DNA of 64,000 nt from NCBI RefSeq assembly GCF_008710285.1, contig NZ_VYQF01000001.1, positions 434,001 through 498,000 of the forward strand, given 5' to 3'. The notes below the pieces were generated by a model. It was not told the DNA's origin. It did no database searches and saw only the letters and a list, made by a program, of their open reading frames with translations. The position numbers and the translations under genes are program-made. Of this stretch, positions 1 through 64,000 are shown in pieces. Origin of the DNA: Ginsengibacter hankyongi. GTDB lineage: Bacteria; Bacteroidota; Bacteroidia; Chitinophagales; Chitinophagaceae. Position 1 is the first letter of the stretch. Each line of letters opens with the position of its first letter.

Positions 1-487
1 CAATCATGTACCTTAAGCAGGAACTGGCTGCGATGCTAAAAGACCGGCTCGTTATTGGCCGGAAAAGCATCCTGCGAAAGCTGAAGGCTGATGTGCTTAA
101 AAATGCTAGCGGGTGCTACCTGGTTTTTTTAATCGTAAGCGATAATTGTGCAACCTTAGCCACAATCTCAGGATAGCAGTTTCTAATAATCTAAACGTTG
201 TACGAAATAGCATGTAAGAGGATTTTTTTATTTGAACATCCTCAGTATAGGGGAGCCCTCGTTTATAATTATAACGGTTATGAGTAAATGATCTTTGTAA
301 GATACGATCTGACTTTTTGCATTTGCTGGGCTTCCACCTACGCCCAGTTTCGTGGCACACGAAACCGTGCTATTTTATTGGTTTCGTATGCCACGAGCCA
401 AGGCCTTCGATAAGATTTCAGAATTTAGCGCAGGGGGAAAGCAACAATGGCATAGTTTTTATTACCAAATAATAAAACATAAATAAT
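1..487. other. Gene-poor left edge
   Basis: I see no convincing gene here. An open frame runs in from the left edge to a TAG near 177, but its last third is made of dispersed-repeat sequence, so it is at best the broken tail of a gene. Bases 181-243 are a diverged copy of the AACGTTGTACGAAATAG repeat that recurs at 10206-10314 and 11469-11577. The remaining bases up to the lipoprotein start are AT-rich and show no other signal. Confidence 0.5.
181..243 (+). repeat. Dispersed intergenic repeat, partial copy
   Basis: This stretch shares the AACGTTGTACGAAATAG core and the following AAGAGGATTTTTT and CATCCTCAG segments with the two long copies near 10.2 and 11.5 kb. It lacks their left half (the CTTAGTGTGCTCATACCC part). 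It has no coding potential and lies in a gene-free stretch. Confidence 0.7.
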
Positions 488-613
488 ATGAAAAAGTATT
501 CACTGATCGTTGCTATGCTTATGGTAATTGGTGCGTCCATTAGTTCTTGCAGTACTTCCGGAAAAATACGTACCAAACATCATGAGGTAGGTGTGGGTGC
601 ACATGTTAATTAG
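488..613 (+). CDS. Small lipoprotein (41 aa)
   Basis: This is a very short predicted lipoprotein. A basic MKK start is followed by a hydrophobic stretch and a lipobox ending SSC at about residue 21. The remaining 20 residues are polar and His-rich (KHHEVGVGAH). Such tiny lipoproteins are common in Bacteroidota, usually as single genes with their own terminator, and a clear hairpin with a T-run follows 79 bp downstream. The function is unknown. Support comes from the signal peptide, the lipobox and the terminator rather than from length. Confidence 0.6.
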   Translation: MKKYSLIVAMLMVIGASISSCSTSGKIRTKHHEVGVGAHVN

Positions 614-691
614 CTATTAAACTCAATAGGAGCATGCGTACCAATGAGTGGTTTATGAAAAAATAAAGCCATACGCCATTAATAACTTTAA

Positions 692-719
692 AAAGCCCAC
701 AAAAGCGGGCTTTTTTTTA
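692..719 (+). terminator. Rho-independent terminator
   Basis: AAGCCC and GGGCTT arms enclose a short A-rich loop and are followed by eight T residues. It lies just downstream of the small lipoprotein gene and reads in its direction. Confidence 0.85.
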
Positions 720-821
720 TAGGGCTGCAGTCCTCCGTGTTGTCCTGCCTTTAGAATTCCAAGCGTAGAAAAGTTCCCCCAAATTCGCACAAGGTTGCTT
801 TGGCGCAAGGTACTGAACAGT

Positions 822-882
822 GGCGGCTCTCACGAGTGGTTGATGTGAGCTTGTGAAAGAGAAGGAACACCCACGCCGGCTG
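822..882. repeat. 61 bp intergenic repeat, copy 1
   Basis: This segment is nearly identical to 9057-9117. It contains a CTCAC/GTGAG inverted pair around a short loop and then AAGAGAAGGAACACCCACG. The rest of 614-933 holds the terminator and no gene. Confidence 0.8.
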
Positions 883-933
883 AAAACCGGAACACCTATA
901 TCGGCTAAGAAACCATTCTCAGGATAACTGAGG

Positions 934-2016
934 TTATTGCTGCACCTTTTCTTTTAACTCCTGCAACTTGTCGGCAGCAAGCTTTTCTGCTTTGTCCATA
1001 GCGGCGGTCAGTTTTTTTGGAGCATTGAAGCGATAGCCAATGAACAAAGAGCCTGAGCCTCTTTGTGGAAGAATCGCATAATCACCATTGGTGTGGCTGT
1101 AGCCATAAGCACCGGTCGTGATTTGTATGCCTGTGAAAAAACGACGCGAATCATACCCAAAAGTTAAGACACTTTCCACCTGGTAGACCGTCCGCTTGTA
1201 TATGGTTCCCGCATTACCGGATGATTCACGTGTCAAAAGTTTTGTCCGGCTAAAACCTATGCCAGGACTGACGCCTGCGGAAGCATAAAGATGGGATGGT
1301 GTGACAAGGGTGTAATAATAGCCGGGTGAAAAAACTACCTCTAATGTTTTCGATTTCTGTGAACTGCTTTGGCCGGGCAAAGGCGTTGGATCTTTCACGA
1401 CAAAGTGTTGGTATGATACAGACGGCAAAAAAGTTCCCGCACTTTTCACCTGTCTTTCCGTTTGTGAATTAATAGCGTTGAAAGAAAAATTATCATTGAA
1501 TTTGTAAGCTGTCTGGCCTGAAAAACTTCTGAAAATAAGGCCGGGTAAATGTATGTATGGATCACCTGCTTTCCATGTGGGATCAAAGGCATTTGTATTA
1601 TCGAGGTAATAACCTTTCACCCTTGAGTAGTTAATCTTTTGAATGATATGATGAAAGTTGGAGCTAAATCCGAAGCCGAAAGATTTCGTCTCACCTTTTA
1701 TGTTATGATCAACATTCTCATTAAAAAGATTCGGCGCAAACGTGAGACTGAATGCCAGCCACCGGTAGTTAATGCCTGCATTCAATTTCGTTTTATTGTT
1801 TGATCTTATTTTGTAACGGCTTGTATTTTCAAGATCAAAGCCATCCTCTTTGCTGCCTAACGACATTTTAAAGGTAAGCAGGTCGTTGTAGTTCTCAATA
1901 TATTCGTGGAAGATTGAGTCTCTGTTGCCGGCATCAGTTTGCGCAAATGAAGTTTGAGCAATAACATGCAAAAGCAGGAAAATAAGAAATGTGTAAAGGA
2001 GCGTTCGGTGCAACAT
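934..2016 (-). CDS. DUF4421-like outer-membrane protein
   Basis: The 360 aa product starts with a signal peptide ending near residue 25 (QTSFAQ). What follows is mostly alternating polar and hydrophobic segments with aromatic residues, as expected for an outer-membrane beta-barrel. Segments such as NYRWLAFSLTFAP, KGETKSFGFGF, YSRVKGYYLDNT and AYKFNDNFSFNA match my memory of the Bacteroidota DUF4421 family, and the length fits. The last ~25 residues (KAEKLAADKLQELKEKVQQ) form a charged helix, which is unusual after a barrel and may be a periplasmic tail. No function is known for this family. The gene stands alone between repeats. Confidence 0.75.
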   Translation of the reverse strand: MLHRTLLYTFLIFLLLHVIAQTSFAQTDAGNRDSIFHEYIENYNDLLTFKMSLGSKEDGFDLENTSRYKIRSNNKTKLNAGINYRWLAFSLTFAPNLFNENVDHNIKGETKSFGFGFSSNFHHIIQKINYSRVKGYYLDNTNAFDPTWKAGDPYIHLPGLIFRSFSGQTAYKFNDNFSFNAINSQTERQVKSAGTFLPSVSYQHFVVKDPTPLPGQSSSQKSKTLEVVFSPGYYYTLVTPSHLYASAGVSPGIGFSRTKLLTRESSGNAGTIYKRTVYQVESVLTFGYDSRRFFTGIQITTGAYGYSHTNGDYAILPQRGSGSLFIGYRFNAPKKLTAAMDKAEKLAADKLQELKEKVQQ

Positions 2017-2340
2017 CCTGGCAAAATAGCAAACTCTGCGATATCTTATGGGATTGTCAATCTAAAATAACAATTCGTTTAATTGGCAAATAAGATCGGG
2101 GATTAAAACCGGAACACCGGCGTAGGCTCTTGCCGGGCAAATATTTTATAGCCACCTTAAGCATAGCCAACACACAAAGCCACGCTGCCAAACTTGCGCT
2201 AACGTTACTTTTTTATAATTGAAAGAAGAAGGAAGGTGCTGGCGCTAACACCGGTCTAAACGACGTTAATATGAAAAGAAAACAATGGAGAAAATAAGAT
2301 TTTATTAATAACAAATAGACTATTATTTTTATTTATTATT
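2017..2340. other. Intergenic, degenerate repeats
   Basis: No gene was seen. The stretch contains short degenerate pieces of the local repeats (CGGAACACC, TTGCGCTAACG) and a very AT-rich 60 bp immediately before the zinc-ribbon gene that could hold its promoter. Confidence 0.4.
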
Positions 2341-2613
2341 ATGGATAACGTTAGAATAAGATGTCCAAAATGCGAATGGGAGCCCGATGGCAAGCCTTAC
2401 TGGCGTTGCGATTGCGGATACCATTGGAACACATTCGCAACAGGTGGGCGTTGTCCGCAATGTAGAAAAGTTCATGACTATACGCAATGCCCTTCGGGCC
2501 CTGGTGGTTGTCGTGAATGGAGTCCTCACTTAGATTGGTATGAAGGCCTTTACGATATAGTGAATGTATTAAAGGAATCAATTAAAGAATCATGGAAACA
2601 AGTGATGATATAA
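2341..2613 (+). CDS. Small zinc-ribbon protein
   Basis: The 90 aa product is rich in paired cysteines: CPKC at 9-12, CDC around 23-25, CPQC near 38-41, and two further Cys in the CPSGPGGC segment. These suggest one or two treble-clef or zinc-ribbon knuckles. Trp residues and a closing SPHLDWY motif match a family of small bacterial zinc-ribbon proteins of unknown role. The C-terminal 25 residues are predicted helical. There is no signal peptide, so it is probably cytoplasmic. The base pattern and the conserved Cys spacing make the plus-strand frame far more credible than the two overlapping minus-strand frames. Confidence 0.7.
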   Translation: MDNVRIRCPKCEWEPDGKPYWRCDCGYHWNTFATGGRCPQCRKVHDYTQCPSGPGGCREWSPHLDWYEGLYDIVNVLKESIKESWKQVMI

Positions 2614-2672
2614 CTATAGTTTAATTACGCCAAACAACTGTACATTCCTGGTCACCGGCACAAGCTTTCGCT

Positions 2673-2796
2673 TGTGCTGTATTATAAACTTTAACCCGGT
2701 TAAACTAATCCTTGCCTGCAGGAAAGTAATGCGATAACTGCAGGCTTTATATTTCTTTACTCGTGACTCTATTTAATTGGGGCACAAGCGGACGCT
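2673..2796. mobile_element. MITE-like element, copy 1
   Basis: Its left end (AGCTTTCGCTTGTG) is a degenerate form of the family's 14 bp terminal inverted repeat AGCGTCCGCTTGTG. Its right end (CACAAGCGGACGCT) is the exact complement of that consensus. The interior (ATTATAAACTTTAACC, then CTTGCCTGCAGGAAAGTAAT) is shared with the copies at 3834 and 4753. No ORF is present. The conserved flank CTAACCCT beyond the right end recurs at other copies, so the true element may be longer. Confidence 0.75.
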
Positions 2797-2854
2797 TACG
2801 CTAACCCTCTGCCGGTTGAAGAATATGCGTGCGTCAAAGACAGGAATGATTGTT

Positions 2855-3301
2855 TTATTTTTTCGCGGGAGCAGTGGTCCTCGAAATTTTACCCTGTGAA
2901 GTTGCACTTTGCCTGATCGTTAATCCATTTGCTGTACCAGCAGGACAATAATAATCAATTGCATCCGTAGCTTCATTATAAGTAAGATCATATTCCACCA
3001 CGTTTCCCCGGGTAACTATATCCGCAGTATGATTATAGAAATCCCTGGTCCCATAACCGCCAAAGTTTCCATACATCACGTCAGCCTCATAGGTCCTTAA
3101 TCCATCCATGTTTTGAACAATGGTGTATCCATAATTTGTTTCTACCACGTAGACCCCACAGGAGTTATTGCTATATACCACATCGCCTCTCTCCTGGGAA
3201 AGCCAGTATGAATTATCACTATATACTCTCTCTTTAGCACAACTGCTAAATAATACTGCAATCAAAGCTGCTAAAATTGAATAGGTAAAAATCTTTTTCA
3301 T
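2855..3301 (-). CDS. Putative lipoprotein, unknown function
   Basis: The start was set at the MKKIFTYSIL methionine (3301), because that places a normal lipoprotein signal at the N-terminus; an in-frame upstream start would add 12 unlikely residues. The lipobox is FSSC near residue 20. The 148 aa product has many Tyr and Gly residues and a repeated pattern of short strands (YGYTIVQNMDG, YEADVMYGNFGGYG). It ends in a basic, disordered tail. This is typical of small surface or periplasmic lipoproteins in Bacteroidota. No family was recognised. Confidence 0.65.
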   Translation of the reverse strand: MKKIFTYSILAALIAVLFSSCAKERVYSDNSYWLSQERGDVVYSNNSCGVYVVETNYGYTIVQNMDGLRTYEADVMYGNFGGYGTRDFYNHTADIVTRGNVVEYDLTYNEATDAIDYYCPAGTANGLTIRQSATSQGKISRTTAPAKK

Positions 3302-3382
3302 GAGTAATGTTTTTTTATGATCAATAATTACTACCATGAGATCACAAACAGCTGGCTAAGTTTCATTACAACTTGTTAAAAT

Positions 3383-3412
3383 AAAAAGCCCCGGTGGAAA
3401 TAGTCCCCGGGA
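3383..3412 (-). terminator. Possible terminator (leftward)
   Basis: Read leftwards, CCCGG and CCGGG arms are followed by GCTTTTTATTTT. It lies upstream of the leftward lipoprotein gene and could insulate it from transcription coming from the right. The stem is short. Confidence 0.35.
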
Positions 3413-3519
3413 CAGGAGTATTTTCTTATTTAATCATTCTAACGGCAGCAACGTTACTAACAGTTAACCATATACGCAAATTTTTATATTCTTTTGTTAA
3501 TGGTCCTTTTTAATTCGGG

Positions 3520-3560
3520 CACAAGCGGACGTTTACGCTAGCCCTGTGCTGGTTGAAGAA
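3520..3560. mobile_element. MITE-like element, right-end fragment
   Basis: Only the right terminus (CACAAGCGGACGTT) and its conserved flank (TACGCTAGCCCT...GGTTGAAGAAT) are present, as in the copy ending at 2796. The rest of 3413-4090 is gene-free apart from the full copy at 3834-3968. Confidence 0.6.
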
Positions 3561-3833
3561 TTTGATTGCGCCAAAGAGTGCGCGCCGTCCGTGTCCTGCC
3601 AAGCTTCAGGCATAGAATAGAGACACGGCCCTGGATAAGCTTCTTAATTTATTTAGAAATTTGATGGAGGCTCAAAATTGAAAAATGCCTTGATAGCCGC
3701 GAAGAACTTCTTTAATAATTGTCTCATTTTTAGAAGTTTTAATTGTGAGTGTTAATCATAATTCCATAACAAAGATACGCTACTGTAGCGGATTTACATG
3801 CACTTCCGTTCGCTAATTCCTGGCCCTCTCATG

Positions 3834-3968
3834 AGCGTCCGCTTGTGACATATAATAAACTATAGCCTGCTTAAATCAGTACTTGCCCTGCAGAAAGAAA
3901 TCGCATAAAAACCAAATTTGATATTCCTTTTCTCATACCTTTTGGTAATGCGAGCGCAAGCGGACGCT
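3834..3968. mobile_element. MITE-like element, copy 2
   Basis: It has a perfect left terminus, AGCGTCCGCTTGTG, and a right terminus, CGCAAGCGGACGCT, with one mismatch to the inverted repeat. The 135 bp element has no ORF. Its interior is the most diverged of the three full copies but keeps ATAATAAACTATAGCCTG and CTTGCCCTGCAG. Confidence 0.75.
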
Positions 3969-4090
3969 GAAGATGCTGCCCATAGTTCTGTAAGAAAGTA
4001 AAAGACAAAGATATGAGCGGACGGACACTTACGCCAATGCTACAATAACAGTTGTTACGCCAACAAAGGGTTACATGGGAGTATAAAATC

Positions 4091-4561
4091 TTACAGGCTC
4101 AGTAGGATTATTACAGCGATTGCTGCAAAGCCTATGAAGCCAAACCAGATCCACTTGATTAATTCTCTTTCTTCGTCTTTCAAAAATATATAGCCAACGA
4201 TAAGCGCCAGCGGCCCAAACAGAAGGCCCTTTATTAGCCAACTTATTTTTTCCAAAGTGCCTGGCCCATCTCCATCATCATAAGCTTTCAGCATCAGCTT
4301 CATGCGCCTTTGAGAAGCTTTGAAAGAAAGTCTTTCAAAAAAATTTAATTTCTTTCCTCTCAATTTTCCATATTGCTCCACAGTCATGTTTACAAAAACT
4401 CTCATTTGAGCGATCCTCACCTCATCTTTCGCGGAAAGTCGATCACCATCTGCAGTAACGCTACTAGCGGCGACTACCGGAGATATTGCAAACGCATTGT
4501 TGCTGATAAAATGTAAAAAGAAAATTGTAATAAGGGAGAAAATTACCTTTTGAAACTTCAT
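4091..4561 (-). CDS. Small membrane protein, unknown
   Basis: The 156 aa product has an N-terminal signal peptide (cleavage after about residue 25, NAFA), a basic helical middle segment (KLRGKKLNFFERLSFKASQRR) and two closely spaced C-terminal membrane helices near residues 108-126 and 136-155. This layout (periplasmic helical part plus a 2-TM hairpin) is seen in small Bacteroidota inner-membrane proteins of unknown function. There is no neighbour to give a role; MITE-like repeats lie on both sides. Confidence 0.6.
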   Translation of the reverse strand: MKFQKVIFSLITIFFLHFISNNAFAISPVVAASSVTADGDRLSAKDEVRIAQMRVFVNMTVEQYGKLRGKKLNFFERLSFKASQRRMKLMLKAYDDGDGPGTLEKISWLIKGLLFGPLALIVGYIFLKDEERELIKWIWFGFIGFAAIAVIILLSL

Positions 4562-4752
4562 GTTAGTTTGGTTTTATGTGGTTACTTAAAGAGGTTAATG
4601 CTATTTATTAGTTATTAACGCCACAATGGTAAAACTTATTTTGATTCTATTGCACCGGCTTTCAAAAATCAACTATTTGCTCCTTCCTGCCCGCGAATAT
4701 CTCCTGCGCTCTAATGGCTCGGCCCTTGCTGTTGCCCCTCATTACCTCTTTT

Positions 4753-4886
4753 AGCGTCCGCTTGTGACATATTATAAACTTTAACCTGATTAAACTAATC
4801 CTTGCCTGCAGGAAAGTAATCCGATAACTGTAGTCTTTTTATTTCTTTACTCGTGACTCTTTTTAATTCGAGCACAAGCGGACGCC
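4753..4886. mobile_element. MITE-like element, copy 3
   Basis: It has a perfect left terminus, AGCGTCCGCTTGTG, and a right terminus, CACAAGCGGACGCC. The interior is nearly identical to copy 1, including ACTTTAACC and GCCTGCAGGAAAGTAAT. The conserved right flank TGCGCTAACCCTATGCTTGC follows. There is no coding capacity. Confidence 0.8.
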
Positions 4887-4971
4887 TGCGCTAACCCTAT
4901 GCTTGCGCGAACAGTGGGAACAACTTTTATAAGGAACACCGACACCGGCATAAATAGCACCTTTTACAGCA

Positions 4972-5688
4972 TTATTCGATATTTTGTAATCTCTCCATTA
5001 CCGATTGTTTATACAGTCGCCCCATGGGAATTTCATATTTTCCTATTTGCAAAAAGAATGCATTATAACCGGAAATTTTGCTGAGCGAAACAATGTACGA
5101 CCGGTGCACCCGGATAAACTTGTGATCGGACAAAATATTTTCAATAGCACTGATGGGACGTTTTACAAGGAAATGCCTGTTTCCTGTAAGAAAAATCTTT
5201 ACATAATCTTTCCAGCTTTCGATGTACTCAATTTCATTCACAAAGAATTTTTTCATGTCCCTGTCTACTTTCAGGTAAATAAAAGCAGCCGGGTTAGGTG
5301 CTTCATTTGTAGTGGTTGCAGGCACTTCACGCCCCGTCAGCCGGTTTAATTTAGTGATGGCTTTAAAAAAACGTTCAAAAGAAACAGGCTTAACCAAATA
5401 ATCTACTGCATCCAATTCAAAACCATCCACTGCATGTTCCCTGTAGGCCGTAACAAAAATTACTTTGGGCGGATGGGAAAGATTTTTTAAAAATTCAGTG
5501 CCAATGATCCGTGGCATTTTAATATCGAGAAAAATAACGTCCACTGTTTTTTGACGCAGTACGCTCAGTGCTTCAATGGCATTCCTACACTGGCCAACAA
5601 TTTCCAGCTCGTTAAGCGAGGAAATATATTTCGCCAGCACTTTTAATGCCGGTGGTTCATCATCTATAAGCAGGCAACGAAGTTTCAT
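4972..5688 (-). CDS. LytTR-family response regulator
   Basis: The 238 aa cytoplasmic regulator has an N-terminal CheY-like receiver (acidic pair D9-D10, phosphoacceptor D55 in FLDIKMP, later VTAYREHAVDGFELDAVDYLVKP). From about residue 140 a LytTR DNA-binding domain follows (FVNEIEYIESWKDYVKIF, FIRVHRSYIVSLSKI). It should bind promoter direct repeats when phosphorylated. Its ATG overlaps the stop of the upstream LytS kinase by 4 bp, so the two are translationally coupled and form a cognate pair. The likely target is the divergent haloperoxidase-like gene at 7250 or the operon's own promoter; this is inference from position. Confidence 0.92.
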   Translation of the reverse strand: MKLRCLLIDDEPPALKVLAKYISSLNELEIVGQCRNAIEALSVLRQKTVDVIFLDIKMPRIIGTEFLKNLSHPPKVIFVTAYREHAVDGFELDAVDYLVKPVSFERFFKAITKLNRLTGREVPATTTNEAPNPAAFIYLKVDRDMKKFFVNEIEYIESWKDYVKIFLTGNRHFLVKRPISAIENILSDHKFIRVHRSYIVSLSKISGYNAFFLQIGKYEIPMGRLYKQSVMERLQNIE

Positions 5689-6782
5689 ACTACTACAGTT
5701 TCAGCAGCTACAGGAGAAAGATGTGGCGTGGTATAGGTTGACACACTACCCATCAACTTAACCATTAATGAAACGGCAAAAAAATCTCCCTCATCATTTA
5801 TCTTCAGTTCATGTAATCCCGGGTAAAGAAATTCGAGGCGTTTTTTTACATTGTTGATGCCAATGCCCTTATCACTGTGCGCTGCATATTCATTTTTGCT
5901 ATTGGTGATCTTACATTTTAATGTACTGTTCGCAACGGAAATATCCACGCCCAGCCATGGTTTTTCAATTTGCTCCGATGCGCCATGCTTAAAAGCATTT
6001 TCCAGGAAAGGGAGCATCAACAAGGGTGAAACAAATTGGTCCTTGATCTCACCTTCCACGTTCCACGATATGTCTATTTTATTACCATAGCGTTCTTTTT
6101 CCAGGTCAATATAATTTTTCATGATCTCCACCTCTTTTTCCAGCCGCACCTCTTCTGCCTTGCAATCATAAAGCATATAGCTAAGCAGCGAGGAAAGTTT
6201 TAAAATAAGCCCCGGTGTTTTAGGCGACCTGTGGAGCGAAAATGAGTAGATATTGTTAAGCGTATTGAATAAAAAATGCGGATGCACCTGTGCTTTCAGC
6301 AATTGCAGCTCGGCAGTCATTTTTTCCTGTTGCGCCTGAAGAAATTCTTTTTGCTTCATTAACCACTGCTTTCCAAGAGATAAAGAAGAGAAACAAGCTG
6401 CGGTCGTTACCACGCAAAGGAAACATTGCCATGCATAACCATCACCCTGGGGAATGCCCACCAGGTTTAACACGGGAGCGGATATATACATAAGGAAATA
6501 GACGCTCAGGTACCATCCCACTGCAAGCCAGGAAATGAGTGACCCTAGAAATATCAGGTATTTGCCTTTCAACAACAGCTTTGAAATAGCAATGTATGAA
6601 AGAGGATAACTGTAGATTGTAAAGGCCGGAATCCAAAGTCCGATGCGAATAAAATTATGAGTGAATGTTGACCAAATCAGTGACAAGAAGCAGGCCCATC
6701 CGAAAAGCCATAACAACCAAAACGATACATGCCGCAGTATCCTGTGTTTCGGGGAAAAAATAAACTCGTTTGTTTCGATCAT
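5685..6782 (-). CDS. LytS-type sensor histidine kinase
   Basis: The start at 6782 (MIETNEFIFSPKHRILRH) was chosen because it aligns with the N-termini of the two paralogues near 39-40 kb; longer in-frame starts add 54 residues of non-conserved sequence. The 365 aa protein has about four membrane helices in its first 150 residues, then a short linker helix, then the His_kinase (PF06580) box with QVHPHFLFNTLNN (phosphoacceptor His169). A HATPase domain follows with ENAFKHGA as N-box and KGIGINNVKKRLE as G-box. The stimulus is unknown. It is operonic with the LytTR regulator and divergent from a haloperoxidase-like lipoprotein. Confidence 0.9.
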   Translation of the reverse strand: MIETNEFIFSPKHRILRHVSFWLLWLFGWACFLSLIWSTFTHNFIRIGLWIPAFTIYSYPLSYIAISKLLLKGKYLIFLGSLISWLAVGWYLSVYFLMYISAPVLNLVGIPQGDGYAWQCFLCVVTTAACFSSLSLGKQWLMKQKEFLQAQQEKMTAELQLLKAQVHPHFLFNTLNNIYSFSLHRSPKTPGLILKLSSLLSYMLYDCKAEEVRLEKEVEIMKNYIDLEKERYGNKIDISWNVEGEIKDQFVSPLLMLPFLENAFKHGASEQIEKPWLGVDISVANSTLKCKITNSKNEYAAHSDKGIGINNVKKRLEFLYPGLHELKINDEGDFFAVSLMVKLMGSVSTYTTPHLSPVAAETVVV

Positions 6783-7249
6783 ATTCACTATGAAAGCTTG
6801 CTTTCCACAATTTAAGCAATTATCCTGCATGATTATTCCACCCTGGGAATAAAGTAGACTAAAAACATTGTTTTCAGATAAACGACAATTTCTCTTGCCT
6901 GAAAACCACAAAACTGCTCTACCTGCATTATCGCACAGAAACATATTTGTTAAGCGATTAAAGTTTATAGAAAAAAAAGCAGGTTCTATTTTGTTCTTGC
7001 TTTTAAGTTAATTGTCCAATTCCATTGACGTTCTCAATCATTATCGCGGGCATATTTTGCCTGGTGCCAATCCTACAGCAAAACCAAACGATATCGTAAA
7101 CACAAACAAAGTTTTTAAATAATTCCGAAACAAGAAAGCCGTGAATCCGGCAAGCAAAGTCTAAAAGGATAGTAAAAATCGTGCACCTGTTTTTTTGGAT
7201 CATGTATTTCAATGTTACATAGCTCATCATTAATATTAAACACTCAATT
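6783..7249. promoter_or_regulatory. Divergent promoter region
   Basis: This 467 bp AT-rich gap separates the leftward kinase-regulator pair from the rightward haloperoxidase-like gene. It must hold promoters for both and is a natural place for LytTR binding. I could not single out a reliable promoter or a direct-repeat site by eye. A 75-codon leftward frame inside it has no recognisable features and is not called. Confidence 0.45.
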
Positions 7250-8677
7250 ATGAAACAAAAAATCGTCTATGCAATCTTGTTGGTTGCAATTGCATCATTG
7301 TTTAATCTTTCTTGTAAGAAAGAAATAAAGCAGTCAAATGAAAGTAAAGCCGAACATCCGGCTGCTACTATCGATCGCTCTACCGGGACCAATGGTCATT
7401 TGCAACAAACCAAAACGTATTCTTCGGATGTTGTAAAAAAATGGCTGGGTGTTCAATTGCCACTCTTGTATTCCCCCCCTGCTTCTTATGGAGTTAACCC
7501 CGGCAGATATATGGCTTATTGCGGAGTAGCCCTGTATGAAGCTGTAATGCCGGGCATGCCATCTTATCAAAGTCTTTACGGCCAACTGCAAGACATGCCC
7601 GAAATGCCCAAAACCGAATCCGGGAAAGCTTATCATTGGCCAACTTGTGCCAATGCTGCTTTGGCCGAAATGACCCGGAGGCTTTTCACCTTTACACCGG
7701 CAACAAATGCAGCAGTGCAACAGCAGGAAGACGAATTAAATGGAATTTATGAAAAAGAAATTAGTGATGCTTCTATTTTTGAACGATCAAAAAGTTTCGG
7801 GAAAGCAGTTGCTGAAAAAATCTTCAACTGGTCAACAACGGATCATCCATGGTCTTCATGGCAACCTTTGGTATTGACTGACCATTCACCCGGTCTTTGG
7901 TGGCCGGAAAATAATAATCCGCTAATGCCAAATGGTCTTGCTTATTGGGGCAATACACGTACTATGGTTGCCGGCAGTATTGAAAAGGTAACCTCGCAGC
8001 CATACACGTACAGTGAAGTCCCTAACTCGCCTTATTACAAAGATTTTCAGGAAGTATATGATATTTCCGCAAGTCTGACCCATGAACAAAAGCGCCTGGC
8101 AAAATACTTTGATGATCCGGCTGTCAATGGTTATCCGGCAGGATCGAGCTACATTTCCGTATTCAAACAAATCATAGAACAGGTAAACCCCGCACTTGAT
8201 GTAACTGCATTTGCTTATGCCAAAACCGGTATCAGCCTGATGGATGCCACCATCGGCTCCATGAAGGCAAAATTCTTTTTCATGCAGGAAAGGCCGTTCC
8301 AGTTTATTCGCAGGGTGATAGCGCCATCCAATGATCCGGCCACCTGGTGGAAGCCTTTTATTCCCACACCGCCTTATTCCGATTTTCCGGCAAACCATGC
8401 CACCTTCAGTGGCGCATTCGCTTATGCACTTACTACTATCTTCGGGGATCACGTTTCTTTCACGAACAGTACTTACAAAGGCAAGATGGTCAACTTAGGC
8501 AATGGCCCCGAAGATATGGGCAGCTATACCTTCAATTCTTTTTATGAATTGGCAAATGCGATTGCGATTTCGAGAGTTTATGGTGGCATACACACTCGTC
8601 ATGCAATAGAAGAAGGCACAAAACAAGGAATAAAGACTGCAAAAAATATTGACAATAAGGTAAAGTTTCTAAAATAA
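7250..8677 (+). CDS. Vanadium haloperoxidase/PAP2-like lipoprotein
   Basis: The 475 aa product carries a lipoprotein signal (FNLSC, Cys22). The catalytic layout of the vanadium-dependent haloperoxidase/PAP2 phosphatase superfamily is visible: K341-x6-R348-P349, then PANH at 380-383 in place of the usual PSGH, then S441-R442-x5-H448. The family either oxidises halides with peroxide using bound vanadate or removes phosphate from lipids; the sequence alone does not decide which. The protein should face the periplasm or cell surface. A paralogue lies at 40477, and both are divergent from LytS/LytTR genes. The substitution in the PSGH motif removes the Ser and Gly seen in most members, so activity needs testing. 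Confidence 0.85.
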   Translation: MKQKIVYAILLVAIASLFNLSCKKEIKQSNESKAEHPAATIDRSTGTNGHLQQTKTYSSDVVKKWLGVQLPLLYSPPASYGVNPGRYMAYCGVALYEAVMPGMPSYQSLYGQLQDMPEMPKTESGKAYHWPTCANAALAEMTRRLFTFTPATNAAVQQQEDELNGIYEKEISDASIFERSKSFGKAVAEKIFNWSTTDHPWSSWQPLVLTDHSPGLWWPENNNPLMPNGLAYWGNTRTMVAGSIEKVTSQPYTYSEVPNSPYYKDFQEVYDISASLTHEQKRLAKYFDDPAVNGYPAGSSYISVFKQIIEQVNPALDVTAFAYAKTGISLMDATIGSMKAKFFFMQERPFQFIRRVIAPSNDPATWWKPFIPTPPYSDFPANHATFSGAFAYALTTIFGDHVSFTNSTYKGKMVNLGNGPEDMGSYTFNSFYELANAIAISRVYGGIHTRHAIEEGTKQGIKTAKNIDNKVKFLK

Positions 8678-9056
8678 TCACACGAAGGCAGAGAGAATAC
8701 TATCAGGAATATCATGAACACCCGGGTGCCAAACTCTTCTAAAGAATTGTTTTGAAGAATAAATAAAAAATAAACCCGGGTAGTATTGTGAACTGTTCAG
8801 CATCGGGTAAGAAAAGGGGCGGTGATTATCATGTTGTAACACCTCACAGGCCTATGCAGTTTTACCATCTTACTCCGCTGAGTTATTCCACAGCAACATT
8901 TGTTTGGCAATGTTCTTACCAACTTGAGGGGCGCAAACCGGAACATCAGAAGGGCACCTTCACAATCATTCGGTAAAATAGCAGGCCGAAGGGAGCTCCC
9001 ACAAATAATTGCTGTGGGTTTCCGAACGAAAGTTGACACACGCCGGCTCGAGACCA

Positions 9057-9117
9057 GGCGGCTCTCACGAGTTGTTGATGTGAGCTTGTGAAAGAGAAGG
9101 AACACCCACGTCGGCTG
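9057..9117. repeat. 61 bp intergenic repeat, copy 2
   Basis: It matches 822-882 almost exactly, including the CTCAC/GTGAG inverted pair and the AAGAGAAGGAACACCCACG segment. Confidence 0.8.
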
Positions 9118-9204
9118 GAACCTTAATAGAATTAATGTTTACTAACAGTTAACAATATACGCAGATTTATGTGTCTTTTATTCATGCCGTTTTTTCAATT
9201 CGAG

Positions 9205-9250
9205 CACAATAGGACGCTTGCGCTAACCCTATGCTTGCCCGAACAGTGGG
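9205..9250. mobile_element. MITE-like element, right-end fragment
   Basis: A diverged right terminus (CACAATAGGACGCT) is followed by the same conserved flank (TGCGCTAACCCTATGCTTGC, then GAACAGTGGGG) seen after copy 3. It abuts the 3' end of the NTF2-like gene. Confidence 0.6.
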
Positions 9251-9254
9251 GCAA

Positions 9255-9650
9255 CTATTCTGATATCAACCCAGCAACTTTATAAGTATTGTCAAGCTGT
9301 TTTTTTACATATAGTTTATCAATAACAGTTCTTCCCGTGGCTTGAATTAATATTTTTGTAACGATAAATAGATCTTGGGAAACAACTTGCTTTTCGAAAA
9401 CAATATTAGAATTATCAAACTGAGGCCATCCATTCTCTATTAAATTATTCTGAAGAGAAAGTCTTAAAGCTGTGGCTGTTTCTGAAATCACGGTCTTTTC
9501 ATTACTTAGTTTCGGCATTAATTTCTTAACCATAATTTCCGCCTCACAATAAAAATCAATTAACTCAAAAACTGCACCTAAGTTTTTTGAATTATATGCG
9601 GATTCAAGTGAGAGAATTGCCGCCTCAGGAGTTGATCTATCCTCATGCAT
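9255..9650 (-). CDS. NTF2-like (SnoaL-type) small protein
   Basis: The 131 aa cytoplasmic protein begins STPEAAILSLESAYNSKNLGAVFELIDF, the typical first helices of the NTF2-like fold, in which a stretch on accumulated events per time or residue is followed by a cone of beta strands. Strand-like segments follow (VVSQDLFIVTKILIQA, DKLYVKKQLDNTYKVAGLI). Members of this fold range from small enzymes to ligand-binding and immunity proteins, so no function can be named. The 3' end touches a MITE-like fragment, so the last residues may have been altered by insertion, although the protein ends at a plausible strand. The call rests on fold pattern only. Confidence 0.55.
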   Translation of the reverse strand: MHEDRSTPEAAILSLESAYNSKNLGAVFELIDFYCEAEIMVKKLMPKLSNEKTVISETATALRLSLQNNLIENGWPQFDNSNIVFEKQVVSQDLFIVTKILIQATGRTVIDKLYVKKQLDNTYKVAGLISE

Positions 9651-9918
9651 AGAGTGGTTGGAATTTTATGAAAATAATTGCGCCTGCAGGCTTGAAAACA
9701 AAATTTCGTCTGTTCGTAACCGTGGCCAAATTTATAGGACTAAACCTATGCTGGCGCCAACAGGGGGCAGATCCGATAATCAATGCGGAAAAGAAAAGCA
9801 ACAGGAAAGGTTGAAGATTCGCGATCAAGGTAGTTAGATTAACGGCTGATGAAATTATGAAATTTTAATTCATTTATATTTTGAATTTCACCTTGCCTCT
9901 CTTTGAAACGCAAATAAG

Positions 9919-10005
9919 CGGAGAGGGAGGGATTCGAACCCTCGGTACAGTTGCCCATACAACGGTTTTCGAGACCGTCCCATTCAACCGCTCTGGCACC
10001 TCTCC
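9919..10005 (-). tRNA. tRNA-Ser (anticodon CGA)
   Basis: The leftward 87 nt gene has a 7 bp acceptor stem (GGAGAGG/CCTCTCC), the anticodon loop CTCGAAA with a CGA anticodon closed by ACGGT/ACCGT, a long variable arm typical of class II tRNAs, and the GGTTCGAATC T-loop. The discriminator base is G, as usual for serine, and CCA is not encoded. No duplicated 3' end was seen nearby. Confidence 0.96.
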
Positions 10006-10205
10006 ATAAAAAAATTCTTTTGTCAGCAGCGTCTTCCGCAAGGGAACGTTGCGCAATTTAGTTCAAAGCAATGTCCCCTTGAAGTCATTACTATCGATAA
10101 AAATAACCAACGGATTTGTTTTCAGGAAATTAATTCCCCGCTGCACTTAGTATGCCCATAACCGTTAGTTGCGCTAATCTATAACAAAAATTCAATCTTA
10201 ATAAG

Positions 10206-10314
10206 CCCCGGCTGTGCTTAGTGTGCTCATACCCGTTAGTTGTGCTATCCTTAATTATTTAAACGTTGTACGAAATAGCCAGATAAGAGAATTTTTTATT
10301 TAAACATTCTCAGC
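10206..10314 (+). repeat. 109 bp direct repeat, left copy
   Basis: This segment is identical to 11469-11577 except for one base (T at 10301, G at 11564). It contains CTTAGTGTGCTCATACCCG followed by the AACGTTGTACGAAATAG core. Together the two copies bracket the 284 aa two-TM gene with an offset of 1263 bp. A weaker third relative lies at 10136-10180. The rest of 10006-10387 has no gene. Confidence 0.9.
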
Positions 10315-10387
10315 ACATGGGGCACGCCGCATACCCGGCCGACACTAAGAATACCACTGAAAGCAGCGTATTAGCCTATGAAATTTC

Positions 10388-11242
10388 TTAAGACGGTTTT
10401 TTTAGATGTAAGTTGTCGACTCGTGTTATGCGTCTTAGGCCAGGCGGTCTTCGTAACTCAGAATAATCTCCTGTCCGATCTGCCTTATCTAACCAGCTTC
10501 GGATCTTTTTGTTTGCTTTTTTATTAGCGACATAAAGTGACAAAGAAAAAGTTTCCTTTGCTCCTTCTTCAATTATCTTTTTGTTCCACGAGCCATCACT
10601 ATTTACGTATATCTCACCTTCCTTTGGCCAAATATAACTACCAATCTCTGTTGCCAGCCAGATATGTAAGCCAGGCCCATGGCCTTCTATCCATCCTAAA
10701 CAGTTGATCGAATTATCAATAACCTGGTTAGATTCCGGATAGCTGATTTCACCACTTACCCCATCAAGTAATGAACGACTTGTAAGCATTCTGCCGCCTT
10801 CATCTGATATAAAGGATATGTCTGAAATAATTTGCGTATACTGTGTTGCAGCGTTCTTTATGTCTATCTGCTCCGCTTCCAACAATGCTTCCAGGCCTTC
10901 TAACTTGGCATCACATGCCTGTGCTTTAGCAAGACGAGAAGCCATGTCATGAGATTTATACAAATTAGCAGCGATAGTTGACATCAAGGAAAAGACAGCC
11001 GCAATACCAAAAATGATTCGCCAATTTAAAGAATTTGAATTAGAGGCACCAAAAACATCCAGTAAGGTTTTACCGCCAATCACCGGCGCGGCAGTCAATA
11101 TAGTAGCGATAGCGCTACATATAATATTAAAATTGGTGAGTCGCGCACCTTTTGGCTCAAGATTCTGTACAAATAATTTTATACTTCGTCGCCTGTTCTT
11201 AATCCTTTTGAGAAAACTGTTATGTGTTTCCGGGTTGCTCAT
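10388..11242 (-). CDS. Two-TM protein with beta-rich C-terminus
   Basis: The 284 aa product has a basic cytoplasmic N-terminus (KRIKNRRRS), two membrane helices near residues 38-60 and 72-92, a long helical segment (about 93-145) and a separate C-terminal domain (about 165-260) with WLATEIG, YIWPKEGEIYVNSDGSWN and FSLSLYV strands. The two helices followed by a long helix resemble the SLATT-type 2TM modules found as membrane effectors in nucleotide-signalled defence, but I cannot confirm membership. The gene stands alone, is flanked by 109 bp direct repeats and lies near tRNA-Ser, which suggests an acquired islet. A stand-alone effector or sensor is possible; the function is unknown. Confidence 0.6.
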   Translation of the reverse strand: MSNPETHNSFLKRIKNRRRSIKLFVQNLEPKGARLTNFNIICSAIATILTAAPVIGGKTLLDVFGASNSNSLNWRIIFGIAAVFSLMSTIAANLYKSHDMASRLAKAQACDAKLEGLEALLEAEQIDIKNAATQYTQIISDISFISDEGGRMLTSRSLLDGVSGEISYPESNQVIDNSINCLGWIEGHGPGLHIWLATEIGSYIWPKEGEIYVNSDGSWNKKIIEEGAKETFSLSLYVANKKANKKIRSWLDKADRTGDYSELRRPPGLRRITRVDNLHLKKPS

Positions 11243-12052
11243 AAATGCACGTTCTGAAATATTTTAAGCAATGGCTTTCAATATAATAATAAATTTTAAA
11301 ATTAAGAATACATATACAAAAATATTTCGTGGGTTCTTTCATAATACTCCAGGCATAACTGCCCGACAGTTACGAGTTATGTGCTCTTTGTTAGTTTCTT
11401 CGTCGCAATGATGCTAATTATCGCAATATTAAAAGGCACATCATTAAGATGAGTTAATTGACTGTTGTCCCCGGCTGTGCTTAGTGTGCTCATACCCGTT
11501 AGTTGTGCTATCCTTAATTATTTAAACGTTGTACGAAATAGCCAGATAAGAGAATTTTTTATTGAAACATTCTCAGCGCAGCATGGGGCTAACTGTGGTA
11601 ATGTTAAATCCTGCATGGCTTATTTTCCTGATTATCATGAAAGCTTTTTCAATATTATTATAGCCATGCCTAAATTAGGTTAATTCAAATAGCAGGAGCA
11701 AGTGCTCTAATCATTAAAACTTATGATATTGGTCAATTTTGGAACGACGCGACTTATTATAAGCAGACATCCTGCGTAACCTGCGGCGTCATAAAATAAG
11801 TACTTTAATCATAAAGCAGGTGTTGGCTGATGTAAATGTCAAAATAGCTTGAGGCCGATGACGAAACTTAAGTGGGATGCTTGCGCTAACCCTATGCTTC
11901 CGCCAACAGTGGGGATGTAACTTATCTACCGTTTGCGTTTTGGCGAACCGGAATTATGAATGTGATTCGTGAGGTACGAACCACGGTTTAGGAACCAGGA
12001 GATTGCCGCAGCGCAATAAACCTCGGATACCCTTTACCGTTACCTCCAATAA
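11243..12052. other. Intergenic region with repeats
   Basis: No gene was found. The region carries the right copy of the 109 bp repeat, the flank of a MITE-like element around 11876-11920 (TGCGCTAACCCTATGCTTCC, AACAGTGGGG) and, near 11998, a short piece of the AGATTGCCGCAGCGCA repeat that is common at 58.6 kb. A frame over the repeat at 11465-11683 is an artefact of the repeat. Confidence 0.5.
11469..11577 (+). repeat. 109 bp direct repeat, right copy
   Basis: It is the second copy of 10206-10314, in the same orientation with one mismatch. It lies 226 bp upstream of the start of the two-TM gene. Confidence 0.9.
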
Positions 12053-12080
12053 AAAAAGACCGTCTTAAGCCGGTCTTTGA
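12053..12080 (-). terminator. Rho-independent terminator (leftward)
   Basis: Read leftwards, AAAGACCGG and the complementary CGGTCTTT arms enclose a CTTAAGA loop and are followed by a run of T. It ends the decayed susC/susD/DUF6266 unit. Confidence 0.85.
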
Positions 12081-12100
12081 TTTTGTTGTTGCAGGTACTG

Positions 12101-12357
12101 TTAGCTCACTGTTACCTCGCCGGTAAAAATGCTTGTCGCTACATTACGGCCATCTGCAGAGATGGCTCCAATATAGGTTTCCACAAGTTTACCCGCAAAA
12201 GTCACCGCATTCAGGCTTGCCGTCAGAGCGCTTCTGTCACCACCACTCGTGGTAAATATAGCCATCCGCATCTCCGGGCAATAGGCCGCAAGGATCACCT
12301 GGTCCGTAGGTGAGGTATCTGACGAACCGCCATCAGACCAGCTCCAGGTAAGTTCAC
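12101..12357 (-). pseudogene. DUF6266-like gene, 3' fragment
   Basis: About the last 85 codons of a DUF6266-type protein survive: TWSWSDGG, a TDQVILAAYCPEM segment, AIFTTSGGDRSA, AVTFAGKLVETYIGAISADG and a closing TGEVTVS. Family members as I recall them are about 200 residues, so the 5' half is missing. The fragment joins the susD remnant, in another frame, near 12355, which points to a deletion that fused the two genes. A good terminator follows directly. The function of the family is unknown. Confidence 0.7.
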
Positions 12358-13264
12358 ATTTGCTTCCGGCGATCACTATCGCTATAGCTGTCATACAGTG
12401 TTGTATCTGCCCTGCTGTAAAGCGGTGTAATATTCAGGCCATTCATACTTGTATAAAATATGATCTCTTTATTAAAACGCTGAAAGGGAACAAATGAAGT
12501 TGCGTTAATGCTGCCGTCATTATAGTTTAACAGTGAATTTTGCAAGGCAAGACATAGATCAGCATACTTAAATGCGCTGTCGTATTGCCGCATTGATAAG
12601 TAAGTCCTGGCTAACAATCCATACGCTGCAGCCTTCGAAGGGCGGTAAGAATGTACAGGAAGTTCCGGCAGGTACATAACGGATTCTTTTGTATCCGCAA
12701 CTATTTTTTTATAGGTTTCCTCAACCGTTGCTCTTGTGGAGGTAACGTTAAAGTCAGAGGTAAGCCGCAGGGCGATCCCCAAATCTGTACTTGCCGTACT
12801 TTTATCATAAGCTTTTGCGTATACCCATGCCAGTTGCCCAAAGTAATAAGCCCTGAAAAAAAGCGCGGAGCCTTTTACATTTTTCCAGGTGGCTTCATTG
12901 CTTGCACTCATGGGAATGTTATCAAGGGTTTCAAGACAATAATTGGAATTGTACACCGGCAGGTAAGCGGATGACCAGTCATTGGGGGCAATGTAATCAT
13001 GTGGTTGCCATGTATAGGTTGCCTTCGATCCGTCATCGCCGGAACTGTATATATCAATTGGCTCAAAATAATTATCGCACGATGCTTCGCCAAATGAAGG
13101 AGTTGCAAATTCATTCATTACATCCGCATCATCCAGCAAGGCCTGTAAGTCAGCCCGGGCACTACGAATGAATTATCCGATTGCTTATCGAGGTATTTTT
13201 TACAGGAAATAAAAACCGTTGCTGATATAACTAAAATAAATAACAGCCATTTTCTATTTTTCAT
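12354..13264 (-). pseudogene. susD-family gene, frameshifted and truncated
   Basis: The gene starts at 13264 with a lipoprotein signal (VFISCKKYLDKQSD). The frame ends at a TAA after 48 codons of mostly normal sequence. The reading continues in another frame as ADLQALLDDADVMNEF, so one frame change lies near 13155. The second part shows SusD features: NALW-like TPR helices, GSALFFRAYYFGQLAWVYAKAY and KAAAYGLLARTYLSMRQYDSAFKYAD. The protein then stops at 12354 after DSDRRKQM, so a large part of the C-terminus is lost. SusD lipoproteins form the lid on SusC transporters. Unless the frameshift is a sequencing error, this SusC has no working partner here. Confidence 0.85.
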
Positions 13265-13292
13265 TGTATGACGTTTAATAGTAAGTAATAAT

Positions 13293-16200
13293 TTAAAAGG
13301 TGGCCCGCAAGCCAATTGAATAAGACCTGCCTGCAGGTAGTGAATTTGGATAGTCAGGATCTAACTTTTCTTTATTCGCTCTCCACAGGATGCCGACGTT
13401 TGAAGCATTTACATACACTTGAAAAGCCTGGAAAATATGCTTCCATTTCCCGGGAGATAACGCATAATTAATATTCACATACTGCAACCTTACATTGTCA
13501 GCCTTTAAAATATTTACTTCGGCATTGCTATAAAAAAAGCTCCTGTTGCTGAATTGCGGGTAGTCAGTATAAACAAACGATGGAACGGACGTGGTTAGTT
13601 CATCGCCCGGCTTTTGCCATCTTTTATCATAATCGCTGTTTCCAATTCCTGAATTGATCAATGCATCATAATTAATAACAGGCTTCTTAAAATAATAGCC
13701 AAACCTGTAAGAAATATTAAAAGACAATGATAACTGTTTCCACCTGAAAGCATTTATAAAAGAGCCAAACACGGCAGGCGTTGCAGCGCCTATGTATTTA
13801 ATAGCTCCGCCGGAAAGTTGTTTTGAATTGGATGAATCAATGATAGCAGCGTAATCAATACTCTTTTTCCTGTTCAGGTAGCCCTGCGGATTTCCTTCAT
13901 TATCCAGGCCGCCCCAGGTAAAAGCCACAATGCCATACAATGGCTTGCCGGTTACCGGTATAATAGTGTTTCCGCCGCCTAACAGTGAATACACATTCTG
14001 AGACGAAGGGCTGTAATACTTTGTTGTTTTACTTTGGTTATAACTCACTATAAGCGTACTGTTCCATTGTATGACGTTACCAATATCTTTCGTATGCAGC
14101 AACACATCCATTCCATGTCCCTTCATGTCGGCTACATTTTTTATAATCGTTGAATTATAGCCGCCCCATGTTGTATAGTCGTATGGCGTTTCAGCGTACA
14201 GGTTAGTTCCGGCCTTCAGGTAATATTCAACAGTTCCGGTAAGTAGTTCTTTACCCAACTTAAAATCCAAGGCAAAATTTGCCTGCCTGGATTGTTCCCA
14301 TTTCAGTTCCGGGTTGTTAATGGTGATGATTCTTGAATAGGGAAAATTAGTGGTATAATTTGTTTGGGTATAGGCTATTGGCAGAGGAGATCTGCTGAGG
14401 TCTACATTACCACTAGCGCCATAGGTTACACGCAGTTTCACCCACGGCAATATCGTCGATTTATAAAATGGCTCTTCTGATAATACCCATCCGGCACCTG
14501 CAGACCATAGAGGCTGCCACTTATCATTTGTTTTAAGCCCGAATATATTAGAGCCATCTTTCCGCACGCTGCCCGACAAAGAATATCTTTTTTTATATTG
14601 GTAAGAAACATTTGCAAAAAGAGAAACAAACCTGTTTGCTGTGGCAGCAGTTACATAAGGGCTCCCGGGAATATTTTCATAATCGCCCGTTACAGATGTA
14701 GGGTAGTAATTATAAAAATCTACCGATGCATAAGTTAACGGTTGTTTATTATAACCATAAACTGTTGCCCCGTTTCCATCACCGGTCACCTCTCTTATTT
14801 CGGTGCCTGCAATGGCCGATACGGCATGTAATCCCCACTCTCTGGTAAAATTTAACTGGCTCCGGAAATTCTGCGAGCGCAGGCCGGATGCCGTAGTTTG
14901 CAAGATGCCGCCCTGCGGTATTATGTAGTTAATACTTCCGGAGGCGGGGTCTACGTCTGCAAAACTGTTTACCAGATTCCTGTTATAATAACTCTGTTCA
15001 TCCGCATTACGCATAAAAGTGGTTAGCTGCTTTTCGTATTGATAATGCACACTTAGCTGAAACGAATGCAGGAAAGAATAATTAAGCTCAATATTACTTA
15101 CATAATCTTCCAGTTTTTTGGTTGATACATCGTGCTTGTAATCCGTTAAGGGATAATAATCCCAGTCAGCAAATTTCCCCTGTCCTATGCTATCTACATA
15201 AGCTTTGCTATACCTTGCGGATACCGGCAGGGCATTGCCCTTATCATCAGCAAAGCGCAGGTAGGGCACAGAAGACCTGTTGCCCACACTTATCCCGCTA
15301 TAATCCACGCTCCCGTTAGTATTGTTATCATTGGTATAATTAAGGCCTGCACGTATTTCAAAATTCTTAAAAGGCCTGTAGGTGTTTTCAACCCTTATGT
15401 TTGCTTTTTGGTCTTTTGCATTAAGGTAATTAACGTTCCTGTTGTACCCGCCGGATAATAGCCAGGCTATGTTTTTACCGCCACCACTCAGGCTCAATGC
15501 ATATTGCTCAAGAACCGCCTTTTTATAAAACAGTTGCTCAAACTCACTGGTGTTATTAAACGACTTTAATGCATTTATTTGTGCTGCAGAATCTGTGGCT
15601 GACAGTAAGCCATCCCTGCGCTTCAAAAATATATTAACCGCAGGCGTAAGAGGCTGATAAGGCTGGCTGCTTACCTGGTCATCAAAATATCCGCGGTTAA
15701 AAATATATTGCTCCACATCAATATAATCGGCAGAAGACATTTGTTTTAAATATCCAGGGGATGGCCTGTCCGTAACGGTTACAGTGCTGTTCAGGTCTAT
15801 TTTAAATCGTTGGTTAAACCTGGCTTTCTTGCTCGTAATTACAATAACGCCATTGCCGCCCCTTGCCCCGTATATAGACGTGGCTGCCGCATCTTTTAAA
15901 ACCGTAATGCTTTCTATATCGTTTGGGTTAATATTATTAATATCTCCTTCATAAATAAAATTGTCCAAAACAATTAACGGGTCAAGCGGGCCATTTATAG
16001 TACTCAATCCTCTTATAGAAATATTGGTAGTATTCTGTGGGTTATTGCCCGTTTTTCCTATGTTAAATAAAAGCCCCGGTGTTACACCATCCAGTCGCTT
16101 TAAAATATTTGGATCCACCTGCTCATTCATCGTTTTATTATCTATAACCACCAGTGAGCCGTTTACTTCATTGGGATTTACCGTTTGGTATCCTGTGTTT

Positions 16201-16550
16201 GCGGGTACTGTAATCTCTTTATCAGCGATCACCTTTGTATTAACTTTTATCATCCCCAGATCACTTCGGCCCTGTACCGCTATTTCCAGTGGCTCTACGT
16301 TAATGCCGCTTATAACCAGCGTGGCGGTGGCACTTACATTCCGTAAGCTAAAGCTTCCATCAGCATCTGTGGCGGTTGCTTTATGGGTGCCTTTTACTAA
16401 AATTGTAGCCGGTATACCTTCGCCCGCTTCATTAATAACTTTGCCTTTAATGGTGATGTACACCTTCGCGGTGTTTTGTGCTGCTCCTGCAATGGTAAGC
16501 AGCAGCAGGATGAGTATGATCTTACTCGTTTTAAAATGTTGTATAAGCAT
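13293..16550 (-). CDS. SusC/RagA-type TonB-dependent transporter
   Basis: The 1085 aa outer-membrane protein has a signal peptide (to about 24), a carboxypeptidase-regulatory-like domain (about 33-110, VYITIKGKVINEAGEGIPATILVKGT, broken here into recognisable strands), a plug domain with ISIRGLSTINGPLDPLIVLDN and DAAATSIYGARGGNGVIVIT, then a long 22-strand barrel ending in an aromatic residue (GLRATF). SusC proteins import oligosaccharides or peptides with a SusD lid, driven by TonB-ExbBD. The gene is full length. It follows the redoxin gene by 27 bp and precedes the broken susD by 28 bp. Its substrate cannot be inferred because no degradative enzyme lies nearby. Confidence 0.95.
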   Translation of the reverse strand: MLIQHFKTSKIILILLLLTIAGAAQNTAKVYITIKGKVINEAGEGIPATILVKGTHKATATDADGSFSLRNVSATATLVISGINVEPLEIAVQGRSDLGMIKVNTKVIADKEITVPANTGYQTVNPNEVNGSLVVIDNKTMNEQVDPNILKRLDGVTPGLLFNIGKTGNNPQNTTNISIRGLSTINGPLDPLIVLDNFIYEGDINNINPNDIESITVLKDAAATSIYGARGGNGVIVITSKKARFNQRFKIDLNSTVTVTDRPSPGYLKQMSSADYIDVEQYIFNRGYFDDQVSSQPYQPLTPAVNIFLKRRDGLLSATDSAAQINALKSFNNTSEFEQLFYKKAVLEQYALSLSGGGKNIAWLLSGGYNRNVNYLNAKDQKANIRVENTYRPFKNFEIRAGLNYTNDNNTNGSVDYSGISVGNRSSVPYLRFADDKGNALPVSARYSKAYVDSIGQGKFADWDYYPLTDYKHDVSTKKLEDYVSNIELNYSFLHSFQLSVHYQYEKQLTTFMRNADEQSYYNRNLVNSFADVDPASGSINYIIPQGGILQTTASGLRSQNFRSQLNFTREWGLHAVSAIAGTEIREVTGDGNGATVYGYNKQPLTYASVDFYNYYPTSVTGDYENIPGSPYVTAATANRFVSLFANVSYQYKKRYSLSGSVRKDGSNIFGLKTNDKWQPLWSAGAGWVLSEEPFYKSTILPWVKLRVTYGASGNVDLSRSPLPIAYTQTNYTTNFPYSRIITINNPELKWEQSRQANFALDFKLGKELLTGTVEYYLKAGTNLYAETPYDYTTWGGYNSTIIKNVADMKGHGMDVLLHTKDIGNVIQWNSTLIVSYNQSKTTKYYSPSSQNVYSLLGGGNTIIPVTGKPLYGIVAFTWGGLDNEGNPQGYLNRKKSIDYAAIIDSSNSKQLSGGAIKYIGAATPAVFGSFINAFRWKQLSLSFNISYRFGYYFKKPVINYDALINSGIGNSDYDKRWQKPGDELTTSVPSFVYTDYPQFSNRSFFYSNAEVNILKADNVRLQYVNINYALSPGKWKHIFQAFQVYVNASNVGILWRANKEKLDPDYPNSLPAGRSYSIGLRATF

Positions 16551-16577
16551 GTGTAAATTTTTGGTATTAAGTATTAT

Positions 16578-17855
16578 TTAATTATTGCTTTCGGCTATAA
16601 CCCCTACTGCTATTTTGCGGCTGGCTACGGAAACGGTAAAGCCCTTTGCTGCCAGGAAAGAAATTACCTGCGCAGGTGTATAGTGATAAATACTACCGGG
16701 AAATACCATATCGATATTCCCGGTAAAGCCGCTTTCGTCTATTACCGGTTTATCCAGTAAATTGTCCAGCATTTCTGCTAAAACTTTAGGGGAAGTATTA
16801 TTAATATACTTGCGGAGGCTTTTCTCATTAATATCTATTGAAGCCGCACCGCCTTTGGTTATGCATTTACTTATATTATTGTTGGCAGTAAGTATATAGC
16901 AATCTATATCCCTCATTTCTTTACGGGCCACCGCATGAAAAGTCCTTTCCAGGTCGCTTTGCAGGTATTCATTTATCTTTTGCTGCGATACCGGGGGTGT
17001 TGTTATCTCGTAACAAAAGAGATGCTGTTTGGTGGAATCGTTAACAAATAAGAGGGAATCTTTAGCCTCTATAAAAATTCTTTTTGCATCGTATTGCAAT
17101 ACATCCGGGTAAGCCATTTGAAATATATGGTACAAAGGATAATTGATGATGTACATTGCTGAAATGGTATAATCGCTGTTTTGAAATTTTCCTAACGACA
17201 TGCCCAGACCATCTTTGTAGCCTGTTATTACGCTCCTGTAAATAAAATCTCCCGGCGCCTCCCCTCCGTTCTCATCAACCAAAAGTGGCTTTTCACGGTT
17301 AAATAATTTAACATCATTCTTCACGGGCAGGTGCAGTATTGAACCAGATAAATATTTTTTGATATTACCTCCCGTAACCTGCTCGTGGCCGGTAATGGCA
17401 ATTACCCGTAATGCACTATCAAGCCATACGCAGTGCGGTATGGTTTGGTGAGGAAATAGCTTTTCCATAACAGAATCCTGCAGCACATAAGGAAGTGTAA
17501 ACGATTCGGCCGTTCTCTTTTTCCTGCTTTCAAAAAATGCACTTACTTTTTTTGGAGTATCTTTTTTATCGGCATCTATGAAGAATATTTGTAAACTATC
17601 TCCAAACTCTTTTTTTAAAGCATGCATTTTTGAAAACGTACCCACACATGAGCCGCACCAGGTGGCCCAAAAATCTATAACGGTTAGCTGGCTTTTAGGC
17701 CGTGATAACTGAATTGAAGAGGAAGGATAATTAAAAACACTTTCTATGGTAATACCCGGCACCTTGTCTCCTACCGTAAGCGGCTTTATAGTAGCAGGCT
17801 GCGCCGTGGAAAGTACAGGCAATAGCATGGCCAGTATGCCAATTATTAGTTTCAT
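16578..17855 (-). CDS. Redoxin with TIGR03435-like C-terminus
   Basis: The start was set at 17855 (MKLIIGILAMLLPVLSTAQ), which gives a clean signal peptide. The 425 aa protein has a thioredoxin/TlpA-like domain at about 25-175 with W66-CGSC (Cys67, Cys70) and a cis-Pro segment (QTIPHCVWLD). The C-terminal part (about 230-425) ends with AEMLDNLLDKPVIDESGFTG, which resembles the C-terminal signature of the TIGR03435/DUF3738 family. The protein is likely periplasmic and is first in an operon with susC. Redoxins of this type often accompany SusC/SusD pairs in Bacteroidota; the redox partner is unknown. Confidence 0.85.
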   Translation of the reverse strand: MKLIIGILAMLLPVLSTAQPATIKPLTVGDKVPGITIESVFNYPSSSIQLSRPKSQLTVIDFWATWCGSCVGTFSKMHALKKEFGDSLQIFFIDADKKDTPKKVSAFFESRKKRTAESFTLPYVLQDSVMEKLFPHQTIPHCVWLDSALRVIAITGHEQVTGGNIKKYLSGSILHLPVKNDVKLFNREKPLLVDENGGEAPGDFIYRSVITGYKDGLGMSLGKFQNSDYTISAMYIINYPLYHIFQMAYPDVLQYDAKRIFIEAKDSLLFVNDSTKQHLFCYEITTPPVSQQKINEYLQSDLERTFHAVARKEMRDIDCYILTANNNISKCITKGGAASIDINEKSLRKYINNTSPKVLAEMLDNLLDKPVIDESGFTGNIDMVFPGSIYHYTPAQVISFLAAKGFTVSVASRKIAVGVIAESNN

Positions 17856-17898
17856 TGAACATATTTTGTAATTTAGAAATAGATTATTTATTGACAGT

Positions 17899-17924
17899 GG
17901 CTGCCGCTGCAAGCAGCGGCAGCC
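17899..17924 (-). promoter_or_regulatory. Strong hairpin in redoxin leader
   Basis: A perfect 12 bp inverted repeat (GGCTGCCGCTGC with its complement, 2 nt apart; in practice an 11 bp stem with a 4 nt loop) lies 44 bp upstream of the redoxin ATG. It lacks a T-run, so it is probably not a terminator. It may be a 5' UTR structure affecting translation or mRNA stability, or a protein-binding site. Confidence 0.6.
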
Positions 17925-18328
17925 ATGCCCTGTTATTACACACACAAGAAAAAATAATAAAGGGCCTGCCGTGGTTTAATCATAACGGATATGATTAAAC
18001 GTAGATAATCTCACACCGGGTTTTTGGGTTTTTTGGCGTATTGTGTTTTCAGGAGGCAGAGGGCCGAGCCCCGGAGGCGGCTTACTAACCGGAAGTTTTT
18101 ATGATACTGGAATAAAAATGAGGGATGCCGTTGCCTGTAAAATGGAGTTGGTAAATAAGGATGTTTATCGTGATGAATTTTTTGTAAAACCAGGTAATGA
18201 AGAATATAATCTAAAGAGCGTTTAGGTATACCTGTTGGTGACGATTGATATGTATTCTTTGTAGCCATGTTTGCTAATGGTTTATAAAAACTACAAAGTC
18301 TTTGTAAGTGGAGATAAAAAGGGCGCAG

Positions 18329-18451
18329 GTCTCAACTTACCGTCTTGAGGCCGTCGGAGGCCTGACTACGAATAAGTGAGCCCACGCTTTACCGTGAGCT
18401 CTTCACTTATTATCCCGTAGTCTTAAAATTTCCGACGTTTCAAGACGAGAC
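18329..18451. repeat. 123 nt imperfect inverted repeat
   Basis: Nested complementary blocks fold onto each other: GTCTC with GAGAC, GTCTTGA with TCAAGAC, GTCGGA with TCCGAC, GACTACG with CGTAGTC, AATAAGTGA with TCACTTATT, and GAGCCCACG with CGTGAGCTC around a CTTTAC loop. Small internal loops separate them. It could be a structured RNA or a MITE-like insertion at the border of the defence island. No related copy was noticed in this window. Confidence 0.7.
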
Positions 18452-18531
18452 TAAAGCGAATAGCTTCAAATTAGTTTATGAAGAATCGCAAATTTAATTT
18501 TTACTTGAACAAATATATGTAAAAACATTTA

Positions 18532-18549
18532 AACGGACGATCGTCCGTT
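18532..18549. promoter_or_regulatory. 18 bp perfect palindrome
   Basis: AACGGACGATCGTCCGTT reads the same on both strands and ends 32 bp before the start of the XRE-like gene. Its position fits an autoregulatory operator. A T-rich run (TTATTATTTTTTTT) follows, so it could also act as a rightward terminator with a 4 nt loop for a transcript of the upstream hairpin. Confidence 0.6.
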
Positions 18550-18581
18550 ATTATTTTTTTTAAGGCAGTTTACTTCGTTAA

Positions 18582-18821
18582 ATGAAGGCACTAAGTTTTG
18601 TTATAAATCAGTATATAACTGATAATTGGTTTCGTGATTATAAATATCCCGATGGTAAATTTAAATACACGGAATTTGCCAAAGCTCACTACATTGAAGA
18701 AAAAATAGCTAGAAAAATTGTGAACCAAAAAGACTATGCCATGGCTCTCGAAACTCTTGAAAAAATTTGTTCTTCCAGAGATATAACGCTTGAAGAGTTT
18801 TTTAAATTGATCAAGAAGTAA
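18582..18821 (+). CDS. Small XRE-like HTH regulator
   Basis: The 79 aa product resembles a compact Cro/CI-type helix-turn-helix domain: FAKAHYIEEKIARKIVNQKD is compatible with helices 2-3, and TLEKICSSRDITLEEFFKLI matches the last helices and the usual closing pattern of XRE domains. Small regulators of this kind often control restriction-modification or toxin genes. It is the only rightward gene in the island and its 3' end faces the 3' end of the NdpA-like gene. A perfect palindrome sits just upstream. Its target is not known; the HTH call is moderately secure. Confidence 0.65.
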   Translation: MKALSFVINQYITDNWFRDYKYPDGKFKYTEFAKAHYIEEKIARKIVNQKDYAMALETLEKICSSRDITLEEFFKLIKK

Positions 18822-18869
18822 AATTATTTTTAGGCATTAGGGACCCTTCGAGAATTTCTTTTGACTGAA

Positions 18870-19907
18870 TTAGCTTTCATTCTGATAATAGATTTTATAG
18901 TATTTACGACCGTCCTTGTCAATTCCTTGTTCTATCATGTTATGGTTACCATGAATATAGATGTGAAAATTCTTGTCTAACTTCAAAACGCTTTTAAAAA
19001 CTCTTGTTTGCTTTTTTACCGCCTGATGAGAAATGTCAAAGTTATCTGTAAGTTCTATTTCATTTTCTTCTCTGTAGTTAGTATCAAAATTTCGAAAAGA
19101 CTTTATAATTTCCGAATCCTGGAAAACTTCTTTCTCAAATTCTTTCTTATCAAAACTTTCATGCGTTTTGAAATAGTTTACCGAACGGTTAAGCAGATCA
19201 ATTTTGTCTGCTTTGCTAACTTCAAAATCTTCTTCAAGTTGTTTAGTTACAAATTGTTTTGCAATCCCTAAAAATTCATTTGTCTGGTGAAACTCATTTG
19301 CAATGGGTCGCACTCCTAAGAATTCATCTTTCCAATATTGGGCTTCTTTACCACGATTGGTATTGTCAACAACAGAAACTAAATAACCGTCTTTTGCATT
19401 TGTGTTGAAGATTAAGCAACCTTTATCAAGTTTTCTGACAGCAATTCCTGTTTCGCTTTCTAAATCGAAACCAACTTTTGAAGTAAGCACTTTCAGAAAT
19501 GTTTCCTTATTCTCTGACTTGAAAAACCCAATTGCATCAACTGTTTTTCCATTGATAACACAACCTGCAAAATAGGCAACTTGCAATTCTCCACCTTTGA
19601 TTTTAGGATGATTGCTTTTGTCGTATAAAATCCTTGCAGAATTTTGTGTTTGCTCAACGAAAGAAGATTTGTCTTCAAAAATTGATTTTACAAACTGATA
19701 AACTGGATTGAGTTCAACCTTAGGCAAAAAGTGAAAGGAATAAAGTTCTTCAAAGTTGAAACTGTTATTCACCAACAAAGAGAAATGTTCTTCAACTTTT
19801 TCAAAATCAGTTTCAGCAGATGAAAAACGAACACCATCACCGTTATTTTTATTTCCTACGAAATGAACAATCAATTTGTCCATTTTACCAACTGAAGTAT
19901 TCTGCAT
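18870..19907 (-). CDS. NdpA-like nucleoid-associated protein
   Basis: The 345 aa product resembles the 37 kDa nucleoid-associated protein family (NdpA/YejK, PF04245): an N-terminal LIVHFVGNKNNGDGV segment, ELQVAYFAGCVINGKTVDAIGFFK, and FLGVRPIANEFHQTNEFL with a following helical region. Known members bind the nucleoid; their exact role is unsettled. Here the gene starts 3 bp after the DUF3732 ATPase gene, as the last of four tightly packed genes, so it is probably a component of the ABC-3C-type system rather than a housekeeping protein. A second in-frame Met at residue 9 is an alternative start. Confidence 0.75.
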   Translation of the reverse strand: MQNTSVGKMDKLIVHFVGNKNNGDGVRFSSAETDFEKVEEHFSLLVNNSFNFEELYSFHFLPKVELNPVYQFVKSIFEDKSSFVEQTQNSARILYDKSNHPKIKGGELQVAYFAGCVINGKTVDAIGFFKSENKETFLKVLTSKVGFDLESETGIAVRKLDKGCLIFNTNAKDGYLVSVVDNTNRGKEAQYWKDEFLGVRPIANEFHQTNEFLGIAKQFVTKQLEEDFEVSKADKIDLLNRSVNYFKTHESFDKKEFEKEVFQDSEIIKSFRNFDTNYREENEIELTDNFDISHQAVKKQTRVFKSVLKLDKNFHIYIHGNHNMIEQGIDKDGRKYYKIYYQNES

Positions 19908-19910
19908 GAA

Positions 19911-21782
19911 TTAAGCGTTGTAAATTTCTTTAGGAATCAAACCATTGCCATTAATAAATTTGGCAACAGTGTGAAAATTGGTTAAGTTATTATCAATCCA
20001 ATATTTTTCGGAAGCATGCTCTACAACAAATATTTGAAATGAATTTTTCTTTTCAGTTTTTATATACTCAATAAAATCATTGAGCAGAGAAAAAGCATCA
20101 AGTAATTTTGATTTATCGTTATTACCGCCGTTTTCATCATCCCCAGAGTAATAAGGTTTGCTTGGTTGGTCAATAAACAAAAACTGGGGGACATGTTCTT
20201 GGCTAACTTCAATCATGTGTTCATGTAAGCCTAAATAAAAACAAAGGTGCATGAACATATAGTTTGAGTCACTCCCAACAGTTTCTAATGGAAACAATTG
20301 ATTGTTGGGGTGCAATTGTAGAATCATTTCACTTTCATTAAAACTGGTTTTTGCGTTTTTATAATCAGGAAGAGAGTTTAGCTTATTGTAATTCCTCTGA
20401 ATACATTCGTTTAATGAATTCCTCATCACAAATTTCTCCTCACTAATGTCTTTAATACGATTTTCTAAATCGGACCTTTCTTCACTCAATTTATTTAGTT
20501 TGCTTGAATCAATGCTCACCATAACACGATTTTTAAATAGCTGCTCTCTTGCATATTTTACTTCACCGACAACCATGAATTTGGCACCTTCTGATTGGAA
20601 GTTTTTATTTATCAGATTCAGTTCAGTAAGTCTTGTGTCTATGTCTTTTAATTCTTCTTTAAACTCTGTTTCATCACCAGAAACCTTAAGAGGTTCAGCC
20701 AAAGTTTTTGAAAGATTGCTTTGAATTTCCTTTAAAGAGGTTTCAAGTGATTCCATGAAAAGTTTTGTTTCGTAGGAATCAAGAAGTTGGTCTGATAAAT
20801 TTTTATTCAAAAACTCAATAGGTTTAAGGCTGTCGGCACTCTTGTTCAAGTTTCTTCTGTAAATATCAAACTCCTTTCTATATTTTTCTATTGCAGAAAG
20901 TTGAATTCTTATTTCCTGTCTTCGTTTATTTAATCGGTCAATTTCTTCAAATATTTTTGAAGTATCTGCGGCTTTGTTAGTTACTGTTATTGCATCTTCA
21001 ACTACTGTCAAGGCATTGTCTATTGAAGAAACATCATTGGAATAATCTAAAAGGCGATTTTCTTTGAGCTTATTTACTAAACCGAATATTCCTCTTTGGA
21101 AATTAGATTCAGTATCAGCGTTTTTAGTATTTAGCTTTTGTATGTTCTTAATTTGTCCATCAATATATTTAATCCGTTCTTTTGCTTTGATATTGCTCAA
21201 ATCATTAACGCCAATAACCATATCAAATATGTGATTCAGATCTTTGTCAAAATCTTTTATATCATAAAACTTTGTGTCAAAGTATGTTTTCGATGCTGTA
21301 ATAATATCTGATGTTAAAGAATTAAACAACAAGAAATGCCGATAAGTAAGGTCTATTTTTGATTTCCCAACTTCCTTTCCGTATGGAAATTTCAAATCAT
21401 CTGTTACTCCGAACTCAATGTCAAGAATCTGTTTCAAATCTGAAATGCTTCTATTTTCATTAGGAATAGCTGGTAGCTTACCTTCACTAAAGAAAACTTC
21501 CGACGTAACTAAACTCTTAACTGGAGACTTTCTTGCAATTGAAAATTCCTTATCGTTAATTGAAAAACGAATTCCAAACCAAGATACTTTTTCTACAATG
21601 GTGTTAGCGATATTCATTTTACCTGAAAGAAGGCAATAATCAATGATGCTCCAAAAACTTGTTTTACCAACTGTCGCATCGCCAGTAACTACATTTACCT
21701 TGTTAGGTAAAAACTCATAGCTTTTAGGTTCTGCATCTCCTTTTTTGAACCAAAGTTTTACTTCGTGTAAAACAAATTTCAT
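19911..21782 (-). CDS. DUF3732-type ABC/SMC-like ATPase
   Basis: The 623 aa protein has a Walker A at 34-41 (GDATVGKT) right after KVNVVTG, long coiled-coil segments from about 190 to 470 and a C-terminal Walker B with FLFIDQPS (Asp538), in which Gln replaces the usual Glu, as is typical of DUF3732. These are cytoplasmic Rad50/SMC-like ATPases and form the ATPase part of ABC three-component conflict systems. The gene overlaps the upstream middle-component gene by 4 bp. It probably senses or threads DNA or nucleoprotein and controls the nuclease-like partner; that role is inference from the family. Confidence 0.85.
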   Translation of the reverse strand: MKFVLHEVKLWFKKGDAEPKSYEFLPNKVNVVTGDATVGKTSFWSIIDYCLLSGKMNIANTIVEKVSWFGIRFSINDKEFSIARKSPVKSLVTSEVFFSEGKLPAIPNENRSISDLKQILDIEFGVTDDLKFPYGKEVGKSKIDLTYRHFLLFNSLTSDIITASKTYFDTKFYDIKDFDKDLNHIFDMVIGVNDLSNIKAKERIKYIDGQIKNIQKLNTKNADTESNFQRGIFGLVNKLKENRLLDYSNDVSSIDNALTVVEDAITVTNKAADTSKIFEEIDRLNKRRQEIRIQLSAIEKYRKEFDIYRRNLNKSADSLKPIEFLNKNLSDQLLDSYETKLFMESLETSLKEIQSNLSKTLAEPLKVSGDETEFKEELKDIDTRLTELNLINKNFQSEGAKFMVVGEVKYAREQLFKNRVMVSIDSSKLNKLSEERSDLENRIKDISEEKFVMRNSLNECIQRNYNKLNSLPDYKNAKTSFNESEMILQLHPNNQLFPLETVGSDSNYMFMHLCFYLGLHEHMIEVSQEHVPQFLFIDQPSKPYYSGDDENGGNNDKSKLLDAFSLLNDFIEYIKTEKKNSFQIFVVEHASEKYWIDNNLTNFHTVAKFINGNGLIPKEIYNA

Positions 21783-22231
21783 AACTGTATATTTAATAGT
21801 TGATAAAGTTGAGTTGTATTGTGTTTCTCCATCATAATTAGGAAAGCTGACAAAATTTTTTCTATTTCGTTGAATCGATTTCCCATTGCTATTTTGTCAA
21901 GTTGAATGGCCTGCTTTAAAGAAATAGTTTTTGCTATCTCAATCTGATTACTTTTGCTCAACATCATCAGTGCATTGATTGTTATAGGCATCAGTGCCAA
22001 GAACCTTTTATTAAATGTCGTAAATAAATGGGGCCTGTTGTTTATAAAACTTTCCAAAGTCAAATCTTCTGACTTTACTGATTGCAAATAATTCACTGTT
22101 CTATCATCCAATAGAAAGGGTAGAAGTAAACATGAACGGGCAATGTCAATTGACTTGACTTCGTGTAATACTTGAATCATTACACAACTTGCAATTGCTT
22201 CGTTATTGTATGTGTAATAGATTTCTTTCAT
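21779..22231 (-). CDS. ABC-3C system middle component
   Basis: The 150 aa, largely helical protein (EIYYTYNNEAIASCVMIQVLHE, FTTFNKRFLALMPITINALMML) lies between the nuclease-like and ATPase genes and overlaps each by 4 bp. Size, position and all-helical character match the small middle component that links the ATPase to the effector in ABC three-component systems. No catalytic motif is visible. Synteny gives most of the support; sequence alone would leave it hypothetical. Confidence 0.7.
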   Translation of the reverse strand: MKEIYYTYNNEAIASCVMIQVLHEVKSIDIARSCLLLPFLLDDRTVNYLQSVKSEDLTLESFINNRPHLFTTFNKRFLALMPITINALMMLSKSNQIEIAKTISLKQAIQLDKIAMGNRFNEIEKILSAFLIMMEKHNTTQLYQLLNIQL

Positions 22232-23448
22232 GCTGTTTTATATTTATTCTCCCAGTCAAAGTGCCAACCTATTTTGGGTTCATTGGACAGCGAATAGTAG
22301 TAGCCATTACTAAATTTAGTTCCTAAGTTTTCGTTATCAATTGAAACGGTTTGTTTTCTCATGTGGTCTAATAAGTCAAGTGCTAATGCTTTTATTTCTG
22401 ATTCCAAATTTGTAACTGTATCACCTGTATTTATCTTGTTTTTAATACTCCGATATTTTGATTTGAATTCGTTCTCCCATTGCAAATGAGAATCTTCTTT
22501 AAACATATTCAGGTCGGTAGTCAGAATATCGTAATTATCAATCCAGTTTTGTAACCGATTAGTTGCTTCAAGCATTTGTGCCGTGAAGCTTATAATTTCT
22601 TTTGAATTTGCATCTAACTCTCCAATGTCAATTAACTGTTTAATGAAAATTTGTTCTGTTAAGTTTGTTGGTGGTGTTATTTGAATTTCCCTTTTGGGTA
22701 ATTTTTGTTTATCCCAACCTTGTTGAAAGCATTTGCCATATCTTTTACTAAAATCTGAAAGTGAAATTTCAAATTTGTTGCCTTCTTTAATCTCCAAATA
22801 TTTGTCAGCAGAAATATTTGAATAAAGAGAATTATAAATTAAATCAACTATAGTATCGTTATAATGCCTCTCCTTAAGCATCTGTTTTATTCTTCGAATA
22901 ATGTTGTCATTATTTGTTTCAATGATCAGATTGGTTAAAAAACTGGTTATTCGCTTTTTCCCAAGTGATAGGAAATTCTTGATGTATACTTTCAGTTCTT
23001 TGTCTGTTGTAGCATTCTTTAACTTCTCAATTTTTTCAATCACATCACTACTTTTTCCATCAGACTTAAATAAATCAAGTGCAGCTATGAACTCATTGTT
23101 TTTCTCACCCTTATTAGTAACTAAACAAAAGGCATGATTATCTAAAATACTTTGCTGTGCTTTTATCATGTCAGCCCAGCGACTTAAAGTTTTCCATAAA
23201 TCGGAATCTAAAGTTGTAAGATTGCTTGGATTCCCTTTTGAATCTTTGGAAACAGTGTGTTTTAGTTGTTGCAAAATTATCTTTCCGTTTGCCTTTTCAA
23301 TATGTATGTCGTCTTTGACCTCGAAGCCAACTTTATCACCCGTTTTCATCTCAAGTGCAGCAACTATGAAGCAGTAAAATTGATAATCAAATGCAATTGC
23401 TATCGGTCCTGCGCTGGTTTGTTCTTGAATTTTTTCTAAGTTGCTCAT
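22228..23448 (-). CDS. ABC-3C effector, nuclease-like N-terminus
   Basis: The 406 aa protein begins with SAGPIAIAFDYQFYCFIVAAL, then FEVKDDIHI and ILQQLKHTV. The spacing E43, D47, Q61-x-K63 fits a PD-(D/E)XK nuclease core of the Cap4/DUF4297 type, although I cannot prove the fold. The C-terminal half is helical and ends in a GWHFDWENKY segment, like the C-terminal domain of ABC-3C proteins that contacts the other components. It is the first gene of the four-gene leftward operon. The likely role is cleavage of invading or host DNA on activation by the ATPase. The three-gene core may equal a named defence system such as Menshen; I am not certain of that match. Confidence 0.7.
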   Translation of the reverse strand: MSNLEKIQEQTSAGPIAIAFDYQFYCFIVAALEMKTGDKVGFEVKDDIHIEKANGKIILQQLKHTVSKDSKGNPSNLTTLDSDLWKTLSRWADMIKAQQSILDNHAFCLVTNKGEKNNEFIAALDLFKSDGKSSDVIEKIEKLKNATTDKELKVYIKNFLSLGKKRITSFLTNLIIETNNDNIIRRIKQMLKERHYNDTIVDLIYNSLYSNISADKYLEIKEGNKFEISLSDFSKRYGKCFQQGWDKQKLPKREIQITPPTNLTEQIFIKQLIDIGELDANSKEIISFTAQMLEATNRLQNWIDNYDILTTDLNMFKEDSHLQWENEFKSKYRSIKNKINTGDTVTNLESEIKALALDLLDHMRKQTVSIDNENLGTKFSNGYYYSLSNEPKIGWHFDWENKYKTA

Positions 23449-23742
23449 GATGTTATTGTTGATACAACTATTTATAACTTTCTAAAAATGATACCTCTGC
23501 TATACTTAGTGTGCTCATAACCGTTAGTTCCGCTATCCTTAACTAAGGATGTATGAACATTAAATCTATAACAAATATTTCAATTTTTATAACTCAAATC
23601 TTCTTAGCCAGGCTCGTATATACTAAACTGTTATATTCGAAATATTCTAAGTTACAAAACTCAGGATAGCAGTACTTTTATAATCTGGATATACTAGCAC
23701 AACGTGGGGAATTTGAAGATCGTTTCATTATCTTGGCTTCAG
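23449..23742. promoter_or_regulatory. Upstream region of ABC-3C operon
   Basis: The 294 bp between the restriction operon and the ABC-3C operon should contain the latter's promoter. It includes a diverged copy (23497-23545) of the CTTAGTGTGCTCATAACCG repeat that flanks the two-TM gene at 10-11.5 kb, and an ACTCAGGATAGCAGT piece also seen near 166. Confidence 0.45.
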
Positions 23743-25248
23743 TCATCTTCTTTGGCTGGCTGATTTTTGTCGTCTTGCATCAATAATTATTACTTCTGGA
23801 ATTCTTTCATGTTTATCGATTGAAGCCCTATTAATTTTATGAAGCCGCCTTATTGTATTGTTAGTTTTTGTAGTTTGTAAAACTAAGTAAATACTTTTTT
23901 CCGCACTCTCTGCCTTATTGTACGTTGGTAGCTGTTTAGTATAACCCTTAATCAAGTTTGTGTTTGAAGAATACTTAATCTCAACGGTTACTACGGCTTT
24001 ATAACCTTTAGTAATTTTAAAATCCAATGCTCCGCTACCAGCGTTTGGTTCTCTACTTAAATTTAAATCGTTTGCGAGACAGTATTGATCAGCAATTCCA
24101 TAAAACAGTTTTTGAGCGAATCGTTCATTTCTCAACTTTCCTGAATTGTCGTAAAGAAATTCAAACCAACCATTGCTTTCAATAAGCTTTGCATATCTCT
24201 CGCAAATTGTTTTTGTTACTAATAATATGTTTTCGCTGTTTACAGGCTTTAAATTTAGCGATGCAAAATTCAGAGGAAAATCATTAACGGCTTTTTCAGA
24301 AAGTTCAGCCCAAATTACTTGCCCACTCGGATCATTGACAAAATCGTAAGGTGTTCTGGGCTTCTGGCTGTATTGGTTTATTAAATCTTTTAAAGCTTCC
24401 GGGTTTGTAAGCAAAGTTTGTTTTAATTTAGCTTTTGCGACCTTTGACGAAGTTGCAAACTTCCAAGTTTTACCTATTTCCTTATTTACCTTGTTTCTTA
24501 AATCACTATTTTCTTGGCAAACTCTATCAATATCATCCCAACAAAAAGCAATTGGTAAATCTTGAAGTAATTCCTTCGGAGTAAAAACTATTGGTTCTCT
24601 TGTCTTGGGGTTAAAAGGTAGTTTGATTTTGGAAATTCCAAATTCATTTTGTTTAATTCCTAATTCATCACTTACCCTCTGAGTGTATTTTATCAAATCA
24701 TCCTTAATAATATGAATTGTCATATCGCTTATTCTATCTGCCCCAATTCCTTTTTCAAAAAGTCCAATAAGTTCAAAAATGATTGGATCTTTGATTCCTG
24801 CTTTAATAATTTGATGTGAAGTATCTAATAAATTGGCCGCTATTTCACGTCCAATAGCGTTGCCACTTCTATTACCAACAGAATATCCGAGGGCCACATA
24901 TTTAAACTCCTTGAATTGTAGTCGCATGTTCGCCTCTCGCCAAAATCTATCATTTCTATTTTTTGAGTTGTCAACAATATTAAGTACTTCACTAAAGTAA
25001 GTTTTGAATTTAGAATATGAGTTTTTAAACTCTTTGATTTTTACTTTTGCCAAAAGACTCGGATCGATATAAAGCTTACTATCAATATCCACAAAGGCAT
25101 TAAATACCCCCTTCTTGTCAAGAATCTTTGCTGAAACGTTTAATATAGTGCTCAATCTTTGCGGCATAGTTTTTTGTTTGTTGAACCTAATTCTTTTATC
25201 ATCTGAAATAAACTCAATCTGATCTGCCATTTTTATTACCAAATCCAT
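23743..25248 (-). CDS. PD-(D/E)XK nuclease-like protein of RM locus
   Basis: The 501 aa protein starts 12 bp after hsdS, so it belongs to the restriction operon. The N-terminal part has AFVDIDSKLYIDPSLL and IGADRISDMTIHII, segments I recall from a widespread family of uncharacterised proteins in defence loci. The C-terminus carries a likely nuclease core, D409-x13-E423-x-K425 (ALDFKI ... TVEIKYSS), preceded by a basic, Gly-rich turn. It could be an extra restriction endonuclease, a Mrr-like modified-DNA cleaver or a guard of the RM system. A second Met at residue 7 is an alternative start. The function is unproven. Confidence 0.6.
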   Translation of the reverse strand: MDLVIKMADQIEFISDDKRIRFNKQKTMPQRLSTILNVSAKILDKKGVFNAFVDIDSKLYIDPSLLAKVKIKEFKNSYSKFKTYFSEVLNIVDNSKNRNDRFWREANMRLQFKEFKYVALGYSVGNRSGNAIGREIAANLLDTSHQIIKAGIKDPIIFELIGLFEKGIGADRISDMTIHIIKDDLIKYTQRVSDELGIKQNEFGISKIKLPFNPKTREPIVFTPKELLQDLPIAFCWDDIDRVCQENSDLRNKVNKEIGKTWKFATSSKVAKAKLKQTLLTNPEALKDLINQYSQKPRTPYDFVNDPSGQVIWAELSEKAVNDFPLNFASLNLKPVNSENILLVTKTICERYAKLIESNGWFEFLYDNSGKLRNERFAQKLFYGIADQYCLANDLNLSREPNAGSGALDFKITKGYKAVVTVEIKYSSNTNLIKGYTKQLPTYNKAESAEKSIYLVLQTTKTNNTIRRLHKINRASIDKHERIPEVIIIDARRQKSASQRR

Positions 25249-25260
25249 TATGATCTTGGC

Positions 25261-26820
25261 TCATTCTTCCGCTACCATACTTACTTTTTCTTCTTTCAAC
25301 TCATACACCTTCCCCTTCTCTTCAAACGCTTCTTTCAATACACTTTGCAACAACTGATGTGCATATTCCCGGCTTTGTTGCACCTGCGCTTCTAACTGGC
25401 TTTGTTGCTTTTGCAATTGATGCACTTTGGCTATTATGCTCTTTTGTTCTGCAAGTGGAGGAAGCGGAAATACTTGCATTTCGAATTCCTGATACATCAA
25501 GCTATGCACGGTCATCCCGTACTTTACTAAATCTTTTAAAATAAATTCTTGATGGCCCTGAAGCATTAACTGAATATATCTCGCCATTTCTGGTAAATGA
25601 GGAACTAATACTTTTAAATCTTGATTGACTGTGCATTCGACATTGTTTATGCATACAGGAAGTAGCCTCTTTAATATTCCACTTCGTCCAACAACTAAAA
25701 CAGAATTTGCTGGGATTAATTTTGCAGATGAACTGTTGACACCTTCAATTGTCACTTTATCTTCTGAGTCATTTAGATAATCCGCCTTCATATCCTTCGG
25801 AGTAATCCAGGGTATATTTCCATTCCAATATTCGCTTTTATTTGTCGAAGGTGTTCCGCCCCCAGTTATAAATCCTAATTCTTTAAGTCTACACCACACC
25901 CAACCTTCCGGCAATTCAAAAGGAATTTCATCTTCTGTTATTAGTGGTAGTTCTTTTTCTTTTTTAAGCCTGCCAGCTTTTATTAATTTTTGCTTTTCAG
26001 CTTTTATGCGTTTTAGTAATTCTGATGCCGGTTCATCTTTTGTATTTTGTTTGGTTAGTTTTCCCTGTACTGCTTCCTGCAATATGGTTTGGCGGAGAAG
26101 ATTGAGATACGTTTGTTGTTGATCAAATTCAATTGAAATATTAGTAGTCGCATGACAAAGGTTTTTAAACTTTTCAAGTCTTGTAATATTAAAAATAGTT
26201 TTTTTAGAAAAGTTTCCTTTTATAAATGAATGATAATTTTCAACAATGATTTTTTGTTGTTCTAGCATAGGAAGAGGAACATCTAATGAGACATAACCTT
26301 CGCTATCCAAATTACGAAGACCAGTAGTTGTAGATTGTTTATCAACTCTCCATTTTAAAGCCTGTGGAGATTTAAGGAATAAATCCAAATAGTCGGGAAG
26401 TATCAAATTTCTGTCAGCTCTAATTCTCATTAAAAAATTAGAAGGAATAATTTTATCTATTTCATTAGAATAGAAAATCTGAGATTTACCGACTAAGTCC
26501 TGACTTCCATTTGATTTAATTACAAGGATGTCCCCATCTACTAACTGATTTTTTTCAAAATCAACTTTAGAGATATATCGAACTTCAGCTTTTCCATAAT
26601 CTACAAAACCATGCCTGATATCTTGACTCCTTAATACCTTAACCTTAATACCTCCTTCAATATAATCTTCTCCCCAAGTCCCATTTTTTCTATCAATAAG
26701 TAATTTCTCCAACTTTATTATTGGGTAATTATTTTCAAGTTCTTTAAATATTTCCGCTTTTATAAGGCAATTATATAAATCCTCTCTTTTAGCTAATATG
26801 TTTACCGCTTCTGTTATCAT
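25261..26820 (-). CDS. hsdS: Type I restriction specificity subunit
   Basis: The 519 aa protein has two target-recognition domains, each followed by a long helix. TRD1 spans about 30-190 with GDILVIKSNGSQDLVGKS and PLPMLEQQKIIVENYHSF. TRD2 spans about 305-470 with WVWCRLKELGFITGGGTPST and PLPPLAEQKSIIAKVHQL. The helices form the spacer that sets the gap in the bipartite DNA site. It starts 4 bp after hsdM. The TRD sequences are the usual variable part; the recognised site cannot be read from sequence. The N-terminal ~30 residues before TRD1 are a plausible extra helix. Confidence 0.95.
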   Translation of the reverse strand: MITEAVNILAKREDLYNCLIKAEIFKELENNYPIIKLEKLLIDRKNGTWGEDYIEGGIKVKVLRSQDIRHGFVDYGKAEVRYISKVDFEKNQLVDGDILVIKSNGSQDLVGKSQIFYSNEIDKIIPSNFLMRIRADRNLILPDYLDLFLKSPQALKWRVDKQSTTTGLRNLDSEGYVSLDVPLPMLEQQKIIVENYHSFIKGNFSKKTIFNITRLEKFKNLCHATTNISIEFDQQQTYLNLLRQTILQEAVQGKLTKQNTKDEPASELLKRIKAEKQKLIKAGRLKKEKELPLITEDEIPFELPEGWVWCRLKELGFITGGGTPSTNKSEYWNGNIPWITPKDMKADYLNDSEDKVTIEGVNSSSAKLIPANSVLVVGRSGILKRLLPVCINNVECTVNQDLKVLVPHLPEMARYIQLMLQGHQEFILKDLVKYGMTVHSLMYQEFEMQVFPLPPLAEQKSIIAKVHQLQKQQSQLEAQVQQSREYAHQLLQSVLKEAFEEKGKVYELKEEKVSMVAEE

Positions 26821-26824
26821 TAAT

Positions 26825-28264
26825 TCAAATTATTACCAATTCTTCTTTTAATTGTTTCAATAACTGATTGTTTTTTATAAATGATTTTTCCAGCAAATCA
26901 ATTAATTCACTGCTTTTATATTTTTGCTCTTCTTCCGCAGCATGTGGATTCTTAATATCAAAATTATAATCCCGCTTTTTCAATTCTTCAACACTTACTC
27001 TCCAGGCGTATTCATTTTCTTCCCGCTCCTTCCACCATTTTCGTTCAAGGTCAAACTCTTTAATATTTATCGGTTTGGTTTTATTATAGTTCTTTACACC
27101 ATCAGGATAAGGATGCTCAAAATACCAAACCTCTTTCGTGGGTCTGCCTTTTGTAAAAAACAACAAATTAGTTTTAATGCCTGTGTATGGCGCAAATACG
27201 CCATTGGGCAAACGTACAATGGTATGCAGGTTACATTTTTCCAGCAGGTTTTCTTTTATGCGGGTAGCAACCCCCTCACCAAACAAAAAGCCATCGGGTA
27301 AAACCAATCCGCAACGCCCGCCATCTTTTAATAAATGTATAACGAGCGCCATAAACAGGTTAGCAGTTTCCCTTGTACGAAACTGTGATGGAAAATTATT
27401 TTCAATACCATCTTCTTCCATACCGCCAAAAGGAGGATTGGTTACAATAACATTCACACGGTTCTTTTCTGTCCATTCAACCCAACTTCTGCTCAGTAAA
27501 TTATCATGGTCAACCGTTGGCACTTCTATACCATGCAATATCATATTGGTAGTGGCAAGCATGTGCGGCAATGGTTTTTTTTCAACGCCACGTATGCTGT
27601 TTTGCAATGTGTCTCTTTGCTCTAACGTTTTTACTTTTTGATTCTTAAGAATATGGTCAATGGTATTTACTAAAAACCCTGCCGTGCCGCACGCAGGGTC
27701 AAGTACCGTTTCACCCAATTTAGGATTTATCATTTCCACTACAAATTGGGTAACCGCTCTCGGTGTATAAAACTCACCGGCATTACCTGCACTTTGCAGG
27801 TCTTTTAAAATCTGTTCGTAAATATCATTAAAGGCGTGGCGGTCTGCCTGCGAGGTTAATAGTATATCCGTATTTATTTTATTTACAACCTGCCGCAACA
27901 GCGTACCGCTTTTCATATAGTTGTAAGAGTCTTCAAAAACATCTCTTACCATTCTTGCCGCGTCTTTGTTATTGCGAAGCGTCATGCTCTTAAGCGTAGG
28001 AAATAAAGTGTTGTTTACAAATCCCAGCAAATCATCACCGGTCATACCTTCTGCATCAGCAGCCCAGTTGCGCCAGCGCAAATCTTTTCGGATAGGAGAC
28101 TTATAATTTTCATTGGTTATTTCCCAATCGTTTTCTTTTTCATCAAAGATTTTTAAAAACAACATCCATCCCAGTTGGGAAATTCGTTGGGCATCACCAT
28201 CCACACCGGCGTCTTTACGCATGATGTCCTGGATGGATTTTATTGTCGAGGTTAAGTTGCTCAT
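26825..28264 (-). CDS. hsdM: Type I DNA adenine methyltransferase
   Basis: The 479 aa protein has the HsdM N-terminal helical domain (about 1-130, RISQLGWMLFLKIFDEKE) and an N6-adenine methylase core with the SAM motif DPACGTAGF (from D189) and the catalytic NPPFGG (from N276). With HsdS it methylates adenine in the recognition site, and with HsdR it forms the restriction complex. The downstream hsdS starts 4 bp after its stop. A 172 bp gap with short direct repeats separates it from the GxxExxY gene upstream. Confidence 0.97.
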   Translation of the reverse strand: MSNLTSTIKSIQDIMRKDAGVDGDAQRISQLGWMLFLKIFDEKENDWEITNENYKSPIRKDLRWRNWAADAEGMTGDDLLGFVNNTLFPTLKSMTLRNNKDAARMVRDVFEDSYNYMKSGTLLRQVVNKINTDILLTSQADRHAFNDIYEQILKDLQSAGNAGEFYTPRAVTQFVVEMINPKLGETVLDPACGTAGFLVNTIDHILKNQKVKTLEQRDTLQNSIRGVEKKPLPHMLATTNMILHGIEVPTVDHDNLLSRSWVEWTEKNRVNVIVTNPPFGGMEEDGIENNFPSQFRTRETANLFMALVIHLLKDGGRCGLVLPDGFLFGEGVATRIKENLLEKCNLHTIVRLPNGVFAPYTGIKTNLLFFTKGRPTKEVWYFEHPYPDGVKNYNKTKPINIKEFDLERKWWKEREENEYAWRVSVEELKKRDYNFDIKNPHAAEEEQKYKSSELIDLLEKSFIKNNQLLKQLKEELVII

Positions 28265-28362
28265 GTTACGTTATTGTCTGAACTATGATTTTTAGGATTA
28301 GAAGATGATAAGATTATTTATCAGCAAACTGTAATTTTTTAGCATGATAACAAGATTCAATT

Positions 28363-28444
28363 TCTTATCCTAAAATCTTTTCATCCTACAAATCTTAGTT
28401 CTTCTCTTATCCTGTAATCTCTTCATCTTGTAAATCTTAGTTCT
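28363..28444. repeat. 40 bp short direct repeat pair
   Basis: Two similar 40 bp copies, 28363-28402 and 28405-28444, share TCTTATCCT and ACAAATCTTAGTTCT-like ends. The second overlaps the last codons of the GxxExxY gene. Related AATCTTAATCCTATAATC pieces lie at 28838-28895. They may be remnants of insertion around that small gene. Confidence 0.65.
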
Positions 28445-28829
28445 TATTTTTATTCAATTCATGTTTAGTGTTATACACCCTTTTAAATTCCATACTCTTA
28501 CTGCCAAAATTAATCAGCAAACCTACAGGTAAATTATACGCTTCAAGATAATTCATTGCCTGTGCTAAATGCAGATCATCCAGTTTGCTTACAGCTTTTA
28601 ATTCGACCATAATTTTATCTTCTACAAAAAAATCAACTCTTCGGGTTCCTATTTCTATGCCATCATAAAAAACAATCATTTCCTGTTCTCTTGTAAAGTC
28701 CAGTCGCTGCTTTCTCATTTCGATATCTAGCGCCCTTTGATAAAACACTTCCTGGAATCCACTTCCTAAGGTCGAATGTACCTTCATTGCACAGCCAATT
28801 ATTTTATGTGTTAGCTCTTCGTGTAACAT
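28437..28829 (-). CDS. GxxExxY protein (PDDEXK_3-like)
   Basis: The 130 aa protein has the name-giving motif at G24-x2-E27-x2-Y30 (GFQEVFY) and the later VDFFVEDKIMVELKAV block with an ExK pair, which together resemble a small PD-(D/E)XK fold. Members are frequent in Bacteroidota and often sit alone between unrelated genes. Here it lies between hsdR and hsdM and is bordered by short direct repeats, so it may be an insertion into the RM operon. Its function is not established. Confidence 0.9.
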   Translation of the reverse strand: MLHEELTHKIIGCAMKVHSTLGSGFQEVFYQRALDIEMRKQRLDFTREQEMIVFYDGIEIGTRRVDFFVEDKIMVELKAVSKLDDLHLAQAMNYLEAYNLPVGLLINFGSKSMEFKRVYNTKHELNKNKN

Positions 28830-28901
28830 TGCAATTCAGTAATCTTAATCCTATAATCTTAATCCTATAATCTTTAAATCATACAAATCTTAGTTCTCAC
28901 A

Positions 28902-31286
28902 TTACGCGTACAATTCTTTCTCCAATTCCCCAATTGCTTCAACATACTTTTCCTTACTTCCAAACATTCTAATTATTTCCGGCGGTGTTCCAAAGGTGCT
29001 CAAAGGATCAATAGATAATACTTCTGAGTTTTCAATTGTTGCTATTCCTTCATCAGCATATTTATCCAATAATGCATTTAATACTTTCCTTGCCTGTTCA
29101 CCATACTTTGTAAAATAATTTCGCTTCTTTACATTGTTGGCTCTTTCCTTCCGTGTAAGTGGGGGCTGGTCGTAAGTAACATGACAGATAATGTCAAAGA
29201 GGTCAGCTTCTTTATCCACAGCGTCTGTTAATGCATCTACCATTATGCCCTGTTCCTGCAACTCCTTTATTATTGCCGCTTTCTTTTCTCCATCGTTCCA
29301 TTTGTTTAAAAAATCATTCAATGTAGCGAAGTGATTCTTAATTATTTCTTTCGTATGATCTTTAAGCGAAACTGTAATAGGTTTACCATTATTATCAAAG
29401 TACATTTCTCTTGAAACCAATACAGAAACATCAACGCCATTTACATAAACCTTAGGCTTACGTTCATGCACAAACGAAGTTCTCTCATTTTCAGGATACC
29501 TTACAGTTGGTTTTTTTAATATTACTTCTTCTCCACTCACATTATCAATTATAGGATCTGTAAAATTTTCTTCTTCCTCTTCGATTGTTGAGAGATCTGT
29601 GTCTTCGGTCGCCTCTTTTACCCGTATTGGCGGTCCATCAAAATCAGGATCAGCAAAGAGGTCTGTTACGTTTCTGAAATCAAGTATGGTAAAATACAGC
29701 TTACCGAAATCTTCACGTATGCGTGTACCTCTTCCAATAATTTGCTTAAACTCGGTCATGCTTTGGATGTTGCTGTCCAGCACAATTACTTTACAGGTTT
29801 GCGCATCCACCCCTGTTGACATGAGTTTGGAAGTAGTGGCAATTACGGGATATTTTTCTTCCGGGTTAATGAAGTTATCGAGTTCATTTTTCCCTTCTGT
29901 ATTGTCACCGGTTATCTGCATTACATATTTATAATTCTCTTTAACCAAGTCAGCATTTAATTTAGATAAAGCCATGCGCATCCGTTCTGCATGATCAATA
30001 TCTACACAAAAAACAATTGTTTTAGAGAAACGACCAGCACCCAATAAAAATTCAGTAATCTTACTGGCAACTGTATCTGTTCTTTCATCAATTATAATGT
30101 TCCTGTCAAAATCTTTTCGGTTATAAATTCTGTCCTCTATTTCATTTCCCACTTTATCAAGCTTCCCTTTCTCAGGCCGCCAGCCTTCAAGATCAACATT
30201 TAATCCTACTCTTACCACACGATAGGGCGCAAGAAAACCATCATCAATACCTTGCTTTAAAGAATAAGTATAAATAGGATCACCAAAATATTCGATGTTT
30301 GAAATTTCATTGGTTTCTTTTGGCGTCGCTGTCATGCCAATGTGAGTGGCATTTTTAAAATAAGCTAATATCTCCCGCCATGCACTATCTTCCGACGCAC
30401 TTCCGCGATGACACTCATCAATAACTACCAAATCAAAAAAGTCGGAAGAAAATTGTTTGTAAATATTGGCTTCTTCATCATTACCTGATAAGCCCTGGTA
30501 AAGCGCTAAATATATTTCGAAGCTTTTATCAATCTGCCTGTGTTTTACCCACGTCATCTTATCTCCGAAATACCTGAAATCATTATTCTTTGTTTGGGAG
30601 ATCAGTACGTTACGGTCAGCTAAATAAAGAATGCGTTTTTTAACCTTTGCTTTCCACAAACGATAAACAATCTGGAAAGCAGTATACGTTTTTCCGGTAC
30701 CTGTTGCCATTACCAGTAATATCCTGTTTTGGCCTTTTGCAATTGCTTCTATTGTTCGGTTAATTGCAATTTCCTGGTAATACCTTGGCTTGCGTCCTGA
30801 ACCATCAGAAAAATATTCCTGTGAAATAATTCTTTCCTCTTCCGGCGAGGTAATATTCTTAAAGACTTTAAACTTATTCCATAATTCACCAGGAGAAGGA
30901 AACTGTTCCAACGACATTTCTGTTTCTATCGAACTATCCGTTGCAGTTCTATCATGAAAAATAAAGCCATCGCCATTACTGCTAAATACACAGGGTATAT
31001 CTAAGATTTGTGCGTAATCAAGAGCCTGCTGGATACCTGCGTTTACTGAATGATTATTATCCTTTGCCTCGATGATAGCAACAGGATTTGAATTATAGTA
31101 TAAAATGTAATCGGCTCTTTTACGTTTACCCCTCGCAGTTAGTTTACCACGTACAAAGATTTTACCATCAGTAAAAGAAACTTCTTCTAAAATTTGCTTG
31201 TCAATATCCCACCCGGAATCTATTAAAGAAGGCGTAATGTATTTTGTGCAAATGTCTCTCTCAGATAAAGTCTTTTTATCCAGCAT
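28902..31286 (-). CDS. hsdR: Type I restriction subunit R
   Basis: The 794 aa protein has an N-terminal nuclease domain (ADYILYY ... VAIIEAKD with the ExK element around residues 62-80), an SF2 helicase motor with Walker A GTGKT (196-200), DECH (290-293) and MTATP, and a C-terminal domain ending EKYVEAIGELEKEL that resembles the EcoEI R-subunit tail. It translocates DNA and cuts unmethylated invading DNA as part of HsdR2M2S. It is the first gene of the RM unit; its promoter should lie in 31287-31597. The length fits the EcoEI-like subgroup. Confidence 0.97.
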   Translation of the reverse strand: MLDKKTLSERDICTKYITPSLIDSGWDIDKQILEEVSFTDGKIFVRGKLTARGKRKRADYILYYNSNPVAIIEAKDNNHSVNAGIQQALDYAQILDIPCVFSSNGDGFIFHDRTATDSSIETEMSLEQFPSPGELWNKFKVFKNITSPEEERIISQEYFSDGSGRKPRYYQEIAINRTIEAIAKGQNRILLVMATGTGKTYTAFQIVYRLWKAKVKKRILYLADRNVLISQTKNNDFRYFGDKMTWVKHRQIDKSFEIYLALYQGLSGNDEEANIYKQFSSDFFDLVVIDECHRGSASEDSAWREILAYFKNATHIGMTATPKETNEISNIEYFGDPIYTYSLKQGIDDGFLAPYRVVRVGLNVDLEGWRPEKGKLDKVGNEIEDRIYNRKDFDRNIIIDERTDTVASKITEFLLGAGRFSKTIVFCVDIDHAERMRMALSKLNADLVKENYKYVMQITGDNTEGKNELDNFINPEEKYPVIATTSKLMSTGVDAQTCKVIVLDSNIQSMTEFKQIIGRGTRIREDFGKLYFTILDFRNVTDLFADPDFDGPPIRVKEATEDTDLSTIEEEEENFTDPIIDNVSGEEVILKKPTVRYPENERTSFVHERKPKVYVNGVDVSVLVSREMYFDNNGKPITVSLKDHTKEIIKNHFATLNDFLNKWNDGEKKAAIIKELQEQGIMVDALTDAVDKEADLFDIICHVTYDQPPLTRKERANNVKKRNYFTKYGEQARKVLNALLDKYADEGIATIENSEVLSIDPLSTFGTPPEIIRMFGSKEKYVEAIGELEKELYA

Positions 31287-31597
31287 AGTTTGAATAAATA
31301 TACGACACTATGATTTTAAACAATTCATTGACTTGAATCCTTGTGTACTTTCTAATGTCATTATTAAAATTCTTCAGTTTAAATTAGGGGGTGGCGTTTT
31401 AAACTCTACCGTTAGTTCTGCAATTAGAGTTTCAAATATATTAAATTAAACTATAAAAAATACTAAGCAGTTTAATGGTAATGTCATTTTAAAAACTATC
31501 GCTGCATTATACATTTTAATTGAAAATATCTATATTTAAACCCGTAAACAGAAGCTACTGCTTTAACCATTTCAATTACCAAAACAATCCAACACTT
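31287..31597. promoter_or_regulatory. Divergent promoter region hsdR/rhomboid
   Basis: An AT-rich gap lies between the leftward hsdR and the rightward rhomboid gene. A CCGTTAGTTCTGCAATTAG piece recalls the dispersed repeat family near 10 kb. It marks the right border of the defence island, where base composition changes from AT-rich to GC-richer. Confidence 0.4.
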
Positions 31598-33073
31598 ATG
31601 GCATTTGGTTTTACTCCTAAAGATGTGGAACTGATTTCACTGGATGGCTTAACGCCCCAACAGTTCCTGGCGCTCTGCGTGGAAACGGCTGAGCGAATGC
31701 AATGGAACATCGTCTATAAAAGCAATGCAGGCATCGTGGCCTATACCGGCAAAACATTATTTCGCTTTAGCTTTAAAGTAACCATCGTTATAGAAGAAGG
31801 GCTTGCCACGCTTACCAGCGAGTCTACCGGCAGCGAAATGTATGATATGGGAAGAAACAAAAAGACCCTGCTGGCATTTATAGATTCGATGAACAGCGTA
31901 AAGGCCATCACTACCCCCGCCATGCTGGATGCACGCTACCGGGAGCTATCGCCCACCCTGCCGCCGCCGCAGGAAGATGTATTAATAAATCCACCGCCGG
32001 GTGGTAAATTTGGCGGCGTACTATCCATTTTTACACCGCGGGAGGGATATTTTATTACCCCGGTTATTATTAATATCAACATCGCTGTTTATATATTGAT
32101 GGTCGTGTCGGGAGTGAGCATCATGGCTCCGGGCACCACCAGCCTTATAGCATGGGGCGCCAACTATACGCCGCTTACGTTAGGCGGCCAGTGGTGGCGC
32201 TTAATCACCAACACTTTTGTGCATGTGGGCCTGCTGCACCTGCTGTTTAATATGTATGCCTTTATGTTCATCGGCATGTTGCTGGAGCCGCTGCTCGGTA
32301 AATTAAAGTTTGCCGTGGCCTATGGGTTAACGGGCATCCTGGCGAGCCTCTGCAGCCTGTGGTGGCACGACATAACCGTAAGCGCCGGCGCCTCCGGCGC
32401 CATATTCGGCATGTACGGGGTTTTCCTGGCGATGCTTACCACTAACTTTATTGAGAAAAGCAGGAGAAAGCCTTTGCTCACGAGCATCGGCATTTTTGTG
32501 GTATACAACCTGGCTTACGGCACCAAGGGCAACATCGATGATGCGGCCCACATTGGCGGATTACTCAGCGGCATCTGCATTGGCTACCTCTTTTATGTTG
32601 CCCTGCGTAAGCCGGCGGCCGCTAAGCTCAATTATGGAATATTGGCATTGGTGGTGGTGGTATGCCTTACCGCTTCGGTTGCCATCTATAAAAAGATCCC
32701 TAACGACATTGTTACCTACGAAGCAAAAATGAAAAGCTTTTCGGAGCATGAGCACCAGGCGCTGGCTTTTTTTAAGCTGCGCTACGACGCAACAAAAGAA
32801 GACAGTCTTGCGGCGCTTACCAAAAACGGCATTGCTAACTGGCAGGAGGATATTAAGATAATACACGACATAAGCCAATTGCATATTCCTGCAAGGCTCA
32901 AAGACCAGGCCGGGGTACTTGCTAACTATTGCAATTACCGGATAGCCACCTATGAACTGCTCTATAAGCGTACCCGCGAAAACACCGAGCAATACGACGA
33001 TTCAATAAATTATTACAACCGCCAGGTAAGCGAGATTCTAAACAGCCTGAATAATCCTAAGGAGGGGAAGTGA
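31598..33073 (+). CDS. Rhomboid-family intramembrane serine protease
   Basis: The start was set at the MAFGFTPKDVELISL methionine; the longer frame begins with TTG and adds repeat-like residues. The 491 aa protein has a soluble N-terminal region (about 1-150), a six-helix rhomboid core (about 165-345) with the catalytic GASGAIFG (Ser266) and AAHIGG (His318), and a soluble C-terminal part of about 120 residues after a seventh hydrophobic helix. It cleaves membrane-protein substrates within the inner membrane. The HLLFNMYAF loop is also typical. The substrate is unknown. The gene stands alone and its GC content is clearly higher than that of the adjoining island. Confidence 0.93.
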   Translation: MAFGFTPKDVELISLDGLTPQQFLALCVETAERMQWNIVYKSNAGIVAYTGKTLFRFSFKVTIVIEEGLATLTSESTGSEMYDMGRNKKTLLAFIDSMNSVKAITTPAMLDARYRELSPTLPPPQEDVLINPPPGGKFGGVLSIFTPREGYFITPVIININIAVYILMVVSGVSIMAPGTTSLIAWGANYTPLTLGGQWWRLITNTFVHVGLLHLLFNMYAFMFIGMLLEPLLGKLKFAVAYGLTGILASLCSLWWHDITVSAGASGAIFGMYGVFLAMLTTNFIEKSRRKPLLTSIGIFVVYNLAYGTKGNIDDAAHIGGLLSGICIGYLFYVALRKPAAAKLNYGILALVVVVCLTASVAIYKKIPNDIVTYEAKMKSFSEHEHQALAFFKLRYDATKEDSLAALTKNGIANWQEDIKIIHDISQLHIPARLKDQAGVLANYCNYRIATYELLYKRTRENTEQYDDSINYYNRQVSEILNSLNNPKEGK

Positions 33074-34285
33074 GGTGGTAATTGTCTGAACCCTGATTCA
33101 CCTGATTAAAGGATGTACAGGATTATCTACGATGGTGTGAGGTCTTTAATCATGGTAATCTTTTAATCCTTTAATCATGGTTCAGAATATTTGTCTGGAT
33201 TATTTACGATGGTTTGAGGTCTTTAATCATGGTAATCTTCTAATCCTTTTGTCTGAACCCTGATTTTCCTGATTAAAGGATTATCAGGATTATTTACGAT
33301 GATTTGAGGTTTTTAATCATGGTAATCCTGTAATCCTATTAATCATGGTTCAGACAAAATAAACGTACAATGACGTCACCCCGGGCCGGGTCTTCCGGAG
33401 CAGTTCCCCTCTCCCTTGGGAGAGGGGGTTGGGGGTGAGGCTTTTTTCGGAAATGTACAAATTCCGAAGCAGTATTACGGGCACGGGTACACGCTTTTTA
33501 ACACTGGTCGTGCAGGGCTTTATGATCCTGATTGGGGATTGCTTTTGAGGTTTTTAATCATGGTAATCTTCTAATCCTTTTAATCATGGTTCAGAATATT
33601 TGTCTGGATTATTTACGATGGTTTGAGGTCTTTAATCATGGTAATCTTCTAATCCTTTTGTCTGAACCCTGATTTTCCTGATTAAAGGATCATCAGGATT
33701 ATTTACGATGATTTGAGGTTTTTAATCATGGTAATCCTGTAATCCTATTAATCATGGTTCAGACAAAATAAACGTACAATGACGTCACCCCGGGCCGGGT
33801 CTTCCGAAGCAGTTCCCCTCTCCTCTGGGAGAGGGGGTTGGGGGTGAGGCTTTTTTCGGAGGTGTACAAATTCCGGGGCCGTATTACGGATAAGGGTATA
33901 CGCACTTCAACAGGGTTAGTGCCGGGCTTTATGATCCTGGTTGGGGATTGCTTTTGAGGTTTTTAATCATGGTAATCTTCTAATCCCTTTAATCATGGGT
34001 CCATTTGTCTGAACCCTGTTTTTCCCGGTTAAAGAATTGAAGGATTATTTACGATGCCCGGCCTTTAATCATGGTAATCCTGTAATCCTTTTAATCATGG
34101 TTCAGACAAAAGAATGCTAAGGCAACACCAGCAGCGATGGTTACGTCAACGCATAAACGTACAATGACGTCACCCCGGGCCGGGTCTTCCGGAGTCGTTC
34201 CCCTCTCCCCTGGAAGAGGGGGTTGGGGGTGAGGCTTTTTTCGGAGGTGAACAAATTCCGGGGCCGTATTTTGAAGCAGGAGGTC
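33074..34285. repeat. Repeat cluster A (two palindromic families)
   Basis: There is no gene in this 1.2 kb. It holds about four copies of a ~105 bp element with inverted ends TGTCTGAACCCTGATT and AATCATGGTTCAGACA (33083-33187, 33250-33356, 33659-33765, 34006-34108), half copies, and three copies of a CCCCTCTCCC hairpin repeat with GTTGGGGGTGAGGCTTTTTT (around 33380-33446, 33790-33858 and 34170-34240). The units repeat with spacings of 409 and 347 bp, so the cluster grew by tandem duplication of a composite unit. Confidence 0.9.
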
Positions 34286-37000
34286 TTAAAAGTTAAACGC
34301 CATGCTCACAAAATAATATCCGCCGTTGTAACCAAACGGCGAAGCTCCGTTGCTGTATATTGAGATTCCTTCATTGGTATTCCCATAATTCTTCAAGCGG
34401 TCCGGATATACATCAAAAATATTGTTGGCGCCGACGGTAATCGTTAACCATGATTTTGGAGTGTAGCTGATGCTGATGTCAGTAAGAATTTTGGAAGAAA
34501 AAAATTCATACAGTGTATCGTTTGTGTCAGTATCTATCTGGGTATTGGCGGTTTTTCCAAAAAGGTTGTTGCGAAATATGAATCCGAATTTGCCTTTGTT
34601 AACTGTTGCAGACAAAATTATTTTTTCACGCGGCTGATCTTTTTCAAGGGTTGTTTTTTCCTCTATTCCGAATAATGTATTTGTATAACGGGATGTGTCA
34701 AAAATTTTACCAGTAGTTTTGATCCGTCCGAAAATAGCGTTGCGGTTGAAATTGGCTGCCAGCATTATTCCCAAGGTGGCTTTATGAATGTTCCAGTTGC
34801 CGTTTAACACTGCATCTATTCCATGGGTTCTTGTATTGATAGCATTGACATAAAACTGCACCAGGTCAATATTGGGATAATTCGCCAGGATGGCTGCAAC
34901 ATCAGGATTTCTCTTTCTGAACACACCACTTAATACGACCCGGTTTGTGATCTGTATCCAGTAAGCATCCACAGTAAGACTGATATTGCGTGAAAGTTTT
35001 GATGTAAATCCCCCATCCAGGTTCACCGATCTTTCTGCTTGCAGGGAAGGAATTCCAAAAGCCTTTGTGACGTTGCTATTATTGCTAAAAATGCCTCCTG
35101 TTAGTGCAGTTCCCCGAAATGATTGGGTTTCTGCAAAAAAACGTTGCTGCATGCTGGGAGCACGAAAGCCATTACCAACAGCACCACGTAAAGAGAATTG
35201 TTCCGAGATCTTGTAACGAACCGCTAATTTACCGGCAATGTTACCGCCAAAGTCGCTATAGTATTCGTAACGGCCAGCCAGGTCAAAAAGAAAATGTTTG
35301 TTGGTTTCCACTTCGAGGTCAATATAGGCTCCCGATACCGTACGATTTTTGTCTACTACATTTTCCGGGCTACCAGAACCTATAGAGGGCTGTGAGCCAC
35401 CCTGCGTTCTGCCGGTCGTATCGTAGTTTTTCCAGGATGCTTCATCTCCTTCTTTTTGCTGGTAATTTTCAAATCTCCATTCAGCGCCAATACCGAGGTT
35501 ACACGATTTTATACTTCCCTCCTTTTTGGCTAAATCCTTTGTAAAGCTGACATTATTGATGTATTGCTTATATATCAGTTTACCCAGGTAAAATGCAGTA
35601 GGCGCATTTTTACCCAATCCATATTGCGAGGCATTATTAGTATTAGATACATAACTGCTGCTGGAATTATCTCCAAATGAGCTGCTTATTTCCCAATGCC
35701 AACTGTTTTTTGTATCACCTTTGATTCCTGCTATTACTGTAACATCCCAATTAGTGGTTTTTGGTAGCGGCTTAAATCCGTCAGGATACAATACGGCATT
35801 CACCTGCCCCGAATCTTTGGGAAAACGGTACGATCCGGTAAGACTACTTTGCCGGTAATTAACAGTGCTGGTCCAGAACAATTGAGCACAGTTACTTATT
35901 GGGTAACCACCGTTTAGTAAAACTCCCGAACTATTAAGTTGACTGATACCATCAAAACTTGAAAACACTTTCCTGTTAATGCCCCTTGCCAGGATTATTG
36001 AGTCGTCCTCCGTTTTGATCCTTGCAGAATCTGCACCCGTGGAACCGGAAGGATAATCTTTATAAACAGTTCCTTTATATACACCTCCACGGGAAGTAGC
36101 GCCCTGGTGGCGGAAATCAGCTGAATAATTCAGAAATCCCTGCCTGCCTGCCGGCCGGCTTTTGCCAATGAGAATACCCTGATTGAATCCGAATGAGAAT
36201 TTCAATCCATCACCTGCATAAAATTGACCTGTATGTAACCGGATAGAAGTTTTACCGGTTGATTCTTTCAACCGGATATTTATCACTCCGGCAATCGCAT
36301 CTGAACCATATTGCGCAGACGCGCCGTCACGCAGTATTTCAACTTTTTCAATCGCGGAAAAAGGAATAGAATTCAGGTCGTTGACAACTGAGCCGCGACC
36401 TAAATTGGTATTCGGTGTTCCGTTATTCAGCCGTGCCGTATTGTGGTAGCGGATTCCATTTACTAAAATCAATACATGATCGGGATCAAGACCCCGGAGC
36501 GTTACCGGCTCAATCAATACCTGGGGGTTTGCATTGAAAGATGGAACCAGGTAGTTGAGCATTTGTATTAGGCCCTGCTGGCCCGTCTGCACTAATTTGC
36601 TTGCTGAAAATACATCTACGGCTACAGGAGTGTTAAGATTACTTCGCTGAACTAATGAACGGGAACCCAATACCACTACTTCACCTAACTGGTCATTTGG
36701 AGTCATACTAAAAGCAAATATTTGTGTATTGGCAGCAAATACGTTTACCCGTTGCACAATTTTCTTGTAACCTGTATAGGTAATGATAAGTTTATAATTT
36801 CCTGGTTGAATCGAAAAATAAAATTTACCGCTACTATCGGTAAGTATGGTTTTATTACCCAACGAAACAGTTGCTGCCTGTAAGACATTCTCACTGCCCT
36901 TTACTGTTCCTTTAACGATTCCGTTCTGCGCAGCCACAAAGAACGAGAGCAAAGTAAAAACAGTGCTTAAGTTTACTATTTGTGACCAACTTTTTTTCAT
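34286..37000 (-). CDS. TonB-dependent outer-membrane receptor
   Basis: The 904 aa protein has a signal peptide (to about 24), a carboxypeptidase-regulatory-like domain (VKGTVKGSENVLQAATVSLG), a TonB-box-like EVVVLGSRS segment, a plug with TLRGLDPDHVLILVNGIR and GASAQYGSDAIAGVINI, and a beta-barrel ending in FNF. It is not of the SusC class and has no SusD partner. It probably imports a metal chelate, vitamin or peptide. It follows the LytTR regulator gene by 65 bp, so it may be co-regulated with or controlled by that two-component system. Confidence 0.93.
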   Translation of the reverse strand: MKKSWSQIVNLSTVFTLLSFFVAAQNGIVKGTVKGSENVLQAATVSLGNKTILTDSSGKFYFSIQPGNYKLIITYTGYKKIVQRVNVFAANTQIFAFSMTPNDQLGEVVVLGSRSLVQRSNLNTPVAVDVFSASKLVQTGQQGLIQMLNYLVPSFNANPQVLIEPVTLRGLDPDHVLILVNGIRYHNTARLNNGTPNTNLGRGSVVNDLNSIPFSAIEKVEILRDGASAQYGSDAIAGVINIRLKESTGKTSIRLHTGQFYAGDGLKFSFGFNQGILIGKSRPAGRQGFLNYSADFRHQGATSRGGVYKGTVYKDYPSGSTGADSARIKTEDDSIILARGINRKVFSSFDGISQLNSSGVLLNGGYPISNCAQLFWTSTVNYRQSSLTGSYRFPKDSGQVNAVLYPDGFKPLPKTTNWDVTVIAGIKGDTKNSWHWEISSSFGDNSSSSYVSNTNNASQYGLGKNAPTAFYLGKLIYKQYINNVSFTKDLAKKEGSIKSCNLGIGAEWRFENYQQKEGDEASWKNYDTTGRTQGGSQPSIGSGSPENVVDKNRTVSGAYIDLEVETNKHFLFDLAGRYEYYSDFGGNIAGKLAVRYKISEQFSLRGAVGNGFRAPSMQQRFFAETQSFRGTALTGGIFSNNSNVTKAFGIPSLQAERSVNLDGGFTSKLSRNISLTVDAYWIQITNRVVLSGVFRKRNPDVAAILANYPNIDLVQFYVNAINTRTHGIDAVLNGNWNIHKATLGIMLAANFNRNAIFGRIKTTGKIFDTSRYTNTLFGIEEKTTLEKDQPREKIILSATVNKGKFGFIFRNNLFGKTANTQIDTDTNDTLYEFFSSKILTDISISYTPKSWLTITVGANNIFDVYPDRLKNYGNTNEGISIYSNGASPFGYNGGYYFVSMAFNF

Positions 37001-37032
37001 AAAAGTTCATTGCAATAAGCCCTTCCGCAACA

Positions 37033-37064
37033 GGTGCCAGACGCTCTTCAAGACGTCAGACACC
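37033..37064 (-). promoter_or_regulatory. Hairpin between regulator and receptor genes
   Basis: GTG-x3-GACG-C-TCTT pairs with AAGA-CGTC-x3-CAC to form an imperfect stem in the 65 bp gap. There is no T-run in the leftward direction. It could reduce read-through into the receptor gene or stabilise mRNA ends. Confidence 0.45.
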
Positions 37065-37065
37065 A

Positions 37066-37803
37066 TCACGTCGCCGAAGAGGCATTCAGCACCCGGTTTA
37101 CATTATGCTTGAACAATCTTCCAATAGGTAATTCATGCTTTGTAATCTCTATACTGTCGGCATTATAACTGTCAATTTTATTAATGGCTACAATAAATGA
37201 GCGGTGAATACGCAGGAACTCATCCGAGGGCAGCATTCCTTCCAGGGTAGAAAGTACGTGTTTGGTTACAATTGTTTTATCGGCAGTAAAAATCTTCACA
37301 TAATCCTTCAGCCCCTCAATAAATAAAATATCATTTAGTAATATTTTTACCATTTTACGATCAACCCGAAAGTAAAGGAAGTGGCCTGGTTCCGTATGAT
37401 TCTCTTTTATTTCATTTGCTGCCTGTGTAGCAGAAAGATTTGTTTGCAGAACTTTATTGACGGCTTTCAGAAACCGTTCTAAAGAAATAGGTTTTAAAAT
37501 ATAATCTACTGCATCCAGTTCAAATCCTTCAACAGCGTATTTACGGTAAGCAGTGGTGAAAATCACTTTAGGCGGTGATTTGAGTGTCCGTATAAAATTG
37601 GTACCCAGCAATTGCGGCATTTGTATATCAAGAAATAAAAGATCCACCGGGTGCTCCTTTAGAAAGTTAATCGCTTCAATTGCATTATTGCAAACTCCTG
37701 CCAGTTCCAACGATTCTACTCCGGCAATATGCTGTTTCAGCATTTCTCTTGCGGGTGGCTCGTCATCAATAACAAGGCATTTTATTTTTTTATTGTTAGG
37801 CAT
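37066..37803 (-). CDS. LytTR-family response regulator
   Basis: The start at 37803 (MPNNKKIKCLVIDDEPP) gives a normal receiver N-terminus and overlaps the end of the upstream kinase gene by 8 bp; the upstream in-frame extension has no receiver character. The 245 aa protein has a receiver domain (D13-D14, phosphoacceptor D59 in FLDIQMP, TTAYRKYAVEGFELDAVDYILKP) and a LytTR domain from about 150 (ILFIEGLKDYVKIFTADK, FLRIHRSFIVAINKI). It is close to the 4972 regulator in sequence and layout. It is probably phosphorylated by the kinase encoded at 38964-40211. Confidence 0.92.
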   Translation of the reverse strand: MPNNKKIKCLVIDDEPPAREMLKQHIAGVESLELAGVCNNAIEAINFLKEHPVDLLFLDIQMPQLLGTNFIRTLKSPPKVIFTTAYRKYAVEGFELDAVDYILKPISLERFLKAVNKVLQTNLSATQAANEIKENHTEPGHFLYFRVDRKMVKILLNDILFIEGLKDYVKIFTADKTIVTKHVLSTLEGMLPSDEFLRIHRSFIVAINKIDSYNADSIEITKHELPIGRLFKHNVNRVLNASSAT

Positions 37804-38977
37804 AGCTACCGGTTTGTTCTTTTCCTGGTTTAGCATAGTTCGTTGCATTGTTTTCCTCACCAACGGGCGGGCCAGGGTTATCCATTTCAATCTTTAAATT
37901 AACCAGAAATACTTCTTCTTCTGCGTTCATTTTTAATTCGTGCCGGTTGGGGTACAATAAACTTAAACGCTTTTGCACATTGACCAGGCCATTTCCATAA
38001 AGATCCATCTGAGGGATTATTTCAAGGGGTATGCCATTAATAATTTTTATAAGATAAGCATTTTCTTCTACTTTTATTTCAAGACTTATCCAGCATTTTT
38101 CCGTCATTGCACTGCAGTGTTTGAAACTGTTTTCAATAAAGGGCAGCAGTAAAAAAGGGGTAATAAATCTATTGCCTATATCGCCTTTTACCAGTATTTC
38201 CATTTCCAGGTTATCAGCCATTCTTATTTTTTCCAGCGCCATATATTCTTTCATCATTTCAATTTCTTTTTCTAATGGAACCAGGGGCTGATCACATTCA
38301 TACAACATGTAGCTTAACAGGTCGGAAAGCTTTAACAGCATTTCAGAGGCCCGTGGCGATCCTGCCAACGCATACACATAAACGTTATTTAGTGTACTGA
38401 AAAGAAAGCCGGGGTGTATTTGTGCTTTCAGCAGTTGCAGTTCTGCATTGATTTTTTCCTTTTCCAATTGCTGGCTTTCTTTTTGTTTCAGCCACCACCG
38501 CTTCAGCAATTTAATCGTTACGGCTGCAGCTATTATTTTTATACCATTCAAAGGTCCTGCGGCAATACTTGCCCACCATACATTGTTTTTCGTTTCTAAA
38601 AAGGGGATAAAATCGTTCTCACCCGACGGGAAAACTTTATCGTAAATGAAATGACTTACCGGAGCCATGACAATACCCACGAGGATTACTCCTATGAGAA
38701 ATTTAAAATAATTTGCTTTTACCAACCACCGCGGCAATAAAAACCCGGTAACAATATAACATGCTGCGATGTGCAGTGACACCATCCACAGTGAAATAAT
38801 AAAACCATCGCTGCTCCAGTTCCATGGCGATGTTTTCCATAATCCTGAATCGTTATAAGGTGAACGGAGCAAATAGGTGCTGGCAAAAAAATACCACCAC
38901 CACAGCACCCAGAAGATTGCATGGCGCAGCCGGCGATGCCTGGGCTGATTGGGAAAAATAAATTCATACCAGCTCAT
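37796..38977 (-). CDS. LytS-like kinase lacking phosphoacceptor His
   Basis: The 393 aa protein has four membrane helices in the first 160 residues and a cytoplasmic His_kinase/HATPase part. At the family's phosphoacceptor position it reads IHPGFLFSTLNN with Gly190 (codon GGC at 38408-38410), whereas its neighbours read HPHFLFNTLNN. The ATP-site boxes remain (PFIENSFKHC, NGLVNVQKRLS), so it may bind ATP but should not carry a phosphoryl group at this site. It overlaps the next upstream kinase gene by 14 bp and the regulator gene by 8 bp. A role as a regulatory or heterodimer partner is the simplest inference. Confidence 0.88.
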   Translation of the reverse strand: MSWYEFIFPNQPRHRRLRHAIFWVLWWWYFFASTYLLRSPYNDSGLWKTSPWNWSSDGFIISLWMVSLHIAACYIVTGFLLPRWLVKANYFKFLIGVILVGIVMAPVSHFIYDKVFPSGENDFIPFLETKNNVWWASIAAGPLNGIKIIAAAVTIKLLKRWWLKQKESQQLEKEKINAELQLLKAQIHPGFLFSTLNNVYVYALAGSPRASEMLLKLSDLLSYMLYECDQPLVPLEKEIEMMKEYMALEKIRMADNLEMEILVKGDIGNRFITPFLLLPFIENSFKHCSAMTEKCWISLEIKVEENAYLIKIINGIPLEIIPQMDLYGNGLVNVQKRLSLLYPNRHELKMNAEEEVFLVNLKIEMDNPGPPVGEENNATNYAKPGKEQTGSYA

Positions 38978-40211
38978 ACTTTTGAACTTGAATCTCTTCT
39001 TCTGTTGTTGTTATTGGTTTCGCTTCCTGTAATTGTATTTTCAGGAAAACGATAAAGCTTTCCGGTTCGTTCACAATATTCAATTCATGAGTACCGGGAT
39101 AAAGCAGTTGGAGGCGTTTGCGCACATTTTTCAAACCAATACTTCCGTTCCTTGATACTGGTGTAGCCATATCCGGTTTATTATTGGTTAATAAAAAAAG
39201 CAGGTGGTTATCTTCAATGCTGATGCTGAGTTTTACATAAGGATGGGTGAGCATTTTACTGGCTCCATGTTTAAAACTATTTTCAATAAACGGGATCAGC
39301 AGCAGCGGTGTAACCATCTTATTGTGATAATTACCCTTTAGTTCAATGGTCATATTCATTTGTTCCCCATATCTTATTTTTTCCAGCGCCATATAATCCT
39401 GTATTAGTTTTAATTCCTTCTCTAAAGGAACGGCAGGGCGGTCACATTCATTCAGCATATAACGGAGCATGTCTGAAAGTTTCTTTATCATTTCGGGGGC
39501 CTGCTTAGAAGCAGATAGGGTAAAAAAATAAATATTATTGAGGGTATTGAAAAGAAAATGGGGATGGATCTGCGCTTTCAGCAATTGCAGTTCGGCTCTT
39601 GCTTTTCCCCTGGCTAATTCTTCTGCTTCCTTTTGCTGCAGCCACCAGCGTTTCAGTAATTTGATAGTTATAGCTAAACCTGCAACTATCGGCAATTCAA
39701 AAAGCGTACTTTTTGCTATTGTGGCGAGAATATACCAGTGATCCGGCATAATCGGCCTAAACACTATGATGCCCTGTTTCTTTTCAGGAAATCCTTGCTC
39801 AACCATATCTGCAAAATTTATAGACGTAGTAATATAGTGCCAGGTAATATATATAGCTAACAATAACAATGTTATTATAGTTAGAAATATTTTATTCATT
39901 TTTCCGGAAAAATAACCAGGTAATACAAGGTATAAGATGGTATAAGTAAAAACTATATGGCCCAGGAAATACTTCCACCAATAATTTCGAAAAGGATTAT
40001 AAAAGCTGTTAAGCCACCCTCCTTGTTGTTTATATATTCTTTGCAGTAGTTCATGGTAATTCCAGTTAGAAAAAAAGGGCATAAACTCTTTTGAATTGTT
40101 GGGCAACCAGGTAATGCTATAACCAAATACAAGCCAAAACACCCAAAACATAACATGCCGTGAAATGCGGTAAGCCGGGCGATTGGAGAATATGAGATCA
40201 TGAGAACTCAT
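38964..40211 (-). CDS. LytS-type sensor histidine kinase
   Basis: The start at 40211 (MSSHDLIFSNRPAYRISRH) aligns with the paralogous N-termini. The 415 aa protein has four membrane helices and a long periplasmic loop (about 45-85 and 140-165), then AQIHPHFLFNTLNNIYFF with phosphoacceptor His218, and a HATPase domain (PFIENSFKHGA, GSIGLKNVRKRLQ). It heads an operon of two kinases, one LytTR regulator and a TonB receptor. It is likely the active kinase of the pair. Its signal is unknown. Confidence 0.9.
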   Translation of the reverse strand: MSSHDLIFSNRPAYRISRHVMFWVFWLVFGYSITWLPNNSKEFMPFFSNWNYHELLQRIYKQQGGWLNSFYNPFRNYWWKYFLGHIVFTYTILYLVLPGYFSGKMNKIFLTIITLLLLAIYITWHYITTSINFADMVEQGFPEKKQGIIVFRPIMPDHWYILATIAKSTLFELPIVAGLAITIKLLKRWWLQQKEAEELARGKARAELQLLKAQIHPHFLFNTLNNIYFFTLSASKQAPEMIKKLSDMLRYMLNECDRPAVPLEKELKLIQDYMALEKIRYGEQMNMTIELKGNYHNKMVTPLLLIPFIENSFKHGASKMLTHPYVKLSISIEDNHLLFLLTNNKPDMATPVSRNGSIGLKNVRKRLQLLYPGTHELNIVNEPESFIVFLKIQLQEAKPITTTEEEIQVQKYELV

Positions 40212-40476
40212 AAGAGAAAATTGTTTGTTAAAGGTACAGTATCTCAGCAGCGAATTGGCCATTCCAATTATTTAATCGACTAACGTAAAATATTACTGTC
40301 ACAATGCAGTTAGTCGCCGACAGATGGTGATGATACTGATGGCAGCGACGAGTATCATGGGTCGTAGGTTATAAGACGATATTAAAAAAAAAGGCAACCT
40401 GCAGAAGTTAGTTTTGGTATGCTAAATAATTTATCCACTCAAAATATTCTTTCATTAACAATTAAAAAAAATATTT

Positions 40477-41838
40477 ATGAAAAAAATGAAACTTACGTCA
40501 ACGCTCTTTATTATCAGCGTTTCGTTCATTCTTTTTACGGGATGCAAAAAAAACGACCATCCGGGTTCTTCCTGCAATTCTTCGGCAGAAAATAATGCCG
40601 ACCTGCAAAACGCTCAACTTAAGAAACTTGGAGTAGATGTACCTGCAAAGTGGTATGACCTTGCTATTAAGCTTTCCCGCACTACACCTAATCAAAGCCC
40701 CGGGCCAATTAATTCACGGGCATTTGGTTATATCGGGCTTGCTTTATATGAATCAGTTGTGCCGGGCATTCCCGCAGATAAATCTATTCAAAGCCAGCTA
40801 AATGATATGCCTGCACTGCCACAGGTTGTTTGCGGAGAGACCTATTTTTACCCTGCCTGTGCCAACGCTGCTTTGGCTAACATGGTTCATCACATGTTTG
40901 GCAATGCATCCGCATCACAAAATTTTACTATTGATTCGTTGGAAAAATCATTGGACTCTCTGTTTAAATCACGAATTCCAAATTATATTTTTGATCGCTC
41001 TGTTAATTTTGGTCAATCTATCTCTAATGCAATATATGCATGGTCAACATCGGATGGAGGTGACAAGGCTTATCTCAACCCATTTCCGAACACTTATACA
41101 CCACCCGCCGGACCAGGGTTATGGGTTCCTCTGCCAGGTCAATTCGCTCAACTTCCTAATTGGGGCAATAACAGAACTTTTATAAAGAACAATGCTGCGG
41201 GTACGCAACCGGCGCCACCCCCCGCATATTCTATCGAAACTTCATCAAAATTCTACCAGGATGAATTAGAGGTATATAATGAATCTATCAACCAGGATCC
41301 TGAGCATATAATTATTGCGAAGTATTGGGCTGCTTTGCCTGGGCCAGGTGTGTCAATTTCCATTTTAAGTGCTGTTCTTGCGGATAAAAATTCGAGTCTT
41401 TCGGTTGCGGCTGAAGCCTATTGCAAAGTGGGTATTGCTATTGCGGATGCTATAGTATCATGTTATAAAACCAAATACCAGTACAACCAGGAAAGGCCGA
41501 TAACTTTTATAAGAGCCAACTTTAATCCAACATGGGTTTCAACGATAACAACACCACCATTCCCCGACTATACCTCCGCACATTCAGTGCAGGCCGGTGC
41601 CAGTGCAAGAGTGCTTGCAGATATTTTTGGTAACAATACTACTTTCACAGATTATAGTATTAACAGTCTCGGATTTACTCCGCGGATATTTACAACATTT
41701 TCTGATTGTGCAAATGAAATTGCGCTTTCGCGCCTTTATGGTGGAATACATGTTCGTACTTCTAATTTCGTCGGCTTAAACCAGGGAGATCTCGTTGGCA
41801 TGCATGTAAGTGCACTTCATTTTAAAGGAAACTATTAG
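40477..41838 (+). CDS. Vanadium haloperoxidase/PAP2-like lipoprotein
   Basis: This 453 aa paralogue of the 7250 gene product has a lipobox FTGC (Cys near 23) and the three family motifs: K-x6-RP in TKYQYNQERP, TSAH where PSGH is usual (PDYTSAH), and SR-x5-H in ALSRLYGGIH. Both proteins also share PGPxNxR-like and GYIGLALYE/AYCGVALYE segments, so duplication is clear. It should be a surface or periplasmic enzyme of the vanadium haloperoxidase/PAP2 superfamily; the reaction is not determined. It is divergent, at 265 bp, from the double-kinase operon, like its paralogue. Confidence 0.85.
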   Translation: MKKMKLTSTLFIISVSFILFTGCKKNDHPGSSCNSSAENNADLQNAQLKKLGVDVPAKWYDLAIKLSRTTPNQSPGPINSRAFGYIGLALYESVVPGIPADKSIQSQLNDMPALPQVVCGETYFYPACANAALANMVHHMFGNASASQNFTIDSLEKSLDSLFKSRIPNYIFDRSVNFGQSISNAIYAWSTSDGGDKAYLNPFPNTYTPPAGPGLWVPLPGQFAQLPNWGNNRTFIKNNAAGTQPAPPPAYSIETSSKFYQDELEVYNESINQDPEHIIIAKYWAALPGPGVSISILSAVLADKNSSLSVAAEAYCKVGIAIADAIVSCYKTKYQYNQERPITFIRANFNPTWVSTITTPPFPDYTSAHSVQAGASARVLADIFGNNTTFTDYSINSLGFTPRIFTTFSDCANEIALSRLYGGIHVRTSNFVGLNQGDLVGMHVSALHFKGNY

Positions 41839-41959
41839 TAACATATAATTAATGCGGGTTTAATTAAACTAAAAGAAGAGCCAATTCGCTGCTTCTTTTA
41901 TTACAATTCTTACAAATCCAATAGTTATAGTATCATAATTAGGAAAGGAAAGTAATGAA

Positions 41960-42151
41960 ATGACACAAGTCAGGAGACCTGCGCCAGATAAGGATACTTA
42001 TAGGAATTACACTATAACCAGCGCTGTCGGTATATTTCAGGATAGCCGGAAAATCTGGATTGTAAAACTTGCGAATGAAACTAACTATATAGCAGCAAGG
42101 ATAGAAGGTGGCGATATGGACGAAATAGAAAATTTTGGGAAAGCTAATTAG
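41960..42151 (+). CDS. Small PepSY-like protein or gene remnant
   Basis: The 63 codons read YRNYTITSAVGIFQ, IWIVKLANETNYIAARIEGG and MDEIENFGKA, a pattern of strand-strand-acidic end that is common in the C-terminal half of Bacteroidota PepSY-like/BLIP-like periplasmic proteins. There is no signal peptide, so it is either a cytoplasmic small protein or the 3' remnant of a larger gene. The next gene (42210) ends in a similar pattern. An AGGAAAG stretch lies just upstream of the ATG. Confidence 0.4.
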   Translation: MTQVRRPAPDKDTYRNYTITSAVGIFQDSRKIWIVKLANETNYIAARIEGGDMDEIENFGKAN

Positions 42152-42209
42152 AGTTTTCCTCTAATCATGTAGAGTGTAACGTTCCGCAGGATCATCAAAA
42201 ATACAAACA

Positions 42210-42740
42210 ATGAAAAAGATAAACAACGTGTTGCTTACCGGAATCCTTTTAGCCGCGACTTTAATTAGCCAGGCTCAAAAAATGAATACAATAGCTATTG
42301 ATGCAGGAGATTTTCCAGGCTATTTCAAGCCAGCAGAAAATATTCCGGAAAGCCGTCTGAACGAAATCAATATTAACGCTATCCGGCATTTTACTCTTTT
42401 TTTCGAAAACCCGCTTCGTGTAAAATGGTACAAAACACCCGTGGGATTTCTGGTATATTTTACATGTGAGAACATGAAGAAGATGGCGGCTTATAATAAA
42501 AAGGGTATATGGGTTCATACCCTAAGCTATTACGGTGAGTATAAATTACCGGGGTATGTGAGGCACCTCGTAAAGAGTATTTATTATGACTTCATTATAA
42601 ACCAGGTAATCCAGCTTGAGGAGGACAACCAGTTAGTTTATATGGTGCAGATGGAAGACCCAACCTCCTTTATAACAGTCGCCGTTGATGACTATGAAAT
42701 GAAAATTGTAAAAGCTATAAAAAAACAGGGCGAGAGATAA
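42210..42740 (+). CDS. Periplasmic PepSY-like (BLIP-like) protein
   Basis: The 176 aa protein has a signal peptide (to about 22, LISQAQ), then a sequence that looks like two small alpha/beta repeats: IRHFTLFFENPLRVKWYKTPVGFLVYF and IQLEEDNQLVYMVQMEDPTSFITVAVDDYEM. Such a pattern is found in PepSY-like or beta-lactamase-inhibitor-like domains of Bacteroidota periplasmic proteins, which are mostly uncharacterised. The gene is downstream of the haloperoxidase-like gene and the small ORF, in the same direction. A TGTTGGCG hairpin follows. Confidence 0.65.
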   Translation: MKKINNVLLTGILLAATLISQAQKMNTIAIDAGDFPGYFKPAENIPESRLNEININAIRHFTLFFENPLRVKWYKTPVGFLVYFTCENMKKMAAYNKKGIWVHTLSYYGEYKLPGYVRHLVKSIYYDFIINQVIQLEEDNQLVYMVQMEDPTSFITVAVDDYEMKIVKAIKKQGER

Positions 42741-42771
42741 GCCGCTGCAAAAAGCGTTACCATTCCGATGC

Positions 42772-42793
42772 TGTTGGCGGAGGGACGCCAACA
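42772..42793 (+). terminator. Hairpin, probable terminator
   Basis: TGTTGGCG and CGCCAACA arms flank a GAGGGA loop 31 bp after the PepSY-like gene. There is no clear T-run. The same stem sequence occurs at 58326-58346, so it may be a dispersed hairpin repeat used as a transcript end. Confidence 0.5.
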
Positions 42794-43042
42794 ACAGCCG
42801 GTTAATAAAACTGATCAAACAGCAGACTTAGAGCCAACAGACCCAACTATCAGGCATTAATACTTTATGAAAAAAGGTGTTAAGCAGAACTTTGAAAAGT
42901 AATAATAAATTTATTAGGCGCTTATCACTATTCATTAATTGTTCTTTATCTGTTGGTCGTAGCCGAGTCGCTCTAAAAGACTCGCTGTAACCTAAAACCT
43001 TAAAAACAATACGATAAATCCCTAATCAAAAGAAAGAAATAT

Positions 43043-43087
43043 GTAAATGGTGTTTTATCAAACCAGGTATGGAAGCTGGAGTTTTAA
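43043..43087 (+). pseudogene. 3' remnant of a Kelch gene paralogue
   Basis: The 15 codons ending at 43087 encode NGVLSNQVWKLEF and a stop, the same C-terminus as the intact Kelch lipoprotein that ends at 44721. No other part of the gene is visible upstream. This suggests that a second, tandem copy was removed by recombination. The rest of 42794-43284 is AT-rich and holds no gene. Confidence 0.75.
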
Positions 43088-43284
43088 GGCAAAATAAAAC
43101 CATCCCTAAAATGAAAAACGGAAAACAAGATTTTCAAACCAAACTGCACCAATAGCGACCCTATAAAATACCTGGAACAAAAAATTATTAGAGATGCTCT
43201 TCATTTATTCATTAACTATTAAACAAAAAATTGGAGTTTGAAGGAGTGCTTTATGATACTTTTTAACTGTTAAACCTTATTGAT

Positions 43285-44721
43285 ATGAAACGGGTATTAA
43301 GAATTGCAACTTTTATTTCAATGCTGGGAATATTAGTTCATCTTTCCTGCCAAAAAAGATTTTTGTGCCCAGACTGTGATAGCAACAAACCACCCGTCGC
43401 CCAGGCAGGAAAAGACACAACAATTATTTTGCCCGTTGATTCTGTGATCCTCGATGGCAGAGCATCTGTCGACCCTGATAATAATATTGTCAGTTATGCC
43501 TGGACAAAAATTTCAGGGCCTTCATCATTTAATATTGTAAATGCAAATGCAGTACAAACACAAGTATCAAATCTTGTGGCAGGTGTTTACCAGTTTGAAT
43601 TGAAAGTAACCGATGCCGGCGGTTTGTTTTCGAAAGATACGATCCGGGTATCCGTTAATCCGGCAGCTGGTATAGTTGATTGTAATGGTATCATCAGGCC
43701 ACTGATTAATGCACAACTGATACCAATCAGCACTCTTTCTCAGACAAGAACTGACGTTGCAGTTGCTTCAGCAGGTAATAAAATATTATTTGCAGGGGGA
43801 TATATACCAGGCACTCCTTCATCCAGAGTGGACATTTTTGATATTACTACTAATTCCTGGACAACGGCTGAGTTGAGCCAGGCACGGGAGGGATTAACAA
43901 CAGCGGTTCTGGGTAATAAGATATTTTTTGCAGGAAATTATGATCTAGCTGAAGACGGTGTTTCCCATGGTTCTTCCCATGTGGATATTTATGATGCCAT
44001 TTCGGATACATGGACAACGGCAGAGCTTAGTTATGCCAGAGGCGAAATGTCTGGAGCTGTGGCTGGAAATAAAGTTTTATTTGCAGGTGGATTCAATTCA
44101 GGAAATGGGATAGCCAATTCATATCCTGGCACTGTTGACATTTATGACGTTTTAAACAATAGCTGGTCCCAATCTTATTTAACTGGCAGACCAGCGGGGA
44201 CCACTTTAGGGATCGCTGCTACTGTAATAGGTAATAAAATATATTTTGCCGGGGGATATGACCCTTTCTTTGGTCGTTCCACTTCAAAGATTAATGTTTA
44301 TGATGCTTCAAAAAACACCTGGTCAACTTCTGATTTAAGCATAGTCAGGGGCTATATGGCAAGTATTGCGGTAGGTAATAAAAATTACTGGGCGGGTGGA
44401 TATAATACAACCAATGAGACTGATGAGGTGGTAGAAATCAGGGATATGAATTCGGGTTCATCTACGTTCAACTGTTTGTTTCAACCTAATGCCTTCTTTT
44501 CTGCAGTTTTGAAAGATAACAAGATTGTGTTCTTTACCGGGGATGGAGCAGAAAAAAACAAATTCGATGTATACGACATCGCTACTAATACATGGTCAAT
44601 TGGAGTATTGCCACAGAGCATTACCAGGGCTGCAATTATTTCTGTTAACAATACAATTTATGTGGCGGGAGGAGATATAAATGGTGTCTTATCCAACCAG
44701 GTATGGAAACTGGAATTTTAG
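43285..44721 (+). CDS. PKD-Kelch repeat lipoprotein
   Basis: The 478 aa protein has a lipobox LSC (Cys22), a Cys-x2-Cys pair soon after, a PKD-type beta domain (about 35-125, SVILDGRASVDPDNNIVSYAWTKISG broken by loops, VYQFELKVTDAGGL), and about six Kelch repeats from 150 onwards (NKILFAGGY, VDIFDITTNSWTTAELS, VDIYDAISDTWTTAELS). The repeats should form a beta-propeller on the cell surface, a binding or assembly platform. The enzyme or ligand partner is unknown. Remnants of related genes lie on both sides. Confidence 0.9.
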   Translation: MKRVLRIATFISMLGILVHLSCQKRFLCPDCDSNKPPVAQAGKDTTIILPVDSVILDGRASVDPDNNIVSYAWTKISGPSSFNIVNANAVQTQVSNLVAGVYQFELKVTDAGGLFSKDTIRVSVNPAAGIVDCNGIIRPLINAQLIPISTLSQTRTDVAVASAGNKILFAGGYIPGTPSSRVDIFDITTNSWTTAELSQAREGLTTAVLGNKIFFAGNYDLAEDGVSHGSSHVDIYDAISDTWTTAELSYARGEMSGAVAGNKVLFAGGFNSGNGIANSYPGTVDIYDVLNNSWSQSYLTGRPAGTTLGIAATVIGNKIYFAGGYDPFFGRSTSKINVYDASKNTWSTSDLSIVRGYMASIAVGNKNYWAGGYNTTNETDEVVEIRDMNSGSSTFNCLFQPNAFFSAVLKDNKIVFFTGDGAEKNKFDVYDIATNTWSIGVLPQSITRAAIISVNNTIYVAGGDINGVLSNQVWKLEF

Positions 44722-44733
44722 AATCAAGTTTTT

Positions 44734-44835
44734 ATGAAGCTTGTAATCAAACTTATTGCTTGTTTATTAATAACAGTCAACCTTCTTAATTCCTGCCAAA
44801 AAGAATATCAGATAGGAATGAGTTTCTCTATATAA
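44734..44835 (+). pseudogene. 5' remnant of a lipoprotein gene
   Basis: The 33 codons encode a good lipoprotein signal (LLITVNLLNSCQKEY) and then stop. The start resembles those of larger PKD or Kelch-type lipoproteins in this group, so it is likely the truncated beginning of another family member. It begins 12 bp after the intact Kelch gene. It could also be a tiny functional lipoprotein. Confidence 0.5.
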
Positions 44836-44939
44836 CCCATAAATATTTTTATTAAATGGCATTGGGAATTCGAAACTTAGTGAACTACAAATTATTGAAT
44901 TCCTGAAACATAAGCTGGTAAAGTGTTTTATAAAATGGA

Positions 44940-46440
44940 TTGAATCCTAACAGGATTATTTACGATGGTTTGAGGTTTTTAATCATGGTAATCTTCTAAT
45001 CCCTTTAATCATGGGTCCATTTGTCTGAACCCTGATTTTCCTGGTTAAAGTATTAAAGGATTATTTATGACGCCCCGACCTTTAATCATGGTAATCCTTT
45101 AATCCTTTTAATCATGGTTCCGACAAAAGAATGCTAAGGCAACACCAATAGCGATGGTTACGTCAACGAATAAACGTACAATGACGTCACTCTGGGCCGG
45201 GTCTTCATGAGCAGTTCCCTTCTCCCCTGGGAGAGGGGGTTGGGGGTGAGGCTTTTTCGAAAACGCAAGTCCTTGCGGAGCAGGAATAACGATGAAGCAT
45301 ATACGCTTATTAACACTGGTAGCGACCGGCTTAAATATCCTAATTGGGATATTGTTTTCCTTCGGCAATTGTCTGAACCCTGATTTTCCTGATTAAAGAA
45401 TTTACAGGATTATTTACGATGGTTTGAGGTTTTTAATCATGGTAATCTTCTAATCCCTTTAATCATGGGTCCATTTGTCTGAACCCTGATTTTCCTGGTT
45501 AAAGGATTATCAGGATTATTTACGAAGGTTGGAGGTTTTTAATCATGGTAATCCTGCAATCCTATTAATCATGGTTCAGACAAAAGAATGCTAAGGCAAC
45601 ACCCGCAGCGATAGTTACGTCAACGCATAAACGCTTACAATTACATCCGGGGCCGGGTCTTCCGGGGCAGTTCCCCTCTCCCCTGGGAGAGGGGGTTGGG
45701 GGTGAGGCTTTTTCGAAAACGCAAGTCCTTGCGGAGCAGGAATAGCGATGAAGCATATACGCTTATTAACACTGGTAGCGACCGGCTTAAAGATCCTAAT
45801 TAGGATATTGTTTTCCTTCGGCAATTGTCTGAACCCTGATTTTCCTGATTAAAGGATTTACAGGATTATTTACGATGGTTGGTGGTTTTTAATCATGGTA
45901 ATCTTCTAATCCTTTTAATCATGGTTCAGACAAAAGGAGCCAGGCATATTCCGCGGGCAAACTATTATTGCTAAGCATGAATAACGTGTTGGCATATACG
46001 ATTTTTAACACTGGTAGCGACCGGCTTAAAGATCCTAATTAGGATATTGTTTTCCTTCGGCAATTGTCTGAACCCTGACTTTCCTGATTAAAGGATTTAC
46101 AGGATTATTTACGATGGTTGGTGGTTTTTAATCATGGTAATCCTCTAATCCTATTAATCATGGTTCAGACAAAAGGAGCCAGGCATATTCCGCGGGCAAA
46201 CTATTATTGCTAAGCATGAATAACGTGTTGGCATATACGATTTTTAACACTGGTAGCGATGAGCTTCAGGATCCTAATAAGGGGAGCGCCATCCTTCGGC
46301 AAACCCGGTGCAAGCTTGTAACAAGCTTTGTACTTCTCTTCAACATCCATCTTGCGCCTCGCAATAACGTCGCCCCCGGGCCGCGGATATCTCCTCATTA
46401 CGCAGCAAAAAAAACGAGGTAGCACAAATGTTTTTATCCA
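44940..46440. repeat. Repeat cluster B
   Basis: There is no gene in this 1.5 kb. The TGTCTGAACC element occurs at 45022-45125, 45370-45471, 45476-45582, 45826-45932 and 46065-46171. The CCCTCTCCC hairpin repeat lies at about 45195-45255 and 45650-45712. A third piece (ACACTGGTAGCGACCGGCTTAA-type, shortened here) links them. Tandem periods of 456 bp (45318 to 45774) and 239 bp (45774 to 46013) are visible. Frames encoding Pro-rich peptides here are translations of the hairpin repeat. Confidence 0.9.
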
Positions 46441-46565
46441 CCACCTCACTTAACATACCCGTAACCGTTAGATTATTTGAACGTTGTACCAGCGGCCGGG
46501 TAAAGCCATTTGCTTGAAACATCCCAGGTATCACAAGCGGCAGGTCGATTCGTGAGCTCTTGTCC

Positions 46566-49112
46566 TTACAAAGAATAACGCAACGTTACACCGTATGTCC
46601 TTGGATCGCCAGGCACTCCCGCATATTGCCCTGCATTACCTCCTGCCGGTAATAGTTGCTCAAAATAATTTTTGTTAAAGAGGTTTCGGCCCCAAACAAA
46701 CAAGGATAAGCCGTTAGCCGCCCTAAAGCCAAGCCGTCCGTTCAGCAGCGTGTACCCGTCAACGTTAAGAAATGCTGAAGGTGATGGGCTTGAAGAGAAA
46801 GACGACCGATAGTAGCCATCTAATGCCAGGAAAAATTTCCCGGCTTTACCTAAAAATGCTGCCGGAGTAGTGAATTCTCCTCCAAGTGATCCCGCCCATT
46901 TGGAAATGCCGGGAAGGCGGCCTCCTGAAATATCTTTAAAAGCTACCTGAACGCCATCTTTTGTTAAGCCTGTTTCTTCAAGCGGGAGCGGCGCATTGGT
47001 GAACTTTACATATTTTCCATCCGTGTAAGTGCCGGCACCGTAGAACGAAAAGTGCCTGCCCGCCGTAATACCGGCATCAAGTTCAACACCTTTTACGTTC
47101 ACCTTCTCCGCATTGGCAAGATAGCCACGATTCACGCCCAACTGGGGTGATTGCACATTGGCCTGGTAATCCGTGATATCTGTATTGTATAATGTGAGGT
47201 TTAACGTAAAGCTTGCAGACAGTGTGGTCTTAATACCAATTTCATAGTCTTTTACCTTTTCCGGCTTTATAACTGCCAGGTCAAGTGCCGGTTGTCCGTT
47301 AATAACCGGCAAACCGCCCACATTAACTCCTATAGGTTTATAACTGGTGGAATAAGCTGCAAATACATTAATATGATCATTGGGTTTATACGCTGCGGTA
47401 ACCTGGTACGTGACGTTGTTCTCATCAGCACTTGTGGCGAACGACTGGTTACTATACACGCCCTGCTGTAATTTTATTAATGCAGAATCGGCGGTTTGCA
47501 AGCCCCCATAGGTAGACCGGTTGTAGGTTACAGCTTTTTTGTCGTAATTAAACCGGATGCCCGGCAATACATGAAGTACATCACTGATCTTCCAGTCAAT
47601 ATTAACAAAGGCTGCTGCGCTGAGAGATTTAATGGTGGAGTTAGTGAGCGCACCATAGCCGTCAAACAGGCCAGGTGTTTTCCATAGATCACTGGTTGAA
47701 CTTTGTACGAAACGCCATTGATCTTTGCCAGACTCTTCGTTCCCATTTGTAGTAACCTCCTGACCTAGCAAAAACAGGCCGGCCACACCACCCAGGTGAG
47801 AAGAAAGATCACCTGCATACCGCACCTCCTGTGACCATTGGTGGTGTTTGGAGGGATTTTGTGATTTTTTTAAAGCCTGCAGGCCGGTGAAATCCCTGTC
47901 GTTTGAAGAATTCCAATTCCAGTAGCGCCATGATGTGGTAGATGTAAGTGTGCCGGGCCCCGCCTTTGTATCAATATTTACCGATGCTCCTCCCAGGTCA
48001 TTATCCGACTTCCAGGGAGTATCCTGATCTATCAGCCGGTCGAATGGATTTGAGCTCGGCAATGTATAATCGAGATCGGCAATGATGGCACTGAATTGGC
48101 GATAAGCCGGGCGATTTGTTTTTACTACTCCCGCAATTACCTGCGCATAGCCATCGGGGCGCTGGCGGGAAGCATCTCCTGACAGCGTAATTGATGTGTT
48201 ACCTGAAGCTTTGAATAACAACTGGCCATGAAAGCCTAAATTATTAATATCGTTCAAATATTTCCCGGAGTTTACATTTTCGATTACGCCATCCCGTTGT
48301 GTTCCTGAGAAAGAAAAGCGGCCCGCCAATGTCTTGCTTAAAGGACCTGTTATTGAGCTTTTAGCCTGGACATAGCCATAGTTGCCATAACTTACTTCAA
48401 AGTTTGCGCCCGGGGTAAATGACGGCTTACGTGAAGTGATATTGAAAGCACCGGATGTGGTATTTTTACCGAATAAAGTTCCCTGCGGGCCGCGCAAAAC
48501 TTCAATACGTTCTATGTCTATGAAATCAAGTGTGGCCGCTGCGGGACGGGCATAATATACACCATCGACGTAAAAGCCCACACCCGGATCGAGGCCGTCA
48601 TTGGTAAGCCCGAACGGTGATCCGAGGCCGCGGATATTGAGTCCCGTATTGCGGGGGTTAGAGGAATACAACTGAACCGACGGAACCAGTTCTTTCACAC
48701 GGTTTACATTGAAATCACCCGCTTCATCTATTTGTTTGCCTCCTACTACAGAAATAGGGATAGGTACATCCTGGAGTACCTCTTTGCGGCGTCGTGCTGT
48801 AATAATAATGGTATCCCTCCGAAACAGCGCCTGCAACTTAATCAATATAGTATTGGTATTGCCAGTCCTTATAATCTGTTCCTCAGGCTTATACCCTGCT
48901 GAAGATATAATTAACACCAGCGGAAATTTTTGATCCCCGGTGAGAGAAAAATAACCCAAAGAATCAGTGTTGGTTCCTGTGCCGGTATTTTTTATCAGGA
49001 TGCTGGCGTAAGGTACACCGTCGTTGTTTTCATTAACTATATGTCCACGTAGTTGAGCAAATGTTAGCAGGGAAAATAAAAATCCCGGAAGTAAAATTAT
49101 AATCTTCTTCAT
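46566..49112 (-). CDS. TonB-dependent outer-membrane receptor
   Basis: The 848 aa protein has a signal peptide (to about 20), a carboxypeptidase-regulatory-like domain (QLRGHIVNENNDGVPYASILIKN shortened by loops), a TonB-box-like TIIITARRR segment, a plug with LNIRGLGSPFGL, YVDGVYYARPAAA and VLRGPQGTLFGKNTTSGAFNI, and a barrel ending in LRYSL. The plug resembles those of the broad siderophore or sugar receptor group common in sphingomonads and Bacteroidota. The substrate is unknown. The gene stands alone, preceded by a long leader region. Confidence 0.93.
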   Translation of the reverse strand: MKKIIILLPGFLFSLLTFAQLRGHIVNENNDGVPYASILIKNTGTGTNTDSLGYFSLTGDQKFPLVLIISSAGYKPEEQIIRTGNTNTILIKLQALFRRDTIIITARRRKEVLQDVPIPISVVGGKQIDEAGDFNVNRVKELVPSVQLYSSNPRNTGLNIRGLGSPFGLTNDGLDPGVGFYVDGVYYARPAAATLDFIDIERIEVLRGPQGTLFGKNTTSGAFNITSRKPSFTPGANFEVSYGNYGYVQAKSSITGPLSKTLAGRFSFSGTQRDGVIENVNSGKYLNDINNLGFHGQLLFKASGNTSITLSGDASRQRPDGYAQVIAGVVKTNRPAYRQFSAIIADLDYTLPSSNPFDRLIDQDTPWKSDNDLGGASVNIDTKAGPGTLTSTTSWRYWNWNSSNDRDFTGLQALKKSQNPSKHHQWSQEVRYAGDLSSHLGGVAGLFLLGQEVTTNGNEESGKDQWRFVQSSTSDLWKTPGLFDGYGALTNSTIKSLSAAAFVNIDWKISDVLHVLPGIRFNYDKKAVTYNRSTYGGLQTADSALIKLQQGVYSNQSFATSADENNVTYQVTAAYKPNDHINVFAAYSTSYKPIGVNVGGLPVINGQPALDLAVIKPEKVKDYEIGIKTTLSASFTLNLTLYNTDITDYQANVQSPQLGVNRGYLANAEKVNVKGVELDAGITAGRHFSFYGAGTYTDGKYVKFTNAPLPLEETGLTKDGVQVAFKDISGGRLPGISKWAGSLGGEFTTPAAFLGKAGKFFLALDGYYRSSFSSSPSPSAFLNVDGYTLLNGRLGFRAANGLSLFVWGRNLFNKNYFEQLLPAGGNAGQYAGVPGDPRTYGVTLRYSL

Positions 49113-49783
49113 GTGATTGCGTTTAATTTTTAGTCTGTATTTATTTATAGATATTTAATAAAAAGCATTATGTTTTTATCACCGCGTGAACATACCGGTG
49201 GTGTTTAGTCTGCCATTGCAGGCCAGGAACATAAAAAAAATGGGATAAGAAGTCTTCCTGCTATGGGTTGCAGAAAGCACCAGGTAAATTGTGCCAACAT
49301 CGCATTCGGCAGATGGTTGAGCAAAGACCTTGTAAGAGTTTTAATGTTTTCATAAACGATTTCAGGTGCAAATATAAAGGCATTTATATTAGTCTACCAA
49401 ATTTGTAGGGTATTATTTTCCCGGTAACTGAAACCTGTAACATTGTAAATGGCAGGTGCACTCTTCCGGTGATGTTTACGCCAGGCATTTCATGATTACA
49501 ATTTATCCATATAATAAGGAATCATTCCGGGTTCGGCTTCCCGTTATATACTCAGGCTATTCTTAGCCGTTAGTTGCTGGTCTGGAGTTTGTAATGCCCT
49601 TGCATTCAACAGGCACATTTATAACAGCAGTGCGGGGCAACACCCGTTTCTGTCCTTAGTATAACCGTATCCGTTAGTTTTACCAACAGCCCCGGTTCTT
49701 TTCTTACGAAACGGGATTATTGGCAGATGATATGAGCATCCGCTTCTTGCTAGCGTGCCATAATTTGCGCAGGCAAATTTTTA
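49113..49783. other. Intergenic leader and degenerate repeats
   Basis: No gene was found. The part next to the receptor gene may hold a long 5' UTR, but I could not match a cobalamin or TPP riboswitch. Further right, CTTAGCCGTTAGTTGC and CTTAGTATAACCGTATCCGTTAG are degenerate members of the repeat family that flanks the two-TM gene. Confidence 0.4.
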
Positions 49784-50497
49784 TTAATTGGATGGTGTAA
49801 AAACCGATTCGTCGACCGGTATGTTTACTTCTATTTTCGTGATCTCCAATTCGCCAGGGCCAAAACCGGTCCGGGAAAACGGGAAAACATAACCATTGTC
49901 CATCTTCTTAAAATTGCTAAAGGTCTGGGTCTGATCCTGTTCCTGTCCACTGGCCCTGGTTTTTTCAACTGTCTTGATTATATAATAATTGCCGGGATCG
50001 ATAAATAATATTTTTTCCAGACCTGATTTTGTCACCATCCTGATTTTAAAACATTCCGTCCCATCCACATCTTCTTTGCCGAGTAATTCAACAGTATGTC
50101 CTTTTTCCGCGTAGTTTATAAAGGAGCCCTGGATATCCATCCCGTCAGATGTTTCCTGAATCACGGCAGATGGCACCATTTCCGGTTTTGTTTGTCCCTG
50201 TAGTGGAAAATAATTCCACCCGGAATCTTTTGTTTGAATCGTATAATTATCCATGCCGTTCATGGTTATAGTAACCTTTGCACCCTTGTCGTTCAACTGT
50301 ATTATTTTAACAGGAATTTTCTGTCCGGCAATACTGATGGTTCCTTCCATGGACAGGCTGTTCAATGCAAGCAATTTTTCTTTTCCGCCCATTGCCTCTA
50401 TATTCCTGTTAATAATTTCATCAACGGTTTGCGCATGTAGGTGAATGCTGCACACGCAGGCCACCAGGATCATTAAGCAGGTTTGTAATTTTTTCAT
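49784..50497 (-). CDS. LolA-like outer-membrane lipoprotein-sorting protein
   Basis: The 237 aa protein has a signal peptide (to about 22, LHAQ), the N-terminal helix TVDEIINRNIEAMGGKEKL and then repeated beta strands (LSMEGTISIAGQKIPVKII, FKIRMVTKSGLEKILFIDPGNYYIIKTVEK shortened). This is the pattern of the LolA/LppX-like half-barrel fold that carries lipids or lipoproteins in the periplasm. In Bacteroidota such proteins are annotated as outer membrane lipoprotein-sorting protein without proven cargo. The gene is alone, leftward, between two repeat-rich regions. Confidence 0.8.
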   Translation of the reverse strand: MKKLQTCLMILVACVCSIHLHAQTVDEIINRNIEAMGGKEKLLALNSLSMEGTISIAGQKIPVKIIQLNDKGAKVTITMNGMDNYTIQTKDSGWNYFPLQGQTKPEMVPSAVIQETSDGMDIQGSFINYAEKGHTVELLGKEDVDGTECFKIRMVTKSGLEKILFIDPGNYYIIKTVEKTRASGQEQDQTQTFSNFKKMDNGYVFPFSRTGFGPGELEITKIEVNIPVDESVFTPSN

Positions 50498-50749
50498 TTT
50501 TTACTTTTAAAATCATGAGCAGCATTCAAAATACCGGTGTTTCATACGTCCCCCGCCGATGTCGTAAGTATGAGGAAAAACATCGATCCAATTTACTGTT
50601 CATACGATATAAAATATCCGATGGCTACCGGATTTATCGTTGTCATGAAATTTATATTTACGGCTCATAAGCTAAATATAAGCATCTGTTGTTTATAGCA
50701 CAAATATGATGGAAGGATAAATTCGGGGGTTGCCAACCCTTAGCCAGCA

Positions 50750-51320
50750 TCATTTCCGGAGCGGTTCCCCTCTCCCTTGGGAGAGGGGTCGGGGGTGAGG
50801 CTTTTTCGAAGACGTAAGTCCTTGCGGAGCAGGAATAACCATGAAGCATACACGCTTTTTAACACTGGTAGCGACAGGCTTAAAGATCCTAATTAGGATA
50901 TTGTTTTCCTTCGGCAACTGCCTGAACCACGATTTTCCTGATTAAAGGATTATCAGGATTATTTACGAGGATTGGAGGTTTTTAATCATGGTAATCCAGT
51001 AATCCTATTAATCATGGTTCAGACAAAAGAATGCTACCGCAACACCAGCAGCGATGGTTACGTCAACGAATAAACGCTTAATACTACATCACCTTGAGCC
51101 GTTCTTCCAGAGCAGTTCCCCTCTCCCCTGGGGAGAGGGGGTTGGGGGTGAGGCTTTTTGCCGAGGTGTACAAATTCCGGGGCCGTATTACGGATAAGGA
51201 TATACTTCAACAGGGGTAGTGCCGGGCTTGATGATCCTGGTTGGGGATTGCTTTTGAGGTTTTTAATCATGGTAATCCAGTAATCCTATTAATCATGGTT
51301 CAGACAAAAGGAACGAAGCA
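50750..51320. repeat. Repeat cluster C
   Basis: It contains CCCTCTCCC hairpin repeats at about 50760-50803 and 51110-51160, one full TGTCTGAACC-type element (50919-51025, with a TGCCTGAACC left end) and the right half of another (51262-51308). The remaining bases of 50498-51401 show no gene. Confidence 0.85.
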
Positions 51321-51401
51321 TATTCCCAGGGGAGCCCCAATGCGCTCATGCCACATTTGTCCGTCCGGCTTAAGTAAAAACGCTCCCAACCGCGACCGTT
51401 T

Positions 51402-52208
51402 TTATACTTTATTTACCGGTTTCTTTGATAATGTAAAGTGAAATGTACTTCCTTTCCCTTTCTGTGATGTTACCCAAATTTTACCACCGTGGGACTCAAC
51501 AATTTTCTTACAAACAGCAAGGCCAATTCCGGTGCCCTCATATGCGTCCTTTGAATGAAGCCGTGTAAAAATTTCAAATATTTTTTCAAAATTCTCTTCC
51601 TCAATACCAATCCCGTTATCCCGGATAGCGAATTGCCATGAGTCATCTTTTTCATGTGCATAAATCCCGACAGTTTTGTTTTCCTTTGGCCCGAACTTGA
51701 TGGCATTGCTGAGAAGATTTTGAAAAAGCCTGTTTATATCGCCCCTGGACACAGCCAAAACCGGCAATGACGATTCTATAGTGATACGGGCGTGTGTTTC
51801 TTCAATAAGTTTAAAAATATTCTGCTGTACATCTTTTAATATATCATCAAGGTTAACCAACTCTTTAACCCCATTCTGGCGGCCTGTTCGCGATAGCTCA
51901 AGTAAATCGCTAATCATTTTTTGCATCCTTTTGCCACCATCTATAGCAAAGCTAATATAGGAGAGCGCCTTTTCATCGAGTTCGGCCCCGTATTTACTTT
52001 TAAGCAACCCCATGAAACCCGTGATCATGCGCAAGGGCTCTTTCAGATCGTGGGATACTACATAGGTGAATTGCTCCAGTTCGGTATTTACCTCGTTTAA
52101 CCGCTTGTTAAGCTCCACTATTTCCGCGTGCTGCTTTGCCAATTTTCGCTGGGTATTTACCAATTCATTATTCAGCGTTGTCATATCATTTAGAATGGCC
52201 TCGGTCAT
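51402..52208 (-). CDS. Soluble histidine kinase (HisKA-HATPase)
   Basis: The start at 52208 (MTEAILNDMTTLNNEL) begins a coiled coil that leads into the HisKA box VVSHDLKEPLRM (His53). The HATPase domain follows with NAIKFGPKE, DNGIGIEEENFEKIF and GTGIGLAVCKKIVE. The 268 aa protein has no sensor or membrane domain of its own. It starts 11 bp after the cobalamin-binding protein gene and is surely co-transcribed, so that protein is its probable sensory input. It resembles the C-terminal half of the kinase at 54057, which uses ASHDLQEPLRM. Confidence 0.92.
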   Translation of the reverse strand: MTEAILNDMTTLNNELVNTQRKLAKQHAEIVELNKRLNEVNTELEQFTYVVSHDLKEPLRMITGFMGLLKSKYGAELDEKALSYISFAIDGGKRMQKMISDLLELSRTGRQNGVKELVNLDDILKDVQQNIFKLIEETHARITIESSLPVLAVSRGDINRLFQNLLSNAIKFGPKENKTVGIYAHEKDDSWQFAIRDNGIGIEEENFEKIFEIFTRLHSKDAYEGTGIGLAVCKKIVESHGGKIWVTSQKGKGSTFHFTLSKKPVNKV

Positions 52209-52219
52209 TGTGCGATGTT

Positions 52220-53287
52220 TTATTGTAAAGTGATCATTTGATTGCCCATTTGTACGGCTTCTTTGGCACTTTGTGCCGAACCATCTGCACCAATGTCCTT
52301 CCAAAGACCTTTTGCCTGCGAGAAAGAATATCCTCCTACAATTATTTTTAATTGCGAAAGGTCATCGTCGCTTCTTATTTTTCTAATCAGGCGCTCCGCC
52401 TTACTTATATGAAAGGGCATCGTTACTGATAACGCGAGTAAGTCCACTTTCTGCTCTTTTATGGCAGCAATGATATCCGAATCGGGCATATTGGCTCCCA
52501 GGTAAAATGTGTCCCACCCATCCAATTCAAAAAAATCAGATATCATTCGGATGCCCATTTCGTGGAGGTCGCCGGAAACGGCACAAGCCAACATCTTAAC
52601 TCCTTTTTTGGCTGTAGTAAAAATCCTGGTATAAAGAGTAGCAATTATCTGTTGCGTAGCCGCCGTGCAATAATGTTCGTGAGCTACGCTGATTTTATTG
52701 GTTTGCCATAAAAAGCCGATCTCATGTTGGGTGGCCTGGAATATATGTTCATAAATGGACGTGACGGCCTCGCCGTTTGAAATAAGGTCGTCAATGAGAG
52801 CCTGCGCCCCAAGGCGGTTCCCATTCAGGAGAAACGATTGATATTGCTTCGCATAGGCCAGCAGGGGATTGTTTTCGGAGAAAGTGGTAAGCGGTAAAGG
52901 CTTTTCGTCTTTCAGGTACTGGGAGCCTGCAGTGATAAAACTTTTTACACGCCGATAATCATGCGCCGGAAGCAACTGCTCACAGGCAAAATCTATATAA
53001 TCCAAATCAGTAATCAAATCTTCCATGGGGATGTTACGCGATTTACGCATAACCGCTGCCCATTGCAGGTATTGGTTAAATATTTCGTTACTTCCCGATG
53101 CGATTGCTTCAGCCAGGTACGTTAAATGAAAAAGTGATTCTTTTTTACATTCTTCCCGCCCGGCCTTGCTATTTTTTATTTCCAATTCCGGCTGATGTTG
53201 AAAATGCAGGGTTGTTATCAGTTCTGCCAATGGCAGCTTAAGCACCTTTATCTGCAATCCGGTAGTTGAAGCTGAATGCATTTCCAT
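52220..53287 (-). CDS. Cobalamin-binding CarH-like sensor protein
   Basis: The 355 aa protein lacks a DNA-binding domain. A helical cap domain (about 140-215) contains W194-x9-E204-H205, the signature of B12-dependent photoreceptors of the CarH type. A Rossmann B12-binding domain (about 225-345) contains D240-L-H242-x2-G245 (the base-off cobalamin motif), ALSVTMPFH and IIVGG. In CarH proteins adenosylcobalamin is bound until light breaks the Co-C bond. The residue after Trp194 is Gln rather than the His that, as I recall, becomes the second ligand in the Thermus protein. The N-terminal 130 residues are helical and unknown. Paired with the downstream kinase, it may form a light or B12 sensing input. 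Confidence 0.82.
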   Translation of the reverse strand: MEMHSASTTGLQIKVLKLPLAELITTLHFQHQPELEIKNSKAGREECKKESLFHLTYLAEAIASGSNEIFNQYLQWAAVMRKSRNIPMEDLITDLDYIDFACEQLLPAHDYRRVKSFITAGSQYLKDEKPLPLTTFSENNPLLAYAKQYQSFLLNGNRLGAQALIDDLISNGEAVTSIYEHIFQATQHEIGFLWQTNKISVAHEHYCTAATQQIIATLYTRIFTTAKKGVKMLACAVSGDLHEMGIRMISDFFELDGWDTFYLGANMPDSDIIAAIKEQKVDLLALSVTMPFHISKAERLIRKIRSDDDLSQLKIIVGGYSFSQAKGLWKDIGADGSAQSAKEAVQMGNQMITLQ

Positions 53288-53322
53288 TATTACAAAGTGA
53301 TGTGATTAAAAAAGAAGTTTCA

Positions 53323-53362
53323 ATTCGCAATTAATGTTCTTTATTCGCAATTAATGTTCTTT
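53323..53362. repeat. 20 bp tandem repeat in leader
   Basis: Two exact adjacent copies of ATTCGCAATTAATGTTCTTT (53323-53342, 53343-53362) begin 36 bp upstream of the cobalamin-binding protein start. They could be paired operator half-sites or a recent slippage duplication. Confidence 0.8.
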
Positions 53363-54056
53363 GTTTGCATTGTCCGGACATTTTTTCCCTACCCTTATTC
53401 CAGTTTTTATAGTTCAATGCCTGCTAATAACTGCTTTACCAGCAAACTCAACAATACCAGCGGGCTGTGAACGAATCCTCCATCCCGCTGTCCCATAAAC
53501 CGGGCCGATGTAGTGCCCGCAAGCCGAATTTTGCAAATATAACGTTATCACTAATTCAATATTTTGGATAAATAGAATTGGGATAAATAACTACTCTCCC
53601 GGACCTGAACTTTAAAATCTTTCCAAAACTTTCGGATGGTTTTTCTCTACATCTCTTTTTATCGTTTGAGATACTACCGATAATTAACGAAGTAGTTGCT
53701 GTAAGCCGCGCCGTCCCAAAATACCCAGGTCTTCAAGCCGCTGTGAGGAAAACAAAAATATCCAGGTAATCAATGAAGTTATTGCAGGGAATTATCGACG
53801 ACGGCATAGTAAACAAATTACAACAAATTGCTTACGTTAATGGGGTAAACCAGGGCGTTATTAAGCCTGGTTAATTTAACTTCGCACAAATATTGATATA
53901 TTTACTTAATATTCACGCCCGAAGGTTTGTTTATAAGGTTATCAGATAAAAAGGCGGGCTACCCTGGTACATTATCAAGCCATTGCCAATACATCGGGTA
54001 ATCCGGTTAAATCTTTGGAATAATCTATTATCTACTTCGGCGAATAATATAATAAA
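53363..54056. promoter_or_regulatory. Divergent intergenic region
   Basis: About 0.7 kb separates the leftward B12-sensor operon from the rightward PAS kinase operon. No gene and no member of the main repeat families was seen. It should contain both promoters; I cannot assign them with confidence. Confidence 0.4.
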
Positions 54057-56072
54057 ATGTCAGGAGAAACATTACTGGACAATCCTTTATCCCTTAAGGC
54101 AAACTACGAAGCGCTGATTAACGGCGTCGATGATTTGATATGGAGTGTGAGTAATGATTTCAGGCTTCTAACTGCGAATAATGCTTTTGTTGAAGCTGTG
54201 AAAATTTATACAGGCATTACAGTTAAGCCCGGAGATAATCTTATAATGAGAGATATTTTTCCCGGGGACTACCTGCTTTCCTGGGAAGACGCTTATCATA
54301 ATGCCTTTAAAGGCGGCTCTTTTAAAAAAGAATTATATACGCCTTCCATCTCAAACAGGCCTGAGTCGTGGACGGAAATCAATTTTAATCCCATTTATAA
54401 AAGTGGCGAAATTATCGCTATTGCCTGTTGTTCACGGGATATAACTGAAAAGAAATTTAAGGAAGAACTGCTTATAAAAAGTGAAGCCCGCCTTGCAGAA
54501 CTGCAGGCCGTAGCGAAGCTGGGTAGTTGGGAGACTGACCTGTTAAACTACAGCGTAATCTGGTCGGCAGAAACGTTCCGGATTTTTGAGCTTGACCGGA
54601 GCCGGTTTAAATCGTCCCACCCGGGTTTTCTTGAATTTGTTCATCCGGATGACCGTGCAAAAGTTGATAAAGCATTTGCTGACTCACTCGGAAGCACTGC
54701 TGATAATTCAATTGAACATAGAATTATACTCAGTAACGGGAGTATTAAATGGGTAGACGAACGCTGGCGGATTTCCCGCAATGACCAAAATAAACCGGTT
54801 CGCGCCATTGGCACATGCCAGGATATCACGGAACGTAAAAATGCAGAAGAGAATCTGAGAGCCAGTTCGGTTGCACTTCAAAATACGTTAAATGATCTTA
54901 ATAAAATAATGAATTCCTCGCTGGACGCCATTTGCGTGGTGGATGTAAATGGTTATTTTAAAAAGGTAAGTGCGGCTTGCGAAGCTGTATTTGGATACAA
55001 GGCTGAGGAACTTATTGGCAGATTAATTTTTGATTTTGTGTATCCTGAGGATCGGCATAAAACCAAAATGTCAGCCGAAAGGGTTATGACCGGCGATTAC
55101 ACGCCTAACTTCACGAACCGCTATGTACGAAAGGACGGATCATTGGTGTATATAGAATGGTCGGCCAGCTGGGATGCAAATGATAAAATGAGGTATGGTA
55201 TAGCGAGGGATGTCACTTACCGGAAAATTGCAGAAGCCCACTTAACCGAATTGCACGAAAGTATCAGAAGGCAATCAGAAAAACTTTTACAATCCAATGA
55301 AGAACTGGAGCGCTTTGCATACGTTGCATCGCACGATCTGCAGGAACCTTTGAGAATGGTCACCAGCTTTTTGCAGTTACTCAAAAAAAAGTATGACCAA
55401 CAACTCGATGAAACCGCGCAGAAATACATAAATTTTGCAGTGGATGGGGCCAACAGAATGAAAACATTGATACTCGACCTGCTGGAATTTTCAAGAATAA
55501 GCTCGTTGGCTGTCGATCATACCGTTATTGATTTAACCGAAGTGGTTAAAAAAACACGGATGGTCTTAAAATCTGTCATAGATGAATCGCATGCGAAAAT
55601 TAACGTTTCGGTTCTGCCCAAAGTTTGCGGTAACGAATCGCAGCTTTTGCAGTTGTTTCAAAATCTTGTCAGCAATGCCATAAAATACAGGGATCTTTCA
55701 ATACCCGAAATAGAAATTACCTATAGCGAAACACCTCAGCAATGGCAGTTTTGTGTGCACGATAATGGAATAGGGATAGACGCTGACTATCACGATAAGA
55801 TATTTATTATTTTTCAAAGGCTGCATAATAAAAAAGATTATTCAGGAACCGGTATTGGCCTGGCCATCTGTAAAAAAATTGTTCAATTGCATGGCGGAAA
55901 TATATGGGTTGAATCATCCAAAGGCAAGGGAAGCAAATTTTATTTTACTATCTCAAAATTCCAAACCTCTGCTATCGACGGATCTAAACTGCTTTGCCCT
56001 GGTTTAGCTGTCGATGCCACAAAAAACCACAATGAAAAAGAAGATCAATATATTATTAATAGAAGACAATGA
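54057..56072 (+). CDS. PAS-domain sensor histidine kinase
   Basis: The 671 aa cytoplasmic kinase has three PAS domains: about 15-135 (ending CCSRDITEKK), 150-265 with a PAC segment (GTCQDITERKNAEE) and 280-395 (FGYKAEELIGR, ARDVTYRK). A coiled coil leads to ASHDLQEPLRMV (His426) and a HATPase domain (NAIKYRD, DNGIGIDADYHDKIF, GTGIGLAICKKI). There is no membrane helix, so the signal is intracellular or diffusible, such as redox or a small ligand. It heads an operon with a CheY-like regulator and a receiver-kinase hybrid. The last ~35 residues beyond the HATPase domain overlap the next gene. Confidence 0.93.
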   Translation: MSGETLLDNPLSLKANYEALINGVDDLIWSVSNDFRLLTANNAFVEAVKIYTGITVKPGDNLIMRDIFPGDYLLSWEDAYHNAFKGGSFKKELYTPSISNRPESWTEINFNPIYKSGEIIAIACCSRDITEKKFKEELLIKSEARLAELQAVAKLGSWETDLLNYSVIWSAETFRIFELDRSRFKSSHPGFLEFVHPDDRAKVDKAFADSLGSTADNSIEHRIILSNGSIKWVDERWRISRNDQNKPVRAIGTCQDITERKNAEENLRASSVALQNTLNDLNKIMNSSLDAICVVDVNGYFKKVSAACEAVFGYKAEELIGRLIFDFVYPEDRHKTKMSAERVMTGDYTPNFTNRYVRKDGSLVYIEWSASWDANDKMRYGIARDVTYRKIAEAHLTELHESIRRQSEKLLQSNEELERFAYVASHDLQEPLRMVTSFLQLLKKKYDQQLDETAQKYINFAVDGANRMKTLILDLLEFSRISSLAVDHTVIDLTEVVKKTRMVLKSVIDESHAKINVSVLPKVCGNESQLLQLFQNLVSNAIKYRDLSIPEIEITYSETPQQWQFCVHDNGIGIDADYHDKIFIIFQRLHNKKDYSGTGIGLAICKKIVQLHGGNIWVESSKGKGSKFYFTISKFQTSAIDGSKLLCPGLAVDATKNHNEKEDQYIINRRQ

Positions 56073-56454
56073 GGGAGACGTTGAGCTTATAAAGGAAGCT
56101 TTTAGCAGCGATGCAGCGAGGTTGGAAATTTCGGTAATAGATAACGGGGAAGATGCTTTGCTTTCTCTAAAAAGTAAAGACCGGGTATTGCCGGACCTTA
56201 TTTTACTTGACATTAACCTTCCAAAAGTGGATGGCAGGGAAGTATTGCATTTTGTAAAAAATGATGATGGGCTTAAAAAAATTCCCGTTGTAATGCTTAC
56301 CACGTCCAGCCTTCAAAAAGACATTGAATATTCCTATAACAATTACGCAAACTGCTATATTGTAAAGCCGGGAAATCTGCCCGATTTCATCAGGACCCTT
56401 AAGTCTATAGAAAGATTCTGGCTCAATTGCGTAACCTATTTACAAAACAGTTAA
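56032..56454 (+). CDS. CheY/Rcp1-like response regulator
   Basis: The start at 56032 (MKKKINILLIEDNEGD) was preferred over 56014 because it begins exactly at the first receiver strand; either overlaps the upstream kinase gene by 41-59 bp. The 140 aa single-domain receiver has E11-D12, phosphoacceptor D60 (LLDINLP), a conserved Thr in VMLTTSS and Lys in IVKPGN. The EDNEGD start and the extended loop before D60 are typical of the Rcp1 group that pairs with PAS or phytochrome kinases. It has no output domain and acts by protein contact. Confidence 0.92.
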   Translation: MKKKINILLIEDNEGDVELIKEAFSSDAARLEISVIDNGEDALLSLKSKDRVLPDLILLDINLPKVDGREVLHFVKNDDGLKKIPVVMLTTSSLQKDIEYSYNNYANCYIVKPGNLPDFIRTLKSIERFWLNCVTYLQNS

Positions 56455-58311
56455 ATGAACAAAACGAAACTCATATCAATATTAATAATTGAAGATAATC
56501 CGGGAGATCAACTGCTGCTTCGCGAAAACCTTTTAGCCACCAATTTATGGATTGATGAAATTGTAATGGCCGAAACAATTGCCGAAGGTGTACGGTACTT
56601 AAAGGAACAAAATTTCGCAGTGATATTTTTAGATCTCTTTTTACCGGATAGCCGCGGTATCGATACATTTTTAGAATTAATAAAAGCAAATTCAAGGATA
56701 CCTGTCATAATTTATTCCGGGCTATCTGATACACAAATTGCTTTAAAGGCAATTGCAGCCGGTGCGCAGGATTTCCTGATCAAGGGCGATTATAGCTGTA
56801 GCTTATTAGAAAAATCGGTATTGTACAGTATTGAGAGAAAGCACATTTTAGATGCCCTTGAAGACAGCAATAAAAAATATGATCTCGTAAGCAAGGCAAC
56901 CCACGATATGGTATGGGACTGGAACCTGCTTACGGATGAAGTGTATAGAAACCCCGAAGGCTGGAAAAAAATCTTCAGGGCGGAAGGCAAGGAAATGGGT
57001 ACCAAAGAAGAGTGGGCATCAAGGATTCACCCGGATGATCGTGAAAGAGTTGACATTACGCTCCGGGACGCAATTAATTCCCCTGAACAACAAATATATG
57101 AGTCTGAATTTAAAATTCTAAGAAGCGACAATACGGAGGCGTACATAAAAGATCGTGGCTACATTGTGCGTGATGAGAAGGGAAAAGCTCTAAGGCTTAT
57201 CGGTGCTGCTCATGATATTACCGATAGCAAAAATAAAGAGGAAGAACTGAAAAAACTGTCCCTTGTTGCAAAAGAAACTATTAACGGAGTTGTAATAAGA
57301 GATAAAGACCAGAATATTACCTGGGTTAACAATGCATTTACAACGATCTACGGCTACCGGCAGGATGAGGTTCTTGGGAAAACCACGGGGTCAATGTTGC
57401 ATGGCGCAGAAACAGATATGAAAATAGCAGAAGATGCGAAGCGGCATTTATTAAAACACGAGCCATTTGCTTTTGAGATCGTCAACTATACCAAAGCAGG
57501 AAATAAAATATTAGTAAATGTACAGGTACAGCCTATATTCGACGATAACGGCAATTTTAAGCAATCTTTTTCTTTAATAACAGATATTACCCAGCAGAGA
57601 AGACTGGAAGAACAGGTTGAGAAAGAAAAAATTGTAAAGCAAAAAGAAATCACCAAGGCTGTATTTGCAGCCCAGGAGAAAGAACGTTCGGAAATAGGGC
57701 GTGAACTGCACGATAATGTTAACCAGCTTTTAGGAGCCGTCAGATTATATATTGATATGGCAAGAAAAGATGACCCCAACCGGGAGTCATATTTAACACC
57801 TGCCTCTGAATATACCCTTACCGCCATTGAAGAGATCAGGAAATTATCTAAAATACTTATCACTCCCTTAATAAATGAGCAAGGCCTGGTAGATTCCGTT
57901 AAGGATATTGCCAAAGATATCATGCGGGTGCACCCCATAAAAATTAGTGTTATTACAAATGATTTCAATGAAAGTTACCTGAGCGATAAATTTAAATTAG
58001 ACATTTTCAGGATATTGCAGGAGCAGATTAATAACACTTTAAAGCACGCACAGGCAGAAAAGATCCTGATAAATTTTAAAGAAAATAATGGCAGGCTGTT
58101 GGTGTCTGTAAGCGATGATGGTATCGGGTTCGACACTACAGCCAGGAAAAACGGGGTTGGCATTACCAATATAAAGAGCCGTGCGGAACTGTATAATGGC
58201 AGTATGAAACTAACTTCTGAGGTGGGCCAGGGAACGCAACTATCTATAACTTTTGATACAAAAGATTTGATGAATAAATGCACTGAAATACATGCTTTAA
58301 AGGAGGCGTAA
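56455..58311 (+). CDS. Receiver-PAS-PAS HisKA_3 hybrid kinase
   Basis: The 618 aa protein has a receiver (1-125, D60 in FLDLFLP), two PAS domains (about 145-260, ending AAHDITDSK; and 270-385, with VNNAFTTIYGYRQDEV and ITDITQQRR), a coiled coil and a NarX-type kinase core: ERSEIGRELHDNVNQLL (HisKA_3) and a HATPase domain with DDGIGFD and NGVGITNIKSRAELY. It starts directly at the stop of the CheY-like gene (ATG after TAA). An N-terminal receiver lets it be controlled by another kinase. Its own target is probably a NarL-type regulator, none of which is in this window. Confidence 0.92.
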   Translation: MNKTKLISILIIEDNPGDQLLLRENLLATNLWIDEIVMAETIAEGVRYLKEQNFAVIFLDLFLPDSRGIDTFLELIKANSRIPVIIYSGLSDTQIALKAIAAGAQDFLIKGDYSCSLLEKSVLYSIERKHILDALEDSNKKYDLVSKATHDMVWDWNLLTDEVYRNPEGWKKIFRAEGKEMGTKEEWASRIHPDDRERVDITLRDAINSPEQQIYESEFKILRSDNTEAYIKDRGYIVRDEKGKALRLIGAAHDITDSKNKEEELKKLSLVAKETINGVVIRDKDQNITWVNNAFTTIYGYRQDEVLGKTTGSMLHGAETDMKIAEDAKRHLLKHEPFAFEIVNYTKAGNKILVNVQVQPIFDDNGNFKQSFSLITDITQQRRLEEQVEKEKIVKQKEITKAVFAAQEKERSEIGRELHDNVNQLLGAVRLYIDMARKDDPNRESYLTPASEYTLTAIEEIRKLSKILITPLINEQGLVDSVKDIAKDIMRVHPIKISVITNDFNESYLSDKFKLDIFRILQEQINNTLKHAQAEKILINFKENNGRLLVSVSDDGIGFDTTARKNGVGITNIKSRAELYNGSMKLTSEVGQGTQLSITFDTKDLMNKCTEIHALKEA

Positions 58312-58325
58312 AGCCTTCCATGCTG

Positions 58326-58346
58326 ATGTTGGCGTCCCGCCAACAT
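58326..58346 (+). terminator. Hairpin, probable terminator
   Basis: A perfect 9 bp stem, ATGTTGGCG with CGCCAACAT and a 3 nt loop, lies 15 bp after the hybrid kinase gene. It lacks a T-run but is the same stem as at 42772-42793, where it also follows a gene. Confidence 0.55.
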
Positions 58347-58400
58347 CCATTAATATGCGGAACTTTTGCGGAGATTTGAAATGAAAGGAGCTACAGATTT

Positions 58401-59004
58401 CCGCGGCAATCTCCTCATTGCGGAGCAGGAACTGCAGGTTACGTCAACGCATAAACGCTTATTATTACATCCAGGACCGGGTCTTCCAGAGCAGTTCCCC
58501 TCTCCCTTGGGAGAGGGGGTTGGGGGTGAGGCTTTTTTCAGAGGTTACTTATTCCGAAGCAGCAATTACGGATACGGCTATACGCTTCTCAATCCTGGCA
58601 GCGATAGGCACTATTAGTCTGATTGGGAGATTGCCGCAGCGCATCTGGCCTCCTTCTTACCTTGGAATTTACGAATGCGCCTCGCAATGACGTCACCTTG
58701 GGCCGCGGCAATCTCCTCATTGCGGAGCAGGAACTGCAGGTTACGTCAACGCATAAACGCTTATTATTACATCCAGGACCGGGTCTTCCAGAGCAGTCCC
58801 CCTCTCCCTTGGGAGAGGGGGTTGGGGGTGAGGCTTTTTTCGGAGGTTACTTATTCCGATGCAGCAATTACGGATACGGCTATACGCTTCTCAATCCTGG
58901 CAGCGATAGGCACTATTAGTCTGATTGGGAGATTGCCGCAGCGCATCTGGCCTCCTTCTTACCTTGGAATTTACGAATGCGCCTCGCAATGACGTCACCT
59001 TGGG
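58401..59004. repeat. 302 bp tandem duplication, cluster D
   Basis: Two near-identical 302 bp units (58401-58702 and 58703-59004) are followed by the first ~25 bases of a third. Each unit joins the GCGGCAATCTCCTCATTGCGG repeat (shortened: GGCAATCTCCTCATTGCGG), a CCCTCTCCC hairpin repeat and a CCTCGCAATGACGTCACC end. Only a few base changes separate the copies, so the duplication is recent. Frames here are repeat translations. Confidence 0.92.
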
Positions 59005-59098
59005 CCGCGGCAATCTCTTCATTGCGGAGCCGGAATAGCGGGCTGGCATATACGCCTTTTGACGCTGTTAACGATGAGCCATTAACACGATTCTCTTA

Positions 59099-59467
59099 TT
59101 ATTTAATACCGGCCAACGCGTTTTCAATAATAGCCAGCATTTCATTAACATCAAAAGGTTTTTTTAAAACACCGTTGGCATTGGTGCGTTTTACAATGAT
59201 GTCGATCCCTGTATTGGCTGAAAAAAGTATTACGGGGATATGCGCAGTTGCAGGATTCCTTTTTATAAGATTAACGGCTTCTTCCCCGCCTATAACGGGT
59301 ATCCACAGATCCATTAAAATTATATCCGGGCTTACATCCGTACAATCCTTTAAGATGTTATCGCAAAATAATCTCGTTTCAACGATGTAATCTCTTTGCT
59401 CCAAAATTATTTTGCAGACCATTAATATCTCAGGGTCATCGTCTAAAATCAGCACGCATTTATTCAT
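59099..59467 (-). CDS. CheY-like response regulator
   Basis: The 122 aa single receiver has D9-D10-D11, phosphoacceptor D53 (LMDLWIP), Ser in ILFSANTG and Lys in VLKKPFD. Its ATG overlaps the stop of the CheB-CheR kinase gene by 4 bp, so it is the cognate output of that kinase. It has no DNA-binding domain; it either passes the phosphoryl group on or contacts a target protein. Its 3' end borders repeat cluster D by only about 10 bp. Confidence 0.92.
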   Translation of the reverse strand: MNKCVLILDDDPEILMVCKIILEQRDYIVETRLFCDNILKDCTDVSPDIILMDLWIPVIGGEEAVNLIKRNPATAHIPVILFSANTGIDIIVKRTNANGVLKKPFDVNEMLAIIENALAGIK

Positions 59468-62400
59468 TGTGATAAGGGAATAGTAAAATAAAAAGTACTT
59501 CCTTCGCCGGGCTCGCTTTCAGCCCATATTTTCCCATGATGGCGCACAATAATCTCATGAGAAATAAAAAGCCCGATTCCTAATCCCTGGAAATGAACGG
59601 CCCGTTGCTCTTCCCGGTAATAGCGGTCAAATATTTTATCAAGACTCTGTTTTCGGATTCCGATACCGGTATCTTTTATAGCAACCTTTACCTCACCCGC
59701 TTTTGCTGACAAATGTATGAATACCTCTTTGGATTTGGGGGAATATTTAACCGCATTGCTTAGTAAATTGATCACTACCTGCTGCAGCCTGTTCTTATCC
59801 CCTTTTACGGGGTTTTTTATTTTACCCGATAATTTTATATGATGACCCGGTGATCCGTATTGTACCTGCTCTGTGGCGTCGGTAACCATTTCATTAAAAT
59901 CAAAGGCGGTTATTTGCAGGTCTAATTTTCCATTTTGTATTTTAGATACATCCATTAATTCGCCAATAAGATCGTTGAGCCTGGTAATAGATGCGCTTGC
60001 CTTTTGGGCAAATATCAAATCTTTGTCCTTCGTTTCAGCCAATCCCATCTCCAACAATTGTATGTACGCCTTAGCCGTAGTAAGCGGTGTTTTTAGCTCG
60101 TGGCTGGCAATTCCAATAAATTCATCTTTTACCTGTTCCTTTGTTTTTTGTTCATGAATATCAATTGCGGCTCCCACCCACGAAGCAACTTTGCCTTCAT
60201 CGTTTAATATAGGGGTGGCCTTGCTCAGGTGCCAGCGATACATATTATCGCTTTTCCTTTTAAATAATAATTCCATTTTAAAATCTTCCCCGGTCTTTAC
60301 CGAATGGGCCCACTGCTTTTTTACTTCATCCAGCATTTCTGGTTGTATGGTCCGTTCCCACCCCCACCCGATAGCCTCGTCAAACGTTAATCCCGAATAG
60401 TCAAGAAAAAACTGGTTAAAGTAGTTTACAGCGCCATCAGCGGATGCAGTGGAAGTGATTTGCGGAATATTTTCGAGTATTTTTTTAACATCGCTCAGGT
60501 TCTTTCTATCCTGCTTTTCCGCTTCTATTCTTGCCGTAATATCATCAAACGCCAGCAGTATCCAGTTGGCCCGGATTTCTTTTTGCACCGGCTGGGCATT
60601 AATGCATATGTAACGGGTTCCTATGGCAGGAAACGTATGACAAACCTCCCACTCAATAAACTTTTCCTGCCCTTTTTGTATTTTTAAAAGCTTGCTGCGC
60701 AGCTCAGGAATATTCCAGCTCTTATTTTGGAGATCGAAAATAACCTGCCCTACCGTTTCCTCTTCGGTAAGATGAAAATTCTTATAGAAAGATTTATTGG
60801 CGCTTTTTATTTTGAAGTCATTGTCAATAACCATCAGCGGCTCATGTATGGTGGAAACGATCGCTTCTGCGTATAGCCGGGCCTCGTTATACTGTTCGTT
60901 GCGGTCGTACAATTCCTGGTTTACAGTTATCAGTTCTTCATTGGTACTTTGCAGTTCTTCCTTACTCGTCTCCAGTTCTTCATTAAGGCTCTGCAGTTCT
61001 TCGCTGCCGCTAAGCAGTTCTTCATTGGCGCTCTGTAATTCTTCGTTCACCGCCTCCTGTTCTTCCGTTACGCTTCGCATATCTTCACGCACCTGCAGGA
61101 GATCTTCTTCCAGGTGTTGTATGCGTGTATCTTTTTCGGTCTTTAAATCGGCGGCCGTTGGCACCTTATTACCATCGTACGGCCTTTCAGGAGTTGTATC
61201 TTTAAAAAGTATTAAAAAGTACGGTTCAATTGAATTAAGCAATGGCACTACCTCAATGCAAACTTCTCCTTTTCCCTGGTTAATAGATATGCCTTTTTTT
61301 GTAAAAGCAGTCCTGGTAGTTTTCGCTTTTTGTAAAGCATTGCGCAGTTCAAATGCCAAACCTTCCCTGGCCATTTTAAGCACATTTAAACTGGCTTTAC
61401 CGGGCGAGGGCTCCAGGAAATTCCCGGTAGATCCGCGAAATTGTACAATATCATACTGGTCGTTAACAATTACTCCCGGTGGGGTGTACTTGGTTAAGAG
61501 AACCTGCTCTGCATCTTTTTGAAAATCATCCTTCTTCCTTTCAGTTTTAGGCAAGCCGGCGTCCTTATCTATAAGCGGTTCTTCACGGCTTTCGGAAGTA
61601 ACGCTCATAAACCTGCCCGGGAACGATTTTTTGGTGTACAGCTTATCTTTCAATGCTAACGGAAGAAAATATTCCGAGGAGCTCCCGACACTCTCCGATT
61701 TACCGAGCCATAAATATCCTTGTGGATTAAGGGCGTAATGAAAAACGGCGAATGCTCTTTTTTGTAAAAAAGGTTCCAGGTAAATGAGCACATTGCGGCA
61801 ACTGATTAAATCAATTTTTGCAAACGGCGGATCCTTTAAGAAATTATGGGTGGCAAAAATACACATGTCTCTAATGGTCTTCCTGACCTGGTAATCTCCA
61901 TTTACTTTTGTAAAAAAATTTTGAATTCGCTGCTCGCTTAGTCCTTCCATCTCGCTTTTTTTATACACGCCCGCTCTCGCTTTCAGAATGGAATTTTCTG
62001 ACACATCTGTTGCAAATATTTGTATCCTGAAATTGGAAATTTTATCACTTAAAGCTTCGTGTAATCCCATGCCGATAGAATAGGCCTCCTGGCCTGTAGA
62101 GCAGCCGGCTACCCAGATACGCAAAGGGTTTCCTAAAGATTTATCCTTAATCAATTGAGGTAATACCGTTTTGCATACATGATCGAAAATTACCGGGTCC
62201 CGGAAGAACGAAGTAACCGGTATCAGCATGTCCTGGAACAAAATATCCAGTTCGGCTTTGTTCTTCTTTAGGTAGGCTTGGTAGTCGGCAATTTTTTCAA
62301 GTTTAAGTATTGCCATCCGGCGCAGAATACGCCTGCGAACAGTTGTTTGTTTGTAATAGGTAAAATCTACTCCACTGTTTGACCGGATAAGAGCAAGTAC

Positions 62401-63072
62401 CTGTTTAAAGCTTTCTTCCTCGGCCGGTTCTTTTGGTACAGCATGTTCACTTGAAGGGAGTATATTATACGTCTCGCTTAACTTTTTTAATTGATCGGGC
62501 ATTTCTTCGGGAGAAAGTATAAAATCCACCACGCCCGCTTTAATAGCGCTTTGAGGCATGGAGTCATACCCGGCGGTATGGAGGTCCTGTGCAAAGGTTA
62601 TTCCCCCATGGTCTTTTATTTCCTTTAGCCCTAGCGTGCCATCTGCACCGCTTCCCGATAACACAACACCTATTGCATGGCTTTGGTGCACTTCTGCCAG
62701 CGATGAAAAGAAAATATCAATGGGCATATTCCTGTGTCCTTTGGAAGGCCGCGGGCTTAATTGAAGGATCCCATCCGTTGCCACCAGCATTTTATTGGAA
62801 GGAATAATGTATACATGATCAGGCTCTACCTTTACATTATCACTTATTTGTTCCACAGGAATCGTTGTTTCCCTTTGAAGAATATCCGGTAAAGAACTGC
62901 TGTGATCGGGATGTAAATGCTGCACTAATATGTAGGCTATCCCGGAATGTTCCGGTATAGCCCTTATTAATTTCTTAAAAGCATCCAAACCTCCCGCTGA
63001 TGCACCCACGCCCACAACGGGGAACAGATTTTTTGAGCGGATTTTTGCTTTATTTATATTTGAGGTGGCCAT
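59464..63072 (-). CDS. CheB-CheR-PAS histidine kinase fusion
   Basis: The start is the ATG at 63072 (MATSNINKAK); the four codons before it begin with TTG. The 1202 aa protein is a fusion with a CheB methylesterase domain (about 15-200; Ser25 in GASAGG, His in QHLHPDH, Asp in GSGADGTLG), a CheR methyltransferase domain (about 215-480; RRRILRRM, WVAGCSTGQEAYSI, LISCRNVLIYL), a PAS-like part, a long heptad coiled coil with repeated ELQS/NEEL units (about 655-725), two further PAS domains (with AAIDIHEQK), and a kinase core (SHELKTPLTTAK; NAVKYSPKS; GLGIGLFISHEI). There is no receiver in front of CheB. These fusions are common in soil bacteria and are not tied to flagella. Confidence 0.93.
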   Translation of the reverse strand: MATSNINKAKIRSKNLFPVVGVGASAGGLDAFKKLIRAIPEHSGIAYILVQHLHPDHSSSLPDILQRETTIPVEQISDNVKVEPDHVYIIPSNKMLVATDGILQLSPRPSKGHRNMPIDIFFSSLAEVHQSHAIGVVLSGSGADGTLGLKEIKDHGGITFAQDLHTAGYDSMPQSAIKAGVVDFILSPEEMPDQLKKLSETYNILPSSEHAVPKEPAEEESFKQVLALIRSNSGVDFTYYKQTTVRRRILRRMAILKLEKIADYQAYLKKNKAELDILFQDMLIPVTSFFRDPVIFDHVCKTVLPQLIKDKSLGNPLRIWVAGCSTGQEAYSIGMGLHEALSDKISNFRIQIFATDVSENSILKARAGVYKKSEMEGLSEQRIQNFFTKVNGDYQVRKTIRDMCIFATHNFLKDPPFAKIDLISCRNVLIYLEPFLQKRAFAVFHYALNPQGYLWLGKSESVGSSSEYFLPLALKDKLYTKKSFPGRFMSVTSESREEPLIDKDAGLPKTERKKDDFQKDAEQVLLTKYTPPGVIVNDQYDIVQFRGSTGNFLEPSPGKASLNVLKMAREGLAFELRNALQKAKTTRTAFTKKGISINQGKGEVCIEVVPLLNSIEPYFLILFKDTTPERPYDGNKVPTAADLKTEKDTRIQHLEEDLLQVREDMRSVTEEQEAVNEELQSANEELLSGSEELQSLNEELETSKEELQSTNEELITVNQELYDRNEQYNEARLYAEAIVSTIHEPLMVIDNDFKIKSANKSFYKNFHLTEEETVGQVIFDLQNKSWNIPELRSKLLKIQKGQEKFIEWEVCHTFPAIGTRYICINAQPVQKEIRANWILLAFDDITARIEAEKQDRKNLSDVKKILENIPQITSTASADGAVNYFNQFFLDYSGLTFDEAIGWGWERTIQPEMLDEVKKQWAHSVKTGEDFKMELLFKRKSDNMYRWHLSKATPILNDEGKVASWVGAAIDIHEQKTKEQVKDEFIGIASHELKTPLTTAKAYIQLLEMGLAETKDKDLIFAQKASASITRLNDLIGELMDVSKIQNGKLDLQITAFDFNEMVTDATEQVQYGSPGHHIKLSGKIKNPVKGDKNRLQQVVINLLSNAVKYSPKSKEVFIHLSAKAGEVKVAIKDTGIGIRKQSLDKIFDRYYREEQRAVHFQGLGIGLFISHEIIVRHHGKIWAESEPGEGSTFYFTIPLSQ

Positions 63073-64000
63073 GGTTACTTTCAATAAATCATTTTAATAA
63101 AATATAAGAGTCAATACAGGACATGCCAAAATCGGGCGGAGGTGCTAAAGACGGGCTTTGATCAGTTTCCTTATTTTTCAAAATTACTCTCAAGACGCAA
63201 TGATGGCGTTTCTTAGAAACAGTAAGGTAGGCTAAATTAAGCCGATCTCACCTTTTTGTTTAGTAAATGCATTGAGCGCCATCTCATTCAACATAAAACG
63301 GCGCCATTTATACATTACCCATAAGGGCCCTGAACATTACATGAATTCCATTCTATTAAATCAAATATATATACCAAAATAATCTTTATAGCTGACGCAG
63401 GTCACTCGCAAATTTGATTCGCATCATTTATTCCGGCTTTTTTTTCCATTTACCATCCGTGAGGACTATATGAAAAAAAGAGGGGCGAATAGACATCCTC
63501 CCCTCGTTTAATCCAATATCCTATAAGTAACCGATGAAAGATATACTAATAGTATGCCAGATATTTGCAGCTTTTCCCTGAAATTTAAACGTATATCTTT
63601 TCCGAAGCAGTATTACGGATACGGGTATACGCTTTTTAATATTGGCAGCGATGAGCTTCAGTCTCCTTATTGCGGAGTATGAACTCCGGGTTAGATCCTT
63701 TGCGTAGGAACCCCAGGTTACGTCATTGCGGGGAAATATGCGAAACTTTTGGGAACTTTGAAATGAAAGGAGCTAAGCATATTTCCGCGGCAATCTCCTA
63801 ATTGCGGAGCTGGAATAACGAGGTGGCATATACGCTTTTTAATATTGGTAGCGATGAGCTTCAACATCCTAATAAAGGGATTGCCGCGGCGCGTAATGTT
63901 TATTTAACTCAAAGCTTTATTTGTGCGCCTCGCAATGACGTCACCTTGGGCCACGGCAATCTCCCCGTTTCGGAGCTGGAATAACGGTGTGGCATATACG
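63073..64000. repeat. Gene-free right edge with repeats
   Basis: No gene was seen. The left part (to about 63590) should contain the promoter of the CheB-CheR kinase gene. From about 63600 to the window end, composite repeats like those of clusters B and D recur: ATACGCTTTTTAATATTGG pieces at 63631 and 63830, AAATGAAAGGAGCTAAGC, GGCAATCTCC...GGAGC palindromes, and GCCTCGCAATGACGTCACC at about 63927. The repeat runs out of the window. Confidence 0.7.

Follow-up and report, generated by a model that had tools for sequence, protein, structure and literature searches.

The locus described here raises the question of whether a gene of the NA37/NdpA/YejK family, closely coupled to an ABC three-component conflict system, belongs to that system, and what it might contribute to it. 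The window (64,000 nucleotides of contig NZ_VYQF01000001.1 of Ginsengibacter hankyongi) contains, according to its ORF list, four ORFs at 18870-23448 on the minus strand, read from 23448 to 18870 and encoding, in order of transcription, proteins of 406, 150, 623 and 345 aa. The lmuA and lmuC genes overlap by 4 bp (22228-22231), as do lmuC and lmuB (21779-21782), while a gap of 3 bp (19908-19910) separates lmuB from the NA37 gene, whose product was named LmuN. This is the arrangement of four leftward genes reported in the original prediction, and the operon looks intact (Table 1).

Table 1. Features of the four-gene operon and its flanking DNA (positions in the window).
Feature	Position	Strand	Basis
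lmuA, Cap4-type dsDNA endonuclease with ABC-3C C-terminal domain 7, putative effector	22228-23448	-	PADLOC, Pfam, solved-chain matches, invariant residues
lmuC, middle component (MC3)	21779-22231	-	Pfam, PADLOC
lmuB, SMC/Rad50-like ATPase, DUF3732, putative sensor	19911-21782	-	Pfam, PADLOC, solved-chain matches, invariant residues
Fourth gene, NA37/NdpA/YejK-family protein (LmuN)	18870-19907	-	PF04245; same place in five other systems
Presumed leader/promoter region, 294 bp, from the last gene of a type I R-M cluster to lmuA	23449-23742	-	Direct reading; position
Neighbouring gene for a Cro/C1-type HTH protein of 79 aa, running towards the operon (convergent)	18582-18821	+	PF13443, 2.9e-6

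The promoter of the operon is presumed, from its position, to lie within the leader region. A promoter of the Bacteroidota type was considered for lmuA and rejected: the -33/-7 consensus has no match in this region, and neither of its two matches in the whole window (3.6 expected) is located there. On the other side of the operon, 48 bp lie between the end of the HTH gene and that of the fourth gene.

By sequence, the first three genes are a Lamassu system of type II (ABC-3C) with a Cap4 nuclease, because of their Pfam, PADLOC and solved-chain matches. LmuA matched the PADLOC LmuA profile (5.2e-45) and PF20283 (CTD7; 4.9e-9, above the cut-off), and its match to PF14130 (Cap4_nuclease; 1.1e-5) scored 26.1 bits, just below the cut-off of 26.2. 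The catalytic residues E43, D46, D47, Q61 and K63 are invariant in all eight aligned LmuA proteins. At E values of about 1e-23, the LmuA profile matched chains 9nxx_A and 9hqu_C, whose names mark both as ABC-three component C-terminal domain proteins. The nuclease-like character proposed for the first gene is thus upheld, a nuclease domain being present rather than lacking. LmuC was recognized by PF20131 (MC3; 5.3e-8, above the cut-off) and by the PADLOC LmuC profile (6.6e-5). LmuB matched PF12532 (DUF3732; 2.9e-38) and the PADLOC LmuB profile (8.5e-72), and its profile matched the DUF3732 chains 9hqu_A, 9ny5_D and 9uxl_A, with E values from 7e-71 to 4e-70. In the four rows of alignment A3, the Walker A residues G34..G39-K40 and the pair D538-Q539 are invariant. 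The position of the Walker-B glutamate is occupied by glutamine (IDQPS, D538-Q539), a replacement described as general in Lamassu LmuB proteins (PMC10586767). No zinc hook (CPxC) is present in the window LmuB, which has no CxxC and carries cysteines at positions 50, 460 and 514 only; the hook is described as occurring in many, not all, Lamassu and as not being required (PMC10586767).

The presence of CTD7, MC3 and DUF3732, together with the LmuA, LmuC and LmuB matches, bears out the assignment to the ABC three-component conflict systems. The accompanying guess that the core might be Menshen found no support. Menshen (NsnABC) is likewise a multi-gene system with an ATPase; however, in a PADLOC library that may or may not cover Menshen, the matches of the first three proteins at E values up to 0.1 were to the LmuA, LmuB and LmuC profiles only. 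The window operon has in common with Lamassu type II (DdmABC; ABC-3C with Cap4) the A-C-B gene order, a Cap4 nuclease with a C-terminal domain, a small middle component and a DUF3732 SMC-like ATPase with the Walker-B glutamine, and its proteins match the solved chains of that type (9hqu, 9ny5, 9uxl and 9nxx) by sequence. Whereas Lamassu type II is described as having three genes and type I two (PMC10586767, PMC12409362), the window operon and its closest counterparts carry a fourth, NA37, after lmuB. They should therefore be regarded as a variant and not as ordinary members of Lamassu. A literature search found no pairing of Lamassu with YejK, NdpA, NA37 or PF04245, although Lamassu and the term nucleoid-associated occur together in an H-NS paper and in a special-issue article; the ABC-3C classification and key structure papers were outside its coverage, and an earlier mention is possible.

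The fourth protein is NdpA-like, as had been proposed: LmuN matched PF04245 (4.2e-34; 118.8 bits against a cut-off of 24.6) over its full length, with residues 13-330 aligned to positions 1-321 of 325. It matched no PADLOC profile at E values up to 0.1. Its AlphaFold2 model (mean pLDDT 87.6) had no convincing solved relatives in the PDB (best E 0.49); among viral models, it matched an unnamed one (7.4e-7) and an uncharacterised phiCD119 protein (4.1e-3). The full-length PF04245 domain is shared with E. coli YejK/NdpA and pneumococcal StaR, nucleoid proteins for which an action on topoisomerases has been reported. The genes of these proteins are chromosomal or located on mobile elements, whereas that of LmuN directly follows lmuB, and LmuN groups with other Lamassu copies. 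All six Lamassu-linked NA37 proteins identified in this study are acidic (pI 5.05-6.05), and plain DNA binding is therefore not obvious.

The coupling of the NA37 gene to lmuB is more than chance. NA37 was found in 64 of the 149 genomes of relatives (the window genome included), in a single copy in 61 of these 64, and by our own arithmetic the probability of its starting within ~30 bp after a given lmuB is therefore about one in a million per genome. The window genome was found to have no second NA37 gene. In a comparison of the window system with that of genome G834, NA37 showed the highest conservation (68% identity, against 50-56% for LmuA, LmuC and LmuB). For the three window pairs with unsaturated dS, the dN/dS ratio of NA37 was 0.076-0.09; the gene is under purifying selection.

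The four closest relatives of LmuN (L002-L005; 74-83% identical) are solitary, with no lmu genes beside them, which, taken alone, suggested a resident gene. Since the nearest NA37 relatives stand apart from lmu genes, the survey for further four-gene loci was restarted from LmuB. DUF3732 searches gave matches in 3 of the 149 relatives and, at the level of the phylum, in 15 of 395 genomes. LmuB profile searches gave matches in 7 of 395 genomes at the level of the class and, in further samples, in 1 of 46, 6 of 198, 3 of 298 and 8 of 354. Each count includes the central genome of its search (G834, G486 or that of the window), and there is overlap among the samples. LmuB matches were also obtained in IMG/VR contigs (four loci), plasmids (68 records) and phage records (one).

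The order LmuA-LmuC-LmuB-NA37 was found in six places: (i) the window, (ii) G834, (iii) G975, (iv) G486, (v) G1359, and (vi) a phage-like contig, IMGVR_UViG_3300030294_000939, with phage lysozyme and holin-like genes upstream. The pairing of NA37 with DUF3732 is thus not confined to the window genome. The set is complete in G834, where 3 bp separate lmuB from NA37, and in G486, where these genes overlap by 4 bp, as they do in the phage-like contig. In G975 the gap is 12 bp, and in G1359 the lmuB and NA37 frames overlap and the C-terminus of NA37 is shortened. The lmuA gene is partial in both of the latter genomes, being cut by a contig end or broken; in G975 it lies close to the contig end. 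None of the five loci outside the window was first located via NA37, and that of G1359 was picked up through LmuB, its NA37 being noticed only afterwards. G975 and G1359 came from the A3 query, for which LmuB proteins with a linked NA37 had been used, and all of its matches were examined. Among plasmids, NA37 was present in four records, and the two neighbourhoods viewed contained no lmu genes; of the 68 plasmid records with an LmuB match, the one examined (H1) had no NA37.

To relate these systems to other Lamassu, a tree of 32 LmuB proteins was built from frames longer than 450 aa, leaving out G914 (split by a stop, and with no NA37 in its flanks), 67 of the 68 plasmid records and the single phage record. 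The six NA37-linked LmuB proteins formed a single clade (bootstrap 99, SH-aLRT 99), with NA37 adjoining lmuB in 6 of 6 members and in 0 of the 26 proteins outside it. The first NA37 profile had overlooked L022 and L023, in which Pfam sees NA37, and all loci were therefore searched again with YejK-type models, which likewise found no NA37 beside the other 26 LmuB. At least 1.48 kb of sequence was available after lmuB in 25 of these rows, and 196 bp in the remaining one (L061). The clade was unchanged in three trees from which L065, L086 or four odd rows were omitted. A difference in loop length between LmuB proteins with and without NA37 was also considered and rejected as inconsistent: the loops of L087 and L088 are equally short, and the motif went undetected in 14 of the 32 rows.

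Because the six four-gene systems form one LmuB clade, outside of which no NA37 was found beside the sampled lmuB genes, we consider it very likely that they represent a separate Lamassu subtype, passed on by descent, to which the fourth gene is dedicated, and the possibility of a new subtype raised in the original prediction is borne out. Within the clade, LmuB identity falls to about 32%, and the lmuB-NA37 link must therefore be old. Since one branch of Lamassu has kept NA37 over a long evolutionary time, it is probably a working part of the system. A Lamassu clade with a nucleoid protein of its own also supplies a definite partner for NA37, a family about which little is known.

These results also bear on whether NA37 is a passenger, i.e., a common chromosomal gene at the place where Lamassu landed, or one sharing its mobility. 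The abundance of NA37 among the relatives and the similarity of the solitary copies to LmuN are in keeping with this explanation. It is nevertheless very improbable in view of the lmuB-NA37 junctions (+3, +3, +12, -4 and -4 bp, and the overlapping frame of G1359) across such divergent LmuB proteins, the presence of NA37 in every member of one LmuB clade, the purifying selection acting on the gene, and the fact that in each of the five NA37-bearing genomes of the clade no NA37 other than the lmuB-linked copy was found. The notion of a mere resident gene was rejected on the result of the LmuB tree.

The history of the fourth gene was examined in trees of NA37 proteins from loci found by our own profile, without L022, L023 and NA37 matches lacking a locus. 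In a tree of 49 of the 88 rows, made after 39 rows (near-copies and a small number of long branches) had been removed by hand, L002-L005 joined the six Lamassu copies in one clade (100/100), separate from the 39 others. These ten proteins did not come together in a free search of all 88 rows, while a search constrained to unite them yielded a tree that was better by 19.9 log units and was not rejected (p-AU 0.80). An 87-row tree, from which G1359 was absent, separated two of the copies (G486, phage-like contig) from three others (window, G834, G975). A single origin of the Lamassu-linked NA37 is likely. In L002, a relic of the LmuB C-terminus (~42 residues, 48-51% identical, E 1.5e-7) was found directly upstream of NA37, ending 9 bp before its start; none was seen in L003-L005. 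At least one solitary NA37 is therefore a remnant of a four-gene operon. As NA37 persists there although lmuB has decayed, it may have a function of its own apart from Lamassu.

How the fourth component would act can be considered against what reviews describe for other Lamassu, in which a sensor made up of LmuB and LmuC responds to DNA ends or stem-loops by releasing LmuA, and the freed LmuA assembles into a tetramer and cleaves DNA (PMC10586767, PMC12904381, PMC12409362); stem-loops and DNA ends are named as the triggers (PMC12904381). By analogy, the four-gene operon would very likely have anti-phage activity: LmuB and LmuC would sense aberrant DNA (ends, stem-loops) and free LmuA, whose cutting of DNA would abort the infection. 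Among relatives of LmuN, StaR is described as nucleoid-located and as activating topoisomerase I (PMC10053502), and YejK as interacting with gyrase and topoisomerase IV (PMC9927451, PMC10561277). NA37, bound to topoisomerases and/or the nucleoid, might then set or report DNA topology for LmuB, such that host DNA would not trigger it and replicating phage DNA would. Negative supercoiling favours the extrusion of stem-loops, and a protein that sets or reports supercoiling could therefore decide what LmuB sees. We put forward this action at the sensing or topology step tentatively, at somewhat less than even probability. The suggestions in the original prediction that NA37 might provide self/non-self DNA recognition, or be what the ATPase senses, are likewise hypotheses. 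The overall reading of the locus as a type II Cap4 Lamassu anti-phage operon, with NA37 as an inherited fourth component acting at the sensing step, is the one that we favour, with moderate confidence.

The topology proposal draws on distant members of the family, and StaR and YejK themselves share only 19.4% identity and reportedly act on different enzymes (PMC10053502). The 26 of 32 sampled LmuB proteins without NA37 count against a sensing role.

NA37 is also encoded at 32 loci in viral contigs, often flanked by small genes, and at 31 of these no lmu genes were found beside it. With the NA37 of L068 as the sole query, no matches were obtained in viral contigs. The frequency of NA37 in Bacteroidota phages would fit the idea that the operon copy is a bait, through which the system would detect that a phage is interfering with topoisomerases or nucleoid proteins, and temperate Pseudomonas phages are described as carrying NdpA/YejK (PMC10305613). 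The window NA37, however, groups on the trees with chromosomal and Lamassu copies and not with those of phages, and we consider such a bait improbable.

The main rival to an action of NA37 at the sensing step is that it serves as a safety catch, similar to an immunity protein or antitoxin, which would shield the host nucleoid from LmuA or keep LmuA inactive and would play no part in sensing. The persistence of NA37 in L002 would be expected if the toxic part of the system was lost first. Further evidence comes from L006, L007 and L008, where NA37 and a gene encoding a ~900 aa protein share 4 bp; the first 96 residues of that of L008, the one tested, match the PADLOC profile 'Effector, Endonuclease' (3.8e-13), and the protein of L006 is 89% identical to it. 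Such a role is nonetheless unlikely: the same 26 LmuB proteins manage without an adjoining NA37, and in L089 and L091, where NA37 comes after genes for proteins of ~340 and ~210 aa, the ~210 aa partner shows a weak match to a two-helix membrane effector in L089 (9.7e-4; none in L091) and not to a nuclease, which suggests a role that is not tied to nucleases.

The middle and C-terminal parts of the ~900 aa protein are homologous to two separate NA37-adjacent genes in L010 and L021. As in the Lamassu clade, NA37 in this module (L006-L008, L010 and L021) immediately adjoins a gene for a protein with a nuclease-like domain; in contrast to that clade, no lmu gene was found, the partner being an unrelated ~900 aa protein or two genes. 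The few loci concerned are suggestive, and NA37 may be a part common to several systems. Beyond the sensing role proposed for the Lamassu clade, NA37 could conceivably be a modular immune part, a sensor of nucleoid or topology state adopted by several unrelated defence systems; these would be the Lamassu clade, the ~900 aa nuclease module with its split forms, and a module with a putative two-helix membrane protein in L089 and L091. We regard this broader role as less likely than not; if true, NA37 would supply the still unexplained self/non-self decision of Lamassu. Of the split forms of the nuclease module, L010 is from Flavobacterium and L021 from Seinonella (Bacillota).

The Lamassu operon of the window (lmuA-lmuC-lmuB-NA37) is directly preceded by type I restriction-modification genes, and the 501 aa protein encoded in the same cluster resembles the PADLOC candidate PDC-M36A. 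This cluster, including the 501 aa protein gene, and the Lamassu operon constitute a defence island of ~12.4 kb. The Cro/C1-type HTH gene situated 48 bp from the end of the operon is a possible regulator.

Genes of the NA37 family (PF04245) were also found in two further modules, a second and a third. The second module was identified in 5 of the 20 loci of one NA37 search, in Bacteroidota and one Bacillota, and occurs in two forms: either the gene of a ~900 aa protein overlaps NA37 by 4 bp, or the middle and C-terminal parts of this protein are encoded by two separate genes adjoining NA37. In L008, the N-terminus of the ~900 aa protein is of the endonuclease-effector type. The third module, carried by viral contigs, is composed of a ~340 aa protein, a ~210 aa protein and NA37; the ~210 aa protein shows a weak 2TM match in L089, and in L091 the module is followed by a gene encoding a PtuA-like ATPase.

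Coordinates of the Lamassu-associated and NA37-associated features
Feature	Location	Strand	Remark
HsdR, HsdM, HsdS (type I restriction-modification), then 501 aa protein	window 23743-31286	minus	
Small Cro/C1-type HTH gene	window 18582-18821	plus	convergent with Lamassu operon
NA37-linked second module	L006:3895-7628; L007:7293-11020; L008:7290-11017; L010:7923-11017; L021:9980-13144		
NA37-linked third module	L089:1362-4016; L091:4319-8492		viral contigs
NA37-like, RelA/SpoT-domain, NA37-like and Schlafen AlbA_2 genes, in this order	L020:7968-12571		
Decayed lmuB C-terminal tail	L002:9866-9991		
NA37-less Lamassu	L152:7095-11925		genome G1420

In the locus with the decayed lmuB tail, an intact solitary NA37 gene lies directly downstream of the remnant. 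The genes of the RelA/SpoT-containing cluster are spaced by -1 to 3 bp. In the NA37-less Lamassu, lmuA and lmuC are separated by two frames, which, judging from their sequences, we consider transposase-like. NA37 genes are recurrent in the viral IMG/VR contigs L105-L135, frequently flanked by small genes, and we interpret their surroundings as early or replication regions.
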